From the NCBI GenBank assembly GCA_002281755.1, contig NCHB01000001.1, positions 62,001-126,000 on the forward strand: a DNA stretch of 64,000 nt. Direction: 5' to 3'. Source of the DNA: Sulfurovum sp. 16-42-52 (GTDB lineage: Bacteria; Campylobacterota; Campylobacteria; Campylobacterales; Sulfurovaceae). How positions within the stretch are numbered: position 1 is the first letter of the stretch; every line of letters begins with the position of its first letter. The notes under the pieces were generated by a model. The model was given only the letters and a program-made list of their open reading frames with translations. It made no database searches and was not told the DNA's origin. This document shows, one piece after another, positions 1 through 64,000 of this stretch. The translations under genes were made by a program, and so were the position numbers.

Positions 1-12
1 TTCGTTAGCCAT
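1..12 (-). CDS. Start of a gene running off the left edge
   Basis: Only the first four codons (M-A-N-E) are in the window. An AAGGA-like ribosome-binding site lies about 6 nt upstream on the minus strand, which supports a real start. In Campylobacter the gene after dxs is lepA, but four residues do not allow an identification. The 102 bases between this start and the dxs stop hold no other gene that I can see. Confidence 0.45.
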
Positions 13-114
13 TTTTATTCCTTTACTATTTTTGTTCACTGTCACTGAACTTGAAAAAATATCTGCCTAGATACTTATTGAAGTCCACTGTCCCAAAACA
101 GAGCCAAGCCTGCT

Positions 115-1920
115 TTAGCTAATTTTTTGTGCCAACTGTTCAGGCAAGATGCCCAACGACTCTTCCACACGTTTTGTATTGCCATGGGTAATAAAGGCAT
201 CATCATACTCAAACGTCGTAACCTGTACATCTTGTATCTTATACTCACTTAAAAATTCCAACAGTGCTGAACCCACACCGCCCAGGGCTGCTGAATCTGA
301 AAATACAAACCATTTTTTATAGCCTGCACTTAGCTGGGTAAGCATCGAGACATCCAAGGGTTTAACAAAACGTAAATCCAAAATACCCACATTCGCATCA
401 ACCAGTTGTGCTGTCTGTTCAGCCCTTCCTACACCATTGCCATATCCGATAAAAAGGATTTCCTCACCCTCTTTAAGAAGGACAGACTTCCCAAGCTCAT
501 AAGGAGGGCTTTGTCTGTCTTGCGCTAAAAATGCACCTCTTGGATACCGAAAGGCACAGGGGTGAGCGTACTCTTTGGCAAATGCCATACAAAGCTTCAT
601 CGTCGTTTCATTGTAGGGAGCTAGCAGTGTCATATTTGGTATGGCTCTAAGATAACTGATATCAAAAGCGCCTTGATGGGTCTCTCCATCTTCTCCTACT
701 ATGCCGGCTCTATCCAAAGCAAATGCCACACCTAAATCCATAAGGGCTATATCATGAATGACCTGATCGTACCCGCGTTGTAAAAAGGTTGAGTAAATGG
801 TACAAAATGGTTTAAAGCCTTCTTTTGCCAAGGGTCCCATTGACGTAACTGCATGCTGTTCGGCAATCGCAACATCCCAAAAACGATTGGGGTATTTGGC
901 TATCGCTGCGCTCATACCTGTACCGCTTGGCATGGCTGCGGTAACCCCTACTACTTTTTCATCTGCATCTGCCAATTCAACCAGCATTTCAGAAAAGATA
1001 GCCGTTGCTGCTTTGGCACCGTTTTTTTGCGGGGCGATGCCGGTTTTCAGATCAAACGCACTCACACCATGCCAATTTTCTTTTGTTCCCTCAGCGATTT
1101 CATACCCTTTTCCTTTGGTTGTTTGGGCATGTATGATGACCGGTTTACCCAAAGCCTTTGCAACCCTCATGGTCTCCATCAATGAGGCGATATCATGTCC
1201 ATCTACCGGCCCGATGTATTCAATACCCATCTCTTCAAAAAGTATACCGGGGGTAATCAATTTAAAAGACTCTTCAAACCGTTTTGCCAAATAGCTTGCG
1301 CTCTCAGGCAGATGCTCAAGTACTTTTTCTACTTTAGCTTTAAACTTCTGATAAAAGGAGCCTGCCATTGTTTGAGAAAGCAGCTTCGAAATAGCGCCTA
1401 TAGGTTTGGCGATACTCATTTCATTATCATTGAGGATGATGACTACGGGGTATTTTCTATCGCCCAGTTCATTGAGAGCCTCATACGCCATACCCGCACT
1501 CATGCTCCCATCGCCTATCAATGCCACAGGAATACGCTTCTCACCTTTAAGGGCAATGGCTTTCGCTGCACCCACAGCCAAAGAGATAGAAGTTGAACTG
1601 TGTCCTGCAACATAGTAGTCATACTTAGACTCTTTAGGCTTCGTGTACCCGCAGATACCGCCAAACTGACGCAGTGTATCAAAGGTATCCCATCTGCCGG
1701 TGAGGAGTTTATGTGCATACGCTTGATGACTGACATCAAAGATAAATGGGTCTTGTTCAACATCAAACACACTGTGCATGGCGACAATCAGATCAGTTGC
1801 ACCCATGGTAGAACTTAAATGTCCACCGTTTTTACTCACTGTCTGTAAGATCTTTTGCCTAATCTCTTCAGCGAGTGTGTTGAGTTCTTCTATTGAACAG
1901 GCTTTTATATCTCTCATCAT
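115..1920 (-). CDS. dxs: 1-deoxy-D-xylulose-5-phosphate synthase
   Basis: Cytoplasmic thiamine-diphosphate enzyme that condenses pyruvate and glyceraldehyde-3-phosphate to DXP, the first step of the MEP isoprenoid pathway. The window also holds ispG of this pathway. The 601 residues are near the usual 610-640. Visible motifs are GHSSTS near 106, the ThDP motif GDGSM at 136-140 with NDN at 164-166, PVDGHD near 237, and the transketolase-type central block with the AEQHA glutamate/histidine. The C-terminal transketolase domain is complete. It starts directly after a 70-aa ORF and shares a minus-strand operon with hisC, pheA and lysA. In C. jejuni fliF-fliG-fliH lie between hisC and dxs; they are missing here. 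Confidence 0.96.
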   Translation of the reverse strand: MMRDIKACSIEELNTLAEEIRQKILQTVSKNGGHLSSTMGATDLIVAMHSVFDVEQDPFIFDVSHQAYAHKLLTGRWDTFDTLRQFGGICGYTKPKESKYDYYVAGHSSTSISLAVGAAKAIALKGEKRIPVALIGDGSMSAGMAYEALNELGDRKYPVVIILNDNEMSIAKPIGAISKLLSQTMAGSFYQKFKAKVEKVLEHLPESASYLAKRFEESFKLITPGILFEEMGIEYIGPVDGHDIASLMETMRVAKALGKPVIIHAQTTKGKGYEIAEGTKENWHGVSAFDLKTGIAPQKNGAKAATAIFSEMLVELADADEKVVGVTAAMPSGTGMSAAIAKYPNRFWDVAIAEQHAVTSMGPLAKEGFKPFCTIYSTFLQRGYDQVIHDIALMDLGVAFALDRAGIVGEDGETHQGAFDISYLRAIPNMTLLAPYNETTMKLCMAFAKEYAHPCAFRYPRGAFLAQDRQSPPYELGKSVLLKEGEEILFIGYGNGVGRAEQTAQLVDANVGILDLRFVKPLDVSMLTQLSAGYKKWFVFSDSAALGGVGSALLEFLSEYKIQDVQVTTFEYDDAFITHGNTKRVEESLGILPEQLAQKIS

Positions 1921-2133
1921 TTACTTCCTCTGCAAATAGGCACTTAAAAGTTTTTTTGCAAAAACAATCTGCGACTCATCGTAGGTCAATCCCAGAGTTT
2001 GTGCCAAAGACTTTAATTCTTGTTTGCTTACTTTTACCATCGTATCACCTGGAGCTTTATCTTTGATAAAATCAGACAAAACAAATGGCTGCACGTTGAC
2101 TTCATCCGATGTGACGATCTTGGCTTTTTTCAA
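1921..2133 (-). CDS. Small conserved-looking hypothetical protein, 70 aa
   Basis: Not recognised. A short charged protein with no membrane segment. It overlaps the hisC stop by 4 bases and abuts the dxs start, so it is translationally embedded in the operon. It occupies the place where fliF-fliG-fliH lie in Campylobacter. The N-terminal stretch (KIVTSDEVNVQPFVLSDF) faintly recalls the FliH N-terminus, but the match is too weak for a call. The C-terminal half (residues 35-70) looks like two helices. Confidence 0.65.
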   Translation of the reverse strand: MKKAKIVTSDEVNVQPFVLSDFIKDKAPGDTMVKVSKQELKSLAQTLGLTYDESQIVFAKKLLSAYLQRK

Positions 2134-3224
2134 GCGGTCACTTCTAAAAAATGTTTAAAAAAGATATCATTTTGTTTTGTTGTCCCGATGGTGATGCGTA
2201 TCGCATTCATCTCATAAGAAGCAAGATTTCGGATGATGACACCACGTCTTAAGAGTGCATCGGCAATCTTGGTTGAATCCATCGTCTCATCAAACAAATA
2301 GGTAATAAAATTGGTATAGCTCTCAATGTACCCAAATCCTTGGTCTTTGGCAAATGCTTCATACCGCTTGATCTCTTCTTGATTCAATGCGATAGACTCT
2401 TTGACGAAACTGTCATCCTTGCACGCCTCTATGGCTGCAGCCAAAGAGAGGGTTGAGATATTAAAGGGCGGACGCATTTTATAAAGTTCATGAATCAGTT
2501 CTGGCTGTGCGATACCGTAGCCGACACGCATACCACCCAAACCATACGCTTTTGAAAACGTACCCAGATAAATCACATTTTCAAAGCCAAGCAATTCGGT
2601 GGGTGTAATGGCATAGTTTGCATCTTTTGCCGCAGCATACTCCATATACGCACCATCAACCACCACCAAAGTCTCTTTGTCAACCGCATTGATAATCTGA
2701 AGTACTTCTTCTTTACTTGTGCCGTCACCCGTTGGATTGTTGGGTGTACACAAATAGATGATGCGCGGTTTGTGCATACGATAGGCTTCCATAAACTCAT
2801 CATATTTATGTGCATAGCTTGCGGTGCGGATGACTTTTGCACCCATCTGTTTTGCATAAATCTCATACATGGCAAAGGTCACCGCACTCATAAGTACCGA
2901 CGTATTTTCATTGAGCAGAGCGCGTGAGATAAACTCCAACACCTGATCCGAACCTGCGCCAACAATGAGATTATTTTCCTGTACCCCATACTTGGAGGCT
3001 AAAGCGACTTTGAGTTCAAACATGCTGTCATCAGGATACAAATGTGCTCTGTTTGCATTTGCAGCTATTACTTTTGCTACGGCAGGGTTTGTACCTAACG
3101 GGTTCTCATTGGAAGCGAGTTTAACTACATTTTCAGGTGCAATACCAAATTCACGTACCACTAACTCTATGGGTTTTCCCGCTTCATATATTTTAATGTC
3201 TTCCAATACTTTGTTAAATTTCAT
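2130..3224 (-). CDS. hisC: Histidinol-phosphate aminotransferase
   Basis: PLP-dependent class I/II aminotransferase making L-histidinol phosphate from imidazole-acetol phosphate and glutamate; such enzymes often also serve aromatic amino acids. The 364 residues match the family. Visible are SNENPLG near 38-44 (substrate binding), CTPNNPTG in the middle, and FSKAYGLGGMRVGYG, carrying the Schiff-base lysine near 225. It lies next to pheA, as in C. jejuni. The ATG start has a GGAAAATAAAT upstream. It overlaps the following 70-aa ORF by 4 bases. Confidence 0.94.
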   Translation of the reverse strand: MKFNKVLEDIKIYEAGKPIELVVREFGIAPENVVKLASNENPLGTNPAVAKVIAANANRAHLYPDDSMFELKVALASKYGVQENNLIVGAGSDQVLEFISRALLNENTSVLMSAVTFAMYEIYAKQMGAKVIRTASYAHKYDEFMEAYRMHKPRIIYLCTPNNPTGDGTSKEEVLQIINAVDKETLVVVDGAYMEYAAAKDANYAITPTELLGFENVIYLGTFSKAYGLGGMRVGYGIAQPELIHELYKMRPPFNISTLSLAAAIEACKDDSFVKESIALNQEEIKRYEAFAKDQGFGYIESYTNFITYLFDETMDSTKIADALLRRGVIIRNLASYEMNAIRITIGTTKQNDIFFKHFLEVTA

Positions 3225-3250
3225 ATTTATTTTCCTTCAATGTTGCTACG

Positions 3251-4324
3251 TTATATATCGTCTATCTCTTTGGCGTAGGAGCCCAATATTTTGATTTCAT
3301 TGTGGTGTTTTTCCAATATCGGACGGATATGTGCATCGTCTTTATGCCCGTTAAACTCTATAAAGAAAATAGACTCACCTTCAACAATATGTGATTTAAT
3401 CTTCATAAGATTGATATGAGCCTTTTCAAAATCATTTAAAAAATTCACCAATGTTCCCGGTTTATCTGAAAGTCTGACCAACATCGATGTTTTGTCCGAA
3501 CCTGATGCCTGATTTTCAAAATTACTGATGATAAAAAAACGGGTTCTATTGTTACTGCTATCCTCTACATTCTCAAAACGGATGGGCAAACTATTCATCT
3601 TGGCAGCCACGCTTGGACACAAAGCAGCAGACTCTTTATCTTTGGTTGCCATCTTAGCGGCTTTGGCGGTAGACTCAATAGGTATCAACTCCACATCATC
3701 CAATCCCAAATCTTGTAAAAAATCACGGCATTGTCCAAAAGCGATATCTTTGGAGTAAATACGTTTGATATCTTTGATGTTTTCGCAAATCGTCGCAAAT
3801 GCCAAGTGGATATCGATCATCACTTCGGCAATAATTTTCAAATCATACTCTTTAAAGCAGTTGATGGTGTCACTGACGATGCCGTTGCTCGAGTTTTCTA
3901 TGGGGATGACACCGAACTTGGCTCTGCCTTTATCGACTTCTCTAAAGATAGCGCGAATCGATGCCATGGGCAGATAGGTGGACATGGCACCAAACTTACT
4001 CTCTGCTGCTTGGTGGGTAAAACTCGCCTCAGGCCCTAGATAGGCTACGCCTTCAGGTAACTCAAGGTTTCTAGCCACCGCAAAGAGTTCCAAAAACAGT
4101 GCATCGATGGCAGCATCTGTCAGTCTACCATTATTCTGGGCTTTGAGACGATTTAAGATAGCCTGTTCTCTTTCTGGACGATAGATGGGTGCCCCTGTGG
4201 TATTTTTGAGTTCACCCACCTGATGCACAAGTTCCATACGCTCATTAAAAAGCGTCAGCAATGTATCGTCAATCACATCTATTTTTACTCTTAACGCATC
4301 TAAGGTCATTTTCTCTAAAGCCAT
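3251..4324 (-). CDS. pheA: Bifunctional chorismate mutase / prephenate dehydratase
   Basis: Converts chorismate to prephenate and on to phenylpyruvate for phenylalanine. Three parts are visible: an N-terminal chorismate mutase helix bundle (about 1-90), the prephenate dehydratase domain starting at VAYLGPEASFTHQAA with GVIPIENSSNGIV and TRFFII, and a C-terminal ACT domain (about 275-357) beginning TSMLVRLSDKPGTL for phenylalanine feedback. The length of 357 aa is normal. It sits between lysA (22 bases upstream) and hisC on the minus strand, the order seen in C. jejuni. Confidence 0.95.
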   Translation of the reverse strand: MALEKMTLDALRVKIDVIDDTLLTLFNERMELVHQVGELKNTTGAPIYRPEREQAILNRLKAQNNGRLTDAAIDALFLELFAVARNLELPEGVAYLGPEASFTHQAAESKFGAMSTYLPMASIRAIFREVDKGRAKFGVIPIENSSNGIVSDTINCFKEYDLKIIAEVMIDIHLAFATICENIKDIKRIYSKDIAFGQCRDFLQDLGLDDVELIPIESTAKAAKMATKDKESAALCPSVAAKMNSLPIRFENVEDSSNNRTRFFIISNFENQASGSDKTSMLVRLSDKPGTLVNFLNDFEKAHINLMKIKSHIVEGESIFFIEFNGHKDDAHIRPILEKHHNEIKILGSYAKEIDDI

Positions 4325-4345
4325 TTTCTTGCCCTTGCTTTTGAC

Positions 4346-5557
4346 TTATTTTTCCAAATACGGCAATTCTAAACGTACCTGATCTTCATAGCTTTCACGC
4401 TGGCGTATCAGCCTGTCTTTTCCGTCTTGCAGCGCCACTTCTGCACATTTGGCACGGGTATTGTAGTTGCTTGCCATCGTAAAGCCGTATGCGCCTGCTG
4501 AGTGTATGACTACAAGGTCATTGTGCGCCAGTGGAGGCAAGGGTACATTTTTACCAAAAAAATCACCGCTTTCACACACGGGACCCACGACATCTGCAGG
4601 TGTTTTTTCACCCTCAACCATCACCGCTTCTATTCTATGGTACGCATTATAAAGGCTGGGACGTATGAGATCATTCATCGCACCATCAACGATGACAAAA
4701 CGTTTTCCGTCATTGTTTTTTTCATACAGGACTCTGGTAAAAAATGCGCCCGCATTGGCAACCATGTAACGCCCCGGTTCACAGAGCAAAGTCACATCCA
4801 ACCCTTTGGTTTCTTCAAAAATGGCTTGTGTATAGGCTTGCGGGTCGATGGTGACTTCATCATCATACACCACACCAATGCCCCCGCCCACATCAAAAAA
4901 TTTGATATCGATCTTGATGGCTTTGAGTGAACGAACCAAATCGGCTACAATACCGCAGGCTTCGCGTATAGGCTCAAGTTTTGTCAGTTGGGATCCGATA
5001 TGAAAATGAATACCTACAGGATTTAAAAACTCCGATTTATTGGCATAGATATACATTCTTTTTGCCATATCTATCTCTACACCAAATTTATTTTCATGCA
5101 GTCCTGTTGAGATATAAGGGTGTGTCTGCGGGTCGATATTGGGATTGACGCGAATAGAGATACGGGCTTCTTTGCCTAAGGCTTTGGCGACCATCTCAAC
5201 CCGCTTCATCTCTGCTTCACTCTCCAGGTTGAGCAGCAAAATGTCATACTCAAGTGCAGCGCGTATCTCATCATCGCGCTTACCTACACCGGAGAATATA
5301 ATCTTGTATTTGTCCACCCCCGCACTCAAAGCCCTTTGCACTTCACCGATGCTCACACAATCAGCACCTGCACCGAGCTTGGCTAAATGGGCTATAACTG
5401 AGAGATTTGAGTTTGCTTTTACGGCATAATTGATGAGCGATTTTTTTCCTGCAAAAGCATCTTTGAGCGTAATATATCTATTCTGGATATAGTCAAAATC
5501 ATACAGATAGAAGGGTGTACCGTATGTGTCTGCCAATGCCTGATAATCAATCTTCAT
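4346..5557 (-). CDS. lysA: Diaminopimelate decarboxylase
   Basis: PLP-dependent fold-III decarboxylase that makes L-lysine from meso-diaminopimelate. NYAVKANSNL near 43-52 carries the PLP lysine. HFHIGSQ, DVGGGIG, CEPGRY and the CESGDFF motif with the catalytic cysteine are all present. The length of 403 aa is typical. It is the first gene of the lysA-pheA-hisC-dxs run. The 94-base gap upstream toward the LptG-like gene holds no gene. Confidence 0.96.
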   Translation of the reverse strand: MKIDYQALADTYGTPFYLYDFDYIQNRYITLKDAFAGKKSLINYAVKANSNLSVIAHLAKLGAGADCVSIGEVQRALSAGVDKYKIIFSGVGKRDDEIRAALEYDILLLNLESEAEMKRVEMVAKALGKEARISIRVNPNIDPQTHPYISTGLHENKFGVEIDMAKRMYIYANKSEFLNPVGIHFHIGSQLTKLEPIREACGIVADLVRSLKAIKIDIKFFDVGGGIGVVYDDEVTIDPQAYTQAIFEETKGLDVTLLCEPGRYMVANAGAFFTRVLYEKNNDGKRFVIVDGAMNDLIRPSLYNAYHRIEAVMVEGEKTPADVVGPVCESGDFFGKNVPLPPLAHNDLVVIHSAGAYGFTMASNYNTRAKCAEVALQDGKDRLIRQRESYEDQVRLELPYLEK

Positions 5558-5651
5558 CTCTACTTTCCTCTGCCGCTCTCATTTGAGTCTATTTTGTGAT
5601 GATTTTATCCAAAAGTTGATTAAAAGGGGCAATTAGCCCGTGTTGGACTCT

Positions 5652-6734
5652 CTAGGCAAGGCTTCTTTCATCTGTAAAATAGACATACACAGCCACACCT
5701 GCAAGCAAACCAATGGGCAATAAAGCGGTGAGTTCGGGAATCAGAACACCATTTAAACCTATCTGTCCCAAACCGTACAACATCCCCCAAATCACAAATG
5801 TAACCCCCAAAGCAAGAGAGACGACCACACCCACATTCATCATGCGCGCATGAAAGGGAAGCTTGAAAAACAGGGTGAGTGCCAACATCAATGCAGAAAG
5901 CGGTACCACAGCTTTATCATAAAAAGCCGCTCTGATTTTATCTGAGTTGAGATGTTGCTTCCCTAGCAATCTCCATGCTTGATACGCATCTATGGTGGTT
6001 AGAGACTTCCCTGCGTAGAGTGATTCTATGATTTTGGGTTTATAGCCTTCGAGGGTTTCAATGCGCTCTTTATGTTCAGCAACATAGCGGCTCAAGCTGC
6101 CATTTTCATAGATATGTGTTTTTAAAGTCGCATCATGTGCTATCCATTTTTCGGCTTCAAAACTTGCAAGAGGTGCGCTAATCGTATAGAGTACCTGATA
6201 GCCTTCCACTTTAAAAATAGTAATATCTTTTATCTTTTTTGCCACAGGATCAAGTTTGGCAATATAAACAAAGGTATCGTTGTATTTAAAAAAAAGATCA
6301 TCCACTTCATCCGCACCTATTTGGTTGTCAATGATATTCCAAGCCTTATCTCTTGCGTAGGAAAATTCTGTGCTACTTAGTGCAAAAAAAAGTAAATACG
6401 TCACCAAAGCAACGCTAAACACTGGCAAAAAAAGTCTTTTTTTATCATATCCAAATGCATGCAGGGCCGTCATCGTATTGTTTTTAACCAATGAAAGTTT
6501 TGTCATAATCAGTGCAAAAATGATAGCCAAAGGGTAAAGCAGTCCCAAAGCAGCTTCCCATGTATAAAAAATATAGAGTATTTTATAATTTGAAGCGACA
6601 TCAAGTTGCTGTACATTCTGAAAATAATCAATCGCTGCAAACGCAAATGAAAGACCGAACAGAACGGCTAAAAGATTTTTGCTGTAAAGTTTTGCCAGAT
6701 AGCTAAAATAAAGTGGCAGACCCAAAAGACTCAT
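5652..6734 (-). CDS. LptF/LptG-family permease (YjgP/YjgQ)
   Basis: Inner-membrane protein of the LPS export ABC transporter family. LptF and LptG, with LptB, extract LPS and pass it to LptC-A-D. The 360 residues show the family layout: N-terminal membrane segments (about 10-110), a large periplasmic jellyroll domain (about 120-265) and three C-terminal segments. I cannot tell LptF from LptG. The start overlaps the pth stop by 4 bases (ATGA), so the two are probably translationally coupled. The neighbours match C. jejuni (rplY-pth-permease-lysA). Confidence 0.88.
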   Translation of the reverse strand: MSLLGLPLYFSYLAKLYSKNLLAVLFGLSFAFAAIDYFQNVQQLDVASNYKILYIFYTWEAALGLLYPLAIIFALIMTKLSLVKNNTMTALHAFGYDKKRLFLPVFSVALVTYLLFFALSSTEFSYARDKAWNIIDNQIGADEVDDLFFKYNDTFVYIAKLDPVAKKIKDITIFKVEGYQVLYTISAPLASFEAEKWIAHDATLKTHIYENGSLSRYVAEHKERIETLEGYKPKIIESLYAGKSLTTIDAYQAWRLLGKQHLNSDKIRAAFYDKAVVPLSALMLALTLFFKLPFHARMMNVGVVVSLALGVTFVIWGMLYGLGQIGLNGVLIPELTALLPIGLLAGVAVYVYFTDERSLA

Positions 6735-7303
6735 GGATTAAAATCTTCTATGGACTTTAGGCTGTATTTTGTTTGGACTTCATTGAGTTCTTCTCCAACC
6801 AAAGCACGACATGCCTGTGAGGCATGATCAATCAGCCGTGAAAGGAGTGACATTTCAGATGCGCTAAAGTCATGTAAGACATAATCGGCGACTTGACTTC
6901 TATGCAGGGGTTTTCCCACACCTATCCTGACACGAACATACTCTGGTGAGATATGCGCATCGATGGATTTGAGTCCATTGTGTCCGCCATGTCCCCCGCC
7001 TCTTTTAAAACGCAGCGCTCCAAAAGGCAGATCGATATCATCATGAATCACAATACTCTCTTCCAACTCCACTTTAAAAAACTGTTTAACGGCTTGTACG
7101 GAGATACCTGAAAGATTCATATACGTTGTGGGTTTTAAAAAAAGGGTGTCGGCACTACGATAGAGTTTGCCTTGGAATGAAGTTTTGGAAATATCTCTGG
7201 CACCAGCGTCACCGACCAGTTTGTCGATGACTTTGAAGCCTATATTGTGACGGGTATTTTCGTATTGTGATCCCGGATTACCTAGACCGACGAAAAGTGT
7301 CAT
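6731..7303 (-). CDS. pth: Peptidyl-tRNA hydrolase
   Basis: Releases tRNA from peptidyl-tRNA dropped by ribosomes. It begins MTLFVGLGNPGSQYENTRHN, with the catalytic histidine at the end of that run. The later motifs KPTTYMNLSG, HDDIDLPFGALRFKRGGGHGGHNGLKS and RVRIGVGKP are also intact. The 190 residues are normal. It follows rplY by 6 bases and overlaps the LptG-like gene by 4, so the three form an operon. Confidence 0.96.
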   Translation of the reverse strand: MTLFVGLGNPGSQYENTRHNIGFKVIDKLVGDAGARDISKTSFQGKLYRSADTLFLKPTTYMNLSGISVQAVKQFFKVELEESIVIHDDIDLPFGALRFKRGGGHGGHNGLKSIDAHISPEYVRVRIGVGKPLHRSQVADYVLHDFSASEMSLLSRLIDHASQACRALVGEELNEVQTKYSLKSIEDFNP

Positions 7304-7309
7304 GATAGA

Positions 7310-7846
7310 TTATTTAGCTTTGATTACACCACAGATAGCAACATCTGGTCTGTCCATCATTCTGCAATTTGCAGGTGCTTCAACATCTCTTACCAAGATA
7401 TTGTCATCTCTGTTGAGTGGTTCAACATTCAAATCGAAGTTTGCAGGAATATTTTCAATCGCGCCTCTTACTCTGAGTCTTCTTTTAGACATCACGAGTA
7501 CACCTTTGTTTTTAAGACCAACCGGTGTTCCATGTGTTACAACTGGTACTAGGAAATCAGTAACCTGTCCAGGTATAGCCACTCTCAAATCCACGTGTGT
7601 CGCATCACCATTTACCGGGTGTAATTGATACTCTTGAATAAATACATTGATCTCTTTATCGCCAACTTTAACGGGGAATGTGAACGTTGTTTTATTTCTT
7701 ACTGTTCTTATAAATTCACCGCGTTTAAATGCAGCATGGATGTTTTCAACACCATTTGCATAAATGTTTGCGATTAGATAACCATCTCTTTTAAGCTTTT
7801 TTGCATTTTGCTTACCGATACTCTCTCTAACGATACCTTCTAACAT
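7310..7846 (-). CDS. rplY: 50S ribosomal protein L25 (Ctc/TL5 type)
   Basis: Binds 5S rRNA in the large subunit. The 178 residues correspond to the long Ctc/TL5 form: an N-terminal L25 beta-barrel (about 1-90) followed by a C-terminal beta domain. Motifs such as GYLIANIYANG and VKVGDKEINVFIQEYQLHPV fit the family. It leads the rplY-pth-permease operon; a TATAAT box lies 65 bases upstream. Confidence 0.93.
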   Translation of the reverse strand: MLEGIVRESIGKQNAKKLKRDGYLIANIYANGVENIHAAFKRGEFIRTVRNKTTFTFPVKVGDKEINVFIQEYQLHPVNGDATHVDLRVAIPGQVTDFLVPVVTHGTPVGLKNKGVLVMSKRRLRVRGAIENIPANFDLNVEPLNRDDNILVRDVEAPANCRMMDRPDVAICGVIKAK

Positions 7847-7910
7847 ATCTATGTCCTTTGTACATTGTATTTTTTTACTAAAAATGACATTTTGAGTAAA
7901 ATAGAGGCGA

Positions 7911-7916
7911 ATTATA
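7911..7916 (-). promoter_or_regulatory. Probable -10 box of the rplY operon
   Basis: A perfect TATAAT on the minus strand, about 65 bases before the rplY start codon. No convincing -35 hexamer is visible, which is common in Campylobacterota, where -35 conservation is weak. Confidence 0.45.
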
Positions 7917-7932
7917 GCGTATTAGGTTTAAG

Positions 7933-9072
7933 TTATGCTTCATCATCCTTAAATCCAAACACTTCTGCTTCCTTCTCTCCTGCATGGGGATCTACAATCG
8001 CACCTTTTCCGACCCCTTGCATTTTGAGTTTCATGTCAGCGGGGTTGGTCGCATATTCGAGTGCTACCTCTTCTGTGATCTCACCCCTGCGCAAGATATC
8101 CAGCAGTGCCTGATCAAAGGTTTGTGTACCGTATATCTCTTTACCTTCAAACAGTGCATCGGGGATTTCAGCATCTCGGTTTTCTGCAATGAGCTTTTCG
8201 ATTCTTGCCGTTTTCTTGAGCACCTCAATCCCTGCAACCCTGCCCCCTTTTTTAGTGGGAATGAGCCTTTGGGAAATAACCCCTTCAAGTACCGATGCCA
8301 AAGACATACGAATACGGTTCTGCTCTTCATTGCCAAACATACCAACGATTCTGTCTATGGTTTCTTTCGCATCGAGGGTATGCAGTGTGGAAAAAACCAA
8401 GTGTCCCGTATTGGCAGCATGCAACGCGATATCAATCGTCTCCAAGTCCCTCATTTCCCCTACCAGTATGATATCGGGGTCTTCCCTTAGTGCAGCCCTG
8501 AGCGCATCAGAAAACGAGTGTGCATCTTGTCCGATGCCCCTTTGATTGATAAGACATCCTTTGTCCTGATGAACAAACTCAATAGGGTCTTCCACGGTGA
8601 TAATGTGTTTTTTCTGTTCTTGGTTAATTTTATTAATTAAGGCTGCCAGTGTGGTTGATTTCCCTGAACCTGTCACGCCTGTAACTAACACCAATCCTCT
8701 TTGTATCCCTGCAAAAGTTGAAATGACTGCCGGTAAATTTAACTCTTCCAAAGCAGGTATCTTCACGGGAATGATACGAAATACGGCGCTTAGTCCATCC
8801 ATTTGGAAAAAAAAGTTCACACGAAAACGGTTTTCATTTCCCAAGATATAGGAAAAGTCAAGATTTCGGTCTTTTTGCAGTTTTTGATACTGCTCCCCTG
8901 TCGTTATCTCCTGAGCCAGTTTATCCATCATCTCAGCAGTCAAACCATCTTGTCCCATCACCTTAAGAACACCATGTACACGTACTCTAACTTGAGAACC
9001 TGACTTGAGATGCAAGTCACTTCCGCTATTTGCAATCATCGTTTTCAGATAGAGCTTTAGTTTTTCTTCCAT
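7933..9072 (-). CDS. PilT/PilU-type pilus retraction ATPase
   Basis: Hexameric cytoplasmic ATPase driving retraction of type IV pili. The 379 residues fit PilT/PilU (about 345-385). Visible are an N-terminal PAS-like domain, Walker A GVTGSGKSTT near 135, the acidic Asp box, Walker B DPDIILVGEMRD and the His box GHLVFSTLHT. An acidic tail of about 30 residues extends beyond the core and is more PilU-like. Three prepilin genes lie near 59-61 kb, so a pilus or pseudopilus system is plausible although the motility operon is not here. Confidence 0.88.
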   Translation of the reverse strand: MEEKLKLYLKTMIANSGSDLHLKSGSQVRVRVHGVLKVMGQDGLTAEMMDKLAQEITTGEQYQKLQKDRNLDFSYILGNENRFRVNFFFQMDGLSAVFRIIPVKIPALEELNLPAVISTFAGIQRGLVLVTGVTGSGKSTTLAALINKINQEQKKHIITVEDPIEFVHQDKGCLINQRGIGQDAHSFSDALRAALREDPDIILVGEMRDLETIDIALHAANTGHLVFSTLHTLDAKETIDRIVGMFGNEEQNRIRMSLASVLEGVISQRLIPTKKGGRVAGIEVLKKTARIEKLIAENRDAEIPDALFEGKEIYGTQTFDQALLDILRRGEITEEVALEYATNPADMKLKMQGVGKGAIVDPHAGEKEAEVFGFKDDEA

Positions 9073-9094
9073 GATATTCCCTTTGGCACTGATG

Positions 9095-10090
9095 TTATTT
9101 TAAACTCTCAAGCATCTCTTGAAATGCTTTTTCAAAAGCTTCAAGCCCTTCTTTTAAGAGTTGTCGGTACACTTTGTTCATATCAAAACCGTTATCCGCC
9201 AATTTGGTAAAATACCCTTTGATATCACTCTCTTCTAAAGGGAATGCAGGCTGTGGAGCTTTTTTACCTATAAATGCTTTAATCGTCTCCAATGGCGCAG
9301 TGTTCACAGAATGAGGTGCCAAAAGTTCTCTCATATAATAGTCCGCCCTCAAGGCATCACCCTTGACACCCGTACTTGCAAAGAGTGTACGAATGCTTGG
9401 TGTACGGTTTGCTTCAATCAGATTATAGATTTTTGCTGCGTTATAGATACCGGTTTTAGAAACGGGAATTGCCTCATTTTCCAAATCGCCATCAAGCAGT
9501 CTGTCAAAACGGCTGACAAAAACAGAGATAACCGCTTCAGCTCTGAGTCCGCCGTCTTTTTCAAAACAATCCAAACCTTTTTTCATGGCTTTAAGACATT
9601 TCTGTGCCTGCTTTGGAGAAAAAATCAGTGTCGCATTGACTGAAATGCCCGTGCAAAGCAACTCTGTCATCGCTGCATACCCAGCTTCAGTAGCAGGTAC
9701 TTTGACCATCACATTGGGTTCACCTATAGCAGTAAAGAGTCTTTTGCCCTCTGCAATGGTGCCCTCGGTGTCATTGGCAAGAAAAGGGTCCACTTCTATG
9801 GAAATATAGCCGTCATTGCCCTCATCATACAAAGGTCTTAGTGCCTGTGCAGCGGTGCGTATATCTTCAATGGCGAGTGCTTCATATTTCTCTTTGGGGC
9901 TTTTGCCATCAAGCAAAGACAACTGCTCTTTATAAGCAGGAGAACTCGTAATCGCAGAGGCAAAAATAGACGGGTTGCTTGTGGCTCCGTTGATGATGCC
10001 TTTCTCAATGAGTTCTGAAAAATTATTTTTGAGAAAATCTCTTTCTACAAAATCCAACCATAACGAGAATGCTATGTCCCTATTTACCAT
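9095..10090 (-). CDS. tal: Transaldolase
   Basis: Pentose-phosphate enzyme moving a dihydroxyacetone unit from sedoheptulose-7-phosphate to glyceraldehyde-3-phosphate. The 331 residues form a TIM barrel. GATSNPSIF near 35-43 and VMVKVPATEAG with the Schiff-base Lys130 are clear, and SVFVSRFDRLLD follows. It ends 22 bases before pilT and begins 2 bases after aat, so it shares the minus-strand run. Confidence 0.94.
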   Translation of the reverse strand: MVNRDIAFSLWLDFVERDFLKNNFSELIEKGIINGATSNPSIFASAITSSPAYKEQLSLLDGKSPKEKYEALAIEDIRTAAQALRPLYDEGNDGYISIEVDPFLANDTEGTIAEGKRLFTAIGEPNVMVKVPATEAGYAAMTELLCTGISVNATLIFSPKQAQKCLKAMKKGLDCFEKDGGLRAEAVISVFVSRFDRLLDGDLENEAIPVSKTGIYNAAKIYNLIEANRTPSIRTLFASTGVKGDALRADYYMRELLAPHSVNTAPLETIKAFIGKKAPQPAFPLEESDIKGYFTKLADNGFDMNKVYRQLLKEGLEAFEKAFQEMLESLK

Positions 10091-10092
10091 CT

Positions 10093-10824
10093 TCAGTCCT
10101 TATAATTCCATGTAAAATGCTGCCATGAACCGTGCTCTATAGGTTTTTTAACCGTCTCTTCCAGTAGGTCAAGAAACAAATCTCTCTCGACCAGCTCGGC
10201 ACCCAAACCCATCATATGATCTGTCTTCATCTGACAATCTATAAAATCATAGCCTCTACTGCCTAAAACATCACTTAGTGCCAAAAAAGCCACTTTAGAC
10301 GCGTCAGAAACAAGTGAAAACATCGACTCCCCAAAAAAAGCCTTACCCAAAGAAACACCATACAGTCCCCCTGCAAGCTTCCCTTCAAAATACACTTCAA
10401 CACTATGGGCAAATCCTTCTTCATGCAGACGGCTGTACGCTGCTTCTATCTCGGAGGTTATCCACGTGCCCCCTTGGGCTTTTCGGGGTACTCTAGCACA
10501 AAGCCCTATGACCTCTTTAAATGCCGCATCAAAGCTGACGGTAAATTTGCCCGAACGCAGCACGCGTCTAAATGATTTTCGTAGTTTAAACTTATCAGGA
10601 AAAAGAAGCAGTCTGGGATTGGGTGACCACCAGAGTATGGGTTCATCATGGCTGTACCAGGGAAATATCCCTTTTTCATACGCACGTAAAAGCCTCTGGC
10701 TACTCAAATCTCCGCCATACGCCACCAAACCTTCATCTGGGGCTAAACGGGGATTGGGAAAATCGGGTGTGTGTTTGTTTAATGGCTGTACAAAATACTC
10801 CTCTTCATCAAACATAGACGCCAT
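10093..10824 (-). CDS. aat: Leucyl/phenylalanyl-tRNA-protein transferase
   Basis: Transfers Leu or Phe from aminoacyl-tRNA to N-terminal Arg or Lys of proteins, creating a primary N-degron. The 243 residues show the family signatures FPNPRLAPDEGLVAYGG, GIFPWYSHDEPILWWSPNPR and GGLYGVSLGKAFFGESMFS. It starts 2 bases after the clpA stop. With clpA and clpS just upstream, the operon encodes a substrate-marking enzyme, an adaptor and an unfoldase: a complete Leu/N-degron branch apart from ClpP. Campylobacter has the same order. Confidence 0.95.
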   Translation of the reverse strand: MASMFDEEEYFVQPLNKHTPDFPNPRLAPDEGLVAYGGDLSSQRLLRAYEKGIFPWYSHDEPILWWSPNPRLLLFPDKFKLRKSFRRVLRSGKFTVSFDAAFKEVIGLCARVPRKAQGGTWITSEIEAAYSRLHEEGFAHSVEVYFEGKLAGGLYGVSLGKAFFGESMFSLVSDASKVAFLALSDVLGSRGYDFIDCQMKTDHMMGLGAELVERDLFLDLLEETVKKPIEHGSWQHFTWNYKD

Positions 10825-10826
10825 AT

Positions 10827-13019
10827 TTAGTGCATGTTACCTTCAAAGATAAAGTCTAACTTGCCCTCTTTGAGTCCAACTTTAACAGAACCGCCTTTTT
10901 GCAATGCACCAAAGAGTATTTCATCCGTGAGTGCTTCTTTGACCTTGGCATCAATCACACGGGCAATATGTCTTGCACCATACTTTTCATCGTACCCTTC
11001 TTGTGCGAGATACTCTTTGGCTTTTTTAGAGAGTTTGACACTCACTTCTTTTGGTTTGAGCAAAACATTGAGCTTCTCTATCTCCGTATCGACAATCGCG
11101 GTCAACACTTCCAAAGAAAGCGTGTTAAATGTGATGGTGGCACTCAAACGGTTTCTAAACTCTGGAGAGAAAAACGCCGCTAAAGCTTTGTCTGTTTTGC
11201 TTGAAGTGTCTTTTTGGAAGCCCATCACATTGGCTTCTTTGGTACCGATATTTGAAGTCATAATGAGTATGACATTTTTAAAGTCTGAAACCGCGCCATT
11301 ATTGTCGGTCAGCTTTGCACCATCCATCACCTGAAGCAAAATATTCATAATGTCAGGATGCGCTTTTTCTATCTCATCCAAAAGCAATACTGTATGGGGA
11401 TGTTTTTTAATCATCTCAGTCAAAAGTCCACCCTGCTCATACCCTACATACCCCGGAGGTGCACCTACTAGGCGACTGATGGTATGGGGTTCCATGTATT
11501 CAGACATATCCAGTCTTTCAAAATGCACATGCATCGTTTTGGCAAGCTGTGTTGCCAATGCGGTTTTACCCACACCTGTAGGTCCCACGAACAAAAAACT
11601 TCCTATAGGTCTATTGGCAGCATTGAGTCCTGCATACGAGCGTTTGATGGCTGTTGCCAACGCTTTAATCGCCTCATCCTGCCCCACAATGTGGGCTGCA
11701 AGATCTTTTTCCAAAGACTTCAGTTTTTTGGTATCATCTGTGCCTATCACTGTAGAAGGCAATTTCATGATTTTAGCCACACTCTCTTCGATATCTTTGG
11801 GTTGAACCGTTACACCATCCTGCCCTTTGAGCATAAAGTGTGCACCCACCTCATCGATAATATCCATCGCTTTGTCGGGCAAAAATCTGTCATGCAGGTA
11901 TTTGACAGACAAATCAATAGCACTCTGAATTGCCTCATCCGTAAAGTTGATCTTATGGTAAGCTTCATACTTGTGTTTGATGCCTTTAAGGATGATGAAC
12001 GTATCTTCCACGCTCGGTTCTTCGACATCTACTTTAGCAAAACGACGACTAAGTGCCTTATCTTTGTCAAAGAAGTTTCTAAACTCAGCATACGTCGTTG
12101 CACCGATACATTTGAGCTCACCACGAGCAAGTGCAGGCTTGAGAAGGTTCGAGGCATCCATACTTCCGCCACTGGTTGCTCCTGCACCGACCATGGTGTG
12201 AATCTCATCAATAAACACTATGGCATTTTTTTGCTCGCTAAGTTCTTTGATGATGCCTTTAAGACGCTTCTCAAAGTCTCCTCTGTATTTGGTTCCTGCC
12301 ACCAATGCACCCATATCTAACGCAAATATTTTTGAGCTTTTGAGGATGTCAGGCACATCCCCTTCAGAGATTTTCAGCGCCAACCCTTCTGCGATAGCAG
12401 TTTTCCCTACTCCAGGTTCACCCACAAGCAAAGGATTGTTCTTCTTGCGGCGACAAAGCGTCTGCATTACCCGTTCTATCTCCTCACTTCGTCCCACGAC
12501 GGGGTCTATCTTTCCTGTTGCGGCAAGGCTTACAAGCTCTACAGTAAACTGAGACAAAAGCGTTTCTTCTTTTTTCTCTTCGGTTTTACCTGCTACTTTG
12601 TCATAACGGTGAGAGATGACCTCCAGCACATCCACTCTTGCAATGCCTTCTTTTTTCATCAGATACACCGCATAGGAGTGCTCTTGCATAAAAATGGCCG
12701 CAATCATATCGCCGATGCTCGCTTCGGTTCTGCCTGAGGAGTGTATCTGTGTCATCATGTCATTGATAGCACGCGAAAGTGCAACTGTCTCAAAAGGTTC
12801 TACTGCTTCCTGCAAGGCCGGAATCGTTTTGGTGATATGCTCAACAATCCCCGCTTCAAGTGCCGGCAGATTGGCATTAAGGATAGAAAATATATCTTTT
12901 CCTGCCCCGCTTCTTACGATTGCCAGAAACACATGCTCTACTGTCAAGTACTCATGTCTGTTCTCTTTTGCATAACTTACAGCTTGTTTAAATACATCAT
13001 TTAACGCCATACTTATCAT
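10827..13019 (-). CDS. clpA: ATP-dependent Clp protease ATP-binding subunit ClpA
   Basis: AAA+ unfoldase feeding ClpP. The 730 residues contain the N-domain (about 1-140, with the Clp repeat HVFLAIV), D1 with Walker A GEPGVGKTA near 203 and Walker B FIDEIHT, and D2 with GPTGVGKTAL and LLDEIEKAHPD. The long middle domain of ClpB is missing, which separates ClpA from ClpB. The upstream TATAATC partly overlaps the start region. It lies 32 bases after clpS. Confidence 0.95.
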   Translation of the reverse strand: MISMALNDVFKQAVSYAKENRHEYLTVEHVFLAIVRSGAGKDIFSILNANLPALEAGIVEHITKTIPALQEAVEPFETVALSRAINDMMTQIHSSGRTEASIGDMIAAIFMQEHSYAVYLMKKEGIARVDVLEVISHRYDKVAGKTEEKKEETLLSQFTVELVSLAATGKIDPVVGRSEEIERVMQTLCRRKKNNPLLVGEPGVGKTAIAEGLALKISEGDVPDILKSSKIFALDMGALVAGTKYRGDFEKRLKGIIKELSEQKNAIVFIDEIHTMVGAGATSGGSMDASNLLKPALARGELKCIGATTYAEFRNFFDKDKALSRRFAKVDVEEPSVEDTFIILKGIKHKYEAYHKINFTDEAIQSAIDLSVKYLHDRFLPDKAMDIIDEVGAHFMLKGQDGVTVQPKDIEESVAKIMKLPSTVIGTDDTKKLKSLEKDLAAHIVGQDEAIKALATAIKRSYAGLNAANRPIGSFLFVGPTGVGKTALATQLAKTMHVHFERLDMSEYMEPHTISRLVGAPPGYVGYEQGGLLTEMIKKHPHTVLLLDEIEKAHPDIMNILLQVMDGAKLTDNNGAVSDFKNVILIMTSNIGTKEANVMGFQKDTSSKTDKALAAFFSPEFRNRLSATITFNTLSLEVLTAIVDTEIEKLNVLLKPKEVSVKLSKKAKEYLAQEGYDEKYGARHIARVIDAKVKEALTDEILFGALQKGGSVKVGLKEGKLDFIFEGNMH

Positions 13020-13051
13020 TTATAATCCTTTAGCTCTTGTGTTTCTAAAAT

Positions 13052-13351
13052 TTATTGATCTTCTTCAAGGGTTGCCAGCAGGGGAAACTCATTTTGTTTC
13101 GCCCGTTGTCTGACTTGCTGTGTTTTGGTCTGGGCTATCTCAAAGGTGTACACCCCGCAAATCGCTTTGCCTGTTTCATGTATATGCAGCATAATCTGCT
13201 CTGCCTGCATATAACTCTTATGAAAGATACTGGTGAGTATCTCCACCACAAAATCCATACTGGTATAATCATCATTATGCAGCAGCACCCTATACATCTT
13301 TGGCTCTTCTAGGCGTAAATCAAATTCCAGCTCATGTTCTATCTTTGGCAT
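13052..13351 (-). CDS. clpS: ClpS adaptor protein
   Basis: Adaptor delivering N-degron substrates to ClpA. The 99 residues include the signature LLHNDDYTSMDFVVEIL (residues about 24-40), whose acidic residues bind the substrate N-terminal amine, and the FHKS motif. It heads the clpS-clpA-aat-tal-pilT run. The divergent bioD gene starts 56 bases away, so a bidirectional promoter region lies between 13352 and 13407. Confidence 0.95.
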   Translation of the reverse strand: MPKIEHELEFDLRLEEPKMYRVLLHNDDYTSMDFVVEILTSIFHKSYMQAEQIMLHIHETGKAICGVYTFEIAQTKTQQVRQRAKQNEFPLLATLEEDQ

Positions 13352-13407
13352 AGTATGTTAAAATCCTCTTGTTAAATCTATGCCTATTATACAAAAAAAA
13401 TGGAGAA

Positions 13408-14052
13408 ATGCAAGTGCAATCCCTTTTCATCACCGCCACAGGCACAAATGTAGGTAAAACCCATACCACATTACAACTCATCCAAGGTTTTGCAAAGAGA
13501 GGCTTAAAGGTCGGTGTCTATAAGCCCGTCGAAACCGGTGTAGAGAAACTTGCGCAGGATGCCACAGCCCTTTTAGATGCGTGCAAAAAAGTCAATCCGC
13601 ATTTTAAAGACTTTAGTACAGAAGACATCACGGCATACACTTTTGCCTTGCCTGCTGCACCGTTTTGTGCAGATACAAAACATACGATTGATATACAGCA
13701 CATCATCGACACATACAACACCCTGAAAAAAACCTGTGATATTCTTTTGGTTGAAGGTGCAGGCGGTCTGATGGTACCCATCACTCAAGATTTTTTGATG
13801 ATTGATTTGGCACAAAAACTCCAAACCAAGGTGCTGTTGGTCACACCCAGCCGTCTGGGTTGCATCAATGATACATTGCTCTCTATGGAAGCACTACACT
13901 CACGCCACATGTCCTTTGACTGGTGTGTCAATCTTTTTGAGGAAAAAGAACAGTTTAAAGAAGTCACTCAGCCCTTTTATGATGAACGATTTCCAGATTG
14001 GTGGTCTGTTGATGAGGGGCTACAAAGATTTATTAGCACCTATGGGCTATAA
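13408..14052 (+). CDS. bioD: Dethiobiotin synthetase
   Basis: ATP-dependent carboxylase closing the ureido ring of biotin's precursor. The P-loop TGTNVGKTHT is at the N-terminus, KPVETG and EGAGGLMVPI are conserved, and the protein ends near 214 aa, normal for BioD. An upstream in-frame ATG at 13369 would add 13 residues, but the family begins just before the P-loop and GGAG precedes the ATG at 13408, so that start is preferred. The stop codon overlaps a TATAAT that may serve pyrB. Confidence 0.92.
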   Translation: MQVQSLFITATGTNVGKTHTTLQLIQGFAKRGLKVGVYKPVETGVEKLAQDATALLDACKKVNPHFKDFSTEDITAYTFALPAAPFCADTKHTIDIQHIIDTYNTLKKTCDILLVEGAGGLMVPITQDFLMIDLAQKLQTKVLLVTPSRLGCINDTLLSMEALHSRHMSFDWCVNLFEEKEQFKEVTQPFYDERFPDWWSVDEGLQRFISTYGL

Positions 14053-14098
14053 TATCTTAAAAGTATGACCACGTACGTGCACTAAAGGATACCCATCG

Positions 14099-14977
14099 AT
14101 GCAACATCTTGTAGACACACTTGAGCTTAGCGATGCCCAAATCAGACAACTGCTTCATGACGCCAAAACATTTAAAAAACAGGGTTCTGCACGTATTTTA
14201 AGAGACAAACTGCTCATTACGCTGTTTTTTGAAGCCTCTACGCGTACACGCTCTTCCTTTGAAGTCGCAGCAAAAAGACTGGGAGCTTCTGTGGTACATC
14301 TTGACCCCAGCAAAAGCTCAACAAACAAAGGTGAATCCCTAGAAGACACCTTTGCCAATCTGTGTGCCATGCAACCCGATGGTGTCATCATACGGCATTC
14401 TGAGAACAGTGCACCGCGCATTTTAGCCGATATGCAGATGACACCCGTCATCAATGCCGGTGCAGGCAATTACGCACATCCCACTCAGGCACTGCTTGAT
14501 CTCTTTACCCTGATGGAGCATTTTAACGGCAACATCAAAGGTAAAACCATCGCGATAGTAGGCGATATAGTCAGTTCGCGTGTCGCAAGTTCAGCGATGC
14601 GCTTACTGGAGCGTATGGGGATGCATATCCTGCTTGTTGCACCCAAACCGTTTATGCCCCAAAGTGATTTACCCCAATACGAACATCTTGAAGAAGTTTT
14701 GGACAAAGTAGATGTCATCATGTCACTTAGAGCGCAACTTGAACGCCACACCTCCCCTATCTTCGATGACTATGCCACCTATGCCAAGCACTACTGCATC
14801 GACCATGAACGTCTTGGTGAGAGGAATATTGTTGTGCTTCACCCTGGTCCCGTGATGCGAAACATCGATATCTCCGATGCCATGCTTGAAGATGACCGTT
14901 GCAAAGTCTTAACCCAAGTGCAAAACGGTGTGTATATGCGCATGGCAATTTTAAAACTGTTACTTTTAGACTCTTAG
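14099..14977 (+). CDS. pyrB: Aspartate carbamoyltransferase catalytic subunit
   Basis: Condenses carbamoyl phosphate with aspartate in pyrimidine synthesis. FEASTRTRSSFEVAAKRLG (about 42-60) holds the carbamoyl-phosphate STRTR motif, SSTNKGES follows, and HPTQALLDL is present. The 292 residues match the catalytic subunit. A 10-base palindrome CACGTACGTG at 14070-14079 lies in the 46-base leader, and TATAAT sits at 14048-14053; regulation by either is only a suggestion. The pabB gene starts 8 bases after the stop. Confidence 0.95.
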   Translation: MQHLVDTLELSDAQIRQLLHDAKTFKKQGSARILRDKLLITLFFEASTRTRSSFEVAAKRLGASVVHLDPSKSSTNKGESLEDTFANLCAMQPDGVIIRHSENSAPRILADMQMTPVINAGAGNYAHPTQALLDLFTLMEHFNGNIKGKTIAIVGDIVSSRVASSAMRLLERMGMHILLVAPKPFMPQSDLPQYEHLEEVLDKVDVIMSLRAQLERHTSPIFDDYATYAKHYCIDHERLGERNIVVLHPGPVMRNIDISDAMLEDDRCKVLTQVQNGVYMRMAILKLLLLDS

Positions 14978-14985
14978 TATTTTTG

Positions 14986-15954
14986 ATGTGGCTCAACAAC
15001 AAAGAAGGTTTTAAACACATCAACACCTTGGCACAACAGTCTACTCCCTTTTTGTTTATCGTCTCATACGATAAAAGCAAAATCTTTGCCCAACCGCTTG
15101 ATGCATTGGGAGATGATATTTACTACAAACTCGGCAACTGGCGCAACTACCCACAAGAGCATCGTAGCCAAAGCTTTAGCTTCTCAAAAACGCCTATTGA
15201 TTTTCACACGTATCAGGAAGCCCTAGAAAAAGTACTCGAAGAGATACGCTCAGGCAATACCTATCTGCTTAACCTCACTTTCAAAACACCCATCCAAAGT
15301 TCTTTGGCACTCAAAGAGATCTTTACGTTTGCAAAAGCAAAATTTAAACTCTATTTTAAAGATGAATTTATCTGTTTTTCTCCCGAACCTTTTATAGAAA
15401 TCGAGCAAAATAAAATCTCAACCTACCCGATGAAAGGGACGATTGATGCAAATATTCCTGCGGCAAAAGAGAAGATTTTAAACAATGAAAAAGAGAAAGC
15501 AGAGCATGTGATGATTGTTGATTTGATGCGTAATGATTTGGGGATTGTTGCTTCAAATGTAAGCGTTGAGCACTTTCAGTACACCCAAAAGATTCAAGCG
15601 GGAGATAAAGAACTCTTACAGGTCAGCTCCAAAATCACAGCCACCCTGCCCCCCAACTGGAAAGAAAACCTCGGAGATATTTTAGACCATCTCCTGCCTG
15701 CAGGGTCAATTTGCGGGACACCCAAACGAAGTACCCTAGATATCATCAAACGTATTGAAAACTACGATAGAGGGTTTTATACCGGTGTATTTGGTGTATT
15801 TGACGGTGATGCGTTGCGCGCTGGGGTGATGATACGGTTTATCGAGAAAGAAAACGGGCTACTTGTTTACAAAAGCGGTGGCGGCATCACTATAGACTCC
15901 AACCTGCACGATGAATACCAGGAACTCATCGATAAAATTTATTTGCCTTTATAG
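14986..15954 (+). CDS. pabB: Aminodeoxychorismate synthase component I (PabB-like)
   Basis: Chorismate-binding enzyme amidating chorismate to 4-amino-4-deoxychorismate for folate. Visible: SGNTYLLNLTF, the chorismate-binding run with YPMKGTID, KEKAEHVMIVDLMRNDLG, LLPAGSICGTPKRST and GFYTGVFG. From the ATG at 14986 the product is 322 aa, short because the N-terminal half common to TrpE is reduced. The 14899 in-frame start lies inside pyrB and is rejected. No fused aminotransferase class IV (PabC) domain is present, unlike the fused forms I recall from Campylobacter. Confidence 0.88.
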   Translation: MWLNNKEGFKHINTLAQQSTPFLFIVSYDKSKIFAQPLDALGDDIYYKLGNWRNYPQEHRSQSFSFSKTPIDFHTYQEALEKVLEEIRSGNTYLLNLTFKTPIQSSLALKEIFTFAKAKFKLYFKDEFICFSPEPFIEIEQNKISTYPMKGTIDANIPAAKEKILNNEKEKAEHVMIVDLMRNDLGIVASNVSVEHFQYTQKIQAGDKELLQVSSKITATLPPNWKENLGDILDHLLPAGSICGTPKRSTLDIIKRIENYDRGFYTGVFGVFDGDALRAGVMIRFIEKENGLLVYKSGGGITIDSNLHDEYQELIDKIYLPL

Positions 15955-16000
15955 AAATTTTTTTGTAAACTATAGAGATATTTTTCTGTAAAGGATTTTC

Positions 16001-16195
16001 ATGTCTAAACTTTTTCATGCTACCATCTTTTGTTTTTTTCTGCTTTTTCAAACTAACTCACTTGCCCAAGAAGATACTAATGCCACAGCCCAAAGCCCCC
16101 AAAACGAACTGACTAAGGCAGAACAGGAAGCACAAGCAGCCGAAGCAGCCGAGTTGCGTGAAGCAGGAGTTGAAGAAGAACCTCCAGCAGAATAA
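16001..16195 (+). CDS. Small secreted acidic protein, 64 aa, unknown
   Basis: Not recognised. Residues 1-22 form a signal peptide (basic N-terminus, FFCFFLLF-type hydrophobic core, cleavage after SLA). The mature part of about 42 residues is low-complexity and rich in Glu and Ala. AAAGGA sits before the ATG. It is probably exported to the periplasm. It ends 3 bases before the convergent lipoprotein gene. Confidence 0.6.
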   Translation: MSKLFHATIFCFFLLFQTNSLAQEDTNATAQSPQNELTKAEQEAQAAEAAELREAGVEEEPPAE

Positions 16196-16197
16196 AC

Positions 16198-16728
16198 CTA
16201 GTCACATCCCCGCTCTGGGCGATGTATCCAGTGATACGCTGTATCTTCTTTTATCGTGGAAAAATAGAGTTCGCCAGAGTTTCTCCATGGGTCTATCACG
16301 ATGCCTTCTTCTTGTGCTTTACCTTTTTTTGTCACAACCAAGGTATTGTGTTCGCTAAAATATTCCCCTATATTTGCGCCGTAAAGATGGAAAGAAAACG
16401 AAGGGTAGCTCCCTTTGGAGAGATACTCATACAAAGCATCACTCCACTGATAACACAAGCCTTTTTGCCGTAATCCCGTATTGACCAAAAAGTTATGGAA
16501 CAAAGGAGGAGAAGTCAGCTCAAACGCTTGCGTGAGTCTCTTGGTCTCTTGTAAGATATCACCTGCAAGTCTGTTCGCTTCCCTCTTAGGTATGGAAGAA
16601 TCCAAAGCGCTTAAAAGTAAAGCAAGTCGCTCTGTTTTTGTTTGGGTCACAGTAGGTGCGGTGACACTGCATCCATAGAGGAAAAAAACAACACAGAATG
16701 CACTAAAAAAGTGTCGTAACATACTCAT
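16198..16728 (-). CDS. Predicted lipoprotein with a papain/transglutaminase-like triad
   Basis: A signal peptide with lipobox LYGC puts the lipidated cysteine at residue 20. The mature part carries GLCYQW with Cys92, SEHN with His127 and VIDPW with Asp146. This order and spacing are typical of transglutaminase-like or bacterial papain-fold cysteine enzymes. Family and substrate are not identified. The start overlaps the end of the rhomboid gene, so the two are probably co-transcribed. The cysteine-enzyme reading is an inference from motif order alone. Confidence 0.7.
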   Translation of the reverse strand: MSMLRHFFSAFCVVFFLYGCSVTAPTVTQTKTERLALLLSALDSSIPKREANRLAGDILQETKRLTQAFELTSPPLFHNFLVNTGLRQKGLCYQWSDALYEYLSKGSYPSFSFHLYGANIGEYFSEHNTLVVTKKGKAQEEGIVIDPWRNSGELYFSTIKEDTAYHWIHRPERGCD

Positions 16729-17383
16729 CCAAAAGAATCTTACCCATCCAAACCATCACCCCTGCCAACGTTGCAGCAACTATCCACACCCATTTTGGCT
16801 TCTTTGAAAGCGTAAATCCACTCACAATGCCTACGAGTAATCCTGCGATGTGTGCACTCACATCCACTGCAGGGATTGAAAGCCCTATGACAAGGTTCAA
16901 GCCGATAATGATCCCGAAATCTTTCATAAATGCTTTGCTCTGTGACGCTATCTTGTCTCTATGGGCTAGAAAAAATCCTGCCAAGGCACCAAAAACACCA
17001 AAAATAGCTCCCGAAGCACCCACCCCTACACTCCCAGGATGCATATACAGTGAGGCAAGCCCGCCGATGAGCCCGGAAAACAGGTAGATAACAAGATAAG
17101 CACGCCCATCAAAATAGATCTCTGCGGCTCTGCCTACGATGTAAAGTGAAACCATATTCATCAATAGATGCGTCATACCACCGTGTAAAAACATGGCGGT
17201 AAACAACCTGTACCACTCCTGTTGCGCGACAGTATAAGGTCCGTACAATGCGCCTAATTGTACAAGCGTCTCTGTGCGCATATCGATGAAACTTTCACTC
17301 AATACCGCAGAAACGAGATAGATTAAGACATTGAGCGCTATGAGAATGTAGGTGAGTGGTTGACGCTTGATATCTTCTTTCAT
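16703..17383 (-). CDS. Rhomboid-family intramembrane serine protease
   Basis: Cleaves substrates within membranes. The 226 residues hold six or seven hydrophobic segments. HGGMTHLLMNM (about 67-77) is the conserved HxxxHxxxN-type block in segment 2, GASGAIFG carries the nucleophile Ser124, and SAHIAG carries the general base His178. Both catalytic residues are present, so it should be active. It lies 6 bases after the 126-aa hypothetical gene and overlaps the lipoprotein gene. Confidence 0.92.
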   Translation of the reverse strand: MKEDIKRQPLTYILIALNVLIYLVSAVLSESFIDMRTETLVQLGALYGPYTVAQQEWYRLFTAMFLHGGMTHLLMNMVSLYIVGRAAEIYFDGRAYLVIYLFSGLIGGLASLYMHPGSVGVGASGAIFGVFGALAGFFLAHRDKIASQSKAFMKDFGIIIGLNLVIGLSIPAVDVSAHIAGLLVGIVSGFTLSKKPKWVWIVAATLAGVMVWMGKILLDEYVTTLF

Positions 17384-17389
17384 CCTAGT

Positions 17390-17770
17390 CTAGTAAATCG
17401 CCTCGGGGAAGATGACGCCATCCACACGACCTCTTGCCACTTTTGGTATCTCTTTTTCATAGTGTATCAAGACCAACACACGCGTATCAAACAAATACTC
17501 TTGAGCAATAGGCTGAATCATCAACGCATCTTCTTCCTGACAGACGATGTACTTTGCCCCCAAAGCATTGGCTAGCAATGCATCATATAGCGTACTCACC
17601 GTCACAGCAAACGCAACACCGTTGGCTTGACAATGGCTAGCATACCGATGTGAATCAACCAAAGGCTCCAGCAAAACAATATCATCCGGGTTACTTTTTT
17701 GAATGTCTTCGATAGAAAATACTTTGCAAAAACGCTTACTTTGTATCCATGGATGTCCGATAATAATCAT
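17390..17770 (-). CDS. Hypothetical protein, 126 aa
   Basis: Not recognised. A soluble alpha/beta-looking protein starting MIIIGHPWIQS, with alternating strands and helices (VLLEPLVDSHRYASHCQANG, FAVTVSTLYDALLANALGAKYIVC, LVLIHYEKEIPKVARGRVDGVIFPEAIY). The pattern resembles small beta-alpha-beta proteins, but no catalytic motif is visible. It lies in a minus-strand run with the rhomboid gene 6 bases downstream and a PP0621-like gene 33 bases upstream. Confidence 0.75.
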   Translation of the reverse strand: MIIIGHPWIQSKRFCKVFSIEDIQKSNPDDIVLLEPLVDSHRYASHCQANGVAFAVTVSTLYDALLANALGAKYIVCQEEDALMIQPIAQEYLFDTRVLVLIHYEKEIPKVARGRVDGVIFPEAIY

Positions 17771-17803
17771 GTGTACTCCTTTATATGGTTTTAATTGATT
17801 TGG

Positions 17804-18016
17804 TTATGGTGTACATTCCCGTGAACAGTAGTATTTGCCGTTTACGATAATGCTCTCTTTGACTGTCACATAGGTATGACAGGTTTCACACTCTACAAGT
17901 GTATCATCCTCAAGCTTTTTTTCTTGTGGACTTCTACCCATTTTGGGAAACTTTCCGCCAAAAAATTTATAGATTAATAGTCCCACTACAGCAAAAAAGA
18001 GTATTTTTATTAACAT
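17804..18016 (-). CDS. PP0621-like small membrane protein
   Basis: 70 aa with an N-terminal membrane segment (about 3-17) and a C-terminal CETC...YYCSREC cysteine set that could bind a metal. This layout matches the PP0621 family of uncharacterised bacterial proteins. It overlaps the end of rsmG by 7 bases and is probably in the same operon. Confidence 0.75.
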
Positions 18017-18603
18017 GTTTCATTCTTTATATAGAGATAATTGCGTTGGTTTTTTTGAACTATATCATAGCTTAGCTGATGGGGCATCTGTTCTATTTCA
18101 TCCAACACCCTAGAGCCTTTGTAAAACAGATAACGTGTCTTTGCATCACAAAGTCTGGATGTCAATTCAAGAAGTAATGCAGTGTTGGTCACCGCGCGCG
18201 AACTGATGAGTTCAAAAGGTGCATGCTCGACCTGCTCGACCCTTTTTCCCTCCACGCTCACACTAGAAAGCCCCAACTCTATGGCAGCATACTTCAAAAA
18301 GGAGACACGCTTTTTAAGCGGTTCAGCCAAAACCACCTCTGTCTGCGGCAAAGCGATAGCCAATACAAGTCCAGGAAAGCCTGCACCCGTGCCCACATCC
18401 AAGAGTGTTTTTGGTTTGTCTATAAAGGTTAAAGGATACAAGGCATCGACGATGTTTGCATAGATGGCTTCTATGGTTTTTGCACCTGTAAGGTTATGGA
18501 TCTGATTCCATTCATGTAAAAGTGAAGCAAAGTTTTCCAACTGTACGATTTGTTCATTTGCCAAGATGATCTTCTCGGCATCCAAATGTTGTGACAGATT
18601 CAA
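18010..18603 (-). CDS. rsmG: 16S rRNA (guanine-527-N7)-methyltransferase
   Basis: SAM-dependent methyltransferase (GidB) acting on 16S rRNA G527. The 197 residues contain [12 protein letters not shown] and the SAM motif [17 protein letters not shown] (about 82-98), plus SSRAVTN. The start overlaps the stop of the PqqD-like gene by 4 bases (ATGA). As I recall, rsmG lies next to ribA in C. jejuni; here about 7 kb of accessory DNA separates them. Confidence 0.94.
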
Positions 18604-18878
18604 AGTGCTTCTACTTTTACCAGTCCGCTCTCAAGCAGCTTTTCCACGAACTCAGACAAATCGTTTTGCAACACCTCTGCTTCAACCTCATACTGCTCCA
18701 TCAACACCTCAAAAACTTCATGCAGGATTTCATGCTCTTGCATCGCCTGCCAAATGGCTGTGCCTACTTCATCAAGCCCGAAATAGTTTTCGCTTTCCAT
18801 ATCCAAAAGCACCATCTCTCCATCAACTTCCTGAGCAAATACACTCTGTGAAAAGGTAATTTTTTGACTCAAATCCAT
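18600..18878 (-). CDS. PqqD-like RiPP recognition protein, candidate lasso B1
   Basis: A 92-residue PqqD/RRE-fold protein: an N-terminal three-strand sheet ([29 protein letters not shown]) followed by three helices. This fold binds leader peptides of ribosomal peptides. The length and the [19 protein letters not shown] pattern match B1 proteins of lasso-peptide clusters. No other RRE is seen in the window, so it is the best candidate partner of the B2 protein at 23.2 kb. It lies downstream of a DsbC-like gene (2-base gap) and overlaps rsmG. The link to the lasso cluster is inferred. Confidence 0.85.
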
Positions 18879-18880
18879 GC

Positions 18881-19627
18881 TTATTCTCCACCTTCGAGTA
18901 ACTCTTCTTGCATCACAGGCATAAACTCTGCATTGAAGATAGAAGGCGTACCTCTTACACCCAGTTCCATCGTTGCCAGATTGGACTTTTCGATGTAGGC
19001 TTGTGTCTCAGACGAATAGACAAATGGTTTAGTGGCATCTTTGATAAGTATCTCATAGTGCGTTGAACCCTTCAGCATGATCTCTTCGAAACGTGCTTTT
19101 TTATCAGCATCATCGTTACCCTGCATAATCCACTCTATCATCGCCGGTGCTTTTTGATGAAAAGGAAGTGGAAAAAGTATCACATGCACTTTAAAATCAT
19201 CGAGTTTTCCGGCTACTGCTTTTTCAAAACGGTTACAGTATAGACATTCGGGATCCATGACGATGTAGAGTTCTTCGTCACCTTTGCCGTAAGAAAATGC
19301 AATCCCTTCAGAGATAATCTTCGCATCTTGAGGATACACCATCGCATTCCCCTCTTTATCATAAGCCGAACCGATGTAAAGCTCATCCGTCTTTTTATCG
19401 AGATATGCGGTAATGAACTGTGAACCCTGCGCAGACTGCGCTTCTAGTTTAAGTATATAACTCTGTGGTTTTTCAATCGCACCTTTAATGCTAAGAACCG
19501 GGTCTTGAAGCACCACATTTTTAGCCTTCAGTGCTTGAAGTTTTGCTTCGTCCACTATGGTATCTGCTGCACCCACTGTACAGACACACACCATCACCGC
19601 AAGTAGAGCACACAGTGCTTTGTTCAT
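18881..19627 (-). CDS. DsbC/DsbG-like thiol:disulfide interchange protein
   Basis: Periplasmic thioredoxin-fold protein. A signal peptide covers about residues 1-20 of the ATG at 19627, which is preceded by AAGGAA; the longer in-frame start at 19666 would put 13 polar residues before it and is rejected. DPECLYCNRFEKA holds the CLYC active site (about Cys128 and Cys131), and the thioredoxin cis-Pro loop GVRGTPSIF is present. The N-terminal part (about 25-110) resembles the DsbC dimerisation domain. It is 2 bases upstream of the PqqD-like gene. The predicted lasso core has no cysteine, so this protein probably serves other substrates. Confidence 0.85.
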   Translation of the reverse strand: MNKALCALLAVMVCVCTVGAADTIVDEAKLQALKAKNVVLQDPVLSIKGAIEKPQSYILKLEAQSAQGSQFITAYLDKKTDELYIGSAYDKEGNAMVYPQDAKIISEGIAFSYGKGDEELYIVMDPECLYCNRFEKAVAGKLDDFKVHVILFPLPFHQKAPAMIEWIMQGNDDADKKARFEEIMLKGSTHYEILIKDATKPFVYSSETQAYIEKSNLATMELGVRGTPSIFNAEFMPVMQEELLEGGE

Positions 19628-20288
19628 ATAGATGTTCCTTGGTGTTATTTTGTCAAAGTATAGCATTAAACATTTAACGCCAAACTGTTTAATCCTATCA
19701 TTACATCACATCATCTAACACTTTCAAAGAAAAACATGTTTACAAAGCTATCCAGAAAGATCCATAGAGTATTAGATTTAGACAGATACAGTTCGTTAAA
19801 TAAAAATAAGATTTCATTGACACTGTTAAAGAGTCACAAAGTAAATGACCTACCAAAACTTAAGCTCGCAATAGAGACGAAGCAGTTGAATTACTCCAAC
19901 AAGTTCTCTTTATAAAAACAGACGGCATTTTGGTCTGCAAACAAGTAGGAGTGCAAAGCATTTAAAAGGGTCATGGACTCTATGCGAGTGATGTGGTTAA
20001 AAGTTATATTTTGAGGTTGTTGATGGAGAATGAGAAGATGAAACATCACGGTAGATAATTACCTACAAAGGTCAGAAGGATCTAAATTCACATTAGGTAT
20101 GAGCATAGTCTTATGTTTCTTTAAACACTATTCGTTGCCCTATAGGAATTACTATCAGTCGCCACCTATATTCTGACCTTAACTAGAAAAGAGGATCAGC
20201 CCTCCTCTCTTAGATAGAATTCTTGTTATACTAGAAGCCTATAATTAAACCTAACGTTTTTTATTTTTGTCTGAAAACCATTATTTGA
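19628..20288. other. Gene-poor scar between the DsbC-like gene and the lasso cluster
   Basis: 660 bases without a convincing gene. On the plus strand, an open frame at 19736-19915 encodes 59 residues of unknown type. Further short open stretches follow in another frame and are broken by stops (about 19870-20055; fragments such as LLQQVLFIKTDGILVCKQVG and GLYASDVVKSYILRLLMENE). They look like remains of one broken gene that I cannot name. A 10-base inverted repeat (AAGGTCAGAA near 20079 and TTCTGACCTT at 20171-20180) spans about 100 bases. A terminator-like hairpin lies at 20184-20208. Confidence 0.55.
20184..20208 (-). terminator. Rho-independent terminator of the lasso operon
   Basis: On the minus strand the 6-base stem AGAGGA / TCCTCT with a 7-base loop is followed by TTTTCT. 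It lies about 80 bases after the precursor stop codon, where the end of the lasso operon would be expected. The stem is short and the U-tract is modest. Confidence 0.55.
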
Positions 20289-20414
20289 TTATAGTGGCGG
20301 GTTTGGCTTCTTAGCCCCCCCTTGACTTCCTTCCGCAGCGGTTCCTGACCCTCCAAGCGTAATTTTCTTTATTGGCATTTTTGTTATTTTAGGATTAGTC
20401 CAAGTTTTCTTCAT
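20289..20414 (-). CDS. Lasso-peptide precursor (A)
   Basis: A 41-codon gene, easily missed by gene callers. AAGGAA lies 7 bases before the ATG, and it starts 10 bases after the macrolactam synthetase stop. Leader residues 1-20 begin MKKTWTNPKI, giving WxxPxI, a variant of the YxxPxL motif read by lasso B1 proteins. Thr19 is at position -2, as needed by B2 peptidases. The core (21-41) begins GGSGTAAE: Gly1 and Glu8 can form an 8-residue macrolactam ring. A 13-residue tail ends KKPNPPL. There is no cysteine. The tail has no aromatic plug; Lys35/Lys36 or the Pro-rich end might hold the thread. The C-terminus is Leu, not the Ser phosphorylated in paeninodin-type peptides. Confidence 0.85.
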   Translation of the reverse strand: MKKTWTNPKITKMPIKKITLGGSGTAAEGSQGGAKKPNPPL

Positions 20415-20424
20415 ATTTATTTCC

Positions 20425-22317
20425 TTAAAAATTTTCTTTTATTATATCATAAGAATTCTGTACAAGACAAACTGCAACTATTTTCTCTACTTCTCTCATT
20501 TCTAATCTATCAATTTCAATTTTATTTAAATCTGCTTTTAACTTTTCATAATCTATATATGAATTTCTTTTATAATCAATTTTATTCATGCTACTTCGAA
20601 TAATTTTTAACACATTTTTATAATCTTTTTCGAGTGATTGATTTATTTTAGTTTCACTTGGCTTTGCAAACCACACAATATCTGAAGGCAATAAGTCTGA
20701 TACTGTCATTTTAATTAAAAATCGTTCTTTACACTCCACTAGAAAAAATAATTCTTCTGGAATTCCAATGGCAAATTCTATAATTCGTTTATCTAAAAGG
20801 GGATACCTATATTCAATTCTGTTTGACTGACCCATCAATGCCCAAGATTCTATTCTATGTTGAATATGCCCAAAATTATACTGGGCCAACTGATTTTTTC
20901 TAACACCCCGAACACTAGGTATTTCTGCATCTTTATGCGATTTCATGAAACTTTCAAATTCTTTAGTTAAATACCTATATCTATGCGCGTTCCGATAATT
21001 ACTTTTGTAATTTCTAAGTTTGCGAAATACCTTTAGAGCATTAGGAGATAAAAAATTTATTAGTGTCCGCTTCAATAATTTTTTCCAGGAATAAGACAAA
21101 TATTTTTTCTCTTGTAATAAATAATAAAATGCTGTAAAAATCTTCCCCTGACTAATAAGACCTGAAATATAAGAATAACCATTGTAGGATATCAATTCAT
21201 CTCCTCCCCAACCAGATAATATAACCCTTGCATTCATTCTCTTCATTTGACACTGAATATAATTCTCTCCCCAGTAGTACATAGTTCCTTGAGTAAAAAT
21301 ATTATGTGTTCTTATACATTGTTCTATGTATGCCGGATCTATTTTGAATTCTTCGTGAATAATATTTTCTTCTCCTGCTGCTATTCTCCTGCTAAAATTC
21401 CAAGCTTCGTATTCGTATTTATTTTTATCTTCCGGTATATCTATCCAGTTAAATGTATAAAGAGGTTTTTCTATCTTGTGAAGTTTCTGTGATGCAAGCA
21501 CCGCAATAGGTGAAGAATCGATACCACCACTCATATGAGATCCGACAGTATAATCAGTACGAAGACGTACTTCAATAGCATCATCATACAATTTCCTTAA
21601 TTGTTCAACATACTCTCCAAAAGTTTTATAATGAATTATTGGAGATTTTTCTAGAGACCAATAAGTAGTTTCATTGATTTTGTCTTTAGTAACAATCATA
21701 CTCATTGCTGGAGGAAGTTTTTTGATACTCTCAAAAAAAGTTGCCTGTTTTGAATGAAGATAATTGGATTTGATGAAAAATGCTATTGTATTTTTATCTA
21801 AACCTTTTGGGATTTCAGAACAGCCCAAAAATGATAGAATATCATTTGAAAAAATAAATCTATCATCTGTACAAAAAAAATACAATGATTTAATGCCTAC
21901 ATGATCTCTAGCACAAAACAGTTGCTCTTTTTCACTATCCCAAATCGCAAAAGCAAAATCGCCCAAGAGATGTTTCGGACACTCTTCACCCCATTTCTCA
22001 TAAGCTGCCAGTATAAATTCGCTATCACCGATCTCCCCCATAGGTAGATCAGGTAAAGTAAGTTCTTTGGCTAATTCATCACGATTGTCTATCCTTGCAT
22101 CCATTGTCAGGACATACGTATCTTTTTGCATCGGTAGATGCTCATATTTAGACTCTGGCGTATTCCAAAGCATAGCATGTCGCAATGCTATGGATCCATC
22201 TATCCACAAATTACTCTCATCCGGCTCCCAACTAGACATAGTTTCGAGCATTTCCCCCGCAATATTTTTGTCAATAGGATTTCCATTTCGATTAAAAATA
22301 CCAAAAAATCCGCTCAT
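20425..22317 (-). CDS. Lasso macrolactam synthetase (C; asparagine-synthetase-like)
   Basis: 630 residues with an N-terminal class-II amidotransferase-like domain (1-220) and a C-terminal ATP-pyrophosphatase domain carrying SGGIDSSP (263-270). It begins MSGFFG: the nucleophilic Cys2 of true asparagine synthetases is replaced by Ser, so glutamine hydrolysis should be lost. This is expected for lasso cyclases such as McjC, which adenylate the ring Asp or Glu and let Gly1 attack. Its start overlaps the kinase stop by one base and its stop lies 10 bases before the precursor gene. The gene is visibly AT-richer than its neighbours, which suggests transfer. Plain asparagine synthetase is less likely given the neighbours. 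Confidence 0.88.
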   Translation of the reverse strand: MSGFFGIFNRNGNPIDKNIAGEMLETMSSWEPDESNLWIDGSIALRHAMLWNTPESKYEHLPMQKDTYVLTMDARIDNRDELAKELTLPDLPMGEIGDSEFILAAYEKWGEECPKHLLGDFAFAIWDSEKEQLFCARDHVGIKSLYFFCTDDRFIFSNDILSFLGCSEIPKGLDKNTIAFFIKSNYLHSKQATFFESIKKLPPAMSMIVTKDKINETTYWSLEKSPIIHYKTFGEYVEQLRKLYDDAIEVRLRTDYTVGSHMSGGIDSSPIAVLASQKLHKIEKPLYTFNWIDIPEDKNKYEYEAWNFSRRIAAGEENIIHEEFKIDPAYIEQCIRTHNIFTQGTMYYWGENYIQCQMKRMNARVILSGWGGDELISYNGYSYISGLISQGKIFTAFYYLLQEKKYLSYSWKKLLKRTLINFLSPNALKVFRKLRNYKSNYRNAHRYRYLTKEFESFMKSHKDAEIPSVRGVRKNQLAQYNFGHIQHRIESWALMGQSNRIEYRYPLLDKRIIEFAIGIPEELFFLVECKERFLIKMTVSDLLPSDIVWFAKPSETKINQSLEKDYKNVLKIIRSSMNKIDYKRNSYIDYEKLKADLNKIEIDRLEMREVEKIVAVCLVQNSYDIIKENF

Positions 22318-23216
22318 TACTTCATCTTTCTAAAGCTACTATGATGTTCGAGAATAGTATTATATACTTCATTTAACCTGTTGAAATCCCAAGGAACTGT
22401 AACTTTATATACAGATAGTCTCTGCGCAATTTCCCCTAAATAGTCGAGCTGTTTTGACTCGGGAAAGAACAGATTCATCTCTTTGGCACTACGTAATGCC
22501 ATGAATTTATCCACCCCTGTAAGCATGCTAACCTTCACATCATTATCACCTTCAACTTTTTGCAAAACATAAATACTATGCATTGCTTTTGGCGTTTTTG
22601 CAAAATTTTCTACAAAAAAACCCAAATCTTCAATATCTCGATATGGGCGATGATATGGATAGGAAGATACTGTATAGAAATCACCATCTTTTTGAAACGT
22701 TGCAACCTTATCATCAGAAATCATCGTATGTCCTTGCTTCATAAAGTAGTCTGTCATCGTTGATTTGCCACCAAAAGATTCGGCAATGAAAAGTACAGGT
22801 TCTTCATTTATCTCCACTGCACCTGCATGTAAAAAATCATAAATCCCTTCGATGATAAAAAAAATAGGTAACACAACATGTAGGGCCCAATATTTCAGTA
22901 GCTCTTCCGTAAAGTTTTCATGTTTGATGTATTCTAGTTCCATCATTCCGCTAGACCAGAAAAAAGTAATGACATCTTTGACTTCAAATACCCAAATCTG
23001 CCCCGTACCCCTATCCATAAACTCACGATCTGAATAGAGTCCAAGATCCCGTCCTTGACTTTCAGGAAAAATCATTTCACATTGTAGTTTCTTTTTTAAC
23101 TCAGAAGCAAACAAACTACTTTCTCTTACTTTTACTTGACCAACAAATGAGTCTACTGATTCTTTGTCATCCTCCAATCGTGGTATGAACTTTATATAGT
23201 GATTATACGCGATCAT
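22317..23216 (-). CDS. HPr-kinase-like protein of the lasso cluster (K)
   Basis: About 299 residues from the ATG at 23216, which overlaps the B2 stop as ATGA (an in-frame ATG at 23228 is also possible). The C-terminal kinase core shows HAGAVEI, the P-loop AESFGGKST and ISDDK, the usual HprK/P order. The N-terminal half is unrelated to HPr-kinase regulatory domains I know. In paeninodin-type clusters such kinases phosphorylate the C-terminal serine of the precursor. Here the precursor ends in Leu, so Ser23, Thr25 or Ser30 would have to be the target, or the role differs. The first P-loop position is Ala instead of Gly. Confidence 0.85.
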   Translation of the reverse strand: MIAYNHYIKFIPRLEDDKESVDSFVGQVKVRESSLFASELKKKLQCEMIFPESQGRDLGLYSDREFMDRGTGQIWVFEVKDVITFFWSSGMMELEYIKHENFTEELLKYWALHVVLPIFFIIEGIYDFLHAGAVEINEEPVLFIAESFGGKSTMTDYFMKQGHTMISDDKVATFQKDGDFYTVSSYPYHRPYRDIEDLGFFVENFAKTPKAMHSIYVLQKVEGDNDVKVSMLTGVDKFMALRSAKEMNLFFPESKQLDYLGEIAQRLSVYKVTVPWDFNRLNEVYNTILEHHSSFRKMK

Positions 23217-23674
23217 TCTTTTCCCCATCCAAATACTGAAAGTACAGCAAAATCTTCATGCCCACTGCCACCAGTGATGATGGTCTCTCCACACTGTGAC
23301 CAGGCATGTGCTTTCATCTTTTCTTTACTCTCTTCATCTTTAGCAGCACCCAGGTAAAATACACCCGAAATGCCGCGTTTTTGAAGCATCTTTTGTGCCG
23401 TAAGCGACTGTACCAGGCAGGCACTTTCCCAAGGTGTGTAGGTAGCTGCTCTCATGATGGATTTCCCTATTATTATAGCTCTTTCTTGTTCGGTTTGTGT
23501 GAGAGTTGCTAAGTCAGGCTGTTGGGTATGATGCTCCAATGAACGCGTCAAACGCTTGAAGGAAACCGTCAGGATGGCTGCACGCATGACACCCAGCATC
23601 ATATACGCTTCCAAAAAAAGTTTTTTCTCTTCTGAAGATATAGCAGTAAATTTTCTGATTTTATTGAACATCAA
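23213..23674 (-). CDS. Lasso leader peptidase (B2; transglutaminase-like)
   Basis: 153 residues, the size of stand-alone B2 proteins, which cleave the leader with help from B1. The cysteine-protease set is Cys86 in TPWESACLVQSL, His123 in KAHAWSQCG and Asp141 in GHEDFAVLSVFGW, in the order known for McjB-type enzymes. No RRE domain is fused, so a separate B1 is required. The start lies within the end of the ABC transporter gene (14-base overlap) and the stop overlaps the kinase start. Confidence 0.9.
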   Translation of the reverse strand: MMFNKIRKFTAISSEEKKLFLEAYMMLGVMRAAILTVSFKRLTRSLEHHTQQPDLATLTQTEQERAIIIGKSIMRAATYTPWESACLVQSLTAQKMLQKRGISGVFYLGAAKDEESKEKMKAHAWSQCGETIITGGSGHEDFAVLSVFGWGKE

Positions 23675-25427
23675 AATCCTCCTGTATCAGCCCTTGCTTT
23701 TGGAGTTCTTCATACGTTCCTTCTGCTTTTATCCTGCCTTCTTCGATGAGATAGATGTAGTCAGCTTGTTTGATGGTTGTGGTTCTGTGCGCGATGATGA
23801 CGGTGGTGCGTCCCTCCAAAAAGGGTGCCAGTGTCTCATAGAGGTGAAACTCTGTGGCATTGTCCAGTGCAGAGGTAGCTTCATCAAAGATGACTATCTT
23901 TGGGTCTGAGAGGATGAGTCTTGCGATGGCGAGTCTTTGACGCTGTCCACCAGAGAGACGGATGCCGTTTTTTCCGATGCGTGACTCTAACCCTTCTTGC
24001 AGATTTCGTACAAACGCCTCAAGCTGTGCGGCTCTGAGTGCCTCATAAATTGCTGCATCACTTTTTTCTTTCGAGAGTGTTAGATTCATGCGAATGGTGT
24101 CATTAAAAAAGAGGCTCTGTTGCAGCATCAGTGCTACATTTTCACGGACGATAGGAAGCCCTATCTGCTCTATGGGAACACCGCCGTAAAGTATCTCACC
24201 TGTATGAACAGGATAAAACCCTACCAATATCTGTGCGATAGTTGTCTTTCCGCTTCCGCTGGCTCCTATGAGTGCGATCTTTTGTCCTTTACGGGCTTGC
24301 AGGCTGATGTCATGCAAGACTTGACTACCTTTACTATAGTTAAAACTGATATGTTTCAGCTCGATGGAAGTACTTTTTATATCTTCAAAAGGATTTGTTT
24401 TATGCGGATAGTGTGGTTCCATAGAGAGCGCAAGCAAGGTGTTGATGCGTTCTAAAGCCGGCTTTGTACCTTGATAAGCAATAACCAGCCCCATAAGCTG
24501 CTGGATGGGCTGCAACAATGTCGAGAGATAAAACAAAAAGGCTATCATCATCCCAATGGTCAGATCGGAGTACGCTACCGCTGCGATGCCCATAGCACGA
24601 AAGATATCCACAACGACATTGGTCAAAAGCGTGGAAGAACTGTGTGCAACGGCAGCTTTATGCCCATACTCAAGAGATGCTGTTTCGATGGCTTTGGCAA
24701 GATTTTGCAAGATGCCAAAAAAGCTGTGTTCCTGATTGCTCGCACGCACCTGCACAAAAAGATCCAAGGTTTCAGCTAGCAGTTCATGGTACAACTCATA
24801 CGCTTCATGCTGACGGCGTAACAATTCACCCGTTTTACGCCCAAGCACTTTTGAAAAAGCTAAAAAAAACGGATTTAACACAAAAACAAGCAGAGCCAAC
24901 ACCCAGTTCATCCAGAGCATCACTGCTGCAATACCTACTAGCATCAAAGAAGCAGACAAAAGCGTTGTGACCACCTGTCCTGCAAAACCACTGACACTCT
25001 CCACATCCTGCACTGTTTTTGATGCGATGCCGCCAGATTTGAGTGTTTCGTACTCACTCAGTTCAACACGTTCAAGATGATGCAAAATACGATGGCGAAG
25101 CAGGTAGCTTATCTTTTCTGTAATTTTGGTGGCATAAAAGGTTTTTGTATTATTGAAATAAAATGCCAAAAGGCGCAACACTAAAACCATTGCCAAAATA
25201 ACCGTGATATAAACCCACACTTGGGAACTTCCAAGAACACCTGAGATCATCTCCGTCATCTTTCCGGGATGTCCCAACAACACCTCATCGATCAAAAGCG
25301 GGATGAGCATCGGTATAGGCAATAAAAGAAGCGTTGCCAAAACCCCATACAAAGAACTGCGCCAAAAATCATGCTTTTGTGCTTTAATCTGAGTGTAGAG
25401 TGTGCTAAAGGTATAATTTTTTGTCAT
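23661..25427 (-). CDS. ABC exporter with fused ATPase (lasso D)
   Basis: 588 residues: six membrane segments (about 20-310) then an ATPase domain with Walker A GASGSGKTT (388-396), signature LSGGQRQRL near 492 and FDEATSALD. It lacks an N-terminal C39 peptidase, so it exports an already matured substrate, as McjD does, giving immunity at the same time. It is the first gene of the operon. Its ATG is preceded by ATCAGGCAACA; the GGCAAC there is complementary to the 3' strand of the upstream riboswitch. A lipid exporter such as MsbA is the alternative, but the context argues against it. Confidence 0.88.
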   Translation of the reverse strand: MTKNYTFSTLYTQIKAQKHDFWRSSLYGVLATLLLLPIPMLIPLLIDEVLLGHPGKMTEMISGVLGSSQVWVYITVILAMVLVLRLLAFYFNNTKTFYATKITEKISYLLRHRILHHLERVELSEYETLKSGGIASKTVQDVESVSGFAGQVVTTLLSASLMLVGIAAVMLWMNWVLALLVFVLNPFFLAFSKVLGRKTGELLRRQHEAYELYHELLAETLDLFVQVRASNQEHSFFGILQNLAKAIETASLEYGHKAAVAHSSSTLLTNVVVDIFRAMGIAAVAYSDLTIGMMIAFLFYLSTLLQPIQQLMGLVIAYQGTKPALERINTLLALSMEPHYPHKTNPFEDIKSTSIELKHISFNYSKGSQVLHDISLQARKGQKIALIGASGSGKTTIAQILVGFYPVHTGEILYGGVPIEQIGLPIVRENVALMLQQSLFFNDTIRMNLTLSKEKSDAAIYEALRAAQLEAFVRNLQEGLESRIGKNGIRLSGGQRQRLAIARLILSDPKIVIFDEATSALDNATEFHLYETLAPFLEGRTTVIIAHRTTTIKQADYIYLIEEGRIKAEGTYEELQKQGLIQEDFDVQ

Positions 25428-25472
25428 TGTTGCCTGATATTGACTTTAGTCTTAGTGAATATTTTATTCTTT

Positions 25473-25543
25473 GGCAACCTGGCGATCTTCTTTTCAAAGA
25501 CCCATGGCTTTCTGACCCTGTCTCACGGCAGGTGTAGCATTTC
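25473..25543 (-). ncRNA. GEMM / c-di-GMP-I-like riboswitch before the lasso operon
   Basis: On the minus strand, TGCTACACC leads into a CCTG/CAGG stem capped by a GTGA tetraloop closed by C-G, then GGGTCAGAAAGCC, ATGGGTCT, a small TCTT/AAGA hairpin, and GATCGCCAGGTTGCC. This follows the GEMM pattern (GGCAAACC, stem with GNRA loop, GGGACGCAAAGCC, second stem, GCC-GGTTGCC) block by block, with several conserved bases changed. No long P1 helix is visible. The closing GTTGCC (25473-25478) is the exact complement of GGCAAC over the exporter's ribosome-binding site (25429-25434). The ligand is not determined by this; c-di-GMP is the default. Confidence 0.72.
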
Positions 25544-25551
25544 TTATGATT

Positions 25552-25557
25552 ATTATA
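25552..25557 (-). promoter_or_regulatory. Candidate -10 box of the lasso operon
   Basis: TATAAT in an AT-rich stretch, placed so that transcription would begin about 25545, right at the 5' edge of the riboswitch. The region is very AT-rich, so chance matches are likely, and no clear -35 is visible. Confidence 0.4.
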
Positions 25558-25660
25558 ATATATTATTATTTAAATAGAATTTAATACCCTCTTAAATTCT
25601 ATTGATGAATCGTAGTATACTGAAAAAATATCAGAAAAATATCAGAAAAAATAACACGTA

Positions 25661-26227
25661 CTAAAGCAGATGCCCCAACTGTTCTTTTTTTGTTTGAAGA
25701 TAGCCTTCATTGTAGGGGTTAGGGGTGATTTGGATGGGGAGGCGTTCGATGATTTCTATTGCACCTAAACTCTCTAGTTTTTTGGGGTTGTTGGTGAGTA
25801 GTTTGAGTTTGGTAATGCCAAAATGCTTTAAAATGAACTCTACCACTTCATAGGTGCGTTCATCGGCTCTGAAGCCGAGCTGATGGTTTGCCGCAACGGT
25901 GTCAAATCCTTTGTCCTGAAGTGCATAGGCGTTGACCTTGTTGAGCAGTCCGATATTTCTGCCTTCTTGTCTGTGGTAGATGATCATCCCGCCCTCTTTG
26001 GCGATAAGCTTTTGAGCAAAATGCAGCTGTTCGCCACAGTCGCATTTTACTGAGCCCAGTGCATCACCGGTGAGACACTCGGAGTGTACACGCACGATGG
26101 GTGCCTCAGCCAAATGGTCTGTAAAAATGGCAAGGTGTTCTCTGTGCCCTTCCTTAAATGCTTGTATATTAAAGGTTCCGTACTGCGTAGGAAGGGTGGC
26201 GATTTGCGATATTTCTATAGGCTTCAT
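25661..26227 (-). CDS. ribA: GTP cyclohydrolase II
   Basis: First step of riboflavin synthesis. HSECLTGDALGSVKCDCGEQL holds the zinc cysteines and YHRQEGRNIGLLNKVNAY is conserved. The ATG at 26227 (MKPIEISQ) gives 188 aa, normal for a stand-alone enzyme; the longer frame from 26278 adds 17 unlikely residues. No DHBP synthase domain is fused. As I recall, ribA neighbours rsmG in C. jejuni; here the lasso block separates them. It is divergent from hemB. Confidence 0.94.
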   Translation of the reverse strand: MKPIEISQIATLPTQYGTFNIQAFKEGHREHLAIFTDHLAEAPIVRVHSECLTGDALGSVKCDCGEQLHFAQKLIAKEGGMIIYHRQEGRNIGLLNKVNAYALQDKGFDTVAANHQLGFRADERTYEVVEFILKHFGITKLKLLTNNPKKLESLGAIEIIERLPIQITPNPYNEGYLQTKKEQLGHLL

Positions 26228-26316
26228 GGTGGGATTATACTTCAAAATTTGGAAATTAACCAAAATTATGCGCCACAACTGTTAAAATACCTAAAATATT
26301 TTTAAAGGTCTGCATC

Positions 26317-27288
26317 ATGTTCGCACGATTTAGAAGAAAAAGAATCCATCCCGTCTTAAGAGACTTGCTACAAGAAACACACCTGAGTGTCAATGACTTT
26401 ATCTACCCGCTTTTTGTTAAAAGTGGTGTGGGCATCAAAGAGGAAGTAGGCTCGATGCCAGGGGTTTTTCAGATGAGCATCGATGAAATCGTTAAAGAGT
26501 GTGATGCGTTAAAACAACTGGGCATCTACGCCATCATCTTGTTTGGGATTCCCGATGTCAAAGACTCTGTAGGAAGCGACGCGATGTGTGAACACGGTAT
26601 CATCGCCCAAACCGTTCGCGCAGTCAAAGCAGCACACCCTGAGATGTTTGTCGTTACAGATCTGTGCTTTTGCGAATACACCGACCATGGACACTGTGGC
26701 GTACTTGACCCCGTGCTTCACACCGTTGACAATGACATCACACTTGACAACCTGGCACGACAAGCAGTGGTGCACGCCAAAGCAGGTGTTGACCTGATAG
26801 CCCCTTCGGGGATGATGGACGGGATGATCACCGCCATCCGTGCAGGGCTTGACAACGCCGGTTTTGTCAACCTGCCTGTCATGTCTTACTCTACCAAATT
26901 TGCCTCAGCATACTACGGCCCTTTTAGAGATGTAGCAGAGTCCAGTCCTAGTTTTGGAGACAGAAGAAGCTACCAGATGAACCCCGCCAACCGTAACGAA
27001 GCCATCGCTGAGAGCCTAGAAGATGAAAAAGAAGGCGCAGATATCCTTATGGTAAAACCTGCTCTTGCCTACCTTGACATCGTGCGTGATGTCAAAAACA
27101 ACACCACCTTGCCTTTAGCCGTTTACAATGTCAGCGGTGAGTACGCCATGCTCAAGATGGCAGGTCGTGCAGGAGTCATAGACTACGACAAAGTTATGAT
27201 GGAAACCCTGATGGCATTTAAACGCGCAGGCGCAGACATCATCATCACTTACCACGCCAAAGAAGCGGCGATACTGCTTCAACAATAG
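26317..27288 (+). CDS. hemB: Delta-aminolevulinic acid dehydratase (porphobilinogen synthase)
   Basis: Condenses two ALA molecules in haem synthesis. The 323 residues show DLCFCEYTDHGHCG (metal-site cysteines), YSTKFASAYYGPFR (with an active-site lysine), MVKPALAYLDIV (Schiff-base lysine) and AVYNVSGEYAM. It is upstream of argF, in the order known from Campylobacter (ribA-hemB-argF-hemN). Confidence 0.96.
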   Translation: MFARFRRKRIHPVLRDLLQETHLSVNDFIYPLFVKSGVGIKEEVGSMPGVFQMSIDEIVKECDALKQLGIYAIILFGIPDVKDSVGSDAMCEHGIIAQTVRAVKAAHPEMFVVTDLCFCEYTDHGHCGVLDPVLHTVDNDITLDNLARQAVVHAKAGVDLIAPSGMMDGMITAIRAGLDNAGFVNLPVMSYSTKFASAYYGPFRDVAESSPSFGDRRSYQMNPANRNEAIAESLEDEKEGADILMVKPALAYLDIVRDVKNNTTLPLAVYNVSGEYAMLKMAGRAGVIDYDKVMMETLMAFKRAGADIIITYHAKEAAILLQQ

Positions 27289-27394
27289 TCCTATATGTAC
27301 CCAAGAAGTGTGAGCGCGTGCAAATTTCAACCTTTTATGGTAAAATAGTTTCTTTAATTTTACATGCATAGATGCCTGTATCAAGGAAGGTTCC

Positions 27395-28348
27395 ATGAGA
27401 CACTTTTTAACACTCAAAGATTTCAGCAAAGAAGAGATCTTGGAGATGATTGCTTTAGCACAAAAAATCAAAGCACAAACCAAAGCACGACAATTTGTGC
27501 CTTACTTGGAACATCAGACACTGGGCATGATCTTTGAAAAAAGTTCGACACGTACGCGTGTGAGTTTTGAAACCGGGATTTATCAGCTTGGTGGCGTGGG
27601 GCTTTTTCTCTCTTCTTCTGACATACAGCTCGGACGCGGTGAACCCATGAAAGATACGGCGCGTGTCATCAGCCGTATGGTGGACATGGTGATGATACGC
27701 ACCTTTGAGCAGTCTAAACTCGAAGAGTTTGCCACTTACTCCAAAGTGCCGGTCATCAATGGTCTTACAGACTCTTACCATCCTGTACAACTCATGACAG
27801 ACTATCTGACCATGCTCGAGTTTGGCAAAGGTGAAAACCCCGTGGTTGCCTATGTGGGCGATGGAAACAACATGACACACTCATGGCTGATGCTGGCTGC
27901 CAAACTTGGATTTGAACTGCGCATCGCTACACCCCAAGGGTATGAGTGTGACCCATTTATCATCCTAGAAGCACTCGAAATGGCGCAAAAAAGCGGTGCC
28001 AAAATCACCTTCACGACTGACCCCAAAGAGGCAGTAAAAGGATGTGATGTGGTCACTACCGATACATGGGTCTCCATGGGTCAGGAAGCGGAAAAAGAGG
28101 CGAGAATCGCTGCATTTAAAGGATATATGGTGGATGAATCTTTAATGGCAGAAGCAAAAGAGGATGCTATCTTCTTGCACTGCCTGCCTGCCTATAGAGG
28201 CTATGAAGTGAGTGAAGAGACATTTGAAAAACACGCAGAAGTCATCTTCACAGAAGCAGAAAACAGACTGCACGCCCAAAAAGGCATCATGGTCTGGCTG
28301 GACGCTCATCGTTCTGATGAGAGTGAGGAATTAGGAATTAGGAATTAG
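27395..28348 (+). CDS. argF: Ornithine carbamoyltransferase
   Basis: Makes citrulline from ornithine and carbamoyl phosphate. [12 protein letters not shown] near 48-59, HPVQ, and [11 protein letters not shown] near 264 (catalytic Cys) are clear. AAGGAAGG precedes the ATG. The last codons (LGIRN and TAG) are supplied by a GGAATTA heptad array, so the original C-terminus may have been changed by the repeat. Confidence 0.95.
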
Positions 28349-28354
28349 GAATTA
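28327..28354 (+). repeat. Four-copy GGAATTA heptad array at the argF 3' end
   Basis: Four perfect tandem copies of GGAATTA. The array encodes the last residues of ArgF and its stop. The unit is nearly the same as in the arrays flanking the S23 gene at 61.6 kb. No S23 gene accompanies this copy. Confidence 0.9.
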
Positions 28355-28427
28355 TTGTTTGTATTGCATGGCAATGCTTATGATGCCTTACACAAAGAAA
28401 CCTATAGCTCTTCATTCATAAAATAAT

Positions 28428-28502
28428 GTCGACCTGAACGCCCTTGAAAGCGTAGCGATTCGAGAAGGTCGACGCTTTTTGCCTACTTTTTCTAAAAAAG
28501 TA
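28428..28502. repeat. REP-like palindrome and poly-T/A hairpin before hemN
   Basis: The 170-base gap between argF and hemN holds two structures: GTCGACCT (28428-28435) facing AGGTCGAC (28466-28473) around a 30-base interior, then CTACTTTTT facing AAAAAGTAG about 28482-28502. Either could end argF transcription. The first resembles intergenic REP-type palindromes. No gene is visible here. Confidence 0.65.
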
Positions 28503-28518
28503 GAAAGAAAACCCAAAG

Positions 28519-29919
28519 ATGAAAAAAAATTCAAGCCCAAAAGGAACCCCCTTGAGTCAAATCGATTTTGAAAAGTTCAGCAAATACTCCAAAGCAGGTC
28601 CAAGATACACCTCCTATCCTACTGCTTTAGAGTTCAGTGATGCTTTCCAATACGATGACTACATCAACTACCTGGAAACTTCAACCGAAAAACTCTCACT
28701 CTATGTGCATCTTCCTTTCTGCCGGAGTGCGTGTTACTTTTGTGGGTGTAACGTCATCTTTACCTCCAAAGAAGAAAAACTCTCAACCTACATCACCTAT
28801 CTCAAAAAAGAGATAAACCTTTTGGCCACTTACATCGATACTTCACGTGAAGTCATACAGTTTCATTTTGGCGGCGGTACACCGACTTTTTACAAAGCGT
28901 TTGAACTGGATGAGATCGTGACGTACATTAAAAGCAAATTTCCCAACTGGAGCAAGGAGGCTGAAATCTCCTGCGAGATAGACCCGCGCTACTTTAATGA
29001 AGAACAGATGAAAGTCTTTGCCAAACACGGATTTAACCGCATCTCTTTTGGCGTTCAGGACTTGGATGAAACGGTGCAAAAAGAGATCCACCGTGTCCAG
29101 CCTTTGGAACTGACCCAAAAGGCGGTCGATCTGGCAAGAAAATACGGCATCCGTTCCATCAACACGGATTTTATCTATGGATTGCCTTATCAAACCCTAG
29201 AAACATTTAAACAAACTCTTGAACTCTCTACCCAGCTTAACCCCGATAGAGTCGCGGTTTTTAACTATGCGCATGTACCGTGGCTGATGAAAACACAGCG
29301 TAAATTTGATGAGACCACCTTGCCTGCACCGGAAGTAAAACTGGAGATATTTCAGTATACTATTGACTTTTTTGAAAGCAAGGGGTATAAAATGGTAGGG
29401 ATGGATCATTTTGCAAAACCCGAAGATGAACTCTTTGCTGCCATCGAAAAAGGGGAGCTTCACCGTAACTTTCAAGGCTATACCACAAAAGGTGGTGCCA
29501 ACCTTGTGGGTATCGGGCTTACCAGCATCGGTGAAGGTGCGCGGTACTATGCACAAAACACCAAAGACATGAAAGTCTATGAAGCAGCGCTTGATACAGG
29601 CAGACTGCCTTTTGAACGCGGTGTCAATCTGAGTGAAGATGACTTTATACGAAAAGCGGTCATCATGGAACTGATGGCAAACTTTTCTATAGACATGCTT
29701 CGTATCAACACAGAGTATGGCATAGACTTTAAAAGCTATTTTGCAGATGCCCTCTTGGGATTAGAAGAATTTGTAGAAGCCAAACTGGTCACTATCTCAA
29801 ACAATAAAATCTCAGTGAGTCCAACAGGGACACTGCTGATACGCAATATAGCCATGCCCTTTGATGCCTACATGCACCAGTATGAGCAAGGCAAAAAGAG
29901 TTTTTCAAAAACAGTATAA
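28519..29919 (+). CDS. hemN: Oxygen-independent coproporphyrinogen III oxidase
   Basis: Radical SAM enzyme of anaerobic haem synthesis. YVHLPFCRSACYFCGCN (about 62-78) holds the CxxxCxxC cluster motif plus the extra Cys typical of HemN. HFGGGTPTF and NTDFIYGLPYQT follow. The length of 466 aa distinguishes true HemN from the shorter HemW. The ribosome-binding site is weak. The next gene starts 15 bases after its stop. Confidence 0.95.
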   Translation: MKKNSSPKGTPLSQIDFEKFSKYSKAGPRYTSYPTALEFSDAFQYDDYINYLETSTEKLSLYVHLPFCRSACYFCGCNVIFTSKEEKLSTYITYLKKEINLLATYIDTSREVIQFHFGGGTPTFYKAFELDEIVTYIKSKFPNWSKEAEISCEIDPRYFNEEQMKVFAKHGFNRISFGVQDLDETVQKEIHRVQPLELTQKAVDLARKYGIRSINTDFIYGLPYQTLETFKQTLELSTQLNPDRVAVFNYAHVPWLMKTQRKFDETTLPAPEVKLEIFQYTIDFFESKGYKMVGMDHFAKPEDELFAAIEKGELHRNFQGYTTKGGANLVGIGLTSIGEGARYYAQNTKDMKVYEAALDTGRLPFERGVNLSEDDFIRKAVIMELMANFSIDMLRINTEYGIDFKSYFADALLGLEEFVEAKLVTISNNKISVSPTGTLLIRNIAMPFDAYMHQYEQGKKSFSKTV

Positions 29920-29934
29920 GAGCTAAGAGGAAAT

Positions 29935-31239
29935 ATGAGCAAACCAATAGAAGAAATTTTTAATTTTACTGCCACGAGCGATGACTGTATCAAGTGCGGA
30001 AAGTGCATCCCCGTGTGTACCATACACCAAGTCAACCCTGATGAGACGACCTCTCCACGAGGGTTTATAGAACTTTTGGGTGCCTATCAACAGGGGCATC
30101 TGGAGTTGGACAAAAATGCAAAAGACATCTTTGAGTCTTGTTTTTTATGTACCAACTGTGTGGATGTCTGTCCCAACTCTCTCGCCACCGATATGGTCAT
30201 CGAAGAGGTGCGTGCAGATATCGCCGATAAATTTGGTATAGCATGGTTCAAGCGTGGATTTTTCTTTTTGCTTCGCCATCGTTTTATCATGGATATGGTG
30301 ATGAAGATGGGCTTTATGTTTAAAACCTGTGCACTCTCTCAGGACGATAAAGGCAGAGGCTTGCGTGCACGATTTTCTTTGCCACTTGTTAAAAAAGGCA
30401 GACTCTTGCCTTCTATGGCAAAAACAAGTTTTCTCAACAGCTACCCTGAAGAGATCCCTGCACCGGTTCGCGAAGAAAAAAATAAACGTGTGGCATTGTT
30501 TATAGGGTGTTTGGCAAACTACAACTACACGGGTATCGGTGACAGTTTGGTGGAGATACTTAAAGAGCTGAACATCGACATCTTTATCCCTAAAAAACAG
30601 CTCTGCTGCGGTGCACCTGCCTATTTTACGGGTGATGTGAACTCTGTGGAGTATATGACGAAAAAAAATATCGCCTACTTTGAAAGCTTCATGGATGAAT
30701 GTGACGCGATGCTCATCCCTGAAGCGACCTGTTCTGCGATGATCAAACACGACTGGGAAGTTTTTTTTAAAAACCATAAGATGCCAGAGTGGGAAGCACG
30801 TGCCAAAAAAGTAGCACAAAAGATTTTTATGGCGACCGCGTGGCTGGATGACAACACCGACTTGCAACAAATACTCAAAGAACGGGGTAAAAAATTTGAT
30901 GAAGCCGTCACCTACCATGACCCTTGTCATGCCAGAAAGGTACAGGGTATATGGCAGCAACCGCGTAATCTGCTTGCGCCAAACTACCCGATGATAGAGA
31001 TGTCTGAGTCTAACCGCTGTTGTGGTTTTGGTGGTGTAACGATGCAAACAGAGAAGTTTCACTTTGCGCAGGCTGCAGGCAAACCCAAAGCAGCGATGAT
31101 CAAAGAGACTAAAGCACACTATGTCAGTGCGGAGTGTTCAGCCTGTCGTATGCAGCTGAGTGAAGCGCTTAATGATGCCAAAGTCGAAACCATCTTTAAA
31201 AATCCGCTCGAACTCATCGCGGCGTCTCTCAAAGAGTAG
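29935..31239 (+). CDS. Fe-S protein with two CCG domains (GlcF-like)
   Basis: 434 residues: an N-terminal 2x[4Fe-4S] ferredoxin-like part (CIKCGKCIPVC about 19-29 and CFLCTNCVDVCP about 69-80), and two cysteine-rich CCG domains (GCLANY...CCGAPAYFTG and YHDPCHARK...CCGFGGV). This is the architecture of GlcF, the electron-transfer subunit of glycolate or lactate oxidases, and of HdrD-like proteins. A GlcD-type flavoprotein is encoded at 51.0 kb and could be its partner, though they are unlinked. The substrate is not determined. Confidence 0.85.
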   Translation: MSKPIEEIFNFTATSDDCIKCGKCIPVCTIHQVNPDETTSPRGFIELLGAYQQGHLELDKNAKDIFESCFLCTNCVDVCPNSLATDMVIEEVRADIADKFGIAWFKRGFFFLLRHRFIMDMVMKMGFMFKTCALSQDDKGRGLRARFSLPLVKKGRLLPSMAKTSFLNSYPEEIPAPVREEKNKRVALFIGCLANYNYTGIGDSLVEILKELNIDIFIPKKQLCCGAPAYFTGDVNSVEYMTKKNIAYFESFMDECDAMLIPEATCSAMIKHDWEVFFKNHKMPEWEARAKKVAQKIFMATAWLDDNTDLQQILKERGKKFDEAVTYHDPCHARKVQGIWQQPRNLLAPNYPMIEMSESNRCCGFGGVTMQTEKFHFAQAAGKPKAAMIKETKAHYVSAECSACRMQLSEALNDAKVETIFKNPLELIAASLKE

Positions 31240-31240
31240 T

Positions 31241-32482
31241 TTAGGCGCGTGGATTTTTTGTGTATATCACAAAGATATTGTTTCCCGCCTCATACCTGTA
31301 GCCAAGCCTCCATCCAAGCTTTTCTACGATGCTGTGGACAATATAAAGCCCCAATCCAAATCCTGAACTTCTTTTTTCTTCTTGGGAAAAGGGTTCGATA
31401 TAGTAGCTAAAAGGGTGCTGTAATGCTTCACCCTGAGAAATCACCTCTAAGCTGCCCTCTGGTGTGGATTTGAGGGTAACTTCTTTATTTTTACTGTACT
31501 TAATGCCATTATCAAGTAGATTTTTAATCGCCAAGGAGAGCAGTTTCACATCAGTCGTCAAAGCGATATTTTCCACATCGATAATCACTCGGCCTTTGAT
31601 GGTCATCAAAAGTTCCTGACTGCGGCGTATCACTTCATCGAGCATCGTATATTCAAAGTTGGGTTCAAAACTTTGCGTGGTGACACGCTCTACCTCAGCA
31701 AGTTCTGAGATAAGCTCATTCATACGCTCAAATGCGCGGATGAGAACCTCTTTGGTCGCTTCATCATCCAGCATCTCCACAATAATACGCCCTTTTGTAA
31801 TGGGTGTTTTAAGCTCATGCATCAGGTTTCGCATAAAGAGGTTTTTTGAAGCACTCAGTGTGTTGATATACCGTATCGCATCATCAAAACTTTTTGCAAT
31901 TTTACCTATCTCATCATCATAAAGGTAGGTAATACGTGTCTGTGTATCGCCTTTGGCAAAGCGTTGTATCTGCTTGTGGAGTGTTTTTAAAGGTTCCAGT
32001 TTTTTCAATACCGCCAAATAGACCAAAAGAAGCAGCCCAATCAAAAAAATACCCAGCGTCACTGCTATTTCAAAAAAATAATTCTCAGGCCTGTCATCTT
32101 GCAAGAGCAGATTATGTTCCATACGCTGCACATAGATATAGTGTGTACCGCGTATATTGAACACCCTCACTCTACCTACAGATGAGCCTCCTGTAAAGAC
32201 AGTTGTACCCTGAATCTCAATCTCTTTTTTAATCTCTTTGGCTTTTTCATCTTTGACTTCCTTGACCAAAAGATCTTTATACAGTTGCGCCAAATCCTCT
32301 TTTTGGGGGTTAAGTTCAAGTTTCGATAAAAAGGTGAGAGAGACCAGTTGATAGTGTTTATACTCTTCTATCTTGTGCCTGTCTTTATCCCAAGAGAGAA
32401 AAAGCAAAAATGTGGCAATCAAAATCAACAATGCCACGGAAAAAAGGACATGGATGAAGGTGGTTACGGGCAGGTTTCTCAT
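31241..32482 (-). CDS. Sensor histidine kinase
   Basis: 413 residues: N-terminal membrane segment (about 9-29), periplasmic sensor region (30-135), second membrane segment (about 138-158), HAMP, phosphoacceptor box LMHELKTPITKGRI with its histidine, then an ATPase domain with NLLDNGIKYS and SGFGLGLYIVHSI. The H-box wording is that of the Campylobacterota ArsS-like kinases, suggesting acid or envelope sensing; this is family inference only. It overlaps the response regulator stop by 4 bases. Confidence 0.9.
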   Translation of the reverse strand: MRNLPVTTFIHVLFSVALLILIATFLLFLSWDKDRHKIEEYKHYQLVSLTFLSKLELNPQKEDLAQLYKDLLVKEVKDEKAKEIKKEIEIQGTTVFTGGSSVGRVRVFNIRGTHYIYVQRMEHNLLLQDDRPENYFFEIAVTLGIFLIGLLLLVYLAVLKKLEPLKTLHKQIQRFAKGDTQTRITYLYDDEIGKIAKSFDDAIRYINTLSASKNLFMRNLMHELKTPITKGRIIVEMLDDEATKEVLIRAFERMNELISELAEVERVTTQSFEPNFEYTMLDEVIRRSQELLMTIKGRVIIDVENIALTTDVKLLSLAIKNLLDNGIKYSKNKEVTLKSTPEGSLEVISQGEALQHPFSYYIEPFSQEEKRSSGFGLGLYIVHSIVEKLGWRLGYRYEAGNNIFVIYTKNPRA

Positions 32483-33164
32483 ACGCGGTCAGTCAAAAGG
32501 TATCCTACCCCGCGAATAGGTTTAATATAAATATTATCCGCATCAATTTTGGCAATCTTCTGCCTGATACGGGAGATAATGACATCGATGTTTTTGATGG
32601 AGGAGTCATCATCGATGTGTTCACTTTCATACAAAAGCTGTTCGCGCGAGACTGAACCGTTTTTATGCTGCAAAAGCATACCCAACACATCAAACTCTGC
32701 AGCAGTAAGTTCCAAAGATTTACCCTTAAACCGAATCTCTCTGGCATTGGTATCGAGCACAAAAAGCTCTACTTTCTCAGCCGTTTTATCTTCAGCACTA
32801 TAGGTACGTCTTAAGATCGTTTTGATACGTGTGACGAGTTCTCTTGGATCATAAGGCTTTGGCATATAGTCATCTGCACCCCTCTCCATACCGATAACCT
32901 TATCGGTGATGTCATCTCTAGCCGAAGAGATAATGATGGGGATATTGGTGATATCACGTATCTTGGGTATGACTTCGAGTCCATCCATACCCGGTAAGGT
33001 CAAATCCAAAATAATCAAGTCAAATTTGTGTTGCGTAAGCAACGAAAGCCCTATATAAGGGTCTTCAGCTCCAATGACTTCCATGTCAAATTTTGTCAGA
33101 TAGTTTGTTAAGATGAGTGCCAGTTCGGGATCATCTTCTATGATAAGTATTTTTGTGATGACAT
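32479..33164 (-). CDS. OmpR-family response regulator, apparent frameshift at the start
   Basis: Receiver domain plus OmpR winged helix (IKNIDVIISRIRQKI and YIKPIRGVGYLL). The first in-frame ATG (33084) lies after the receiver's acidic pocket. The missing part (KILIIEDDPELALILTNYL) is encoded just upstream in frame but has no ATG, GTG or TTG. An ATG with a good AAGGAAG site lies at 33162-33164, one base out of frame. A sixth A in the A5 run at 33150-33154 would give MSSQ joined to KILIIEDD. So either one base is lost, or translation slips, or a rare ATC start at 33157-33159 is used. Confidence 0.85.
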
Positions 33165-33195
33165 CTTCCTTCTGTAGATTAGTTGATAATTAGGC

Positions 33196-34227
33196 TTATT
33201 TATTTTGTTCTTTATCATTATAATCTATATATACTTTAGTAATTGCTATCAAAAAAGAGGTGATGGCTGGACCCAAAATCATCCCCCAAAAACCATAGGT
33301 GCTCATCCCTGCCAATATGGAGAAAAATATTACGATTTCATTGATTTCTATGGTACTTTTGAGCAGATTTTCTTTAATGATTTTGATAATAATAGGCTTG
33401 ATAAAGGTATCGGCAATAACCGAAATAACCACCACAGAATATCCGCCGATAAAGAGTGCACTCTGCGCATCCATCTTTCCCCACACATATAAAGACAGTG
33501 GCAGCCAAACCAGCATACCGCCTACAATCGGTATCAAAGAAGCAAAGCCGTAGATAATACCAAAAAACACTCCGTTAAAACCAAAATACCCTACCATCAC
33601 ACCAAAGAGCAATCCTTCAAAAATGGCCGTTACAATGATGGAGTAAAAAACCACTTCCATCGTAGATGAAACTTCATGAATCATCTTGGCACTCTTCATC
33701 TTGCTTACAGGCATTAGTGCGCGTATCAAATCAAAAAAACGTTCTCCGTAAAAATTGATAATAAAATAAAAAACCACGACAAGAAACATATTTTTGACAA
33801 ATCCCAAACCGGCACTGCCTGCAGTGGTCACATAAGAAGTGGCATACTGGATATATCCTGCAATCTTTTCTTCATTGAGGCTTGTCTGGCTCCACTCTTT
33901 AAGGTAGGGAATCTTTTGAGAAAATGTTTCCACTACTGAAGTCACTTGCGTGATGATGCCGATGTCGAGCTTGGAGATATATCCTACCCCCGTGGTTGCC
34001 ATATACACCAAAGGAGCAAACAAAATTAAAACCAAAAGCAAAGAAGTAATCAACGCAGAGACTTTTCTTGAGTGAAAATACTTGATCAGTTTTTTGGTGA
34101 AGTTGTACGTTGCCATCGTGAGTAAAATCGCAACCACAATAGAGAGCAAAAAAGGCTGATAAATACTATAGGCACCCACCAATGAAAGTACAAAAAGTAC
34201 GGTAATCATCGCAGGTTTATTGTCCAT
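33196..34227 (-). CDS. AI-2E family (UPF0118) membrane transporter
   Basis: About 343 residues with seven or eight membrane segments, and the family motifs in the C-terminal half ([44 protein letters not shown]). The ATG at 34227 ([10 protein letters not shown]) overlaps ruvB by 11 bases; an in-frame start at 34269 adds residues inside ruvB and is unlikely. Members export autoinducer-2 or act as Na+/H+ antiporters; which is true here cannot be told. Confidence 0.85.
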
Positions 34228-35230
34228 CAAACAGTCCGTCTTTTGTTCCTGAGAGCCTAAAATGCTCATAACTTTTTTGCGTGGCGATGCGACCTCTGGC
34301 CGTTCTTTCGATGTAACCGTTGGCTATGAGATACGGCTCCAACACATCTTCTATGGTGCCTTCATCTTCAGAGAGTGCTGCGCCAATGGTGCTAAGACCC
34401 ATGGGTTTGTTTTTGGCTGAGACTAGCAATTCTAAAAGCTGTATATCCTGCTCATCAAACCCCAAATGATTGACACCCAGTTCATCTAAAGCATACTGGG
34501 CTCTTTTTAGGGTAACTTCAGACTCACCCGCAACTTCAGAAAAATCTCTGACACGCTTGAGCAGCCGTAGAGCGATACGCGGTGTCCCTCTGCTTCGTCG
34601 TGCTATCTCGCTTGAGGCTTCTGTATGTGCCGGTTTTTCGAGTTTTTTAGACGCCTGTGTAACAATCTGTGCCAACTCTTCGGGTGTATAAAACTGCATA
34701 CGAAAATGCATACCAAAACGCTCTCTAAGAGGATTAGAAAGCATCCCTGCTCTGGTGGTTGCACCGATGAGGGTAAAGCGTGGCAAATCAATCTTCACGG
34801 TCTGTGCCGCTGGGCCGCTTCCGATGATGATGTCCAAACGAAAATCTTCCATGGCAGGGTAGAGTATCTCTTCGACTGCCGGTGACATACGGTGAATCTC
34901 ATCGATAAACAGGATATCACCCTCTTCGATGTTGGTTAAGAGTGCCGCAAGGTCACCTGCTTTTTCTATCATAGGAGCAGCCGTGGTCTTGATATTGGCG
35001 CCCATTTCATTGGAGATGATGTTTGCGATGGTCGTTTTTCCCAAACCCGGAGGACCAAAAAAGAGGATGTGATCAAGCGCCTCGTTTCTTTTTCTGCTTG
35101 CTTCTATGAAGACTTTGAGGTTCTTTTTGATCTTCTCTTGCCCGATATACTCATCCCAAGAGCTCGGTCGAAGGGTGAATTCGTAGGAAATCTCTTCACT
35201 AAAGCGTTCTATCTCTACCATACGTTCCAT
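34217..35230 (-). CDS. ruvB: Holliday junction DNA helicase RuvB
   Basis: AAA+ motor of the RuvABC branch-migration complex. [19 protein letters not shown] (Walker A, about 58-76), [10 protein letters not shown] (Walker B), [18 protein letters not shown] and [19 protein letters not shown] (arginine finger region and winged helix) are all present. The 337 residues are normal. It starts 1 base from the panB stop. Confidence 0.96.
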
Positions 35231-36063
35231 CAGTAGGTGTAGTCCTCGCTGGGAAATGCTCTGGATTTGACTTCATCCCTGTAGGTTTGCAGCCCTTTTC
35301 GAATCTGCTTTGCACCATCAAAATACTCTTTGACAAATTTGGGTTTAAACGCTTCAAAAAAGCCGAACATATCGCTCCATACCAGTACTTGTCCATCTGT
35401 AGTATTGCCCGAACCTATCCCTATAGTGGGTACAGAGACGGCATTGGTGATGGCTTTGGCTGCTTCTTCTTTGACACCCTCTACGACGATGGCAAACACA
35501 CCGGCTTTTTCCAACGCTTTTGCATCTTCCACCAACACATCGATATCGGCCTGATCTTTACCTCTCACTTTATAACCGCCTTCACTGCGTACAAACTGCG
35601 GCATCAGACCGATGTGCCCCAGTACTGCAATAGAGTTTTGCCTCAATGCTTCAACGATGTGCGCCCGCTCTTTTCCGCCTTCGAGCTTCACAGCCTGTGC
35701 ATTGGTTTCTCTGTACACCCTTGTGGCATTTTCGACTGCAAGTTGCGGTGTCATATAGGTACCAAAAGGCATATCGACCACAATCAACGGCAGATTAGCC
35801 CCGTTACACACTGCCTGAGTATGATAAATCATCTGATCCATGGTGGCTGAAAGCGTGTCTTCTTTACCCAAAAAACTCATATTGAGGCTGTCGCCGACCA
35901 GTATCATCTCTACTTCACCGTCAAACAGCTTGGCAAAAAGCGCATCATAGGCAGTCACCATGGTGATAGGCTCACGCCCTTTCATATTTGCAAGTGTGTT
36001 TAGGGTTACTTTTTTTTCTATCTTGGGGGTATGGATACTCATCATCGTCCTACTATGCGTCAT
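35230..36063 (-). CDS. panB: Ketopantoate hydroxymethyltransferase
   Basis: First step of pantothenate (CoA) synthesis: adds a hydroxymethyl group to 2-ketoisovalerate. [25 protein letters not shown] (metal aspartates), [16 protein letters not shown] and GIGSG are conserved. The 277 residues include a short N-terminal extension; an alternative ATG lies a few codons in (MMSIHTPK). It is divergent from trpA across an 80-base region. Confidence 0.95.
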
Positions 36064-36097
36064 AATTTATCGTTTCACTCATTTTATCTAAAAAATG

Positions 36098-36103
36098 TAT
36101 AAT
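36098..36103 (+). promoter_or_regulatory. Candidate -10 box for trpA-mgtE
   Basis: TATAAT 41 bases before the trpA start, in the divergent panB/trpA region. The best upstream hexamer (TTTCAC) is poorly placed, so this is tentative. Confidence 0.4.
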
Positions 36104-36143
36104 AACAAAAAATAAATGACATAGTGTCGCAAAAGAGTATCGT

Positions 36144-36884
36144 TTGAAAAATTTGGTTGCTTACATTACGACAGGGTTTCCTTCTTTGGAATTTACAGTA
36201 GATGCTGCTTTGGCTTTAGCTGAAGCCGGTGTTGATACACTTGAACTGGGTATGCCTTTTTCTGACCCTGTTGCTGATGGGCCGGTTATTGAAAAAGCCA
36301 ATCTCAAAGCACTCGAAAATGGCTTTAAACTCTCACATCTTTTTGAAGTCTCCGCACAGATAACTCCGCACATCGATACACTGTGGATGGGCTACTTTAA
36401 CCCTTTCTACCACAGAGGTATGGACACTTTCATCACTGAAGCCAAAAAAGCCGGTGTGGGCGGCTTCATTATCCCTGACCTTCCTTTTGAAGAGGCTGCA
36501 CCTTACAAACAGGGCATCGAAGCTGCAGGACTTTCACTCATCGATTTTATAGCACCGACCGACTCAGAAGCACGCATACAAACCATTGTCTCACAGGCAC
36601 AAAAGTTTATCTATCTGGTTGCCTATGCCGGTATCACGGGGGCTGGAAAAAGTGAAGAGCTGCAACCCATCATTACCAACATCAAAAAATACAGCGACAC
36701 TCCCGTTTATGTAGGCTTTGGTGTCGATGAGCACACAGCGAAAGAGAAAGCAAAAGGGGCTGACGGGGTTATCGTCGGTTCTGCATTTGTCAAAATCTTG
36801 CTCGATGACCATCTCAGCGACACACAAAAAATAAACAAAATTGCTGTTATTGCCAAAGAAATAAAAGAAAAAATCAACACATAA
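36144..36884 (+). CDS. trpA: Tryptophan synthase alpha subunit
   Basis: Cleaves indole-3-glycerol phosphate to indole and G3P for TrpB. LELGMPFSDPVADGPVIEKAN holds the catalytic Glu and Asp; GVGGFIIPDLPFEE, YLVAYAGITGAGK and YVGFGVDE follow. 246 aa, normal. The start codon is TTG. TrpB is not in the window, so the trp genes are dispersed. It lies 3 bases before mgtE. Confidence 0.94.
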   Translation: MKNLVAYITTGFPSLEFTVDAALALAEAGVDTLELGMPFSDPVADGPVIEKANLKALENGFKLSHLFEVSAQITPHIDTLWMGYFNPFYHRGMDTFITEAKKAGVGGFIIPDLPFEEAAPYKQGIEAAGLSLIDFIAPTDSEARIQTIVSQAQKFIYLVAYAGITGAGKSEELQPIITNIKKYSDTPVYVGFGVDEHTAKEKAKGADGVIVGSAFVKILLDDHLSDTQKINKIAVIAKEIKEKINT

Positions 36885-36887
36885 CTG

Positions 36888-38233
36888 ATGGACATCCAAG
36901 CAATAGATTTGTATCTTCAAAAACTGCAAGAGGGTGTCACACTTCATAACACTGTACATGATGCCGATATGGCAGACTATCTTGAAGAGGTCAAACATCA
37001 GGACATAGAGAAGTTTTTTGCCTATCTTGACTCCCTTCCGCTTAAACTCAAAGCAGACACACTCATGGAGTTGCCCGTACCCTTCCAAATAGATTTCATC
37101 CTAGCCCATGACGCTGACAATTTGGCAGAAATCATCGAAGTGATGGAGAGTGACGATGGTGCTGATTTTGTCCAAGCGACACACAAAACAGATCCTAAAA
37201 AAGCAAAAGAACTTTTAAAACGTCTCAAAAATCAAACGCAAGAGACCATTGAAAAGCTGATGCACTATCAAAGCAATGAAGCGGGTTCTGTGATGCAAAC
37301 AGAGCTTTTTCAGGTCTCGAACCAAAAGCGTGTCGCTGATGCCATTCTTGCCTTGAGGGTTTTGAAACAAAAAAATATTGGTTCAGTTCACAATCTTTTT
37401 GTCACCGATGAGACAGGAAAATTTATCAACACAATAGGACTTGACAATCTCCTCTTGGAAGGAAAAGAGGCTTTTTTGGATGAGATTATCAAAAAACTCC
37501 CCACGTCCCATAGTGTCTGCGCCCATGATTCCATAGAAAAAGCGCTTCAAACCATAGAAAAATACGATATCGCTTCACTCGCAGTGGTTGATGCCAAAGG
37601 TACACTTCTAGGCAGAATCACCCATGATGATGCCCTGGATATGACACAAAAACGTGCAACACAACAGATTTACAACCTGAATAATGTCAGTAAAGACGAA
37701 GAACTGCATGAGAGTTTTGGCAAAACCACCCAAACAAGAACCCTTTGGCTGAGCATCAACCTGCTTAATGCCATCATTGCTTCCTTGGTCATTGGTATTT
37801 TTGAAGAGACGCTCGCAGCTGTGATTGCCTTGGCGGTACTCATGCCGATTGTGGCAAACATGGCAGGCACTGCTTCGGTACAGACTATGACGGTTACGGT
37901 GCGTCAGATGGCTCTTGGACAGATCAGTTTTCATCGTTTAAAACCTGTTTTTGTCAAAGAGCTCACCATGGCTGTTATTAACGGAGTATGGTTTGGTATC
38001 ATCAGTGCCATGGTTGCCCAAGTATGGTTTGAACAAACCCCTATTGCTGTCTCTATTGGTTTATCTATGTTCGTGAGTTTTCTCTTTGCAGGCATTCTGG
38101 CACGAGCGTCCCTCTTCTTATCAAAAAAGCTGGCTTTGATCCTGCTGTTGCAAGTTCGGTGATTGTCATTACCCTCATAGACATTATTGGTTTTTTTAGT
38201 TTTCTCTCTTTTGCTGAAATCATTGTACTGTAA
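36888..38233 (+). pseudogene. mgtE: Magnesium transporter MgtE, frameshifted near the C-terminus
   Basis: N-terminal MgtE domain (about 20-125), two CBS domains (about 130-255) and a five-helix membrane domain. The frame beginning at 36888 stops at 38162 after 424 aa in an unusual run. Another frame continues with PLLIKKAGFDPAVASS and the typical last helix, ending at 38233. One extra G at the GG of 38099-38100 would join them (ILGTSVPLL), giving about 448 aa. As read, the last pore helix is lost, so the protein is probably inactive. It could be real decay, phase variation or a sequence error. Confidence 0.85.
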
Positions 38234-38312
38234 ACAAACAATCTGACATTAAAACGCGTTTGCACACATACCAAGTAAAGCCATCGTTCTCAAAACTTCA
38301 TTAAAGAAAGTG

Positions 38313-38327
38313 GGAGTATAATACTCC
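38313..38327 (+). promoter_or_regulatory. Palindrome centred on a TATAAT before lgt
   Basis: GGAGTATAATACTCC is a perfect 7-base inverted repeat around a central A, and it contains TATAAT (38317-38322). It sits 26 bases before the lgt start. It may be a promoter under a bound repressor, or a small hairpin; the -35 is not clear. Confidence 0.4.
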
Positions 38328-38352
38328 TCATTACAAAAAGGCTAATATCACC

Positions 38353-39138
38353 ATGGAACACCTTATCTGGAATGTCAACCCCAATATCTTAGAGCTAGGC
38401 AGTCTACAGCTTCGTTGGTACGGAGTCTTGTTTGTAGGGTCTTTTTTTATCGGTCTTTTAATCCTCCAATGGATCTATAAACGCGAAGGCAAAGATCCGG
38501 CTTCACTGGATCAACTTCTGATCTATGTCATGGTCGGTGCGGTAGTCGGTTCACGTTTGGTGCATTGTCTCTTTTATGAACCTGATTTTTATCTTTCCCA
38601 TCCTTTAGAGATCCTCAAAGTATGGAAAGGCGGGCTTGCTAGTCACGGTGGTTTGGCAGGGGTGCTTCTTGCCTTGTATCTGTTTTCTAAACGCTACGAT
38701 ACACCCTATATGTGGCTACTCTCCCGTATCGCCATCCCTGGAGCGCTTACTGCAGCATGTGTGCGCTTTGGCAATCTTTTTAACTCTGAAATCCTCGGAC
38801 TTCCCTCGCAACTGCCTTGGGCAATAGTCTTTGAGCGCGTAGACCTCATCCCAAGACACCCCGTACAGCTCTATGAAGCCCTGAGCTACCTTGTCATCTT
38901 GGCGATACTCTTAGTCATTTACCGTAGGGTAAGCCCTGCTTTTGCCACCAAAATCCTGCCGGGTACTTTTTTGGTCTTGGTCTTTGTTGCGCGGTTTTTG
39001 CTCGAATACACCAAAACCAAACAAGAAGCGTACACGCTAGATATCCCTTTTAGCACCGGTCAGCTTCTAAGCATCCCCTACATCCTCCTTGGCATCCTAT
39101 GGATGATATGGGCATTTAAAAGCAAACGCGAGGCGTAG
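38353..39138 (+). CDS. lgt: Prolipoprotein diacylglyceryl transferase
   Basis: Inner-membrane enzyme that adds diacylglycerol to the lipobox cysteine; needed by the lipoprotein encoded at 16.2 kb. Seven membrane segments in 261 aa. LRWYGVLFVGSF, SHGGLAGVLLAL (essential His), RFGNLFNSEILGLPS (the RxGNxxNxE signature) and HPVQLYEAL are present. It starts 2 bases before the dehydratase-activase gene after its own stop. Confidence 0.95.
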   Translation: MEHLIWNVNPNILELGSLQLRWYGVLFVGSFFIGLLILQWIYKREGKDPASLDQLLIYVMVGAVVGSRLVHCLFYEPDFYLSHPLEILKVWKGGLASHGGLAGVLLALYLFSKRYDTPYMWLLSRIAIPGALTAACVRFGNLFNSEILGLPSQLPWAIVFERVDLIPRHPVQLYEALSYLVILAILLVIYRRVSPAFATKILPGTFLVLVFVARFLLEYTKTKQEAYTLDIPFSTGQLLSIPYILLGILWMIWAFKSKREA

Positions 39139-39140
39139 CC

Positions 39141-42100
39141 ATGACCCAACCGCTTAGGTACAGATATACACTGGGGATAGACATAGGCTCTACCACAGTC
39201 AAATACGTTGTATGTGACGAAAACTTCCATATCGTAGCAAAAGCCTACACCGCGCACGATACCAAACAGGCACCCACCCTTCTAAAACTCCTTGAAGAAC
39301 TCTCCCATACCCACTCCGATGTCTACCACAAGATAGACAAAGTCTATATCACAGGTTCAGGTGCCTCACGCATCGCACCGACCATCAACGCACGTTTTGT
39401 CCAAGAGGTCAATGCCGTAGTGCTAGCCGTTGAACATCTACACCCCGATGTACGCGCAGTCATAGAATTGGGCGGACAAGATGCCAAGATCATGCACTTT
39501 AAAGAAAGTGAAGACGGCAGAAAGTCGGTTCTAAGTTCCATGAACGACAAGTGTGCCTCCGGTACAGGTGCTACCATAGAAAAATGCACGATGAAAGTCG
39601 GTATGGCGAGTGAAGAGATACAGAAGTTGCGTTTTGAAACCGACAAACTGCATCATGTTGCCGCCAAATGCGGTGTATTTGCAGAAACCGACATCGTAAA
39701 CCTCGTCAAAACCTCCGTACCCTCCAATGAAATCATGAACTCTCTTGCAGATGCCATCGTGATGCAAAACCTTACGGTGCTTACTCGGGGGAATACCCTT
39801 ATGCCTAAAGTCTTACTGCTTGGTGGCCCCAATACTTACCTGCCCTTTTTGCAGGAGTGCTGGCGTATGCGCATTACTGAGCTTTGGGATGAACGGGGCA
39901 TTGTTTATGACAAAGAGTCTATCGATAAACTCATCATCGTGCCTCAAAATGCCCAGTATTACGCAGCTTTAGGTGCGGTCATCTTCGGTGAAGGAGAAGC
40001 CAATAACGACAAACCTTTTGCAGGTCTTATCCAACTCAAAACGCTGGTTGAGAGTGGAGGCATGACACAAAATGAAAACACCGATGCGCCTTTAGTCACC
40101 TCTGCTGAGGAGTTGTCGGCTTTTAAAGATGCTTATACCATCAAGCCTTTCGTACCGCCTGTACTCACCCAAAAAACCACTTGCTTTTTGGGCATAGACG
40201 GCGGTTCCACCTCTTCTAAAGCCGTTTTGTGTGATGCACAGGGAGAGATGTTACTCAAAGTCTATCAGCTCTCAAAAGGCAATCCCATTGTCGATACTTT
40301 GGAACTCCTGAACAAAATACAAGCCCAAGACCCGCATGGCTTTTATGATGTGCAAGGCTTAGGAGTGACAGGGTATGCGGCTGATGTACTCGGAGGGGCA
40401 CTTGGGGCAGATGCCAACATCATCGAAACCATCGCCCACATGAAGTCGGCACAAAAAGCCTTTGGGGACGACATCAACGTCATTTGTGATATAGGGGGAC
40501 AGGACATCAAAGTGCTTTTTATGGAAAATGGCATGATGAAAAACTTCCGTCTCTCCAACCAATGCTCTGCAGGAAACGGTACACTGCTTCAGTCCATGGC
40601 AAAACAGTTCGGTGTACCGGTTGAGAACTATGCCGATGTTGCTTTTTCTGCCACACAGGCACCGCTTTTTAACTATGGCTGTGCCGTGTTTTTAGATACC
40701 GACAGGGTAAACTTCCAAAAAGAAGGCTACAGCAAAGAAGAACTTTTTGCAGGCATCGCCAAAGTGCTTCCTAAAAATGTCTGGCAGTACGTCGTGCAAG
40801 CACCTAACTTAGCTGCCTTTGGCGACCACTTTGTACTGCAAGGCGGCACACAGTACAATCAAGCCGCACTCAAAGCCCAAGTGGACTACATCAAAGACAA
40901 AGTGCCTCATGCCAGAGTTGATGTCCACCCCCATCCGGGTGAAGCTGGTGCATACGGTGCGGCGATAGAAGCCAAAGATGTCGTGGCACACAGAGGCTAT
41001 GCGACGTTTGTGGGAATGCAAGAAGCCCTGCAAATGACCTTTACTTCCAGAACCGATGAGAGTACACGCTGCAATTTTTGCAGTATCAACTGTTCACGTA
41101 CTTTCATCGACACACAAACACCTTCATCCGCCTCTGTACGCTACATCGCAGGCTTCTCTTGTGAAGAAGGTACGGTTGAGTCACATGAAGCACTGAGAGT
41201 TCTCAAAGAGAGCCGAAAAGGCTTACAGTCCACGACACCCAATCTTGTCAAAAAAGAATCCACCGCTCTTTTTGCACCGACCTACACACTCGAACCAAAA
41301 CCCGATGCTTCCACCCAACTCAAAGAACAGCAGGTCAAAGTGACACTCAGAGGCTGGGGACCTACACTACGAAAAGAAGTGACAAGAAACTTTCAAGAGA
41401 GTAAACAAGAAGATAAAACCTATAGAGAAACCCTCCAAATCGCCATCCCCAAAGTACTCAATATCTACTCTTTGGCACCTTTTTTACGCACCTATCTTGA
41501 AGCACTGGGTCTGCATCCTTCACATATCCAATTTTCCGGATTTTCCAATGAAGATATGTTTTTGGAAGGGGCAAAGTACGGTTCAGTCGACTCCTGTTAC
41601 CCTGCCAAAGTAGCACAGTCTCATGTCTACTCCTTGCTCTATGATAAAAAATTTGCCAAGAAGCACTTTGATTATCTCTGGTTTCCTGCGGTGACCGAGT
41701 TGCCTGGATACGTCAAACACACCATGGGTCAGACTTCCTGTCCTATCATTTCGGGTACGCCAAAAGTGGTTTATTCTGCTTTTACGAAAGAACGCAACCT
41801 GTTTGCAGAAAAAGGCATCAACTATGTAGAAGATGCACTCAATTTTGACAACAAAGCGTTGCTCAAAAAACAACTTTTTGCTACATGGAAAGAAAAACTG
41901 CAAATAACCGAAGATGAAAACAACTGGGCAGTAGAGCAGGCATGGAAAGCTTTAGATAAAAATGATGCTGACATCATGAAAGAAGGGCGCAAAATCCTAG
42001 ATGATGCTGTAGCCAATAATGAGATAGTCATCCTGCTTCTAGGACGACCGTATCACAGCGACCCTGGACTTAATCATGAGATACTCGATGAGTTCCAGTC

Positions 42101-42521
42101 TTTGGGCTTCAAGAGCATCTCCATGCGTGCTATCCCTAAGGACAAAGCATATTTGATGAGATATTTTGAGGAAGATGTTAAAAAAGGCTACATCGAGTCA
42201 CCGTATGATATACGAGATGTTTGGGCGGAGAACTTCTCCACCAACTCAGCACAAAAAGTATGGGCTGCCAAGTTTGCTGCGCGCCACCCCAATGTTGCTG
42301 TGCTCGATCTCTCTAGCTTTAAATGCGGACACGATGCGCCAACGTATGCTATCATCGACAAGATACTCGGTGCCAGTAGAACACCACACCTTACCCTGCA
42401 CGACATCGATGCCAACAAACCGGGCGGATCTATCAAGATACGTGTCAAAACTTTCGCCTATACACTAGAACAGTACCAAAAAAGATTAATACAATACCCA
42501 AAAGAGGAGAGTGTCGTATGA
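39141..42521 (+). CDS. Acyl-CoA dehydratase activase, double ASKHA plus DUF2229
   Basis: 1126 residues. Two BadFG/HgdC-type ATPase domains occur in tandem: the first starts LGIDIGSTTVKYVV (about 11) with NDKCASGTG, the second LGIDGGSTSSKAVL (about 350) with SNQCSAGNG. The cysteines in these motifs hold the [4Fe-4S] cluster at the dimer interface. The last 450 residues resemble DUF2229. Related proteins activate 2-hydroxyacyl-CoA dehydratases or benzoyl-CoA reductases by ATP-driven electron transfer. The stop overlaps the next gene as ATGA, so they are coupled. The true substrate is unknown. Confidence 0.88.
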   Translation: MTQPLRYRYTLGIDIGSTTVKYVVCDENFHIVAKAYTAHDTKQAPTLLKLLEELSHTHSDVYHKIDKVYITGSGASRIAPTINARFVQEVNAVVLAVEHLHPDVRAVIELGGQDAKIMHFKESEDGRKSVLSSMNDKCASGTGATIEKCTMKVGMASEEIQKLRFETDKLHHVAAKCGVFAETDIVNLVKTSVPSNEIMNSLADAIVMQNLTVLTRGNTLMPKVLLLGGPNTYLPFLQECWRMRITELWDERGIVYDKESIDKLIIVPQNAQYYAALGAVIFGEGEANNDKPFAGLIQLKTLVESGGMTQNENTDAPLVTSAEELSAFKDAYTIKPFVPPVLTQKTTCFLGIDGGSTSSKAVLCDAQGEMLLKVYQLSKGNPIVDTLELLNKIQAQDPHGFYDVQGLGVTGYAADVLGGALGADANIIETIAHMKSAQKAFGDDINVICDIGGQDIKVLFMENGMMKNFRLSNQCSAGNGTLLQSMAKQFGVPVENYADVAFSATQAPLFNYGCAVFLDTDRVNFQKEGYSKEELFAGIAKVLPKNVWQYVVQAPNLAAFGDHFVLQGGTQYNQAALKAQVDYIKDKVPHARVDVHPHPGEAGAYGAAIEAKDVVAHRGYATFVGMQEALQMTFTSRTDESTRCNFCSINCSRTFIDTQTPSSASVRYIAGFSCEEGTVESHEALRVLKESRKGLQSTTPNLVKKESTALFAPTYTLEPKPDASTQLKEQQVKVTLRGWGPTLRKEVTRNFQESKQEDKTYRETLQIAIPKVLNIYSLAPFLRTYLEALGLHPSHIQFSGFSNEDMFLEGAKYGSVDSCYPAKVAQSHVYSLLYDKKFAKKHFDYLWFPAVTELPGYVKHTMGQTSCPIISGTPKVVYSAFTKERNLFAEKGINYVEDALNFDNKALLKKQLFATWKEKLQITEDENNWAVEQAWKALDKNDADIMKEGRKILDDAVANNEIVILLLGRPYHSDPGLNHEILDEFQSLGFKSISMRAIPKDKAYLMRYFEEDVKKGYIESPYDIRDVWAENFSTNSAQKVWAAKFAARHPNVAVLDLSSFKCGHDAPTYAIIDKILGASRTPHLTLHDIDANKPGGSIKIRVKTFAYTLEQYQKRLIQYPKEESVV

Positions 42522-44026
42522 GTGCAACTTGCAGCAGTATCAAACCCCAAGAACACAACGGTGACTTACAGTTTATCAATGCTACCCCCACACAGTGGAG
42601 AGATGTCCCCCAAAAAGCTATCAAATACGCGCCTAAAAGTGAGACGATTATGCTCTCAGGCGGACTTACCATCTTACAAGACCAGCTCATACAGGCTGCC
42701 CTTGTCTCTTTGGGTGAAAACTACATCTCCATGCCAAACCCCAACTTTGAATCCTTTCAAACCGGCAAAGCGTACGGCAACAGAGGGCAATGCAACCCTA
42801 CCTACTTTACCGTGGGCAACCTTGTGAAATACCTGCAAAACCTTCGTGACGAACAAGGACTCAGCTCGGAGGAGATTGTACAAAAGTATGTCTATATTAC
42901 CGCTGGTGGATGTGGACCGTGTCGCTTTGGTATGTATATCACAGAGTATAAAAAAGCCTTACGAGATGCCGGGTTTGAAGGCTTTCGTATCACCTCTTTT
43001 GAACATGATAAAGGCATCTTTCAAGGAGATGATATCGATGATGAGATACTCCAATTTACCCCTAAGTTTTTCATCACACTCATTAAGTCTGTCATCATCG
43101 GCGACATCATCAACCTGTTGGGATACAAGATGCGCCCTTATGAGTTGGAAGCAGGTAGCACAGACAAAGCGATAGAGGCTTGTAAAGAACTCATCTCAAA
43201 CGCATTTTTAGAGAAAAAAAGCCTTATAAAAGCGCTGTGGAACTGTCGAGGTGTGCTTGAAAAAGTAAAACTCAACCGTCTGCAGCCCAAAGCCAAAGTG
43301 ATGGTGATGGGTGAATTCTGGGCAGCAATGACAGAAGGAGACGGGAATTACAATCTCCACCGTTTCTTAGAAGCTGAAGGTGCCGAGTGCATCCCGCAAC
43401 CCATCATCAACCGTCTCATGCTCAGTATCTGGGAAGCCGAACGTGCCTTACATAAAAATGAGAATTTGCATGTAGAAAATGCCAAAAAAATAGATTTCAG
43501 CAACGTCAAAACAAGAGCTCTCATCAAACTGGGCAAAATAGCCATCAAAACCCATTTTACTATCTACGCCAAAGCCATTGGACTAGATGATTATGAAATC
43601 CCCAACATGGAGAAACTCGCAAGCCTGAGTAAAGACTACTACACCCTTGACTGCGAAGGGGGTGAAGGGCATTTGGAAGTGGCACACCTCATCGAATCTG
43701 TCAAAGAAAACATTTCCCACCTTGTTATCTCTGTCAAGCCCTTTGGGTGTATGCCCTCTTCTGCAGTATCTGATGGAGTACAGTCGCTTGTAACCAACCG
43801 CTTTCCAGAATCAAACTTTCTCTCCATAGAAACTTCAGGAGAGGGTGCGGCAAACTTTTACTCCCGTGTACAAATGGCACTTTTTAAAGCAAAACAGCTT
43901 GCCAAAGAAGAGTTTGAGAGCTTGGAACTACCAAAAGAAATACCGGCAAAGGTACACAACTACCTTTACCAGCCACACAATCAAAAAGCCGGAACTGCCG
44001 CGCAACTGTTAGCCAGCTTACGCTAG
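42518..44026 (+). CDS. 2-hydroxyacyl-CoA dehydratase-like protein (HgdB family)
   Basis: 502 residues with cysteines in conserved contexts (YITAGGCGPCRFGMY, SVKPFGCMPSSAVSDGV), as in the HGD-D superfamily that receives electrons from HgdC-type activases. In many bacteria the preceding gene and this one are a single polypeptide of about 1400 aa; here they are split with a 4-base overlap. Function is inferred only. Confidence 0.85.
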   Translation: MSATCSSIKPQEHNGDLQFINATPTQWRDVPQKAIKYAPKSETIMLSGGLTILQDQLIQAALVSLGENYISMPNPNFESFQTGKAYGNRGQCNPTYFTVGNLVKYLQNLRDEQGLSSEEIVQKYVYITAGGCGPCRFGMYITEYKKALRDAGFEGFRITSFEHDKGIFQGDDIDDEILQFTPKFFITLIKSVIIGDIINLLGYKMRPYELEAGSTDKAIEACKELISNAFLEKKSLIKALWNCRGVLEKVKLNRLQPKAKVMVMGEFWAAMTEGDGNYNLHRFLEAEGAECIPQPIINRLMLSIWEAERALHKNENLHVENAKKIDFSNVKTRALIKLGKIAIKTHFTIYAKAIGLDDYEIPNMEKLASLSKDYYTLDCEGGEGHLEVAHLIESVKENISHLVISVKPFGCMPSSAVSDGVQSLVTNRFPESNFLSIETSGEGAANFYSRVQMALFKAKQLAKEEFESLELPKEIPAKVHNYLYQPHNQKAGTAAQLLASLR

Positions 44027-44039
44027 CTAACACACCCTA

Positions 44040-44068
44040 TTGACAAAGCGATACAAAAGTATTACAAT
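44040..44068 (+). promoter_or_regulatory. Sigma-70 promoter of ssrA
   Basis: TTGACA (44040-44045), 17-base spacer, TACAAT (44063-44068). It is the best full promoter in the window and lies 41 bases before the mature 5' end of tmRNA, leaving a short leader for RNase P to remove. Confidence 0.75.
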
Positions 44069-44108
44069 TGCAGACTTTCTAGCTTGATACATCAAGAAAG
44101 AATAGTAT

Positions 44109-44483
44109 GGGGGTGACCTGGTTTCGACTGGAGTAGTCGGGGTCATGTGCATGTCGGACTGAGCATTTCCGTTACGCGGCTCACACGCATTTAAACGCAA
44201 ACAACACAGATTATCGTCCAGCTTACGCAGTAGCGTAAGTCCTTAACCCCGCTAACGCGGTGGACTGCTTCGCCGATGAGTGTCATCTTAACCGGAGTTT
44301 GAAGTATAACATCTGATGACTATGCCCCGTGGAAGCTACGCCACAGGGTGAGAATCTTAGCTCGTCTTGTAAAGTTTTGAGTGTGGTACAAAGCAAGATT
44401 AAACCTAACAACACTGCCTAAGCATGTAGAGTCATGGTTCTATCTATTTTAGGACAGGGGTTCGATCCCCCTCACCTCCACCA
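44109..44483 (+). ncRNA. ssrA: tmRNA
   Basis: Rescues stalled ribosomes by trans-translation. The 5' end GGGGGTGACC and the 3' end CACCTCC plus A and encoded CCA form the tRNA-like acceptor (7 pairs, one G-U). The T arm GGTTCGATCC is present. The tag frame at 44197-44238 encodes ANNTDYRPAYAVA and a TAA stop; a similar tag (ANNVKFAPAYAKAA) is known in C. jejuni. The last residues AVA instead of AKAA are a small departure. The size of 375 nt is normal. Confidence 0.95.
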
Positions 44484-44562
44484 ATTCACTTCACAATCAA
44501 ATCCTACAAAGTGCTTAAATGTTATACTTATCTCATCATGTTATACATAAAAGAGAAAACTC

Positions 44563-45039
44563 GTGAAAAAAACCCAACTACCCAAAGATAGACTTTTAAA
44601 AGAAATATTGCAGGAAATCTCAAATGAACATGATGGAAGCAACTCTAGACTTTCAAATGAGACAATAAAATCCCGTACACCCAAAACAGCACTTGTCAAA
44701 TGGGTTGAAAATAGTGTAATTGTTTTGCTTGTGGTATTGATAGTCTTTGTGGTGTTTTATCCGAGAAACACGACAAAACCTGCTCAATCTAAAGAGTCCA
44801 ATCAGAGCCAAACCAAAGTGATAAAAACAAACGAAATCAAAACTGAAAATATACCTGTACCAAAGAGTGTGACACAAGAGGTTCTTCCTAAAGAGACTAT
44901 AAACGAAAAACCTACCAAAATCATACTTGAAGAAGAGACAAAACCAAACAAAAAAGCAAAAGAAGTCTTAATGCCTGAAAAAACCCAGACAGAAAGAGAA
45001 ATCGCCAAAGAAAAACTGAGGCAGCAGTTACGAAACTAA
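44563..45039 (+). CDS. Single-pass membrane protein, unknown, 158 aa
   Basis: Not recognised. An N-terminal cytoplasmic part with a charged amphipathic helix (1-45), one membrane segment (about 50-68), then a Lys/Glu-rich tail of about 90 residues with predicted coil and helix (ending [13 protein letters not shown]). The start codon is GTG at 44563; GTTATACT and GTTATACAT direct repeats lie upstream. It overlaps the convergent alr gene by 4 bases. Confidence 0.7.
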
Positions 45040-46040
45040 ATGATGATTTTAGGAATGTCGCTTGCCAATGCAGTGGTTATCTCGTAAGAGATGGTATTAA
45101 ACTGTGTGGCAGCTTTTTTCGCATCATTCATCACACACACAACCTCTTTGTCTGACTCAAGGGCTATAAAATCCATAGAGACACGCCCGAGTATCGGTAG
45201 CCCTTCACTCGTCACATAAGGCTGTGTGGCATCACCCCTGCACCATCCGTCTCCGTAGCCTAAATCATAGGTTGAGACTAGCATCTCTCTGGGTGCCACA
45301 AACACACCACCATAGCCTACCCGCTCACCTGCTTTGATGACTCTGCTTGCTACTTTTTTGGCATACAAAGATAATACCGGTTTAAGCTCCAAAACATCAA
45401 ACACAGAGGGAAATTCATGGTATCCGTAGGCGGCGATGCCGACACGCACAAGGTCTTCATCAAAATGCTTAACACGAAGGATAGCAGCTGAGTTGTGTGA
45501 GTGTGTTCTGACATCTGAAAACCCCGCTTCTTTTACCCTTTTTTTAACCGTTTCAAACTGTTTTTGTTGCCAAAAAAACTCTGAACTGAGCTCGTCGCTG
45601 CTTCGGTAATGGGTCATCACACCGACAAGCTTTAAGTCTTGGGTTTTGATACGTGCAAGCGCATCGTCCAGCTCGTGGAGAGCTATGCCGTTACGGTGCA
45701 TACCTGTATCGACTTTGAGTTCTACCTTTGCGCCTTTTGGGGCTTGCAGGATGGCTTGCAGAGAGTTGAGCGCAAAAGAACACACATTATCGGCTACAAT
45801 CTCTCCACCCAAAACCAAAATAGTCTCAAACAGTGTTCTGATACGACTTGCTTCAGCAAAGTTTCTTACCACCGCATGCCTGATGCCAAACTCACACGCC
45901 AGACCTGCCATAAGCTCCAATCCATGCCCGTAGGCGTTGTCTTTGAGTACGATGGCTATCTTCTCTTTTGAGCCAGTTTTTAGCGCAATTTGGCTAAGAT
46001 TATGATGGAAATTTTGTCTGTTTAGTGTGATGAATGCCAT
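45036..46040 (-). CDS. alr: Alanine racemase
   Basis: PLP enzyme producing D-alanine for peptidoglycan. [17 protein letters not shown] (about 28-44) carries the PLP lysine. [15 protein letters not shown] and [14 protein letters not shown], the tyrosine-containing second signature, are present. The 334 residues are slightly short for the family. It is divergent from aguA. Confidence 0.93.
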
Positions 46041-46104
46041 GCAGGATTATACAACAAAAATGAATAATTTACGAGAACTTAAGGCTCACAAAGGAGAACT
46101 TACT

Positions 46105-47103
46105 ATGAAAACAATGCCCGCTGAATGGGAAAAACAACGCACCGTTCTTCTTTCCTTTCCGCATGAAGAAACTGATTGGGCGGATGACTTGGAAGCTTCA
46201 CTGAGCCCTTTTGTCCGCATCGCCCAAGCCATAGCGTATGGAGAGTCTGTTTACATCCTTTGTAAAGACAAAGAAAAAACCTCAAGCCTCTTTTGCTCGA
46301 CACACAACATGACCTTCATCGAGATACCCACCAACGATACGTGGATACGTGACTACGGCTACATCAGCATCAAAGAAGAAGGTGAAAATAAATTGCTTGA
46401 TTTTACCTTTGATGGCTGGGGCGGTAAATTTGAAGCCTCACTTGACAATGCTGTCAATCTTGCTTTACACCAAAAAGGGTATCTGGGTACAACCCCTATG
46501 GAAACGATTGACTTTGTGCTTGAAGGCGGTTCATTGGAGAGTGACGGTGAGGGAACACTCCTCACCACCTCAACCTGCCTGTGTAACCCGAACCGAAACG
46601 GGGGATTGAGTAAAGAAGAGATTGAAGCAACACTGCAAGAGCATCTAGGAACACAGAGGGTGTTATGGCTGGATGATGGCTATCTTAGCGGTGATGATAC
46701 GGACTCACACATTGACACATTAGCACGTTTTGTCAACAAAGAAACCATTATGTATGTCAAGTGTAATGACAAAGAGGATGAGCATTATGAGGCACTACGC
46801 AAAATGGAAGCACAGTTGCAAGACTTTACCACTGCAAAGGGAAAACCCTACACACTTGTAGCACTACCCATGACTGAACCCATCTACAACGCTGAAGGCA
46901 AGAGACTGCCTGCTACTTATGCCAATTTTCTCATCACCAACCATGCACTGATTTACCCCACGTATGATGACAAAAATGATGCAAAAGCGGGGGAAATCTT
47001 TAAAACCATTTTCCCCGAAAGAGAAATCATTCCTGTCAACTGTTTAAAACTCATTGAACAAGGCGGCAGTTTACACTGCTCAACCATGCAAATAGCCTAC
47101 TAA
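46105..47103 (+). CDS. aguA: Agmatine deiminase
   Basis: Converts agmatine to N-carbamoylputrescine; the next gene cleaves that product, so together they give putrescine from arginine-derived agmatine. The guanidine-modifying fold is seen in TWIRDYG, DFVLEGGSLESDGEG, DSHIDTLARFV, and GGSLHCSTMQIAY with the nucleophile Cys near 325. The ATG at 46105 has AAGGAG upstream; an in-frame start at 46027 would overlap alr and is rejected. 332 aa. Confidence 0.93.
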   Translation: MKTMPAEWEKQRTVLLSFPHEETDWADDLEASLSPFVRIAQAIAYGESVYILCKDKEKTSSLFCSTHNMTFIEIPTNDTWIRDYGYISIKEEGENKLLDFTFDGWGGKFEASLDNAVNLALHQKGYLGTTPMETIDFVLEGGSLESDGEGTLLTTSTCLCNPNRNGGLSKEEIEATLQEHLGTQRVLWLDDGYLSGDDTDSHIDTLARFVNKETIMYVKCNDKEDEHYEALRKMEAQLQDFTTAKGKPYTLVALPMTEPIYNAEGKRLPATYANFLITNHALIYPTYDDKNDAKAGEIFKTIFPEREIIPVNCLKLIEQGGSLHCSTMQIAY

Positions 47104-47108
47104 AAAGG

Positions 47109-47987
47109 ATGAAAATGAAAACTGCACTGATTCAGCAAAAATACTACGACAGCAAAGAGCTAACCATTTCCGTCACAAGAGAAAAGATACAAGAAGCTGC
47201 ACAAAACGGTGCAGAGCTTATAGTGCTTCAAGAGCTTCACCAGACTGAATACTTTTGCCAAAGTGAAGATACGGCGTTTTTATCCTATGCCAATGATTTT
47301 GAAAAAGATGTAGCATTTTGGGGAAGTGTTGCCAAAGAAAATGGCGTTGTGTTGGTGACGTCTTTGTTTGAAAGACGTGCAGCAGGACTCTACCATAACA
47401 CTGCCGTGGTGTTTGAAAAAGATGGTTGTGTGGCAGGAAAGTACCGCAAAATGCACATCCCTGATGATCCAGGGTTTTATGAGAAATTTTACTTTACCCC
47501 CGGGGATCTTGGTTTTGAACCTATCCAAACCTCTGTGGGCAAACTTGGTGTGTTGGTGTGTTGGGATCAATGGTACCCAGAGGCTGCGCGCATCATGACA
47601 CTCAAAGGCGCTGAACTGCTCATCTACCCGACGGCAATTGGATGGTTTGAAGCCGACTCTGAAGCAGAAAAAAACAGACAGCTGGACAGCTGGATCACCA
47701 TCCAACGCTCCCATGCCATCGCCAACGCCATCCCTGTTCTAAGCTGCAACCGTGTAGGATTTGAGGCAGACAGTGCAGGGGTTATGGCGGGAACACGTTT
47801 TTGGGGCAACTCTTTTATCTGTGGTGCTCAAGGCGAGATACTTGCCCATGCAAACGCGCTTGACGAGACCATACTCTACGCCGAGATAGCACATGAACGC
47901 ACCAAAGAGGTACGCGACATCTGGCCGTTTTTACGCGACAGACGCATCGAGGCGTATGGATGTCTGCTTAAACGCTACTGTGATTAA
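47109..47987 (+). CDS. aguB: N-carbamoylputrescine amidase
   Basis: Nitrilase-superfamily amidase. The catalytic triad is visible as Glu in LQELHQ (about 42), Lys in GKYRKMHIP, and Cys in VCWDQWYPEAAR. The 292 residues fit. Five bases separate it from aguA, so they are an operon. Its stop (TAA) lies at the left boundary of a MITE-like element, within the presumed TAAA target duplication. Confidence 0.93.
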   Translation: MKMKTALIQQKYYDSKELTISVTREKIQEAAQNGAELIVLQELHQTEYFCQSEDTAFLSYANDFEKDVAFWGSVAKENGVVLVTSLFERRAAGLYHNTAVVFEKDGCVAGKYRKMHIPDDPGFYEKFYFTPGDLGFEPIQTSVGKLGVLVCWDQWYPEAARIMTLKGAELLIYPTAIGWFEADSEAEKNRQLDSWITIQRSHAIANAIPVLSCNRVGFEADSAGVMAGTRFWGNSFICGAQGEILAHANALDETILYAEIAHERTKEVRDIWPFLRDRRIEAYGCLLKRYCD

Positions 47988-47988
47988 A

Positions 47989-48254
47989 GGGCACCTCTAA
48001 TAATAGGTGATACTCACAACAGTTCCAGCTTTAGTCTAGGCTAGGCACTCTTTTGAAGACCTAGCCTTAGCTAAGTCGAAAAAGAGTAACGACGTATAGG
48101 CGAAAGCTGGAACTGCCCGAAGGGTGGGCTTTGCAAACGCAATCTTGCACAAAATATTTACTGCGTCTTAGCTAAGGCTAGGACTTATAAATCTTTTGCA
48201 CAACCTTACATTTGCAAAGCCCATTGTGAGCATTACCTATTGTTAGAGGTGCCC
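47989..48254. mobile_element. 266-bp MITE-like element with nested palindromes
   Basis: Terminal inverted repeats of 31 bases with 28 matches (47989-48019 and 48224-48254), starting GGGCACCTCTAA. TAAA flanks both ends (47985-47988, 48255-48258), as a 4-base target duplication. Inside are perfect inverted repeats: CAGTTCCAGCTTT (48020-48032) with 48103-48115, GGGCTTTGCAAA (48126-48137) with 48211-48222, and CCTAGCCTTAGCTAAG (48060-48075) with 48167-48182. No ORF of note is present, so any movement would need a transposase elsewhere. The right end overlaps the NUDIX stop codon. Confidence 0.8.
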
Positions 48255-48832
48255 TAAAATCTATCTCCTTGCTCAAACCACCACATAAAGGCAAACATCA
48301 GCCCAGGGGTTTTGGCAATACTTTCATCATAAATCAGTGTTTTGGCTTCGTTTGCAGGAAGATAGACCACTTCAATATTTTCCTGATCAACCCCTCCGCC
48401 TTCACTGACTTTCATACTCTCATCCACCTGCGCATAATACAAGACCTGTTTAGAACCTGCAAAACCTACTGATGTATGAAAGGAGGTGACTCTGTGTATC
48501 TCTTCAAGCGGTACGGCAAAGCCACACTCTTCTTCTATTTCTTCTTGTGCTATTTCTTCTAAAGAGAGGTCTTTATCGACAATGCCTGCACACAGTTCGA
48601 TGGTCACACCATGCTCATTGTTAAGATACACAGCCGGACGAAACTGCTTAACGAGCACAAAGGCATCCCGTTCTTTGTGATACAGCATCACCGCCACACT
48701 GTCATGTGCCTGCACAATCTCCCAGGTTTTTTTCACACCGCACTGCTCATATCGTGCTAATGCAGTTTGGATATACTGCGCATCTTCCAAAGCATGCAAC
48801 TCAAAGTTTTCTATCTGGTGCTTAAACATCAT
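48254..48832 (-). CDS. NUDIX hydrolase, ADP-ribose pyrophosphatase type
   Basis: 192 residues. The Nudix box is visible in divergent form (GIVDKDLSLEEIAQEEIEEECG) near 82-103, and the fold's preceding strand (FVLVKQFRPAVYL) fits nucleoside-diphosphate-sugar hydrolases. The stop codon's first base is the last base of the MITE-like element. Its start overlaps the M23 peptidase end by 11 bases. Substrate is a family guess. Confidence 0.85.
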   Translation of the reverse strand: MMFKHQIENFELHALEDAQYIQTALARYEQCGVKKTWEIVQAHDSVAVMLYHKERDAFVLVKQFRPAVYLNNEHGVTIELCAGIVDKDLSLEEIAQEEIEEECGFAVPLEEIHRVTSFHTSVGFAGSKQVLYYAQVDESMKVSEGGGVDQENIEVVYLPANEAKTLIYDESIAKTPGLMFAFMWWFEQGDRF

Positions 48833-50144
48833 TATCCTTTACCTCTTGTTCTGTATTGTTTATGTCATGTTCTAACACCTTCATGCCAGAGGGTGAAGCA
48901 TAATCCCACACAACACTCTCTTCTTTGTTTTTCACAGACAAAAGCAGTTTATTTTTGTTTTTCTTGGCATCTTTGATGACCACTTCTTTGTATTTGGTTG
49001 TTTTGACCTCTTCATATTTGGTAAATTTTTTTAAGATAGAGGTGGGACCTGAGCGTTTACTCAGCACACTCATCGGGTTGAGCCACCGCCCGTGTTTTGT
49101 CAGTCCAAAATGCAAATGAGGTCCTGTACTGCGACCTGAATTACCCGAATAGCCTATGATCTGCCCCTTGGTGACACGCTGTCCGCTTTTGGCACGTGTA
49201 CGGCTTTGATGGGCATACAAAGACTCATACCCCCCTGCGTGGCGTATCTTAACCACCTTGCCGTATCCGCTCATATAGCCTGCATAGGTCACCGTACCAT
49301 CATTGACTGCCAGTAGCGGAGTACCTCTTTTGGCGCGAAAATCCGTACCCAGATGCGGACGGTATTTTTTTAAGATGGGATGGTATCTTCGGTATGAAAA
49401 AGGTGACGAGAGTCGAACATGCCGAAGGGGCATACCAAAGTTGGAAACAGCATTTTTGAGAGGCACCCTGCGTGTATAGACAACTTTTTTCTTTCCCTTT
49501 ACCGTGTATGCCTGTGTTTTGGTTTGGCTTTTGTAGCCATATCCTTCTTTATCAGCATAGATAAATTCCCTTTTATCTTTACCCTCAATCATGGCTATTT
49601 TGATTTGAGGTTCATCATAGGGTTGCCCCATTCTTGTTTTCTGAGAATACAAAAAGGAAATCTTGTCTCCTTTTTTAAATTTCTTTGTATTGACCACACC
49701 TTTAAAAAGTTGCCCTATTTGATTTGCCAAACCCGGGTGTGCCAGTGTAGTGATAATGTCAGTATGAAGATTTTGTTCTATCGTGACTGTGGCGCTGTAC
49801 TCTTGCTCTTTGTACTCTATGGGGATGATATCGAAAGTGTATTGCTCGCTGTTGTGTTCTTTGGCAAGCCGAATCTGTAGTTGTGTCCCAATAGGAATCA
49901 ATACCTGCTGAAGCGTGCCTTTTTCATCTTGCAACTCATAAAAAAGTTGTTTACTTTCAATATCAGAGAGAAAACCACGATCTTCTTGGGAAACTGATTG
50001 TAGAACCTCTTGCGAGATTTCTCTTGAATCCAGATACTCCGAAAATGTTTTGCCGTTTTCCCAGTGTTTCACTGTGACTTTTGCACCAAAAAGCGTATTG
50101 GCTATCAACATCCATACCAATAGAGCCTTTATGTTTCCCATCAA
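48822..50144 (-). CDS. M23-family peptidoglycan peptidase (Csd3-like)
   Basis: Periplasmic zinc metallopeptidase: signal peptide (1-21), an N-terminal non-catalytic region (to about 270) with two subdomains, and an M23 LytM domain with HLGTDFRAKRGTPLLA, YGKVVKIRH, YAHQSRT and GPHLHFG (zinc His and Asp). Size and layout of 440 aa match H. pylori Csd3 (HdpA), which trims stem peptides and sets helical cell shape. A C-terminal tail of about 80 residues extends past the peptidase. Confidence 0.88.
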   Translation of the reverse strand: MMGNIKALLVWMLIANTLFGAKVTVKHWENGKTFSEYLDSREISQEVLQSVSQEDRGFLSDIESKQLFYELQDEKGTLQQVLIPIGTQLQIRLAKEHNSEQYTFDIIPIEYKEQEYSATVTIEQNLHTDIITTLAHPGLANQIGQLFKGVVNTKKFKKGDKISFLYSQKTRMGQPYDEPQIKIAMIEGKDKREFIYADKEGYGYKSQTKTQAYTVKGKKKVVYTRRVPLKNAVSNFGMPLRHVRLSSPFSYRRYHPILKKYRPHLGTDFRAKRGTPLLAVNDGTVTYAGYMSGYGKVVKIRHAGGYESLYAHQSRTRAKSGQRVTKGQIIGYSGNSGRSTGPHLHFGLTKHGRWLNPMSVLSKRSGPTSILKKFTKYEEVKTTKYKEVVIKDAKKNKNKLLLSVKNKEESVVWDYASPSGMKVLEHDINNTEQEVKDNDV

Positions 50145-50307
50145 GTGCCTTCGTTATTTTGAAAGGAGTCAAGGATTCCTTTTTTACTATGGGTGTCATT
50201 ATAACCTAAATAGGTTAATCACCCCACGGTGCACGCCATCTTGCTAAACTTTTACTATATTGCTTGTATAATAAATACACTTTTATCTTAAGCTCCAAAG
50301 GACTGCC

Positions 50308-50994
50308 ATGCGCAAAATAGCTTTTATGATGTTATGCTCTTTACCTCTTTTTGCAGGTTTTTTTCCTCAAACCGTACATACAACCGTCAAGTCCACACAG
50401 GGAAATGTTCTAAAGCTGAACGCAGCATTTCCTGCTGTAGGGATGAGCGGAGTGGTCGTACACAACTACGGCAGTGATTTGGCTGCCATTACGGGACGTA
50501 TCGTGCAAACTTCAGCGGATGGTTCAGCTTCAGTTTTAAATGTAGAGGTGCTTGAGCATGATGCTCTGCCTACCATTAAAACAACCATTGCTCCCAACGA
50601 CAAAGTCATTGGAGGATACCTCTATGAAAATGTACTTTTACTGGCACCTGATGCCGACACCTATGCCAAAATCGTAGCCTCTGAACACAAAAGATGGATA
50701 CACCCTGATTTGTATGCGGTCTATCTCTCTGCTGAGGGTGAAGAAGGGGTAAGTAAAGAAAATCTTGCCAATTTTGCAAAAAAATACCAAGTGGGATTAG
50801 TCTACATTGTGCGCAAAAACGCTGCCGTACTGCTCGATCCTATGTCAGGCAAAATCATCTCTCAAAAAGCGATGTCGGGACTGCCAAGCAATGGACAATT
50901 CCCCTTTTTTATGCGTCTAGAGCCTATCAAATCGGGCTGGTTCGGGGGTGATGCAATCACAGGCAATTATTACAATGCCATGGAAAAACTCTAA
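50308..50994 (+). CDS. Plasminogen-binding-protein-like (PgbA N-terminal domain)
   Basis: 228 residues with a signal peptide (1-16). The mature part carries a domain resembling the N-terminus of H. pylori PgbA and PgbB, including FFPQTVHTTVKSTQGNVL, KVIGGYLYENVLLLAPD and AAVLLDPMSGKII. The long C-terminal repeats of PgbA that bind plasminogen are missing, so that activity is not implied. TATAAT lies at 50267-50272 in the upstream divergent gap. Location is probably periplasmic or outer-membrane-associated. Confidence 0.75.
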   Translation: MRKIAFMMLCSLPLFAGFFPQTVHTTVKSTQGNVLKLNAAFPAVGMSGVVVHNYGSDLAAITGRIVQTSADGSASVLNVEVLEHDALPTIKTTIAPNDKVIGGYLYENVLLLAPDADTYAKIVASEHKRWIHPDLYAVYLSAEGEEGVSKENLANFAKKYQVGLVYIVRKNAAVLLDPMSGKIISQKAMSGLPSNGQFPFFMRLEPIKSGWFGGDAITGNYYNAMEKL

Positions 50995-51017
50995 AGAGAA
51001 GCACGAAGGAGACAGAC

Positions 51018-52406
51018 ATGTTAGATAAAAAACACATCGAAAATTTTCAAGCCATCGTAGGTGCTCAAAATGTCTACAGCGACAAAGCACATCTCATCGC
51101 CTACTCGTATGATGCAACCCGTACACACTTTGAGCCTGACGCGGTTGTTTTTCCCAGAAATGAAGAGGATGTCTCTGCTATCTTGCGCTATTGCAATGCC
51201 AACCATATCTCAATCACCCCGCGAGGAGCAGGTTCAGGATTTACCGGTGGCGCTCTGCCTGCACAAGGCGGTATCACTTTGGGCATGGAAAAACATATGA
51301 ACAAGATCCTTGAGATCGATATGGAAAATATGGTCGCTGTCGTACAACCAGGGGTCATCAACATGGACTTACAAAGAGCCGTCGAAGCCCTGGGACTTTT
51401 TTATCCACCTGATCCAGCCAGTGAAGAGTACTCAACATTGGGAGGTAATGTCAGTGAAAATGCAGGCGGTATGCGCGCAGCGAAGTATGGTATTACCAAA
51501 GACTATGTTATGGCACTGCGCGCCGTACGACCCAATGGTGACATTATTCGCGCAGGAAAACGCACCATCAAGGATGTCGCAGGCTATAACATTGCAGGCA
51601 TACTCATCGCCAGCGAGGGGACTTTGGCAGTCATCACTGAGATTACCCTCAAACTCATCCCTAAACCCAAATTTACCAAAGCATACATGGGTATCTTTCC
51701 TTCGGTTACCCATGCAATGAACGCGGTATTTAAATCTTTGGCTGCTGGAGCAAACCCTGTTGCGATGGAGTTTATGGATGATTTGGTTGTTCGTGCCCTC
51801 AAAGAAAAACTGGGTGTGGCGTTACCAGAAGATGCTGGTGCACTCCTCATCGGTGATGTAGATGGCAATGTAGAAGAAGAGGTAGCCTTTCAGCTTGCTA
51901 CACTGGAGCAATCCTTTAAAGAAAACGGTGCCCAAGAGTTCATCGTTGCCCATGATGCAGAAAAAAGAAAAGATCTCTGGTTTGCCAGACGCAATGCCTC
52001 ACCCTCCATCACCATTTACGGTAGCAAAAAACTCAATGAAGACATCTCTGTACCAAGAAGTATGCTACCTGAAGCCTTAGAGCGCATCTATGCTATAGGC
52101 AAAAAATACGGCTTTAATGTACCGTGTTTTGGGCATGCGGGTGATGGAAACATTCACGTCAACGTGATGGTAGACGGCAGTGATGCCAAACAGCTTCACG
52201 ATGGGCACCAAGCCATTGAGGAGATTTTCCAGCTTGTAGTAGACATGGGTGGTACACTCAGCGGTGAACATGGCATCGGTACCAGCAAAGCGCCGTTTAT
52301 GAATATCGCTTTTAATGAAGATGAATTGGCACTTTTTAAAGACATCAAACACGCTTTTGACCCTAACAATATACTTAACCCAGGCAAAATGGGGTTACCA
52401 AACTAA
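51018..52406 (+). CDS. glcD: FAD-linked glycolate/lactate oxidase subunit (GlcD type)
   Basis: 462 residues: FAD-binding PCMH domain (about 35-215) with PRGAGSGFTGGALPAQGGI and GGNVSENAGGMRAAKYG, then the C-terminal domain with PCFGHAGDGNIHVNV and GTLSGEHGIGTSKAPFM. Substrates in the family are glycolate or D-lactate. The CCG-type Fe-S protein at 29.9 kb could accept its electrons, but they are 20 kb apart. Confidence 0.92.
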   Translation: MLDKKHIENFQAIVGAQNVYSDKAHLIAYSYDATRTHFEPDAVVFPRNEEDVSAILRYCNANHISITPRGAGSGFTGGALPAQGGITLGMEKHMNKILEIDMENMVAVVQPGVINMDLQRAVEALGLFYPPDPASEEYSTLGGNVSENAGGMRAAKYGITKDYVMALRAVRPNGDIIRAGKRTIKDVAGYNIAGILIASEGTLAVITEITLKLIPKPKFTKAYMGIFPSVTHAMNAVFKSLAAGANPVAMEFMDDLVVRALKEKLGVALPEDAGALLIGDVDGNVEEEVAFQLATLEQSFKENGAQEFIVAHDAEKRKDLWFARRNASPSITIYGSKKLNEDISVPRSMLPEALERIYAIGKKYGFNVPCFGHAGDGNIHVNVMVDGSDAKQLHDGHQAIEEIFQLVVDMGGTLSGEHGIGTSKAPFMNIAFNEDELALFKDIKHAFDPNNILNPGKMGLPN

Positions 52407-52418
52407 AAAAGGTTTAGA

Positions 52419-53243
52419 GTGGATACCAAAAAGCTCTTGCACAATTATTATCTCTTTTTGAGAGATTTCCTCACTGACCTTTTTGATGACAAACTGGGGC
52501 ATTACGCTTCAAGTTTGTCTTGGAGTACCCTTTTTTCTATTATCCCGCTTTTGGTCATCCTGCTTTCAGTGTTCACACAAATGCCCCTGTTTGATTCAGT
52601 GTATGAAAAAGTGCAATCCCTGCTCTACTCCAACCTCATGCCCACTGACTCAAAACTCATCATGTCATATATCAATACCTTTGTTGACAATGCCGACCAG
52701 TTGGGCTATGTAGGCTTTTTTTACGTTAGCTTTGCAGCGCTGATGTTTTTTAAAAACTATGATTACATAGTAAACGATATCTTTTCGACACCTTCACGCG
52801 GTATCATCGCAGCACTCAAACTCTATTTGTTGCTCATCCTCATCATCCCGACCCTGATGGCATCTTCAGTGTATCTTTCTTCAGAGATACAGACCTATCT
52901 GGACAGGCACACTCTTACCAGCATCATCCATCTGTATGCTATCATCCCCTATCTCATCGTATGGATGATGTTTTACCTTACGTATCAATTCTCCGCTACG
53001 GTTCGCATAGGCGTCTCTGCGGCGTTGGTGAGCTCATTTATCGCTTCACTGGTGTGGTACTTATCCAAAAGTGCATTTGTCTTTTACGTGCTACACAACA
53101 AAACCTACGCAAGCATCTACGGTGGCATCAGTACCTTTTTGTTTTTCTTTTTGTGGATCTATATCTCATGGGCGATTTTCATCCATGGCTTGAAGTTTTG
53201 TGCGCTCTTAAACAAACAAGAAGAGATAAAAAGTATACATTAA
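52419..53243 (+). CDS. YihY/BrkB-family membrane protein
   Basis: 274 residues, six membrane segments, with SWSTLFSIIPLLVILLSVF near the start (the conserved Leu-Ser-Ile-Pro pattern), and YGGISTFLFFFLWIYISW close to the end. Formerly annotated ribonuclease BN; that is now considered wrong, and the function is unknown. Start codon GTG, 12 bases after glcD. The 3' end overlaps the convergent comEC gene by 36 bases. Confidence 0.88.
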   Translation: MDTKKLLHNYYLFLRDFLTDLFDDKLGHYASSLSWSTLFSIIPLLVILLSVFTQMPLFDSVYEKVQSLLYSNLMPTDSKLIMSYINTFVDNADQLGYVGFFYVSFAALMFFKNYDYIVNDIFSTPSRGIIAALKLYLLLILIIPTLMASSVYLSSEIQTYLDRHTLTSIIHLYAIIPYLIVWMMFYLTYQFSATVRIGVSAALVSSFIASLVWYLSKSAFVFYVLHNKTYASIYGGISTFLFFFLWIYISWAIFIHGLKFCALLNKQEEIKSIH

Positions 53244-54482
53244 CGCCAACCCACACACTGCGTAAAAGACCTTTTTATCCCAAATCGCCCAGACTGAGAG
53301 CGCCACATACACCAGCAGACTCCATACCGGTAAGAAATGTTCTGAACTCTGCTGCGGCAACGCAAACAACCACAGCAACGCACTGTCAAAAAGGTTGCCA
53401 TATCCTACAAGGTGCAACACAATCACCAAAGGGTAAAACGGCACGAACACCATCGAAAGAAAAGGTGACAAAAGCTGATACGCACTTGTCACTCCAAAAA
53501 TAGGATGCACGATAGGCAGCATCAAAGCAAAAATACCAAAAGGAATCAGCAACAAAGAGATGATCCAGGTCTTGAGAGATTTGCTATACTGAAGCACCAA
53601 AAAAATGTAGAACACACCCGCTACAGAGAGCCAAAAACTCAGTGACACCAACATGGAAGGAAACAGAGCTGAGATTACCAATACAATGGTTGCCAAAAAA
53701 GTAAAACTAAGCAGTTCCATACCCAGTAGAACAATCACCCAACCCACAAATACCATCGCATACGAACGTACCAGAGCAGGTGGGTAATCCACAAACCAAA
53801 CATAAAAACCCAAAAATAAAATGGCAACCAGACCCACATCAAAAAGTGCAAATCTATACGGGAAATAACGCTGTTGTAAAGGTCTATAGAACAAAAGGAG
53901 CAGTCCATACACCACACCCCACAAAATACTCAAATGAAACCCGCTCAATGAGACCACATGGCTCACACCCAACATATTGATCTTATCTCTGATGCTTCTG
54001 TCTATGGTGGTAGCAAAAAAGATGCCATTATAAAATGATGCCAAAACATGCTCTTGATGCTGGGCTGCTACTTTCTCCAGTACGGTATCTTTAAAAGATG
54101 CAGGCAATTTCTCTATTTTTTTGATGCGGCTTTTGACATAAAATGTACCCAAATAATCCCAAAATCGTATGCTTTTATTGGGAAATATTTGTAAGCGCAG
54201 ACGGGTATGCTGGAAAGGTCCTTTGGTATGACTGGTTGTATAAAAGACAAAGCCCTCATCACTTTTGAGCTTCAAAACCCAGTAGCGTTTGTCTTCTTTG
54301 GTTTTGATGTAGGCATCCATCACCTCAGTATGGGTGTAGTAAAAAGGCTTTGATACAAACGCCTCATACGCAAGATACTCGAAAAATAGACGAAGCACAA
54401 TAATACAGAGCATCACCAATGCAAACAGCACAAACTGCCTGTTCTCCGGAAACAGTTTTGGTTTTTCTAACGCTGCTGACAT
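53208..54482 (-). CDS. comEC: ComEC/Rec2-family DNA uptake channel
   Basis: 424 residues, all membrane core with a short N-terminal OB-like part: about ten hydrophobic segments, and the competence-domain signature GVSHVVSLSGFHLSILWGVVY (in pieces GVSHVVSLSG and FHLSILWGVVY) near the first third. The C-terminal metallo-beta-lactamase domain of long ComEC is absent, as in other Campylobacterota. It implies the ability to import single-stranded DNA. It lies 13 bases after the dnaB gene in the same direction. Confidence 0.88.
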   Translation of the reverse strand: MSAALEKPKLFPENRQFVLFALVMLCIIVLRLFFEYLAYEAFVSKPFYYTHTEVMDAYIKTKEDKRYWVLKLKSDEGFVFYTTSHTKGPFQHTRLRLQIFPNKSIRFWDYLGTFYVKSRIKKIEKLPASFKDTVLEKVAAQHQEHVLASFYNGIFFATTIDRSIRDKINMLGVSHVVSLSGFHLSILWGVVYGLLLLFYRPLQQRYFPYRFALFDVGLVAILFLGFYVWFVDYPPALVRSYAMVFVGWVIVLLGMELLSFTFLATIVLVISALFPSMLVSLSFWLSVAGVFYIFLVLQYSKSLKTWIISLLLIPFGIFALMLPIVHPIFGVTSAYQLLSPFLSMVFVPFYPLVIVLHLVGYGNLFDSALLWLFALPQQSSEHFLPVWSLLVYVALSVWAIWDKKVFYAVCGLALMYTFYLFLFV

Positions 54483-54495
54483 GAGAGCAAAAGAG

Positions 54496-55932
54496 TTAAA
54501 TCGTAGGTATGTCTATGGTAAAGTTTGCCTCTTGCATCGGAATGTCACCATCCTCATACACCACTTCAAAGGCTGCACTGTAAGCTTTATCTACAAAACG
54601 CGTAAAGTTCTTTTGGAACACCAGCTCCACGGTTCCTGTAGGGCCATTTCTTTGTTTACCGATGATGATTTCTGCATCCTCTTCGGCTTTTTTTCTGAAC
54701 TCTGAAGTGTATTCTTTGCCTTCAGCCTTGGCTTTCATCTCTTTTTCTTTTTCCATCGCTTCACGGTACACATCATCACGATAGACAAACAAAATAATAT
54801 CGGCATCCTGCTCAATCGCCCCTGATTCACGCAAGTCTGAGAGCATAGGGCGTTTATTGTCCCTGCTTTCTACCCCACGGTTGAGCTGTGAGAGTGCCAC
54901 GATAGGTATCTGAAGCTCTCTTGCGAGTTGCTTTAGTCCTCTTGAGATTTCAGAGACTTCCTGCTGTCTTCCTTCCCTTCCTTCGCCGCTCATCAACTGC
55001 AGGTAGTCTATGATGGCTACAGAGATTTCAGGGTGTTGCGTTTTGAGTTTGCGCAGTTTGGAGCGCACGTGATGGATAGTCGCATATCCGCCGTCATCCA
55101 CAAAAAGTTTTTTTTGCGAAAGCTCCGAAGTAGCTGCTGAGAGCTGACTCCACTGCTCATCTTTAAGGTCACCTACTCTGAGTGCCTGAAGCGGTATGGA
55201 AGTTTTAGCCGAAAGAAGCCTCAGCATCAACTGCTCAGCAGGCATCTCCAGTGAAAAAAAAGCCACCCCTTCATTGCGTTCTATGGCTTTAAGTGCCATG
55301 TTGAGCACCAGGGCTGTTTTACCCATCGCAGGCCTAGCCGCGATGATGACCAAATCACCCTTGCCAAATCCGGATGTTTTGTCGTTAAGATTTTTAAATC
55401 CCGTGTCTGTACCGATGAGCTTGGAGTTGCCCATGGCTTTGAGACGTTCTATCTCTGCCATCATCGCCAAGGTAATCTCTTTGGCTTCCCTGAAGTCATC
55501 CGAAGTAGAGTTTTGTGTGATCTCATAAAGCTTTTTCTCTACAAGATTCATCACCTCTTCAGCAGGCAGATCATCTTCTATGGTCACTTTTCTGATTTCG
55601 GTTGCCAGTGTTGCCAAGGCTCTTTTGCTTGCTTTGGCTTTGATCTCTTTCATATACGCAGAAGTATTGGTGATGGGATTAGCCGAGAGTAAATCCAACA
55701 TCGCAACCTCATCAAATTTACCCATCGCATTTAACTTGGTGCGCAAAAACTCATCATCAAGCGGTTTCTCTTCGGAAACAAGCGCTTCCATCGCCATAAA
55801 CACATGCTGATGAAAGGGCAGGTAAAAATCATGCGCTTTAAGCTTTGAGGCTATCTCTTCATAGGTTTGCGGATCGAAAATGACTGAAGAGAGAACCGCG
55901 CGTTCTATGTTGAGGTTGTACATGTTTTCCAT
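54496..55932 (-). CDS. dnaB: Replicative DNA helicase DnaB
   Basis: Hexameric helicase unwinding at the fork. N-terminal helical domain (about 5-105), linker, then RecA-type motor with IIAARPAMGKTALVLNMA (Walker A), FFSLEMPAEQLMLR, IDYLQLMSGEGR and LSQLNRGVESRD. The 478 residues are normal, and no intein is present. Start one base from the ispG stop. Confidence 0.96.
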   Translation of the reverse strand: MENMYNLNIERAVLSSVIFDPQTYEEIASKLKAHDFYLPFHQHVFMAMEALVSEEKPLDDEFLRTKLNAMGKFDEVAMLDLLSANPITNTSAYMKEIKAKASKRALATLATEIRKVTIEDDLPAEEVMNLVEKKLYEITQNSTSDDFREAKEITLAMMAEIERLKAMGNSKLIGTDTGFKNLNDKTSGFGKGDLVIIAARPAMGKTALVLNMALKAIERNEGVAFFSLEMPAEQLMLRLLSAKTSIPLQALRVGDLKDEQWSQLSAATSELSQKKLFVDDGGYATIHHVRSKLRKLKTQHPEISVAIIDYLQLMSGEGREGRQQEVSEISRGLKQLARELQIPIVALSQLNRGVESRDNKRPMLSDLRESGAIEQDADIILFVYRDDVYREAMEKEKEMKAKAEGKEYTSEFRKKAEEDAEIIIGKQRNGPTGTVELVFQKNFTRFVDKAYSAAFEVVYEDGDIPMQEANFTIDIPTI

Positions 55933-56993
55933 CAGGCATTATCCTTGGCAAACTTCTCTACCTCTTGCACCAACCTGTCAACCAACTCACCCTCAGGCAG
56001 TCGTGCCACCACTTCACCCTTTAACATAATCAGCCCAGCCCCTTTACCATAGGCGATGGCAACATCCGCATGCTTGGCTTCACCGATGGCATTGACCACA
56101 CAGCCCATCACGGAAACATCCATCGGCGTTTTGATGTGTGCAGTTCGCCGTTCCACTTCAGCCACGGCAGTGACCAAATCTGCCTCTATGCGCCCACAGG
56201 TAGGACAAGAGATAATGTTCAACCCCTCTTTCATACGCCCAGAGTCTTTCAAGATAGCCTTGCCTACCTTGATCTCCTCTTCAAGCTCTCCTGTGATGGA
56301 AACACGCAAAGTATCTCCTATGCCATCAATCAACAATGCACCCAATCCGATAGATGACTTCACTGTCGCATGAAAAATCGTCCCCGCCTCCGTTACACCC
56401 AAATGAAACGGGTACTCATTTTTAGGTCTAAGCATCCTATAGGCATCCACAGTTCTGTCGACATCAGAGGCTTTGAGTGAGACTTTGATGTCCGTAAACC
56501 CCAAATCTTCCAAAAATTTGATGTTGTACTCCGCACTTGCTACCATCCCCTCAGCTGTCGCACCGTACTTTAAATCAAACTCTTTTTCAAGGCTACCCGC
56601 ATTGACCCCGATACGTATGGGAAGATTACGCTCTTGGCAGGCTTTAACTATCTCTTTAATACGGCTTTTTTCTCCGATATTGCCAGGATTTAACCGTATA
56701 CAATCCACCCATTTAGCTGCTTCAAGCGCCAATTTATAGTTAAAATGGATATCGGCAATGAGTGGGAGTGAAATCTCCTCTTTAATCGCTTTAAGTGCCA
56801 ACGCATCTTCCATCTCAGGCACCGCCACACGCACCATGTCCGCCCCTGCAAAATGTAAACGGTTTATCTGCTCAACCGTGGCTGCAACATTATGCGTGTC
56901 CGAGTAGGTCATAGACTGCACAGAGATAGGCGCATCCCCACCCACAGCGACATTGCCTACATATATCTTCTTTGTTGAGTATCTTGGTTTCAC
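55932..56993 (-). CDS. ispG: (E)-4-hydroxy-3-methylbut-2-enyl-diphosphate synthase
   Basis: [4Fe-4S] enzyme of the MEP pathway (GcpE). [27 protein letters not shown] and [11 protein letters not shown] are conserved. Cluster cysteines sit in SCPTCGR (about 263-269) and [12 protein letters not shown]. The 353 residues are the short bacterial form. Together with dxs at 0.1 kb it shows that the non-mevalonate route is used. Confidence 0.96.
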
Positions 56994-57012
56994 TGTTTTC
57001 TCCTGAAAGAAG

Positions 57013-57047
57013 ATAGTGAATAGTGAATAGTGTATAGTGAATAGTTA
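57013..57047 (+). repeat. ATAGTGA heptad array, left side of S23 cassette 1
   Basis: Five head-to-tail 7-base units, three perfect ATAGTGA and two variants. The last unit supplies the TAA stop of the adjoining S23 gene. It is the inverted counterpart of the array at 57424-57453. Confidence 0.9.
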
Positions 57048-57398
57048 GGCATTTATGCTCTCTTTTGTTGTATTAATGCTACTTGTGAGCATTTTAATTA
57101 ATTCTTCTACATCATCAAAAATACTTTTCGACATCATCTCGGTGAGATAATTACAATCTGTAAGTAACCGAATCCAATATCGACTTTCATTTGCTTCTTT
57201 TAAAGAAACATACATTTTATTGATAAAATCTGCTTTTGATTGTGCATATTGTGCTTCAGCCACCAATGCACCTATAGCTGTACCTGAACGCAATAGCTGC
57301 TTACTCAATGTATATTCTTTTTGCTCTTTTGTCAAATATGCATGAAGCTTAACAATTCTAATGGCAAATTTATAACTTTTATCAGCTAGTATACTCAT
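57045..57398 (-). CDS. S23-type four-helix-bundle protein, copy 1
   Basis: 117 residues from the ATG at 57398 (a TTG at 57416 is also in frame). Four helices with the family signature YKFAIRIVKLHAYL, KQLLRSGTAIGALVAEAQYAQSKADF and ISLKEAN-like VSLKEANESRYW. S23 proteins were first found encoded in intervening sequences of 23S rRNA genes; DGR Avd proteins are related. This gene is free-standing between priA and ispG, flanked on both sides by inverted heptad arrays. About half of the residues match copy 2 at 61.6 kb. Molecular role unknown. Confidence 0.9.
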   Translation of the reverse strand: MSILADKSYKFAIRIVKLHAYLTKEQKEYTLSKQLLRSGTAIGALVAEAQYAQSKADFINKMYVSLKEANESRYWIRLLTDCNYLTEMMSKSIFDDVEELIKMLTSSINTTKESINA

Positions 57399-57423
57399 AA
57401 AAAATATTTTAGCCAAAAAATCT

Positions 57424-57453
57424 ACTATTCACTATTAACTATTCACTATTCAC
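57424..57453 (+). repeat. ACTATTC heptad array, right side of S23 cassette 1
   Basis: Four 7-base units (three ACTATTC, one ACTATTA) plus a partial. ACTATTC is the complement of the GAATAGT phase of the left array, so the S23 gene sits between inverted arrays. Confidence 0.9.
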
Positions 57454-57462
57454 CTCGAATTT

Positions 57463-59307
57463 TTACGAAAATTCGACAGGGTCAAAGTCTATCTCTATCT
57501 CCCTACAGTCCACACTGTGCAAGGCTTTAAGAAGTGGCACACGGCTTTTTGCACGCAGCAAAATCGTAAAACGGTATTTGTTGGCTATCTTCTCTACGCC
57601 CGCTTTACCATGCCCGACTATCTCTATTTCTTTGAAGGCTTTGAGTTTGGTGACGGTATCGAGTGTGATTTTGCTTGCTTTGGCTTCGTCTTTGTGTGCG
57701 ATGAGTATGCGTGCAAGCGAAACAAAAGGCGGATACTCCGCCATCTTCAAAAATGCCAATTCATCTTTCATAAACGCTTCATAATCTTCCAAATACTGCT
57801 CAAAAAATGCAGCATCACTGGTTTGCACGATGACCTCAGCCTCTTTTGCACGCCCGCTTCGTCCTGCTATCTGAAAGAGTAAAGACACTGCCCTCTCACG
57901 CGCCCTGTAGTCTGAAAGTCCCAAGATATAATCCAAGCCCATGATAACACTCAGTGTAATGTTTGCATAGTCATGCCCTTTGGAGAGCATCTGTGTACCC
58001 AAAAGAACCTGAGACTCCCCTCTCTCAAAACGCCCCAGTGCCTCTTTGAGCTTGTTAGCTGTCGTGATGCTGTCTTTGTCAAACTGTTCTATCTGGATGC
58101 CTTCGATGGCTTCAGAGATGATCTCTATGGCTTCAACTGTGCCCATACGTTCACTCTTGAGTGGTGTATGTCCGCAATGGGTGCAGGTATCGACGATGGT
58201 TTGCGTGAAGTTGCAGTAGTGACACTTGAGATGTTTGTACTTTCTATGCAGTGCCATACCTACCGAACAGTAGGGACAAAGATGTGTCTTTCCACAGTTT
58301 TCACAGTAAAGGTACTTAAAATTTCCCCGTGTGGGCAAAAAAAGCAAAGACTGGTTACCTGCTTTGTAGTGCGTATGTAAGGCATCCAGAATGGTATGGT
58401 TAATACTATCGCCTTCGATGAAAGTGTACTTTTTTTGACTCTGCACATAGGGCTTGTCTAGTTTGACCACATCATATTTGAAGTAAGAACTCACCGATGG
58501 GGTAGCTGAAGCCAAGACAACTTTTGCCCCCAGTTTTTGACCCATCAGTACTGCCACATCACGCGCATGATAACGGGGTCGTGTCATGGCCTTGTAGCTG
58601 TCATCATGTTCTTCATCCACCACGATGAGTCCTAGGTTGGACAAAGGTACAAAAAGTGCTGAACGCGCCCCCGCGATGATGTGTATCTTTCCTTCTTCTA
58701 TCTCTTGCAAGATAGACTCTTTTTTCTTTTTCGTCAGCTTAGAGTGCCACATCGCTACAGCGTCACCAAAATACACCTTGAGCCGTTTTTCCATCTGTGG
58801 CGTGAGTGAGATTTCAGGCATCAGAAAAATACACGTTTTACCCTCACTCATCATCTTGGCAAAAAGGCTGATAAATATCTCTGTTTTCCCCGAACCTGTC
58901 ACCCCAAAAAGTAACGCTTTATCTTTTTGAAGAAGTTGTTCAAAAGCCGATTGTTGCACAGTGCTTAATGTGGGTACATTAACACTATTCACTATTCGTT
59001 TTTCACTATTCACTTCTCTCTTTTTATAAGGCATAAAAAGAGAGATCGCTTCAGAAAAAGAGGAGAAATAATACTCAGAGATAAACTTAGCCATCTCCAT
59101 CTGCTCAGCACTGTATGCTTTGTCTAAAAAAGAAATAATTTTGGATGTTTCAAATACAGGCTTTTCAGTCGTTTCTGTAATGACAGCTTCTTTTAGAGCT
59201 GTTTTTAACGGTACAATAACAACAGAACCTATGCTTAGTTTGGTATCAGAACAGTAGGTCAAACTTGGTGCGCTTGACCTAAGAAGATAGACTTTGTAAT
59301 AAAACAA
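57463..59307 (-). CDS. priA: Primosomal protein N' (replication restart helicase)
   Basis: Reloads DnaB at stalled forks. 614 residues, shorter than the E. coli 732. [20 protein letters not shown] (in pieces GVTGSGKTE) is Walker A, VVDEEHDDSYK is Walker B, and two zinc sites are seen in CENCGKTHLCPYC and CHYCNFTQTIVDTCTHCG. Between the N-terminal DNA-binding part and the helicase (about residues 97-108), REVNSEKRIVNSV is encoded by the ACTATTC heptad array, so a repeat has been tolerated in frame. Confidence 0.95.
   Translation of the reverse strand: MFYYKVYLLRSSAPSLTYCSDTKLSIGSVVIVPLKTALKEAVITETTEKPVFETSKIISFLDKAYSAEQMEMAKFISEYYFSSFSEAISLFMPYKKREVNSEKRIVNSVNVPTLSTVQQSAFEQLLQKDKALLFGVTGSGKTEIFISLFAKMMSEGKTCIFLMPEISLTPQMEKRLKVYFGDAVAMWHSKLTKKKKESILQEIEEGKIHIIAGARSALFVPLSNLGLIVVDEEHDDSYKAMTRPRYHARDVAVLMGQKLGAKVVLASATPSVSSYFKYDVVKLDKPYVQSQKKYTFIEGDSINHTILDALHTHYKAGNQSLLFLPTRGNFKYLYCENCGKTHLCPYCSVGMALHRKYKHLKCHYCNFTQTIVDTCTHCGHTPLKSERMGTVEAIEIISEAIEGIQIEQFDKDSITTANKLKEALGRFERGESQVLLGTQMLSKGHDYANITLSVIMGLDYILGLSDYRARERAVSLLFQIAGRSGRAKEAEVIVQTSDAAFFEQYLEDYEAFMKDELAFLKMAEYPPFVSLARILIAHKDEAKASKITLDTVTKLKAFKEIEIVGHGKAGVEKIANKYRFTILLRAKSRVPLLKALHSVDCREIEIDFDPVEFS
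58984..59013 (+). repeat. ACTATTC heptad array inside priA
   Basis: Three ACTATTC and one GTTTTTC unit, then AC. The same unit flanks the S23 gene 1.5 kb away. It is read in frame within priA as VNSEKRIVNSV-type residues in a linker. No S23 gene is attached. Confidence 0.9.
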
Positions 59308-59308
59308 G

Positions 59309-59800
59309 TTATTGTGTCAACTCTTTACAGTACTGATCTGTAGGTGTTTCGCATTCAAATCTGTTATCTCTAAGTAAAAACACTACACTACCAGACACAG
59401 GCAAATTAAAGGTGTATTTGGTAGGACTCGCTGCTGTACCTGCACCCGTTGTCGTTTCCATCCAGCAGGATTGTGAAGATGCTGTGGCACAGGAAAGCGG
59501 GGCGTACTCAGTTACAGGGTTACTGGTGTTACCGTCAAAGCCGTCAAAGATAGGGGCTCCAGCTGTTGTACTGCTACTTAGTTTAGTGATAGTCGTAAAA
59601 CTTCCGCGCAATATACGCTTTTGTCTTTCCGTCGCCACAGCACTGCGGATTGCACTTACAGCCGCTTTAGCCTTTACCATCTCTGCATCTCCTCTGGTTG
59701 CTGCAAATTTCGGTATAGCGATGGCAGATAAAATACCAATCACCACAATCACAAAGATAAGCTCCATCATGGTAAATGCTTTACGATTTTTAACATACAT
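59309..59800 (-). CDS. Type IV prepilin-like protein 1
   Basis: 163 residues from the ATG at 59800 (AAAGGA 6 bases upstream). The class III leader has the cleavage region KAFTMMELIFVIVVIGIL, with Ala rather than Gly before the Phe that becomes residue 1, and Glu at +5. The rest has an extended helix (to about 55) and a globular part with two cysteines near residues 147 and 156 that could form the C-terminal disulfide. It may be a minor pilin or pseudopilin. It lies between priA and prepilin 2. Confidence 0.88.
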   Translation of the reverse strand: MYVKNRKAFTMMELIFVIVVIGILSAIAIPKFAATRGDAEMVKAKAAVSAIRSAVATERQKRILRGSFTTITKLSSSTTAGAPIFDGFDGNTSNPVTEYAPLSCATASSQSCWMETTTGAGTAASPTKYTFNLPVSGSVVFLLRDNRFECETPTDQYCKELTQ

Positions 59801-59825
59801 TATCAATCCTTTATACTTTTGAATG

Positions 59826-59843
59826 ATTATAACATAAAATGTT
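59826..59843 (-). promoter_or_regulatory. Promoter-like motif before prepilin 1
   Basis: On the minus strand: AACATTTTATGTTATAAT. It shares ACATTT...GTTATAAT with the promoters of the other two prepilin genes. TTATAAT is probably the -10. Confidence 0.5.
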
Positions 59844-59890
59844 ATTGTAGGCTATAAATTTTTGATTGCAAAACGTTAGAGACACTCTTG

Positions 59891-60268
59891 TTAAAGGACG
59901 ATTTTTTTTGAAGCGTAACCGCCAAGGATATTTTTACTGATCTCTTGTGCTGCAATTTGAGATACCGGAGTTACTCCAGCAGTCACGCTAACAGTCAGGT
60001 TATACTCTATGCCAGCATCTATCCCCACAATCGTTACGATATCCTCACCTCCACATACATAGATAATGCCGGTAGTATCTACCGTTGCATTTCCCACCTT
60101 TGCGTACATAGATGCTATTTCATTGAGAAGTTGTCCTGTCTCACTGGTACAAGCTAATGCTTCTGCATCATCTCTACTTGCTGCGAGTTTAGGCATAGCA
60201 ACTGCTGCCAAGATACCGATAATGACAATAACAAATATGAGTTCTATCATGGTGAATGCTTTTTTCAT
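59891..60268 (-). CDS. Type IV prepilin-like protein 2
   Basis: 125 residues. KKAFTMIELIFVIVIIGILAAVAMPKLA near the N-terminus is the class III signal: Ala-Phe at the cleavage site and Glu at +5. The helix is followed by a short globular part with two cysteines (about 39 and 72). AAAGGAG precedes the ATG. Similar to prepilin 3 in the first 55 residues, so they are paralogues. Confidence 0.88.
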   Translation of the reverse strand: MKKAFTMIELIFVIVIIGILAAVAMPKLAASRDDAEALACTSETGQLLNEIASMYAKVGNATVDTTGIIYVCGGEDIVTIVGIDAGIEYNLTVSVTAGVTPVSQIAAQEISKNILGGYASKKIVL

Positions 60269-60308
60269 TTAAACTCCTTTAACTGCGCTTTTTGGATATA
60301 GTGAATCA

Positions 60309-60338
60309 AGTATAACGTCTAAATGTCAAAAAAATGTC
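60309..60338 (-). promoter_or_regulatory. Promoter-like motif before prepilin 2
   Basis: Minus strand: TTTTTTTGACATTTAGACG followed by TTATACT. The upstream part repeats GACATTT twice. It matches the sequence before prepilin 3 except for one base of spacing. Confidence 0.5.
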
Positions 60339-60451
60339 AAAAAGTTATTTTTATAAGGAATAGCTTGAGAATAGAAAGTAAAGAAATTTTATTTTGTAAG
60401 AAGGCAAACTCTATATACCCCGCCTCAAAAGAGGTAGGGTACAATTAGATT

Positions 60452-60961
60452 TTATAGTGAATAAACTTTAATCAAGCCGCGAGTACCATCTTCTTTCAAG
60501 CCAGCATTTTTAAGAACACCTTTTTTTGCTATTGATGCGGCAGGAGAGTCAGTACCAGCTGGAGCGTCAATTGTCACTGTCAAGTTATAGTCAGTACCTG
60601 CATTTACACCATTTACTTTCATGATTTGTACATTATCACATTTATACGCAATTCCAGTAGTACCATGTACTACTGCATTTGCAGTAATACCTTTTGTTCC
60701 GCCTGCTACATCTATGGTTGGTATGTTTGTCATTGCAGATACCAAACCTGTAGTAGCATTCGTAAATACTGCATTACCGTTTTTTGTGTAGTATGCACTA
60801 ATTTCACTTATAAGTTGACCAGCTTCGTGTACACAAGTTGATCCTTCTGCATCATCTCTAGTAGCTGCTAGTTTTGGAATGGCAACCGCTGCCAAAATAC
60901 CGATAATGACGATAACAAAGATCAATTCGATCATAGTAAATCCGCGTCTCATGTTGTTCAT
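60452..60961 (-). CDS. Type IV prepilin-like protein 3 (probable major pilin/pseudopilin)
   Basis: 169 residues from the ATG at 60961, with AGGAG 6 bases before. MRRGFTMIELIFVIVIIGIL is a standard GF cleavage site with Glu at +5. The globular part is Gly/Thr/Asn-rich with two cysteines (about 42 and 116). It is the only one of the three with Gly at -1. Divergent paralogue of prepilin 2. The longer frame from 60997 adds 12 residues without support. Confidence 0.88.
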   Translation of the reverse strand: MNNMRRGFTMIELIFVIVIIGILAAVAIPKLAATRDDAEGSTCVHEAGQLISEISAYYTKNGNAVFTNATTGLVSAMTNIPTIDVAGGTKGITANAVVHGTTGIAYKCDNVQIMKVNGVNAGTDYNLTVTIDAPAGTDSPAASIAKKGVLKNAGLKEDGTRGLIKVYSL

Positions 60962-61013
60962 GATTAACTCCTGATATATTTTTAGTACCGAGTTCAATAA
61001 CTGGTCTAAGAGT

Positions 61014-61043
61014 AGTATAACATAAAAAATGTCAAAAAAATGT
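61014..61043 (-). promoter_or_regulatory. Promoter-like motif before prepilin 3
   Basis: Minus strand: TTTTTTTGACATTTTTTATG followed by TTATACT. It gives a leader of about 45 bases. TTGACA is only 10 bases from TATACT, so it is not an ordinary -35; the shared GACATTT may be a protein-binding site. Confidence 0.5.
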
Positions 61044-61089
61044 GAGAAAAGGAAAGAAATATAAGAAATTGTAAAAAAAAGTTATTTTT

Positions 61090-61311
61090 TTACAATCCGT
61101 CTAGGGTTTCGATGAGGAGTTCTATCTCTTCTTCGTATGATGTTGCCTGTTTTGCCAAGCGCAAGTAGGCTTTAAGAAGTTTGTCCGGTTTATTGTCCTG
61201 ATGGAGGATGACTCCGGCTTCTTGCAAATCTTTGTTGACAAAATCTGCAAAGGCATCTTCAAGCTTGATCTCATAACGGTTTCCTGAAACAGTAAGTGCT
61301 ACGTTTTTCAT
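61090..61311 (-). CDS. Small conserved-looking protein, 73 aa
   Basis: Not recognised. Begins with three beta strands (VALTVSGNRYEIKLED) followed by helices; possible small alpha/beta protein. Co-directional with and 10 bases after the coiled-coil gene, so the two are probably an operon. Confidence 0.7.
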   Translation of the reverse strand: MKNVALTVSGNRYEIKLEDAFADFVNKDLQEAGVILHQDNKPDKLLKAYLRLAKQATSYEEEIELLIETLDGL

Positions 61312-61321
61312 GGTTTGCCTT

Positions 61322-61540
61322 TTATGCTAAAAGTGATTCGACCTGAGCGATGATCTTTTCTATCTCAACATCTTTTTCATCCAACTCTCTTTTAAGTGCT
61401 GCGATCTGCTGCTGCTGTTCATCTTGAGAACCAGATGCTGCATGAAGTGCTGTTTTCAACTGTGCATTTTCACTTTTAAGTGCTTCATGGTCTACTCTCC
61501 ACTGCTCTATCTTCTCTTGTAGTTTTTGTAAGGCTGACAT
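61322..61540 (-). CDS. Small coiled-coil protein, 72 aa
   Basis: Almost entirely a heptad coiled coil (LQEKIEQWRVDHEALKSENA, then IAALKRELDEKDVEIEKIIA), with a Ser/Gln-rich break in the middle. Size and shape recall ZapB-like division proteins, but no motif confirms this. Confidence 0.75.
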   Translation of the reverse strand: MSALQKLQEKIEQWRVDHEALKSENAQLKTALHAASGSQDEQQQQIAALKRELDEKDVEIEKIIAQVESLLA

Positions 61541-61593
61541 CTCTTTCGCTCCGTAATAGTTAATTGTATTTGATTTGATATAATAGCGAAAGA

Positions 61594-61628
61594 ATTAGGA
61601 ATTAGAAATTAGAAATTAGAAATTGAAG
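61594..61628 (+). repeat. AATTAGA heptad array, left side of S23 cassette 2
   Basis: Five 7-base units: AATTAGG, three AATTAGA and a decayed AATTGAA. It ends 5 bases before the start codon of the S23 gene. Confidence 0.9.
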
Positions 61629-61633
61629 AGAAA

Positions 61634-61999
61634 ATGCCACAAAACAATATACTATATGATAAAAGTTATGCCTTTTCAATACGCATAGTCAAGCTGACCC
61701 AATATCTTTGTGATGAAAAAAGGGAATTTATCCTAAGTAAACAAATTATTCGTTCTGGCACGGCTATTTGTGCGTTAGTAAGCGAATCAAAATTTGCGCA
61801 GTCAAGAGCAGACTTTTTAAATAAACTGATGATTGCGCTGAAAGAGGCAAATGAGACACAGTATTGGATAAATTTGCTCTACGACACAGACTATATCTCA
61901 AAGCAAATGTTCGATAGTCTTATTGCAGACAATAAAGAACTTGTAAGTCTCTTGGTTTCCATAACCAAATCATTAAAAGATAAAGGCATTACAAAGTAA
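61634..61999 (+). CDS. S23-type four-helix-bundle protein, copy 2
   Basis: 121 residues, clearly related to copy 1: YAFSIRIVKLTQYL, KQIIRSGTAICALVSESKFA, QSRADFLNKL, ALKEANETQYW. The gene is on the opposite strand from copy 1 and again lies between inverted heptad arrays. It sits just upstream of uvrB, whose TTG start lies 14 bases after the right array. No rRNA gene is near. Confidence 0.9.
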   Translation: MPQNNILYDKSYAFSIRIVKLTQYLCDEKREFILSKQIIRSGTAICALVSESKFAQSRADFLNKLMIALKEANETQYWINLLYDTDYISKQMFDSLIADNKELVSLLVSITKSLKDKGITK

Positions 62000-62011
62000 T
62001 GCAAACCAAAA

Positions 62012-62064
62012 TTTCTAATTTCTACATTCTAATTTCTAATTTGCCTATTCTCATTCCTAATTTC
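62012..62064 (+). repeat. TTTCTAA heptad array, right side of S23 cassette 2
   Basis: About seven 7-base units, several decayed (TTTCTAA, TTTCTAC, ATTCTAA, TTTCTAA, TTTGCCT, ATTCTCA, TTCCTAA). It is the inverted counterpart of the left array and abuts the uvrB ribosome-binding site AAGAGG. Confidence 0.9.
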
Positions 62065-62077
62065 AAGAGGATTAATT

Positions 62078-64000
62078 TTGCCTAAATTTACCGTAAACAG
62101 CCCCTATCAGCCTGCGGGTGACCAAGCTGCTGCCATAGAGACACTCAGTAACTCTATCATCGCGGGCAACCAGTATCAGACACTGCTTGGCGTGACGGGT
62201 TCGGGTAAGACCTACACCATGGCAAAGATCATCGAAAAAACGGGTAGACCGACACTGATTATGACGCATAACAAGACCTTGGCGGCACAACTTTACTCCG
62301 AGTTTAAAAGTTTTTTTCCGCAGAACCATGTGGAGTACTTCATCAGCTACTACGACTACTATCAGCCTGAAGCCTACTTGCCGCGGCAAGATCTGTTCAT
62401 CGAAAAAGACAGCTCCATCAACCAAGAGTTAGAACGTCTGCGTTTGAGTACGACTGCCAACCTGCTCTCCCATGATGATGTTATCGTTATCGCTTCGGTT
62501 TCTGCAAACTATGGATTGGGAAGTCCGGAGGATTACCGTTCTGTGGTACAAAAACTCTGTGTAGGTGATGAGTATAACCAAAAAGCCCTGTTGCTGAGAC
62601 TGGTCGACATGGGCTACAAACGCAATGATGCCTTTTTTGATAGAGGAGACTTTCGGGTGATGGGTGAGGTGATAGACATCTATCCAGCGTACGCAGAGGA
62701 GTTTGCGCTTCGTGTAGAGTTTTTCGGTGATGAGATAGAAGCCATTTATACCTTCAACTCTCTTACGGGTGAGAAAGAAGAGACACTGAAAGAGGTGACG
62801 GTGTACGCTGCCAATCAGTTCATCGTGAGTAAAGAAAAACTGGCGCGTGCGGTTAAAAGCATAGAAGAAGAGCTAGCAGAGCGGTTAAATTACTATCAAT
62901 CCCAAGACCGCATGATAGAGTACAACCGCCTCAAGCAGCGCACCGAGTTTGACTTGGAGATGATAGAAGCTACAGGGATGTGCAAAGGCATCGAGAACTA
63001 TTCGCGCCATCTTACGGGCAAAAAAGAGGGTGAGACACCCTACTCGATGATGGACTACTTTGAAGCGATGCACAAAGAGTATCTGGTCATCGTGGATGAA
63101 TCACATGTTTCACTCTCGCAGTTTAGAGGTATGTATGCGGGCGATAGAAGCCGTAAAGAGGTGCTGGTAGATCACGGTTTCAGACTTCCCTCAGCACTAG
63201 ATAACAGACCGTTGATGTTTGATGAGTATATCCACAAAGCGCCACACTTTTTGTTCGTCTCCGCTACACCCAACGATCTTGAACTGGAACTCTCCAGCGT
63301 CGTAGCCGAACAGGTGGTACGACCTACCGGACTGCTTGACCCACCCATAGAAGTCATCGACAGTACCTATCAGGTAGAAAATCTCTATGACCGCATGAAA
63401 CCTGTCATCGCAAGGGGTGAACGGGTGCTCATCACTGTGCTGACCAAAAAAATGGCAGAAGAGCTGAGTACCTACTATAATGATTTAGGACTCAAATGCC
63501 GACATATGCACTCAGAAATGGATGCCATAGAACGTAATCAAACCATACGTTCACTGCGTTTGGGTGAGTTTGACATCCTCATCGGTATCAACCTGCTTAG
63601 AGAAGGGCTTGACCTGCCTGAAGTGAGTCTGGTTGCCATACTGGATGCAGACAAAGAAGGCTTTTTACGCTCCAAAACCGCACTCATACAAACAGCAGGA
63701 AGAGCCGCACGAAATGTAAACGGATTGGTGTTGATGTATGCCAAAAAGATGACAGACTCGATGCAGTTTACCATAGAGACCACGGGGGAAAGAAGGCAGA
63801 AACAGATAGCCTACAACAAAGAGCACGGCATCACCCCTCAAACCACACTAAGGGTTCTGGATACCGACCTTAAAACAGAAGAGCTTGGCGAACTCTACAA
63901 CAAACAAAGCAAGCTGGACAAAATGCCCAAAGCAGAACGCCAACAGCTGATGCAAGAACTCAAAGCCAAGATGCTCGTAGCGGCCAAAAATCTGGAATTT
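62078..64000 (+). CDS. uvrB: Excinuclease ABC subunit B (3' end outside the window)
   Basis: DNA-damage-recognition helicase of nucleotide excision repair. [18 protein letters not shown] (Walker A near 40), the beta-hairpin region [22 protein letters not shown], and helicase motifs V-VI ([13 protein letters not shown] and QTAGRAARN) are present. The start is TTG at 62078 with AAGAGG 7 bases upstream. 641 codons are visible; with UvrB near 660 aa, only the C-terminal UvrC-binding motif is cut off. There is no stop before the window end. Confidence 0.95.

Follow-up and report, generated by a model that had tools for sequence, protein, structure and literature searches.

Genes of the lasso locus

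The window, a 64,000-nucleotide stretch of a Sulfurovum contig, carries six lasso-peptide genes. Five of them, D, B2, K, C and A, form a compact operon on the minus strand, and the sixth, B1, lies further downstream (Table 1). The overlaps between successive genes from D to C measure 14, 16 and 1 nt, and C is separated from A by 10 nt. All six genes are intact. The first-pass annotation had recognized a lasso system from the set of five genes. Their order, strand and coordinates are borne out, with B2 extending to 23674 if its TTG start is used, and the assignment is supported by profile, tree and precursor evidence. The operon had also been called complete, which it is not, because the discrete PqqD/RRE protein B1 falls outside it. 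B1, which had been overlooked, is separated from A by 620 bp of non-coding DNA and a Dsb-like gene. A chance assembly of genes is excluded because B2 scores 92 bits against a cut-off of 33 and the gene set recurs in tens of genomes. Promoter and terminator scans of the locus gave nothing above chance.

Table 1. Features of the window, listed from the upstream border of the island; the last line is a separate observation
Feature	Position	Strand	Basis or remark
ribA, upstream border of the island	25661..26218 (open ORF to 26278)	-	NF001591/TIGR00505
D, ABC exporter, 588 aa	23661..25427	-	PF00664 + PF00005; no peptidase domain
B2, lasso leader peptidase, transglutaminase fold	23213..23671 from ATG (TTG start at 23674)	-	NF033537, PF13471
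K, HPr-kinase-like, candidate precursor kinase	22317..23228	-	weak sequence matches; invariant residues; AlphaFold model
C, lasso macrolactam synthetase, 630 aa	20425..22317	-	NF033535 best match; tree
A, precursor, 41 aa	20289..20414	-	leader and core below
A, leader MKKTWTNPKITKMPIKKITL	20414-20355	-	
A, core GGSGTAAEGSQGGAKKPNPPL	20354-20292	-	
Decayed N-acetylmuramoyl-L-alanine amidase gene	19736..20046	+	tblastn against the intact gene L047:3618-4289 (PF01510)
Dsb-like thioredoxin-fold protein, between A and B1	18881..19666	-	weak DsbG/Thioredoxin_2 matches
B1, PqqD/RRE leader-binding adaptor, 92 aa	18600..18878	-	PF05402; NF033536; overlaps rsmG start
rsmG, downstream border of the island	18010..18603	-	TIGR00138
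23S rRNA-intervening-sequence protein	61634..61999	+	PF05635

The exporter D shows the ABC_membrane and ABC_tran domains only and, as first described, has no peptidase domain. It is 70-83% identical to its counterparts in most loci of the same genus (60-87% among close homologues), and is expected to secrete the mature lasso peptide. With 92.5 bits, the peptidase B2 is above the curated cut-off (33) of the NCBIfam lasso B2 profile, which does not bear out the grouping with non-RiPP transglutaminases that would have spoken against a lasso system; a sequence search of the Protein Data Bank gave no match to it. The catalytic triad proposed for B2, Cys86/His123/Asp141, stands in two of its three members. 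Cys86 and His123 (Cys85 and His122 when counted from the ATG at 23671 instead of the TTG at 23674) are invariant in 31 B2 proteins, whereas Asp141 stands in a variable column, occupied by D, E, A, S and other residues, and judging from this alignment Asp141 is not a conserved catalytic residue.

The synthetase C begins with MSGFFGIF and thus has Ser at position 2 in place of the amidotransferase Cys2, in accordance with the first description. Its best NCBIfam family is the lasso cyclase model NF033535 (407 bits, short of its strict cut-off of 525). Among the 48 synthetases of a tree, C falls into a 43-row clade with cyclases of lasso context (SH-aLRT 99), whereas three AsnB-type proteins of the window's own genome fall outside it; the trees are quick searches, and in this one the three AsnBs are not united in a single clade at the root. 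A grouping of C with non-RiPP asparagine synthetases, which would have spoken against a lasso system, is therefore not what the tree gives. The cyclases of the phylum sample form two main clades, type I, which includes that of the window, and type II (100), and a third form is present in loci L052, L061 and L067. Second 'C' genes on the opposite strand of L066 and L072 were considered as extra lasso cyclases, but the tree places them with AsnB, and the L072 protein starts with MCGIVGF and has Cys2, so that both are ordinary asparagine synthetases.

The HMM comparison that the first-pass annotation had proposed for its enzymes turned out uneven: B2 lies above its lasso cut-off, C and B1 lie below theirs, and K matches HPr-kinase models weakly by sequence. 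The AlphaFold model of K (pLDDT 89) has HPrK/P structures as its best matches in the Protein Data Bank (E 2e-7). Residues H134, S151, G154, K155, S156, D172 and D173 are invariant in an alignment of 40 homologues, and H134, K155, D172 and D173 correspond to the His-Lys-Asp-Asp residues reported in lasso kinases (PMC9266682).

Precursors and the leader-binding protein

In profile searches A matches no curated family model. Its leader, MKKTWTNPKITKMPIKKITL, contains the WxxP motif as WTNP and has Thr at position -2 (T19), and its core, GGSGTAAEGSQGGAKKPNPPL, carries Gly1 and Glu8 at the spacing of a lasso ring and ends in PPL. A Gly1-Glu8 ring is predicted for this core, and the mass of the predicted lasso is 1861.928 Da.

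Related precursors, whose absence from homologous loci would have counted against the assignment, do occur there and have a common layout, in which a [W/Y]xxP leader with Thr at -2 is followed by a core with an acid at ring position 7-9. The acid formed no part of the leader pattern by which the 27 precursors were gathered. Of the 26 scorable precursors, 23 have Asp or Glu at core position 7-9, whereas 5000 shuffles gave 6.7 on average and never more than 15; G453 is among those that fit, by way of its WVSP motif, and G225 is not, its Asp being at position 10. Asp10 is present in three YxxP-type precursors in all, those of G225, G508 and G494, if cleavage obeys the Thr-2 rule; they are encoded at L060:6276-6440, L062:10682-10813 and, in G494, L087:6932-7093. 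In these, either the ring or the cleavage site would differ.

Two groups of small reading frames were rejected as further precursors. The ORF at 19736-19915 of the window belongs to the amidase remnant, and the small ORFs between D and B2 in L044, L051, L056 and L059 are read as toxin-antitoxin pairs, resembling MNT/HEPN or YefM/YoeB by inspection, that are inserted in the lasso operons of relatives.

Lasso systems with a split B protein need a discrete leader-binding protein, B1. The B1 of the window scores 66 bits against PF05402 and 64 bits against the lasso PqqD model NF033536 (cut-off 80), and among solved structures its sequence is closest to TbiB1 (5v1u, E 8e-12). It is the sole PqqD-family protein found in the genome of the window and is not adjacent to the operon. 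Because the Dsb-like gene and the 620-bp gap separate it from A, B1 is probably on a different transcript from the genes D to A.

The RREs described with the LPP clusters of Bacillota distinguish W from Y leaders through two positions, N33/D70 in the LPP type and G42/Q79 in the paeninodin type (PMC13381572). An alignment to the PDB sequences 9x90 and 9x8z, which their residues at the two positions lead us to take for PbaB1 and LppB of that study, places Asp36 and Asp73 of the window's B1 at these positions. Among 47 B1 proteins of the island none has Gly at the first position and 46 have Asp at the second. A Tyr-type B1 that is alone in a genome beside a Trp leader would fit relaxed specificity, and an actinobacterial B1 has been found to be promiscuous (PMC13381572). 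Specialization of B1 for each pathway was considered and set aside: the B1 tree mixes islands that contain only lasso genes with non-lasso islands (8 changes; shuffled mean 9.5).

The island between ribA and rsmG

In about 22 genomes of the genus no gene separates ribA from rsmG. In lasso carriers the commonest arrangement is that the operon, including D and B2, sits between them. The nearest relative, G465, has ribA, the Dsb-like gene and rsmG in this order (L091) and neither B1 nor any lasso genes. Compared with it, the window has an extra segment of 6.0 kb on the ribA side of the Dsb-like gene, and B1 on its rsmG side. The Dsb-like gene was considered as a member of the pathway but, because it occupies the same slot in this lasso-free relative, it is regarded as a flanking resident and not clearly a pathway member. 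The amidase remnant in the gap between A and the Dsb-like gene (E 2e-15) has internal stops and is 76-82% identical in DNA to the intact gene of L047. The gene order with D first and A last had been singled out as unusual. It is indeed the order found here, but the layout of the locus changes from species to species and this is one version of it; A is sometimes ahead of C or on the opposite strand.

A phylum-wide sample of 397 genomes yielded B2 in 8, and B2 was found in 29 of 175 genomes of the family and 24 of 78 of the genus, most of the genomes being incomplete MAGs and many fragmented. One locus, L059:5276-9472, is decayed: D is split into two ORFs, a fragment of K is left and C is missing, although B2, the Dsb-like gene and B1 are intact. 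In L045, L050, L053, L073 and L074 a secreted subtilase (PF00082), which recurs in two families, lies between C and B1 on the opposite strand. It might serve immunity or processing, or it might be an unrelated passenger.

The genes of the island differ in how they follow their hosts. The median pairwise identities of D, B2 and B1 are 0.75, 0.64 and 0.65, and they correlate with those of the host genes ribA and rsmG (Mantel p 0.007, 0.026 and 0.005, respectively). The cyclases have median identities of 0.42 (type I) and 0.30 (type II) and show no positive correlation with ribA and rsmG in 5 and 10 genomes (10 and 45 pairs). We read this as a chassis of D, B2 and B1 that is kept vertically, in which cassettes of cyclase, kinase and precursor appear to be exchanged. 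Cyclases of types I and II lie side by side in G507, G469 and G372, with one B2 found in each, and on separate contigs in G442, where again one B2 was found. G507 and G469 have both WxxP and YxxP precursors, the latter of type II, and a single B1 per genome. In G494 a cyclase, a kinase, a FAD oxidoreductase, B1 and a YxxP precursor lie between ribA and rsmG (L087, 1705-7093), and despite this locus no B2 was found in the genome. The same locus, as well as L064:5826-8612 and L052:2428-4770, contains a recurrent pair adjoining K and C, namely the uncharacterised c26 and c39, a FAD enzyme resembling geranylgeranyl reductase. The pair is possibly a further tailoring module.

Many genomes that have no B2 carry a different cassette in the slot between ribA and rsmG. 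It encodes an exported LamG/Ig-domain or similar protein (c16), a lipoprotein-like protein (c14), a protein of 56-75 aa (h1), K, often the Dsb-like protein, and B1; the order c16-c14-h1-K-B1 is seen in L080-L090, L095, L096, L099, L103-L105 and L116. A Tat-like signal containing RRxFLKK is present in the small protein, and inside this signal there is an invariant YxxP followed by LxxLGxLxKPT. The spacing of Tyr, Pro, Gly and Thr is common to this protein and most YxxP lasso leaders, with Tyr+9 occupied by Gly and Tyr+15 by Thr or Ser. The kinases of this cassette form a clade of their own (2 label changes; shuffled mean 15), to which the clade of the window's K is sister. The cassette is a candidate for a new RiPP-like family with its RRE motif within a Tat-like signal. 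G225, a single contig, and G444 have the non-lasso and the lasso cassettes together and one B1. In G474 (210 contigs) no B1 adjoins the lasso genes found (L048), and the one B1 detected lies in the island. G470, G475 and G491 carry two B1 genes each, and therefore the sharing of B1 is not universal.

Comparison with known systems and interpretation of the locus

The operon very probably makes a lasso peptide, a predicted product belonging to a known class. The best explanation of the locus as a whole, to which we give a probability of roughly 0.9, is a class II lasso operon in a modular island between ribA and rsmG, with a single B1 that would serve all the cassettes present. B1, encoded 1.4 kb away, would bind the WxxP leader of A and hand it to B2, whose cut would fall after Thr-Leu and separate leader residue 20 from core residue 1. 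C would then adenylate Glu8 and close the Gly1-Glu8 isopeptide ring around the tail, GSQGGAKKPNPPL, and D would export the product. K probably acts as a precursor kinase whose target is not the customary C-terminal Ser, and Ser3, Thr5 and Ser10 of the core are candidate sites. On a wider scale, the inherited D, B2 and B1 would form the chassis that takes the swapped cyclase-kinase-precursor cassettes.

The locus has much in common with the paeninodin-type clusters (A, C, K, B1, B2, D), including the gene set, the WxxP leader, the HPrK-like kinase with its four residues and the discrete B1 and B2. It differs from them in the order D-B2-K-C-A and in the detached position of B1 beside rsmG. The cyanobacterial lasso clusters L009-L013 also have B1, B2, C, K and D together, and their C is about 30-41% identical to that of the window over the best segment. 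Unlike the window, they have these genes in one block in the order B1-B2-C-K-D.

These likenesses invite a simpler, though unlikely, explanation: that this is an ordinary operon of the paeninodin kind, in which K acts on the C-terminus, the island is incidental and the single B1 results from assembly gaps or chance. Known lasso kinases phosphorylate a C-terminal Ser. Ser ends many related precursors, one type I precursor weakly matches the paeninodin family model, and K has the residue set of the lasso kinases. However, the core of the window ends in Leu, whereas the substrates of PadeK, ThcoK and SyanK carry Ser; the core of the nearest homologue ends in RRPA. Of the precursors in the clade of the window's K 1 of 7 ends in Ser, and of those in the other clade of lasso kinases 8 of 10 do (Fisher p 0.015, indicative only, since the sequences are related and phylogeny is uncorrected). 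Phosphorylation by K at a site other than a C-terminal Ser is thus the likeliest reading. Furthermore, Asp36 and Asp73 of B1 contrast with the Gly and Gln of the paeninodin-type B1, and assembly gaps fit poorly with G225 and G469, both single-contig genomes with one B1 each.

It is quite improbable that the operon is a decaying or silent remnant in a patchy island, with K perhaps idle. The dead amidase gene, the degenerate locus L059 and the nearest relative without B1 or lasso genes could be taken in this way, but the six lasso genes of the window are intact, their spacing is that of an overlapping operon, and the active-site residues of B2 and K are conserved.

Clusters of the LPP type in Bacillota, often found beside lasso clusters, combine an RRE and an HPrK-like kinase acting on YxxP leaders; they possess a separate RRE, which discriminates against the leaders of lasso precursors, together with an exporter and a dedicated SpI peptidase (PMC13381572). 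The RRE, the HPrK-like kinase and the YxxP motif resemble the neighbouring non-lasso cassette, but the LPP clusters have an RRE of their own, whereas in the island one B1 is apparently shared and the motif of the second precursor is inside a Tat-like signal. The idea that C and K of the window make some other amide-linked or phosphorylated peptide, such as an LPP-like linear phosphopeptide cleaved by B2, draws on these clusters and on the occurrence of K and B1 without C or B2 in the neighbouring cassette, and is very improbable given an intact C within the lasso clade, the absence of SpI among the operon genes, Gly1 and Glu8 at lasso spacing, and an acid conserved across homologues.

To return to the modular island with its class II operon, the chances are about even that one resident B1 serves several RiPP pathways in the genus: the WxxP lasso, the YxxP lasso and the Tat-signal precursor (RRxFLKK..YxAPxLxxLGxLxKPT) with its own kinase clade. 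If true, the shared B1 would be the opposite solution to that of Bacillota, whose RREs diverged, keeping the lasso and LPP pathways apart.

B2 is present in about a sixth of the family, and a search of the open-access literature subset found no lasso-peptide report from Campylobacterota or Sulfurovum, which is not proof of absence. The window's K, in having no C-terminal Ser substrate, points to a different phosphorylation site. The swapped cyclase-kinase-precursor cassettes on one chassis are a natural series that would be useful for engineering and for studying the substrate choice of the enzymes. Finally, with a single B1 facing W-, Y- and Tat-like leaders, RRE cross-talk, a question raised recently, becomes directly testable in cells that seemingly have solved it by sharing the protein.

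Follow-up and report, generated by a model that had tools for sequence, protein, structure and literature searches.

Lasso peptides are matured by a PqqD-type protein that binds the leader of the precursor, a B2 peptidase that cleaves near a threonine at position -2 and a cyclase that forms the isopeptide bond. The 64,000-nucleotide stretch of Sulfurovum sp. 16-42-52 DNA analyzed here (hereafter the window) encodes candidates for all three, and just past its cyclase gene lies a frame of only 41 residues. The question raised by this locus is whether that frame is the substrate gene of the cluster and, if so, what its product would be and how its expression would be controlled. We are highly confident that it is the substrate gene of a lasso operon under a predicted riboswitch, and its predicted product is a 21-residue class II lasso closed between Gly1 and Glu8 and most likely bearing a phosphorylated Ser3 in its ring.

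A candidate precursor frame at the end of a five-gene operon

An earlier note on this DNA had proposed a lasso precursor here without naming the strand. The frame exists exactly where that note placed it, on the minus strand (Table 1), and encodes MKKTWTNPKITKMPIKKITLGGSGTAAEGSQGGAKKPNPPL. As claimed, its ATG (20414) follows the cyclase stop codon (20427-20425) by 10 nt; the AAGGAA that precedes this ATG overlaps the stop. The translation bears out W5, P8, I10, T19, G21 and E28: the leader carries WTNPKI at positions 5-10, a motif of the YxxPxL type, and has Thr at -2; the core opens with a small residue and carries an acid at its position 8. A strict lasso-precursor pattern matched this frame alone among the 583 window ORFs of 30-75 codons, and 20 shuffled windows yielded 2 matches in 11,702 ORFs, or about 0.1 per whole 64-kb window. 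Because the pattern was composed after the precursor sequence had been seen, comparison with relatives provides stronger evidence than this count. A better precursor near the cluster, which the earlier note had named as grounds for rejection, was sought between 18 and 27 kb of the window, and no credible candidate was found there.

The minus-strand gene order is ABC exporter, B2 protease, HPr-kinase-like kinase, cyclase and precursor. The ends of the first four genes overlap, indicating that they form one operon, and all five frames are intact. The best NCBIfam matches of the cyclase (NF033535, lasso cyclase, 407 bits) and of the PqqD-type protein (lasso_PqqD_Bac, 63.9 bits) fall under their curated cut-offs (525 and 80, respectively), which identifies both enzymes as divergent members of their families. 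The Dsb-like gene begins about 620 bp past the precursor and is followed by the PqqD gene, which thus stands about 1.4 kb from the precursor, beyond a gene remnant.

Table 1. Features of the lasso locus (window coordinates)
Feature	Position	Strand	Basis or remarks
Lasso precursor gene	20289..20414	-	Leader 1-20 (W5..P8.I10, T19 = -2); core 21-41, GGSGTAAEGSQGGAKKPNPPL; predicted ring Gly1-Glu8
Lasso cyclase (asparagine-synthetase-like macrolactam synthetase), 630 aa	20425..22317	-	SGGIDS motif; Asn_synthase and GATase_7 (Pfam)
HPr-kinase-like lasso kinase	22317..23228	-	Pfam; Walker A GGKST and SDDKV; profile against solved HPr kinases
B2 leader peptidase, transglutaminase-like	23213..23674	-	NF033537, 92.5 bits (cut-off 33)
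ABC exporter, no peptidase domain seen	23661..25427	-	Pfam/NCBIfam
Predicted expression platform	25428..25488	-	3' aptamer strand GUUGCC can pair with GGCAAC directly before the ABC ATG
c-di-GMP-I-type riboswitch aptamer	25469..25547	-	RF01051, 56 bits, over cut-off 35 (own genome)
PqqD-type RRE protein, presumed B1	18600..18878	-	PF05402, 66 bits
DsbC/DsbG-like thioredoxin-fold protein, conserved downstream flank	18881..19666	-	Pfam/NCBIfam, relatives
Gene remnant with internal deletion	19736..20039	+	Intact in L053 (3618-4289, 223 aa, amidase-like by eye)

The stretch of about 250 bp immediately 3' of the precursor (20039-20288, minus strand) is closed by a 10-bp inverted repeat, AAGGTCAGAA...TTCTGACCTT, and has no counterpart among the relatives searched. 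A structured RNA was considered for this stretch and set aside, given no Rfam match and a fold z-score of -1.1 against shuffles, which is not significant; nor did any candidate in it pass an intrinsic terminator scan.

Codon comparison indicates selection on the precursor as a protein

The closest orthologous cluster, L050 (cyclase identity 51%), has a precursor that is likewise 41 residues long, MKKVWKKPIFKKIGLLEKITLGGSGSKTEKTGQTNRNRRPA. The two precursors share MKKxWxxP, KITLGGSG and Glu8, and 11 of their 16 identical residues are specified by different codons. Within ITLGGSG all seven codons differ, every change being synonymous, and both alternative frames are broken by stops. The L050 precursor lies on the strand opposite its cyclase and converges on it, so that conservation of untranslated sequence trailing the cyclase gene does not account for the similarity; precursors on the strand opposite the cyclase also occur at L055 and L068. 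On this codon evidence, the reading frame is under selection as a protein.

The alignment proposed in the earlier note was carried out on precursors at loci that keep the lasso enzymes. As that note had anticipated, these precursors vary apart from a few recurring features: Trp or Tyr at position 5, P8, T19, a small first core residue, and Asp/Glu as the eighth (or ninth) residue of the core. Across 20 precursors, taken as small ORFs adjoining related cyclases in the same phylum, Pro8 and Thr19 (-2) are invariant and the aromatic residue at position 5 is either Trp or Tyr. Of the 16 precursors listed, the window's among them, 15 have Asp or Glu as core residue 8 or 9, and L060b is the exception.

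These comparisons bear directly on whether the frame might be a chance ORF at the end of the operon, the true precursor lying elsewhere or having been lost. Short frames are indeed common in the window, as the count of 30-75-codon ORFs attests, and the PqqD gene is distant from the remaining cluster. Chance is nonetheless a very improbable explanation: the purely synonymous divergence of ITLGGSG from L050 we take as already refuting it, and the uniqueness of the motif in the window, the invariance of Pro and Thr(-2) in 20 loci and the want of any other credible candidate nearby tell against it as well. Judged by sequence comparison, the window frame is a genuine lasso precursor, another member of a large known class.

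Two descriptions of the core given in the earlier note held in part. Its tail does lack an aromatic plug, as stated, but this is not the rarity the note had supposed: the tails of L050, L053, L065 and L070 are also free of aromatic residues, and within this precursor group the trait is ordinary. Where the note has a cationic tail, the window core is only weakly cationic, with two Lys; the L050 core is clearly cationic.

The kinase and its predicted phosphosite

The operon includes an HPr-kinase-like enzyme, the feature by which kinase-tailored lasso clusters are recognized. Its match to Hpr_kinase_C (Pfam) is weak (22.5 bits, under the cut-off of 33.3); a profile of 11 kinase relatives matches the solved HPr kinases 2qmh and 1jb1, and the Walker A and SDDKV motifs are invariant in all 11 aligned relatives. 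Characterized lasso kinases use two kinds of site: PadeK, ThcoK and PsmK act on Ser at the C terminus (PMC9266682), and BsfK phosphorylates ring Ser3, aided by its PqqD partner (PMC10368454). The window precursor ends in PNPPL, with no C-terminal Ser, and has Ser at core position 3 within GGSG, as does L050. Since the C-terminal Ser is absent, BsfK targets ring Ser3 and Ser3 is kept in L050, core Ser3 is the most likely site at which the window kinase would phosphorylate the future ring; GGSG occurs in only one close relative, so that this conservation amounts to two sequences.

Alternatively, the precursor may be real and the kinase act at Ser10 or Thr5, or not at all, leaving the lasso differently phosphorylated or unphosphorylated. 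We hold this to be a serious possibility at somewhat less than even weight. The weak profile match leaves room for it, as does the fact that the characterized kinases PadeK, ThcoK and PsmK use a residue missing from the window core. It fits less well with the invariant Walker A and DD motifs of the 11 sequences, with the choice of ring Ser3 by BsfK, and with the retention of Ser3 in the sole close homologue despite a difference in codon (TCA/AGT). Phosphorylation at Ser3 thus remains our preferred reading. A trend, not a test, links kinase subgroup to the C-terminal residue of the neighboring precursor: precursors beside the window's subgroup end in Leu, Ala, Thr, Gly or Ile (window, L050, L053, L067 and L070), whereas Ser is the last residue of many precursors that adjoin the other subgroup (L064, L065, L055, L057 and L060; exceptions L062, L056, L068 and L052).

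Among known systems, the Bsf cluster of Bradymonas sediminis (BsfA/K/B1/B2, PMC10368454) resembles the window in its split B1/B2, its HPr-like kinase and its YxxPxL-type leader, as well as in Gly1, an acidic residue at position 8 and Ser3 in the ring. It differs in having Ile(-2) and Asp8 in place of the window's Thr(-2) and Glu8; the Ile/Val at -2 of the Bsf type is replaced by Thr19, and the window leader motif carries Trp. Further differences are that no nucleotidyltransferase gene was seen in the window cluster and that a riboswitch lies upstream of it. Paeninodin and pseudomycoidin (PadeK, PsmK; PMC9266682) likewise derive from lasso clusters with a tailoring HPr-like kinase, but PadeK and PsmK target a C-terminal Ser that the window core, ending in Leu, does not have. 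Lariocidin and triculamin (PMC11451635) share with the window an 8-residue ring, a similar core size and positive charges. Lariocidin, however, has a Ser1-Asp8 ring, is densely cationic and is encoded with a GNAT acetyltransferase and a clostripain-family peptidase; no GNAT or clostripain-like domain was detected among the seven window cluster proteins scanned (Pfam/NCBIfam). A lariocidin-like ribosome inhibitor, which the Lys/Pro tail had brought to mind, was dropped on account of the missing accessory genes and the modest charge.

A c-di-GMP-I-type aptamer precedes the operon

About 40 nt upstream of the ABC start lies a predicted riboswitch aptamer that exceeds the RF01051 cut-off (Table 1) and scores 55.9 bits against the subfamily RF03167, under its cut-off of 59. 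It differs from the c-di-GMP-I riboswitches of these two families in its varied core (GCUACACC, GGGUC), which deviates from consensus, and in its lasso-operon position. The same core is found in L051, L062, L064 and L065, and the GNRA-type loop and receptor region are conserved among relatives. The host, to judge by gene content a campylobacterotal chemolithotroph, has a 2-Mb draft genome with four c-di-GMP-I aptamers, one of which belongs to the lasso operon; downstream of the remaining three lie genes for two small putative membrane proteins and a gene set of PAS/chemotaxis type (names assigned by eye). The genome also has seven GGDEF matches over cut-off. Seven of the 11 loci from the genus have the riboswitch ahead of their ABC gene (window, L051, L054, L060, L062, L064 and L065). 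A search of the loci did not find it at L050, L053, L066 and L070, nor at the loci of other genera, L055-L057.

Bases following GG at the aptamer 3' end can pair with those directly before the start codon. This putative switch helix is TTGCC/GGCAA in the window, GCCTA/TAGGC in L064 and ACCTA/TAGGT in L062, a compensatory change. Compared with shuffles, it gives a combined 8e-5 over six not-near-identical loci, a value to be read with the loci being related and the segment having been chosen by the analyst. The evidence for a helix between the aptamer 3' strand and the pre-start region is therefore only suggestive; should the helix exist, bound ligand would release the start region and the element would act as an ON switch.

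The departures from consensus, the score under the RF03167 cut-off and the absence of the element at some loci could also mean that the aptamer binds another ligand (e.g. cGAMP) or is degenerate, in which case c-di-GMP would not control the operon. We consider this rather unlikely, given that the RF01051 cut-off is exceeded, that the identical core recurs in four relatives and that the pre-start helix shows compensatory change between L064 and L062.

Two further riboswitch arrangements were observed. At L060, a second aptamer (9437-9538, minus strand; c-di-GMP-I-GGC, 67.7 bits) is followed about 20 nt 3' by a precursor-like ORF, MKQIKEFEKKSYRQPQLKIIGTIHNNTK..., with neither Asp nor Glu at core positions 7-9; the switch helix before this ORF comprises ten pairs. 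At L062 (5694-5921), L064 (5478-5705) and L065 (5888-6116), all on the plus strand, tandem c-di-GMP-I riboswitches precede a gene for a secreted protease, subtilisin-like by eye, that sits between PqqD and the precursor.

Proposed maturation and regulation

We propose that a cyclic-dinucleotide riboswitch of the c-di-GMP-I type gates the ABC-B2-kinase-cyclase-precursor operon, probably because ligand binding makes the ribosome-binding region accessible. The PqqD-type B1 would then bind the WxxPxI leader, and the HPr-kinase-like enzyme would phosphorylate the precursor before cleavage, most likely, by analogy with BsfK, at core Ser3 of the future ring. B2, guided by Thr(-2), would cleave between Leu20 and Gly21, the cyclase would link the amine of Gly1 with the side chain of Glu8, enclosing the tail and giving the 21-residue class II lasso, and the ABC protein would export it. 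The calculated [M+H]+ is 1862.9355 for this lasso and 1942.9018 for its monophosphorylated form. Such a product would likely serve to compete with related bacteria when cells grow on surfaces in a c-di-GMP-linked manner.

A search of literature largely outside the subscription journals returned no report of a lasso cluster in Campylobacterota and no link between lasso peptides and c-di-GMP riboswitches. If true, riboswitch control would be, within the literature searched, the first direct RNA link from a cyclic-dinucleotide second messenger to lasso production, and the riboswitch setting suggests an inducer for silent clusters.

Exchange of cyclase and precursor at a fixed chromosomal site

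Many genomes of the genus carry the lasso cluster at one and the same location, flanked by ribA/hemB and rsmG. The DNA of L062 and L065 is 94% identical up to positions 7239 and 7434, respectively, and 91% identical again from 9325 and 11564; in between lies dissimilar DNA, 2.1 kb in one and 4.1 kb in the other, that holds the cyclase and precursor. The encoded proteins follow suit, with identities of 95% for ABC, 94% for rsmG and 30% for the cyclase. These data demonstrate that cyclase and precursor have been exchanged between conserved flanks in L062/L065. Between L065 and L060, by comparison, the kinase is 81% identical and ABC only 69%.

A similar exchange is likely in the window, where unequal constraint could contribute. 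The window's DNA similarity to L050 and L053 ends at 21839/21840, inside the cyclase gene, and that to L053 resumes at 20039. Across the group, cyclase identity is 61-75% over the N-terminal 155 residues and drops in a sharp step around residue 155-160 to 28-43% for what follows; the contrast between the two parts is milder in control lasso cyclases. The notion that every cyclase moved as one block is weakened by this step, whether it reflects recombination or unequal constraint.

The GC content of the window kinase (36%) and cyclase (32%) is below that of the flanking genes (42-45%). Together with the gene remnant, this could be read as a cluster in decay, its core swapped in beside the remnant and perhaps no longer expressed or exported. 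Such decay is improbable, however, as the five operon frames are intact, the aptamer is kept and the low GC of kinase and cyclase recurs in several relatives.

A broader picture would be that a fixed slot in this campylobacterotal genus holds a lasso chassis (exporter, protease, PqqD) under a cyclic-dinucleotide riboswitch, into which cyclase-precursor cassettes are swapped, the output being a ring-phosphorylated lasso whose production is tied directly, through RNA, to second-messenger level; we regard this picture as evenly balanced. Novelty would reside in the riboswitch and cassette setting, less in the precursor peptide. Cassette exchange at one locus would provide natural chimeras, which may help to tell the domain of the cyclase that recognizes the core peptide from the generic parts.

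Several variants of the locus were also noted. Between the kinase and the main cyclase, L051, L064 and L065 have an additional cyclase paralogue, shorter than the main one and paired with a precursor of its own, whose predicted ring closes on Asp9 and whose last residue is Ser. At the same chromosomal site, L094 (5471-10652, G036) encodes a divergent short cyclase of 486 aa, a precursor with core GGGEVNTDSEGLEGGTAS and two kinases. HPr-like kinases of a related kind, close to Dsb-PqqD, occur at L086 (5340-6215), L071 (5889-7004), L061 (5937-7047) and L050 (15296-16489), accompanied in the last three by a small Tat-like protein (RRxFLKK...SAP...LGQLAKP) and present at L086 with no lasso cyclase; the same site may thus hold a further peptide-modifying system of the kinase/PqqD type.
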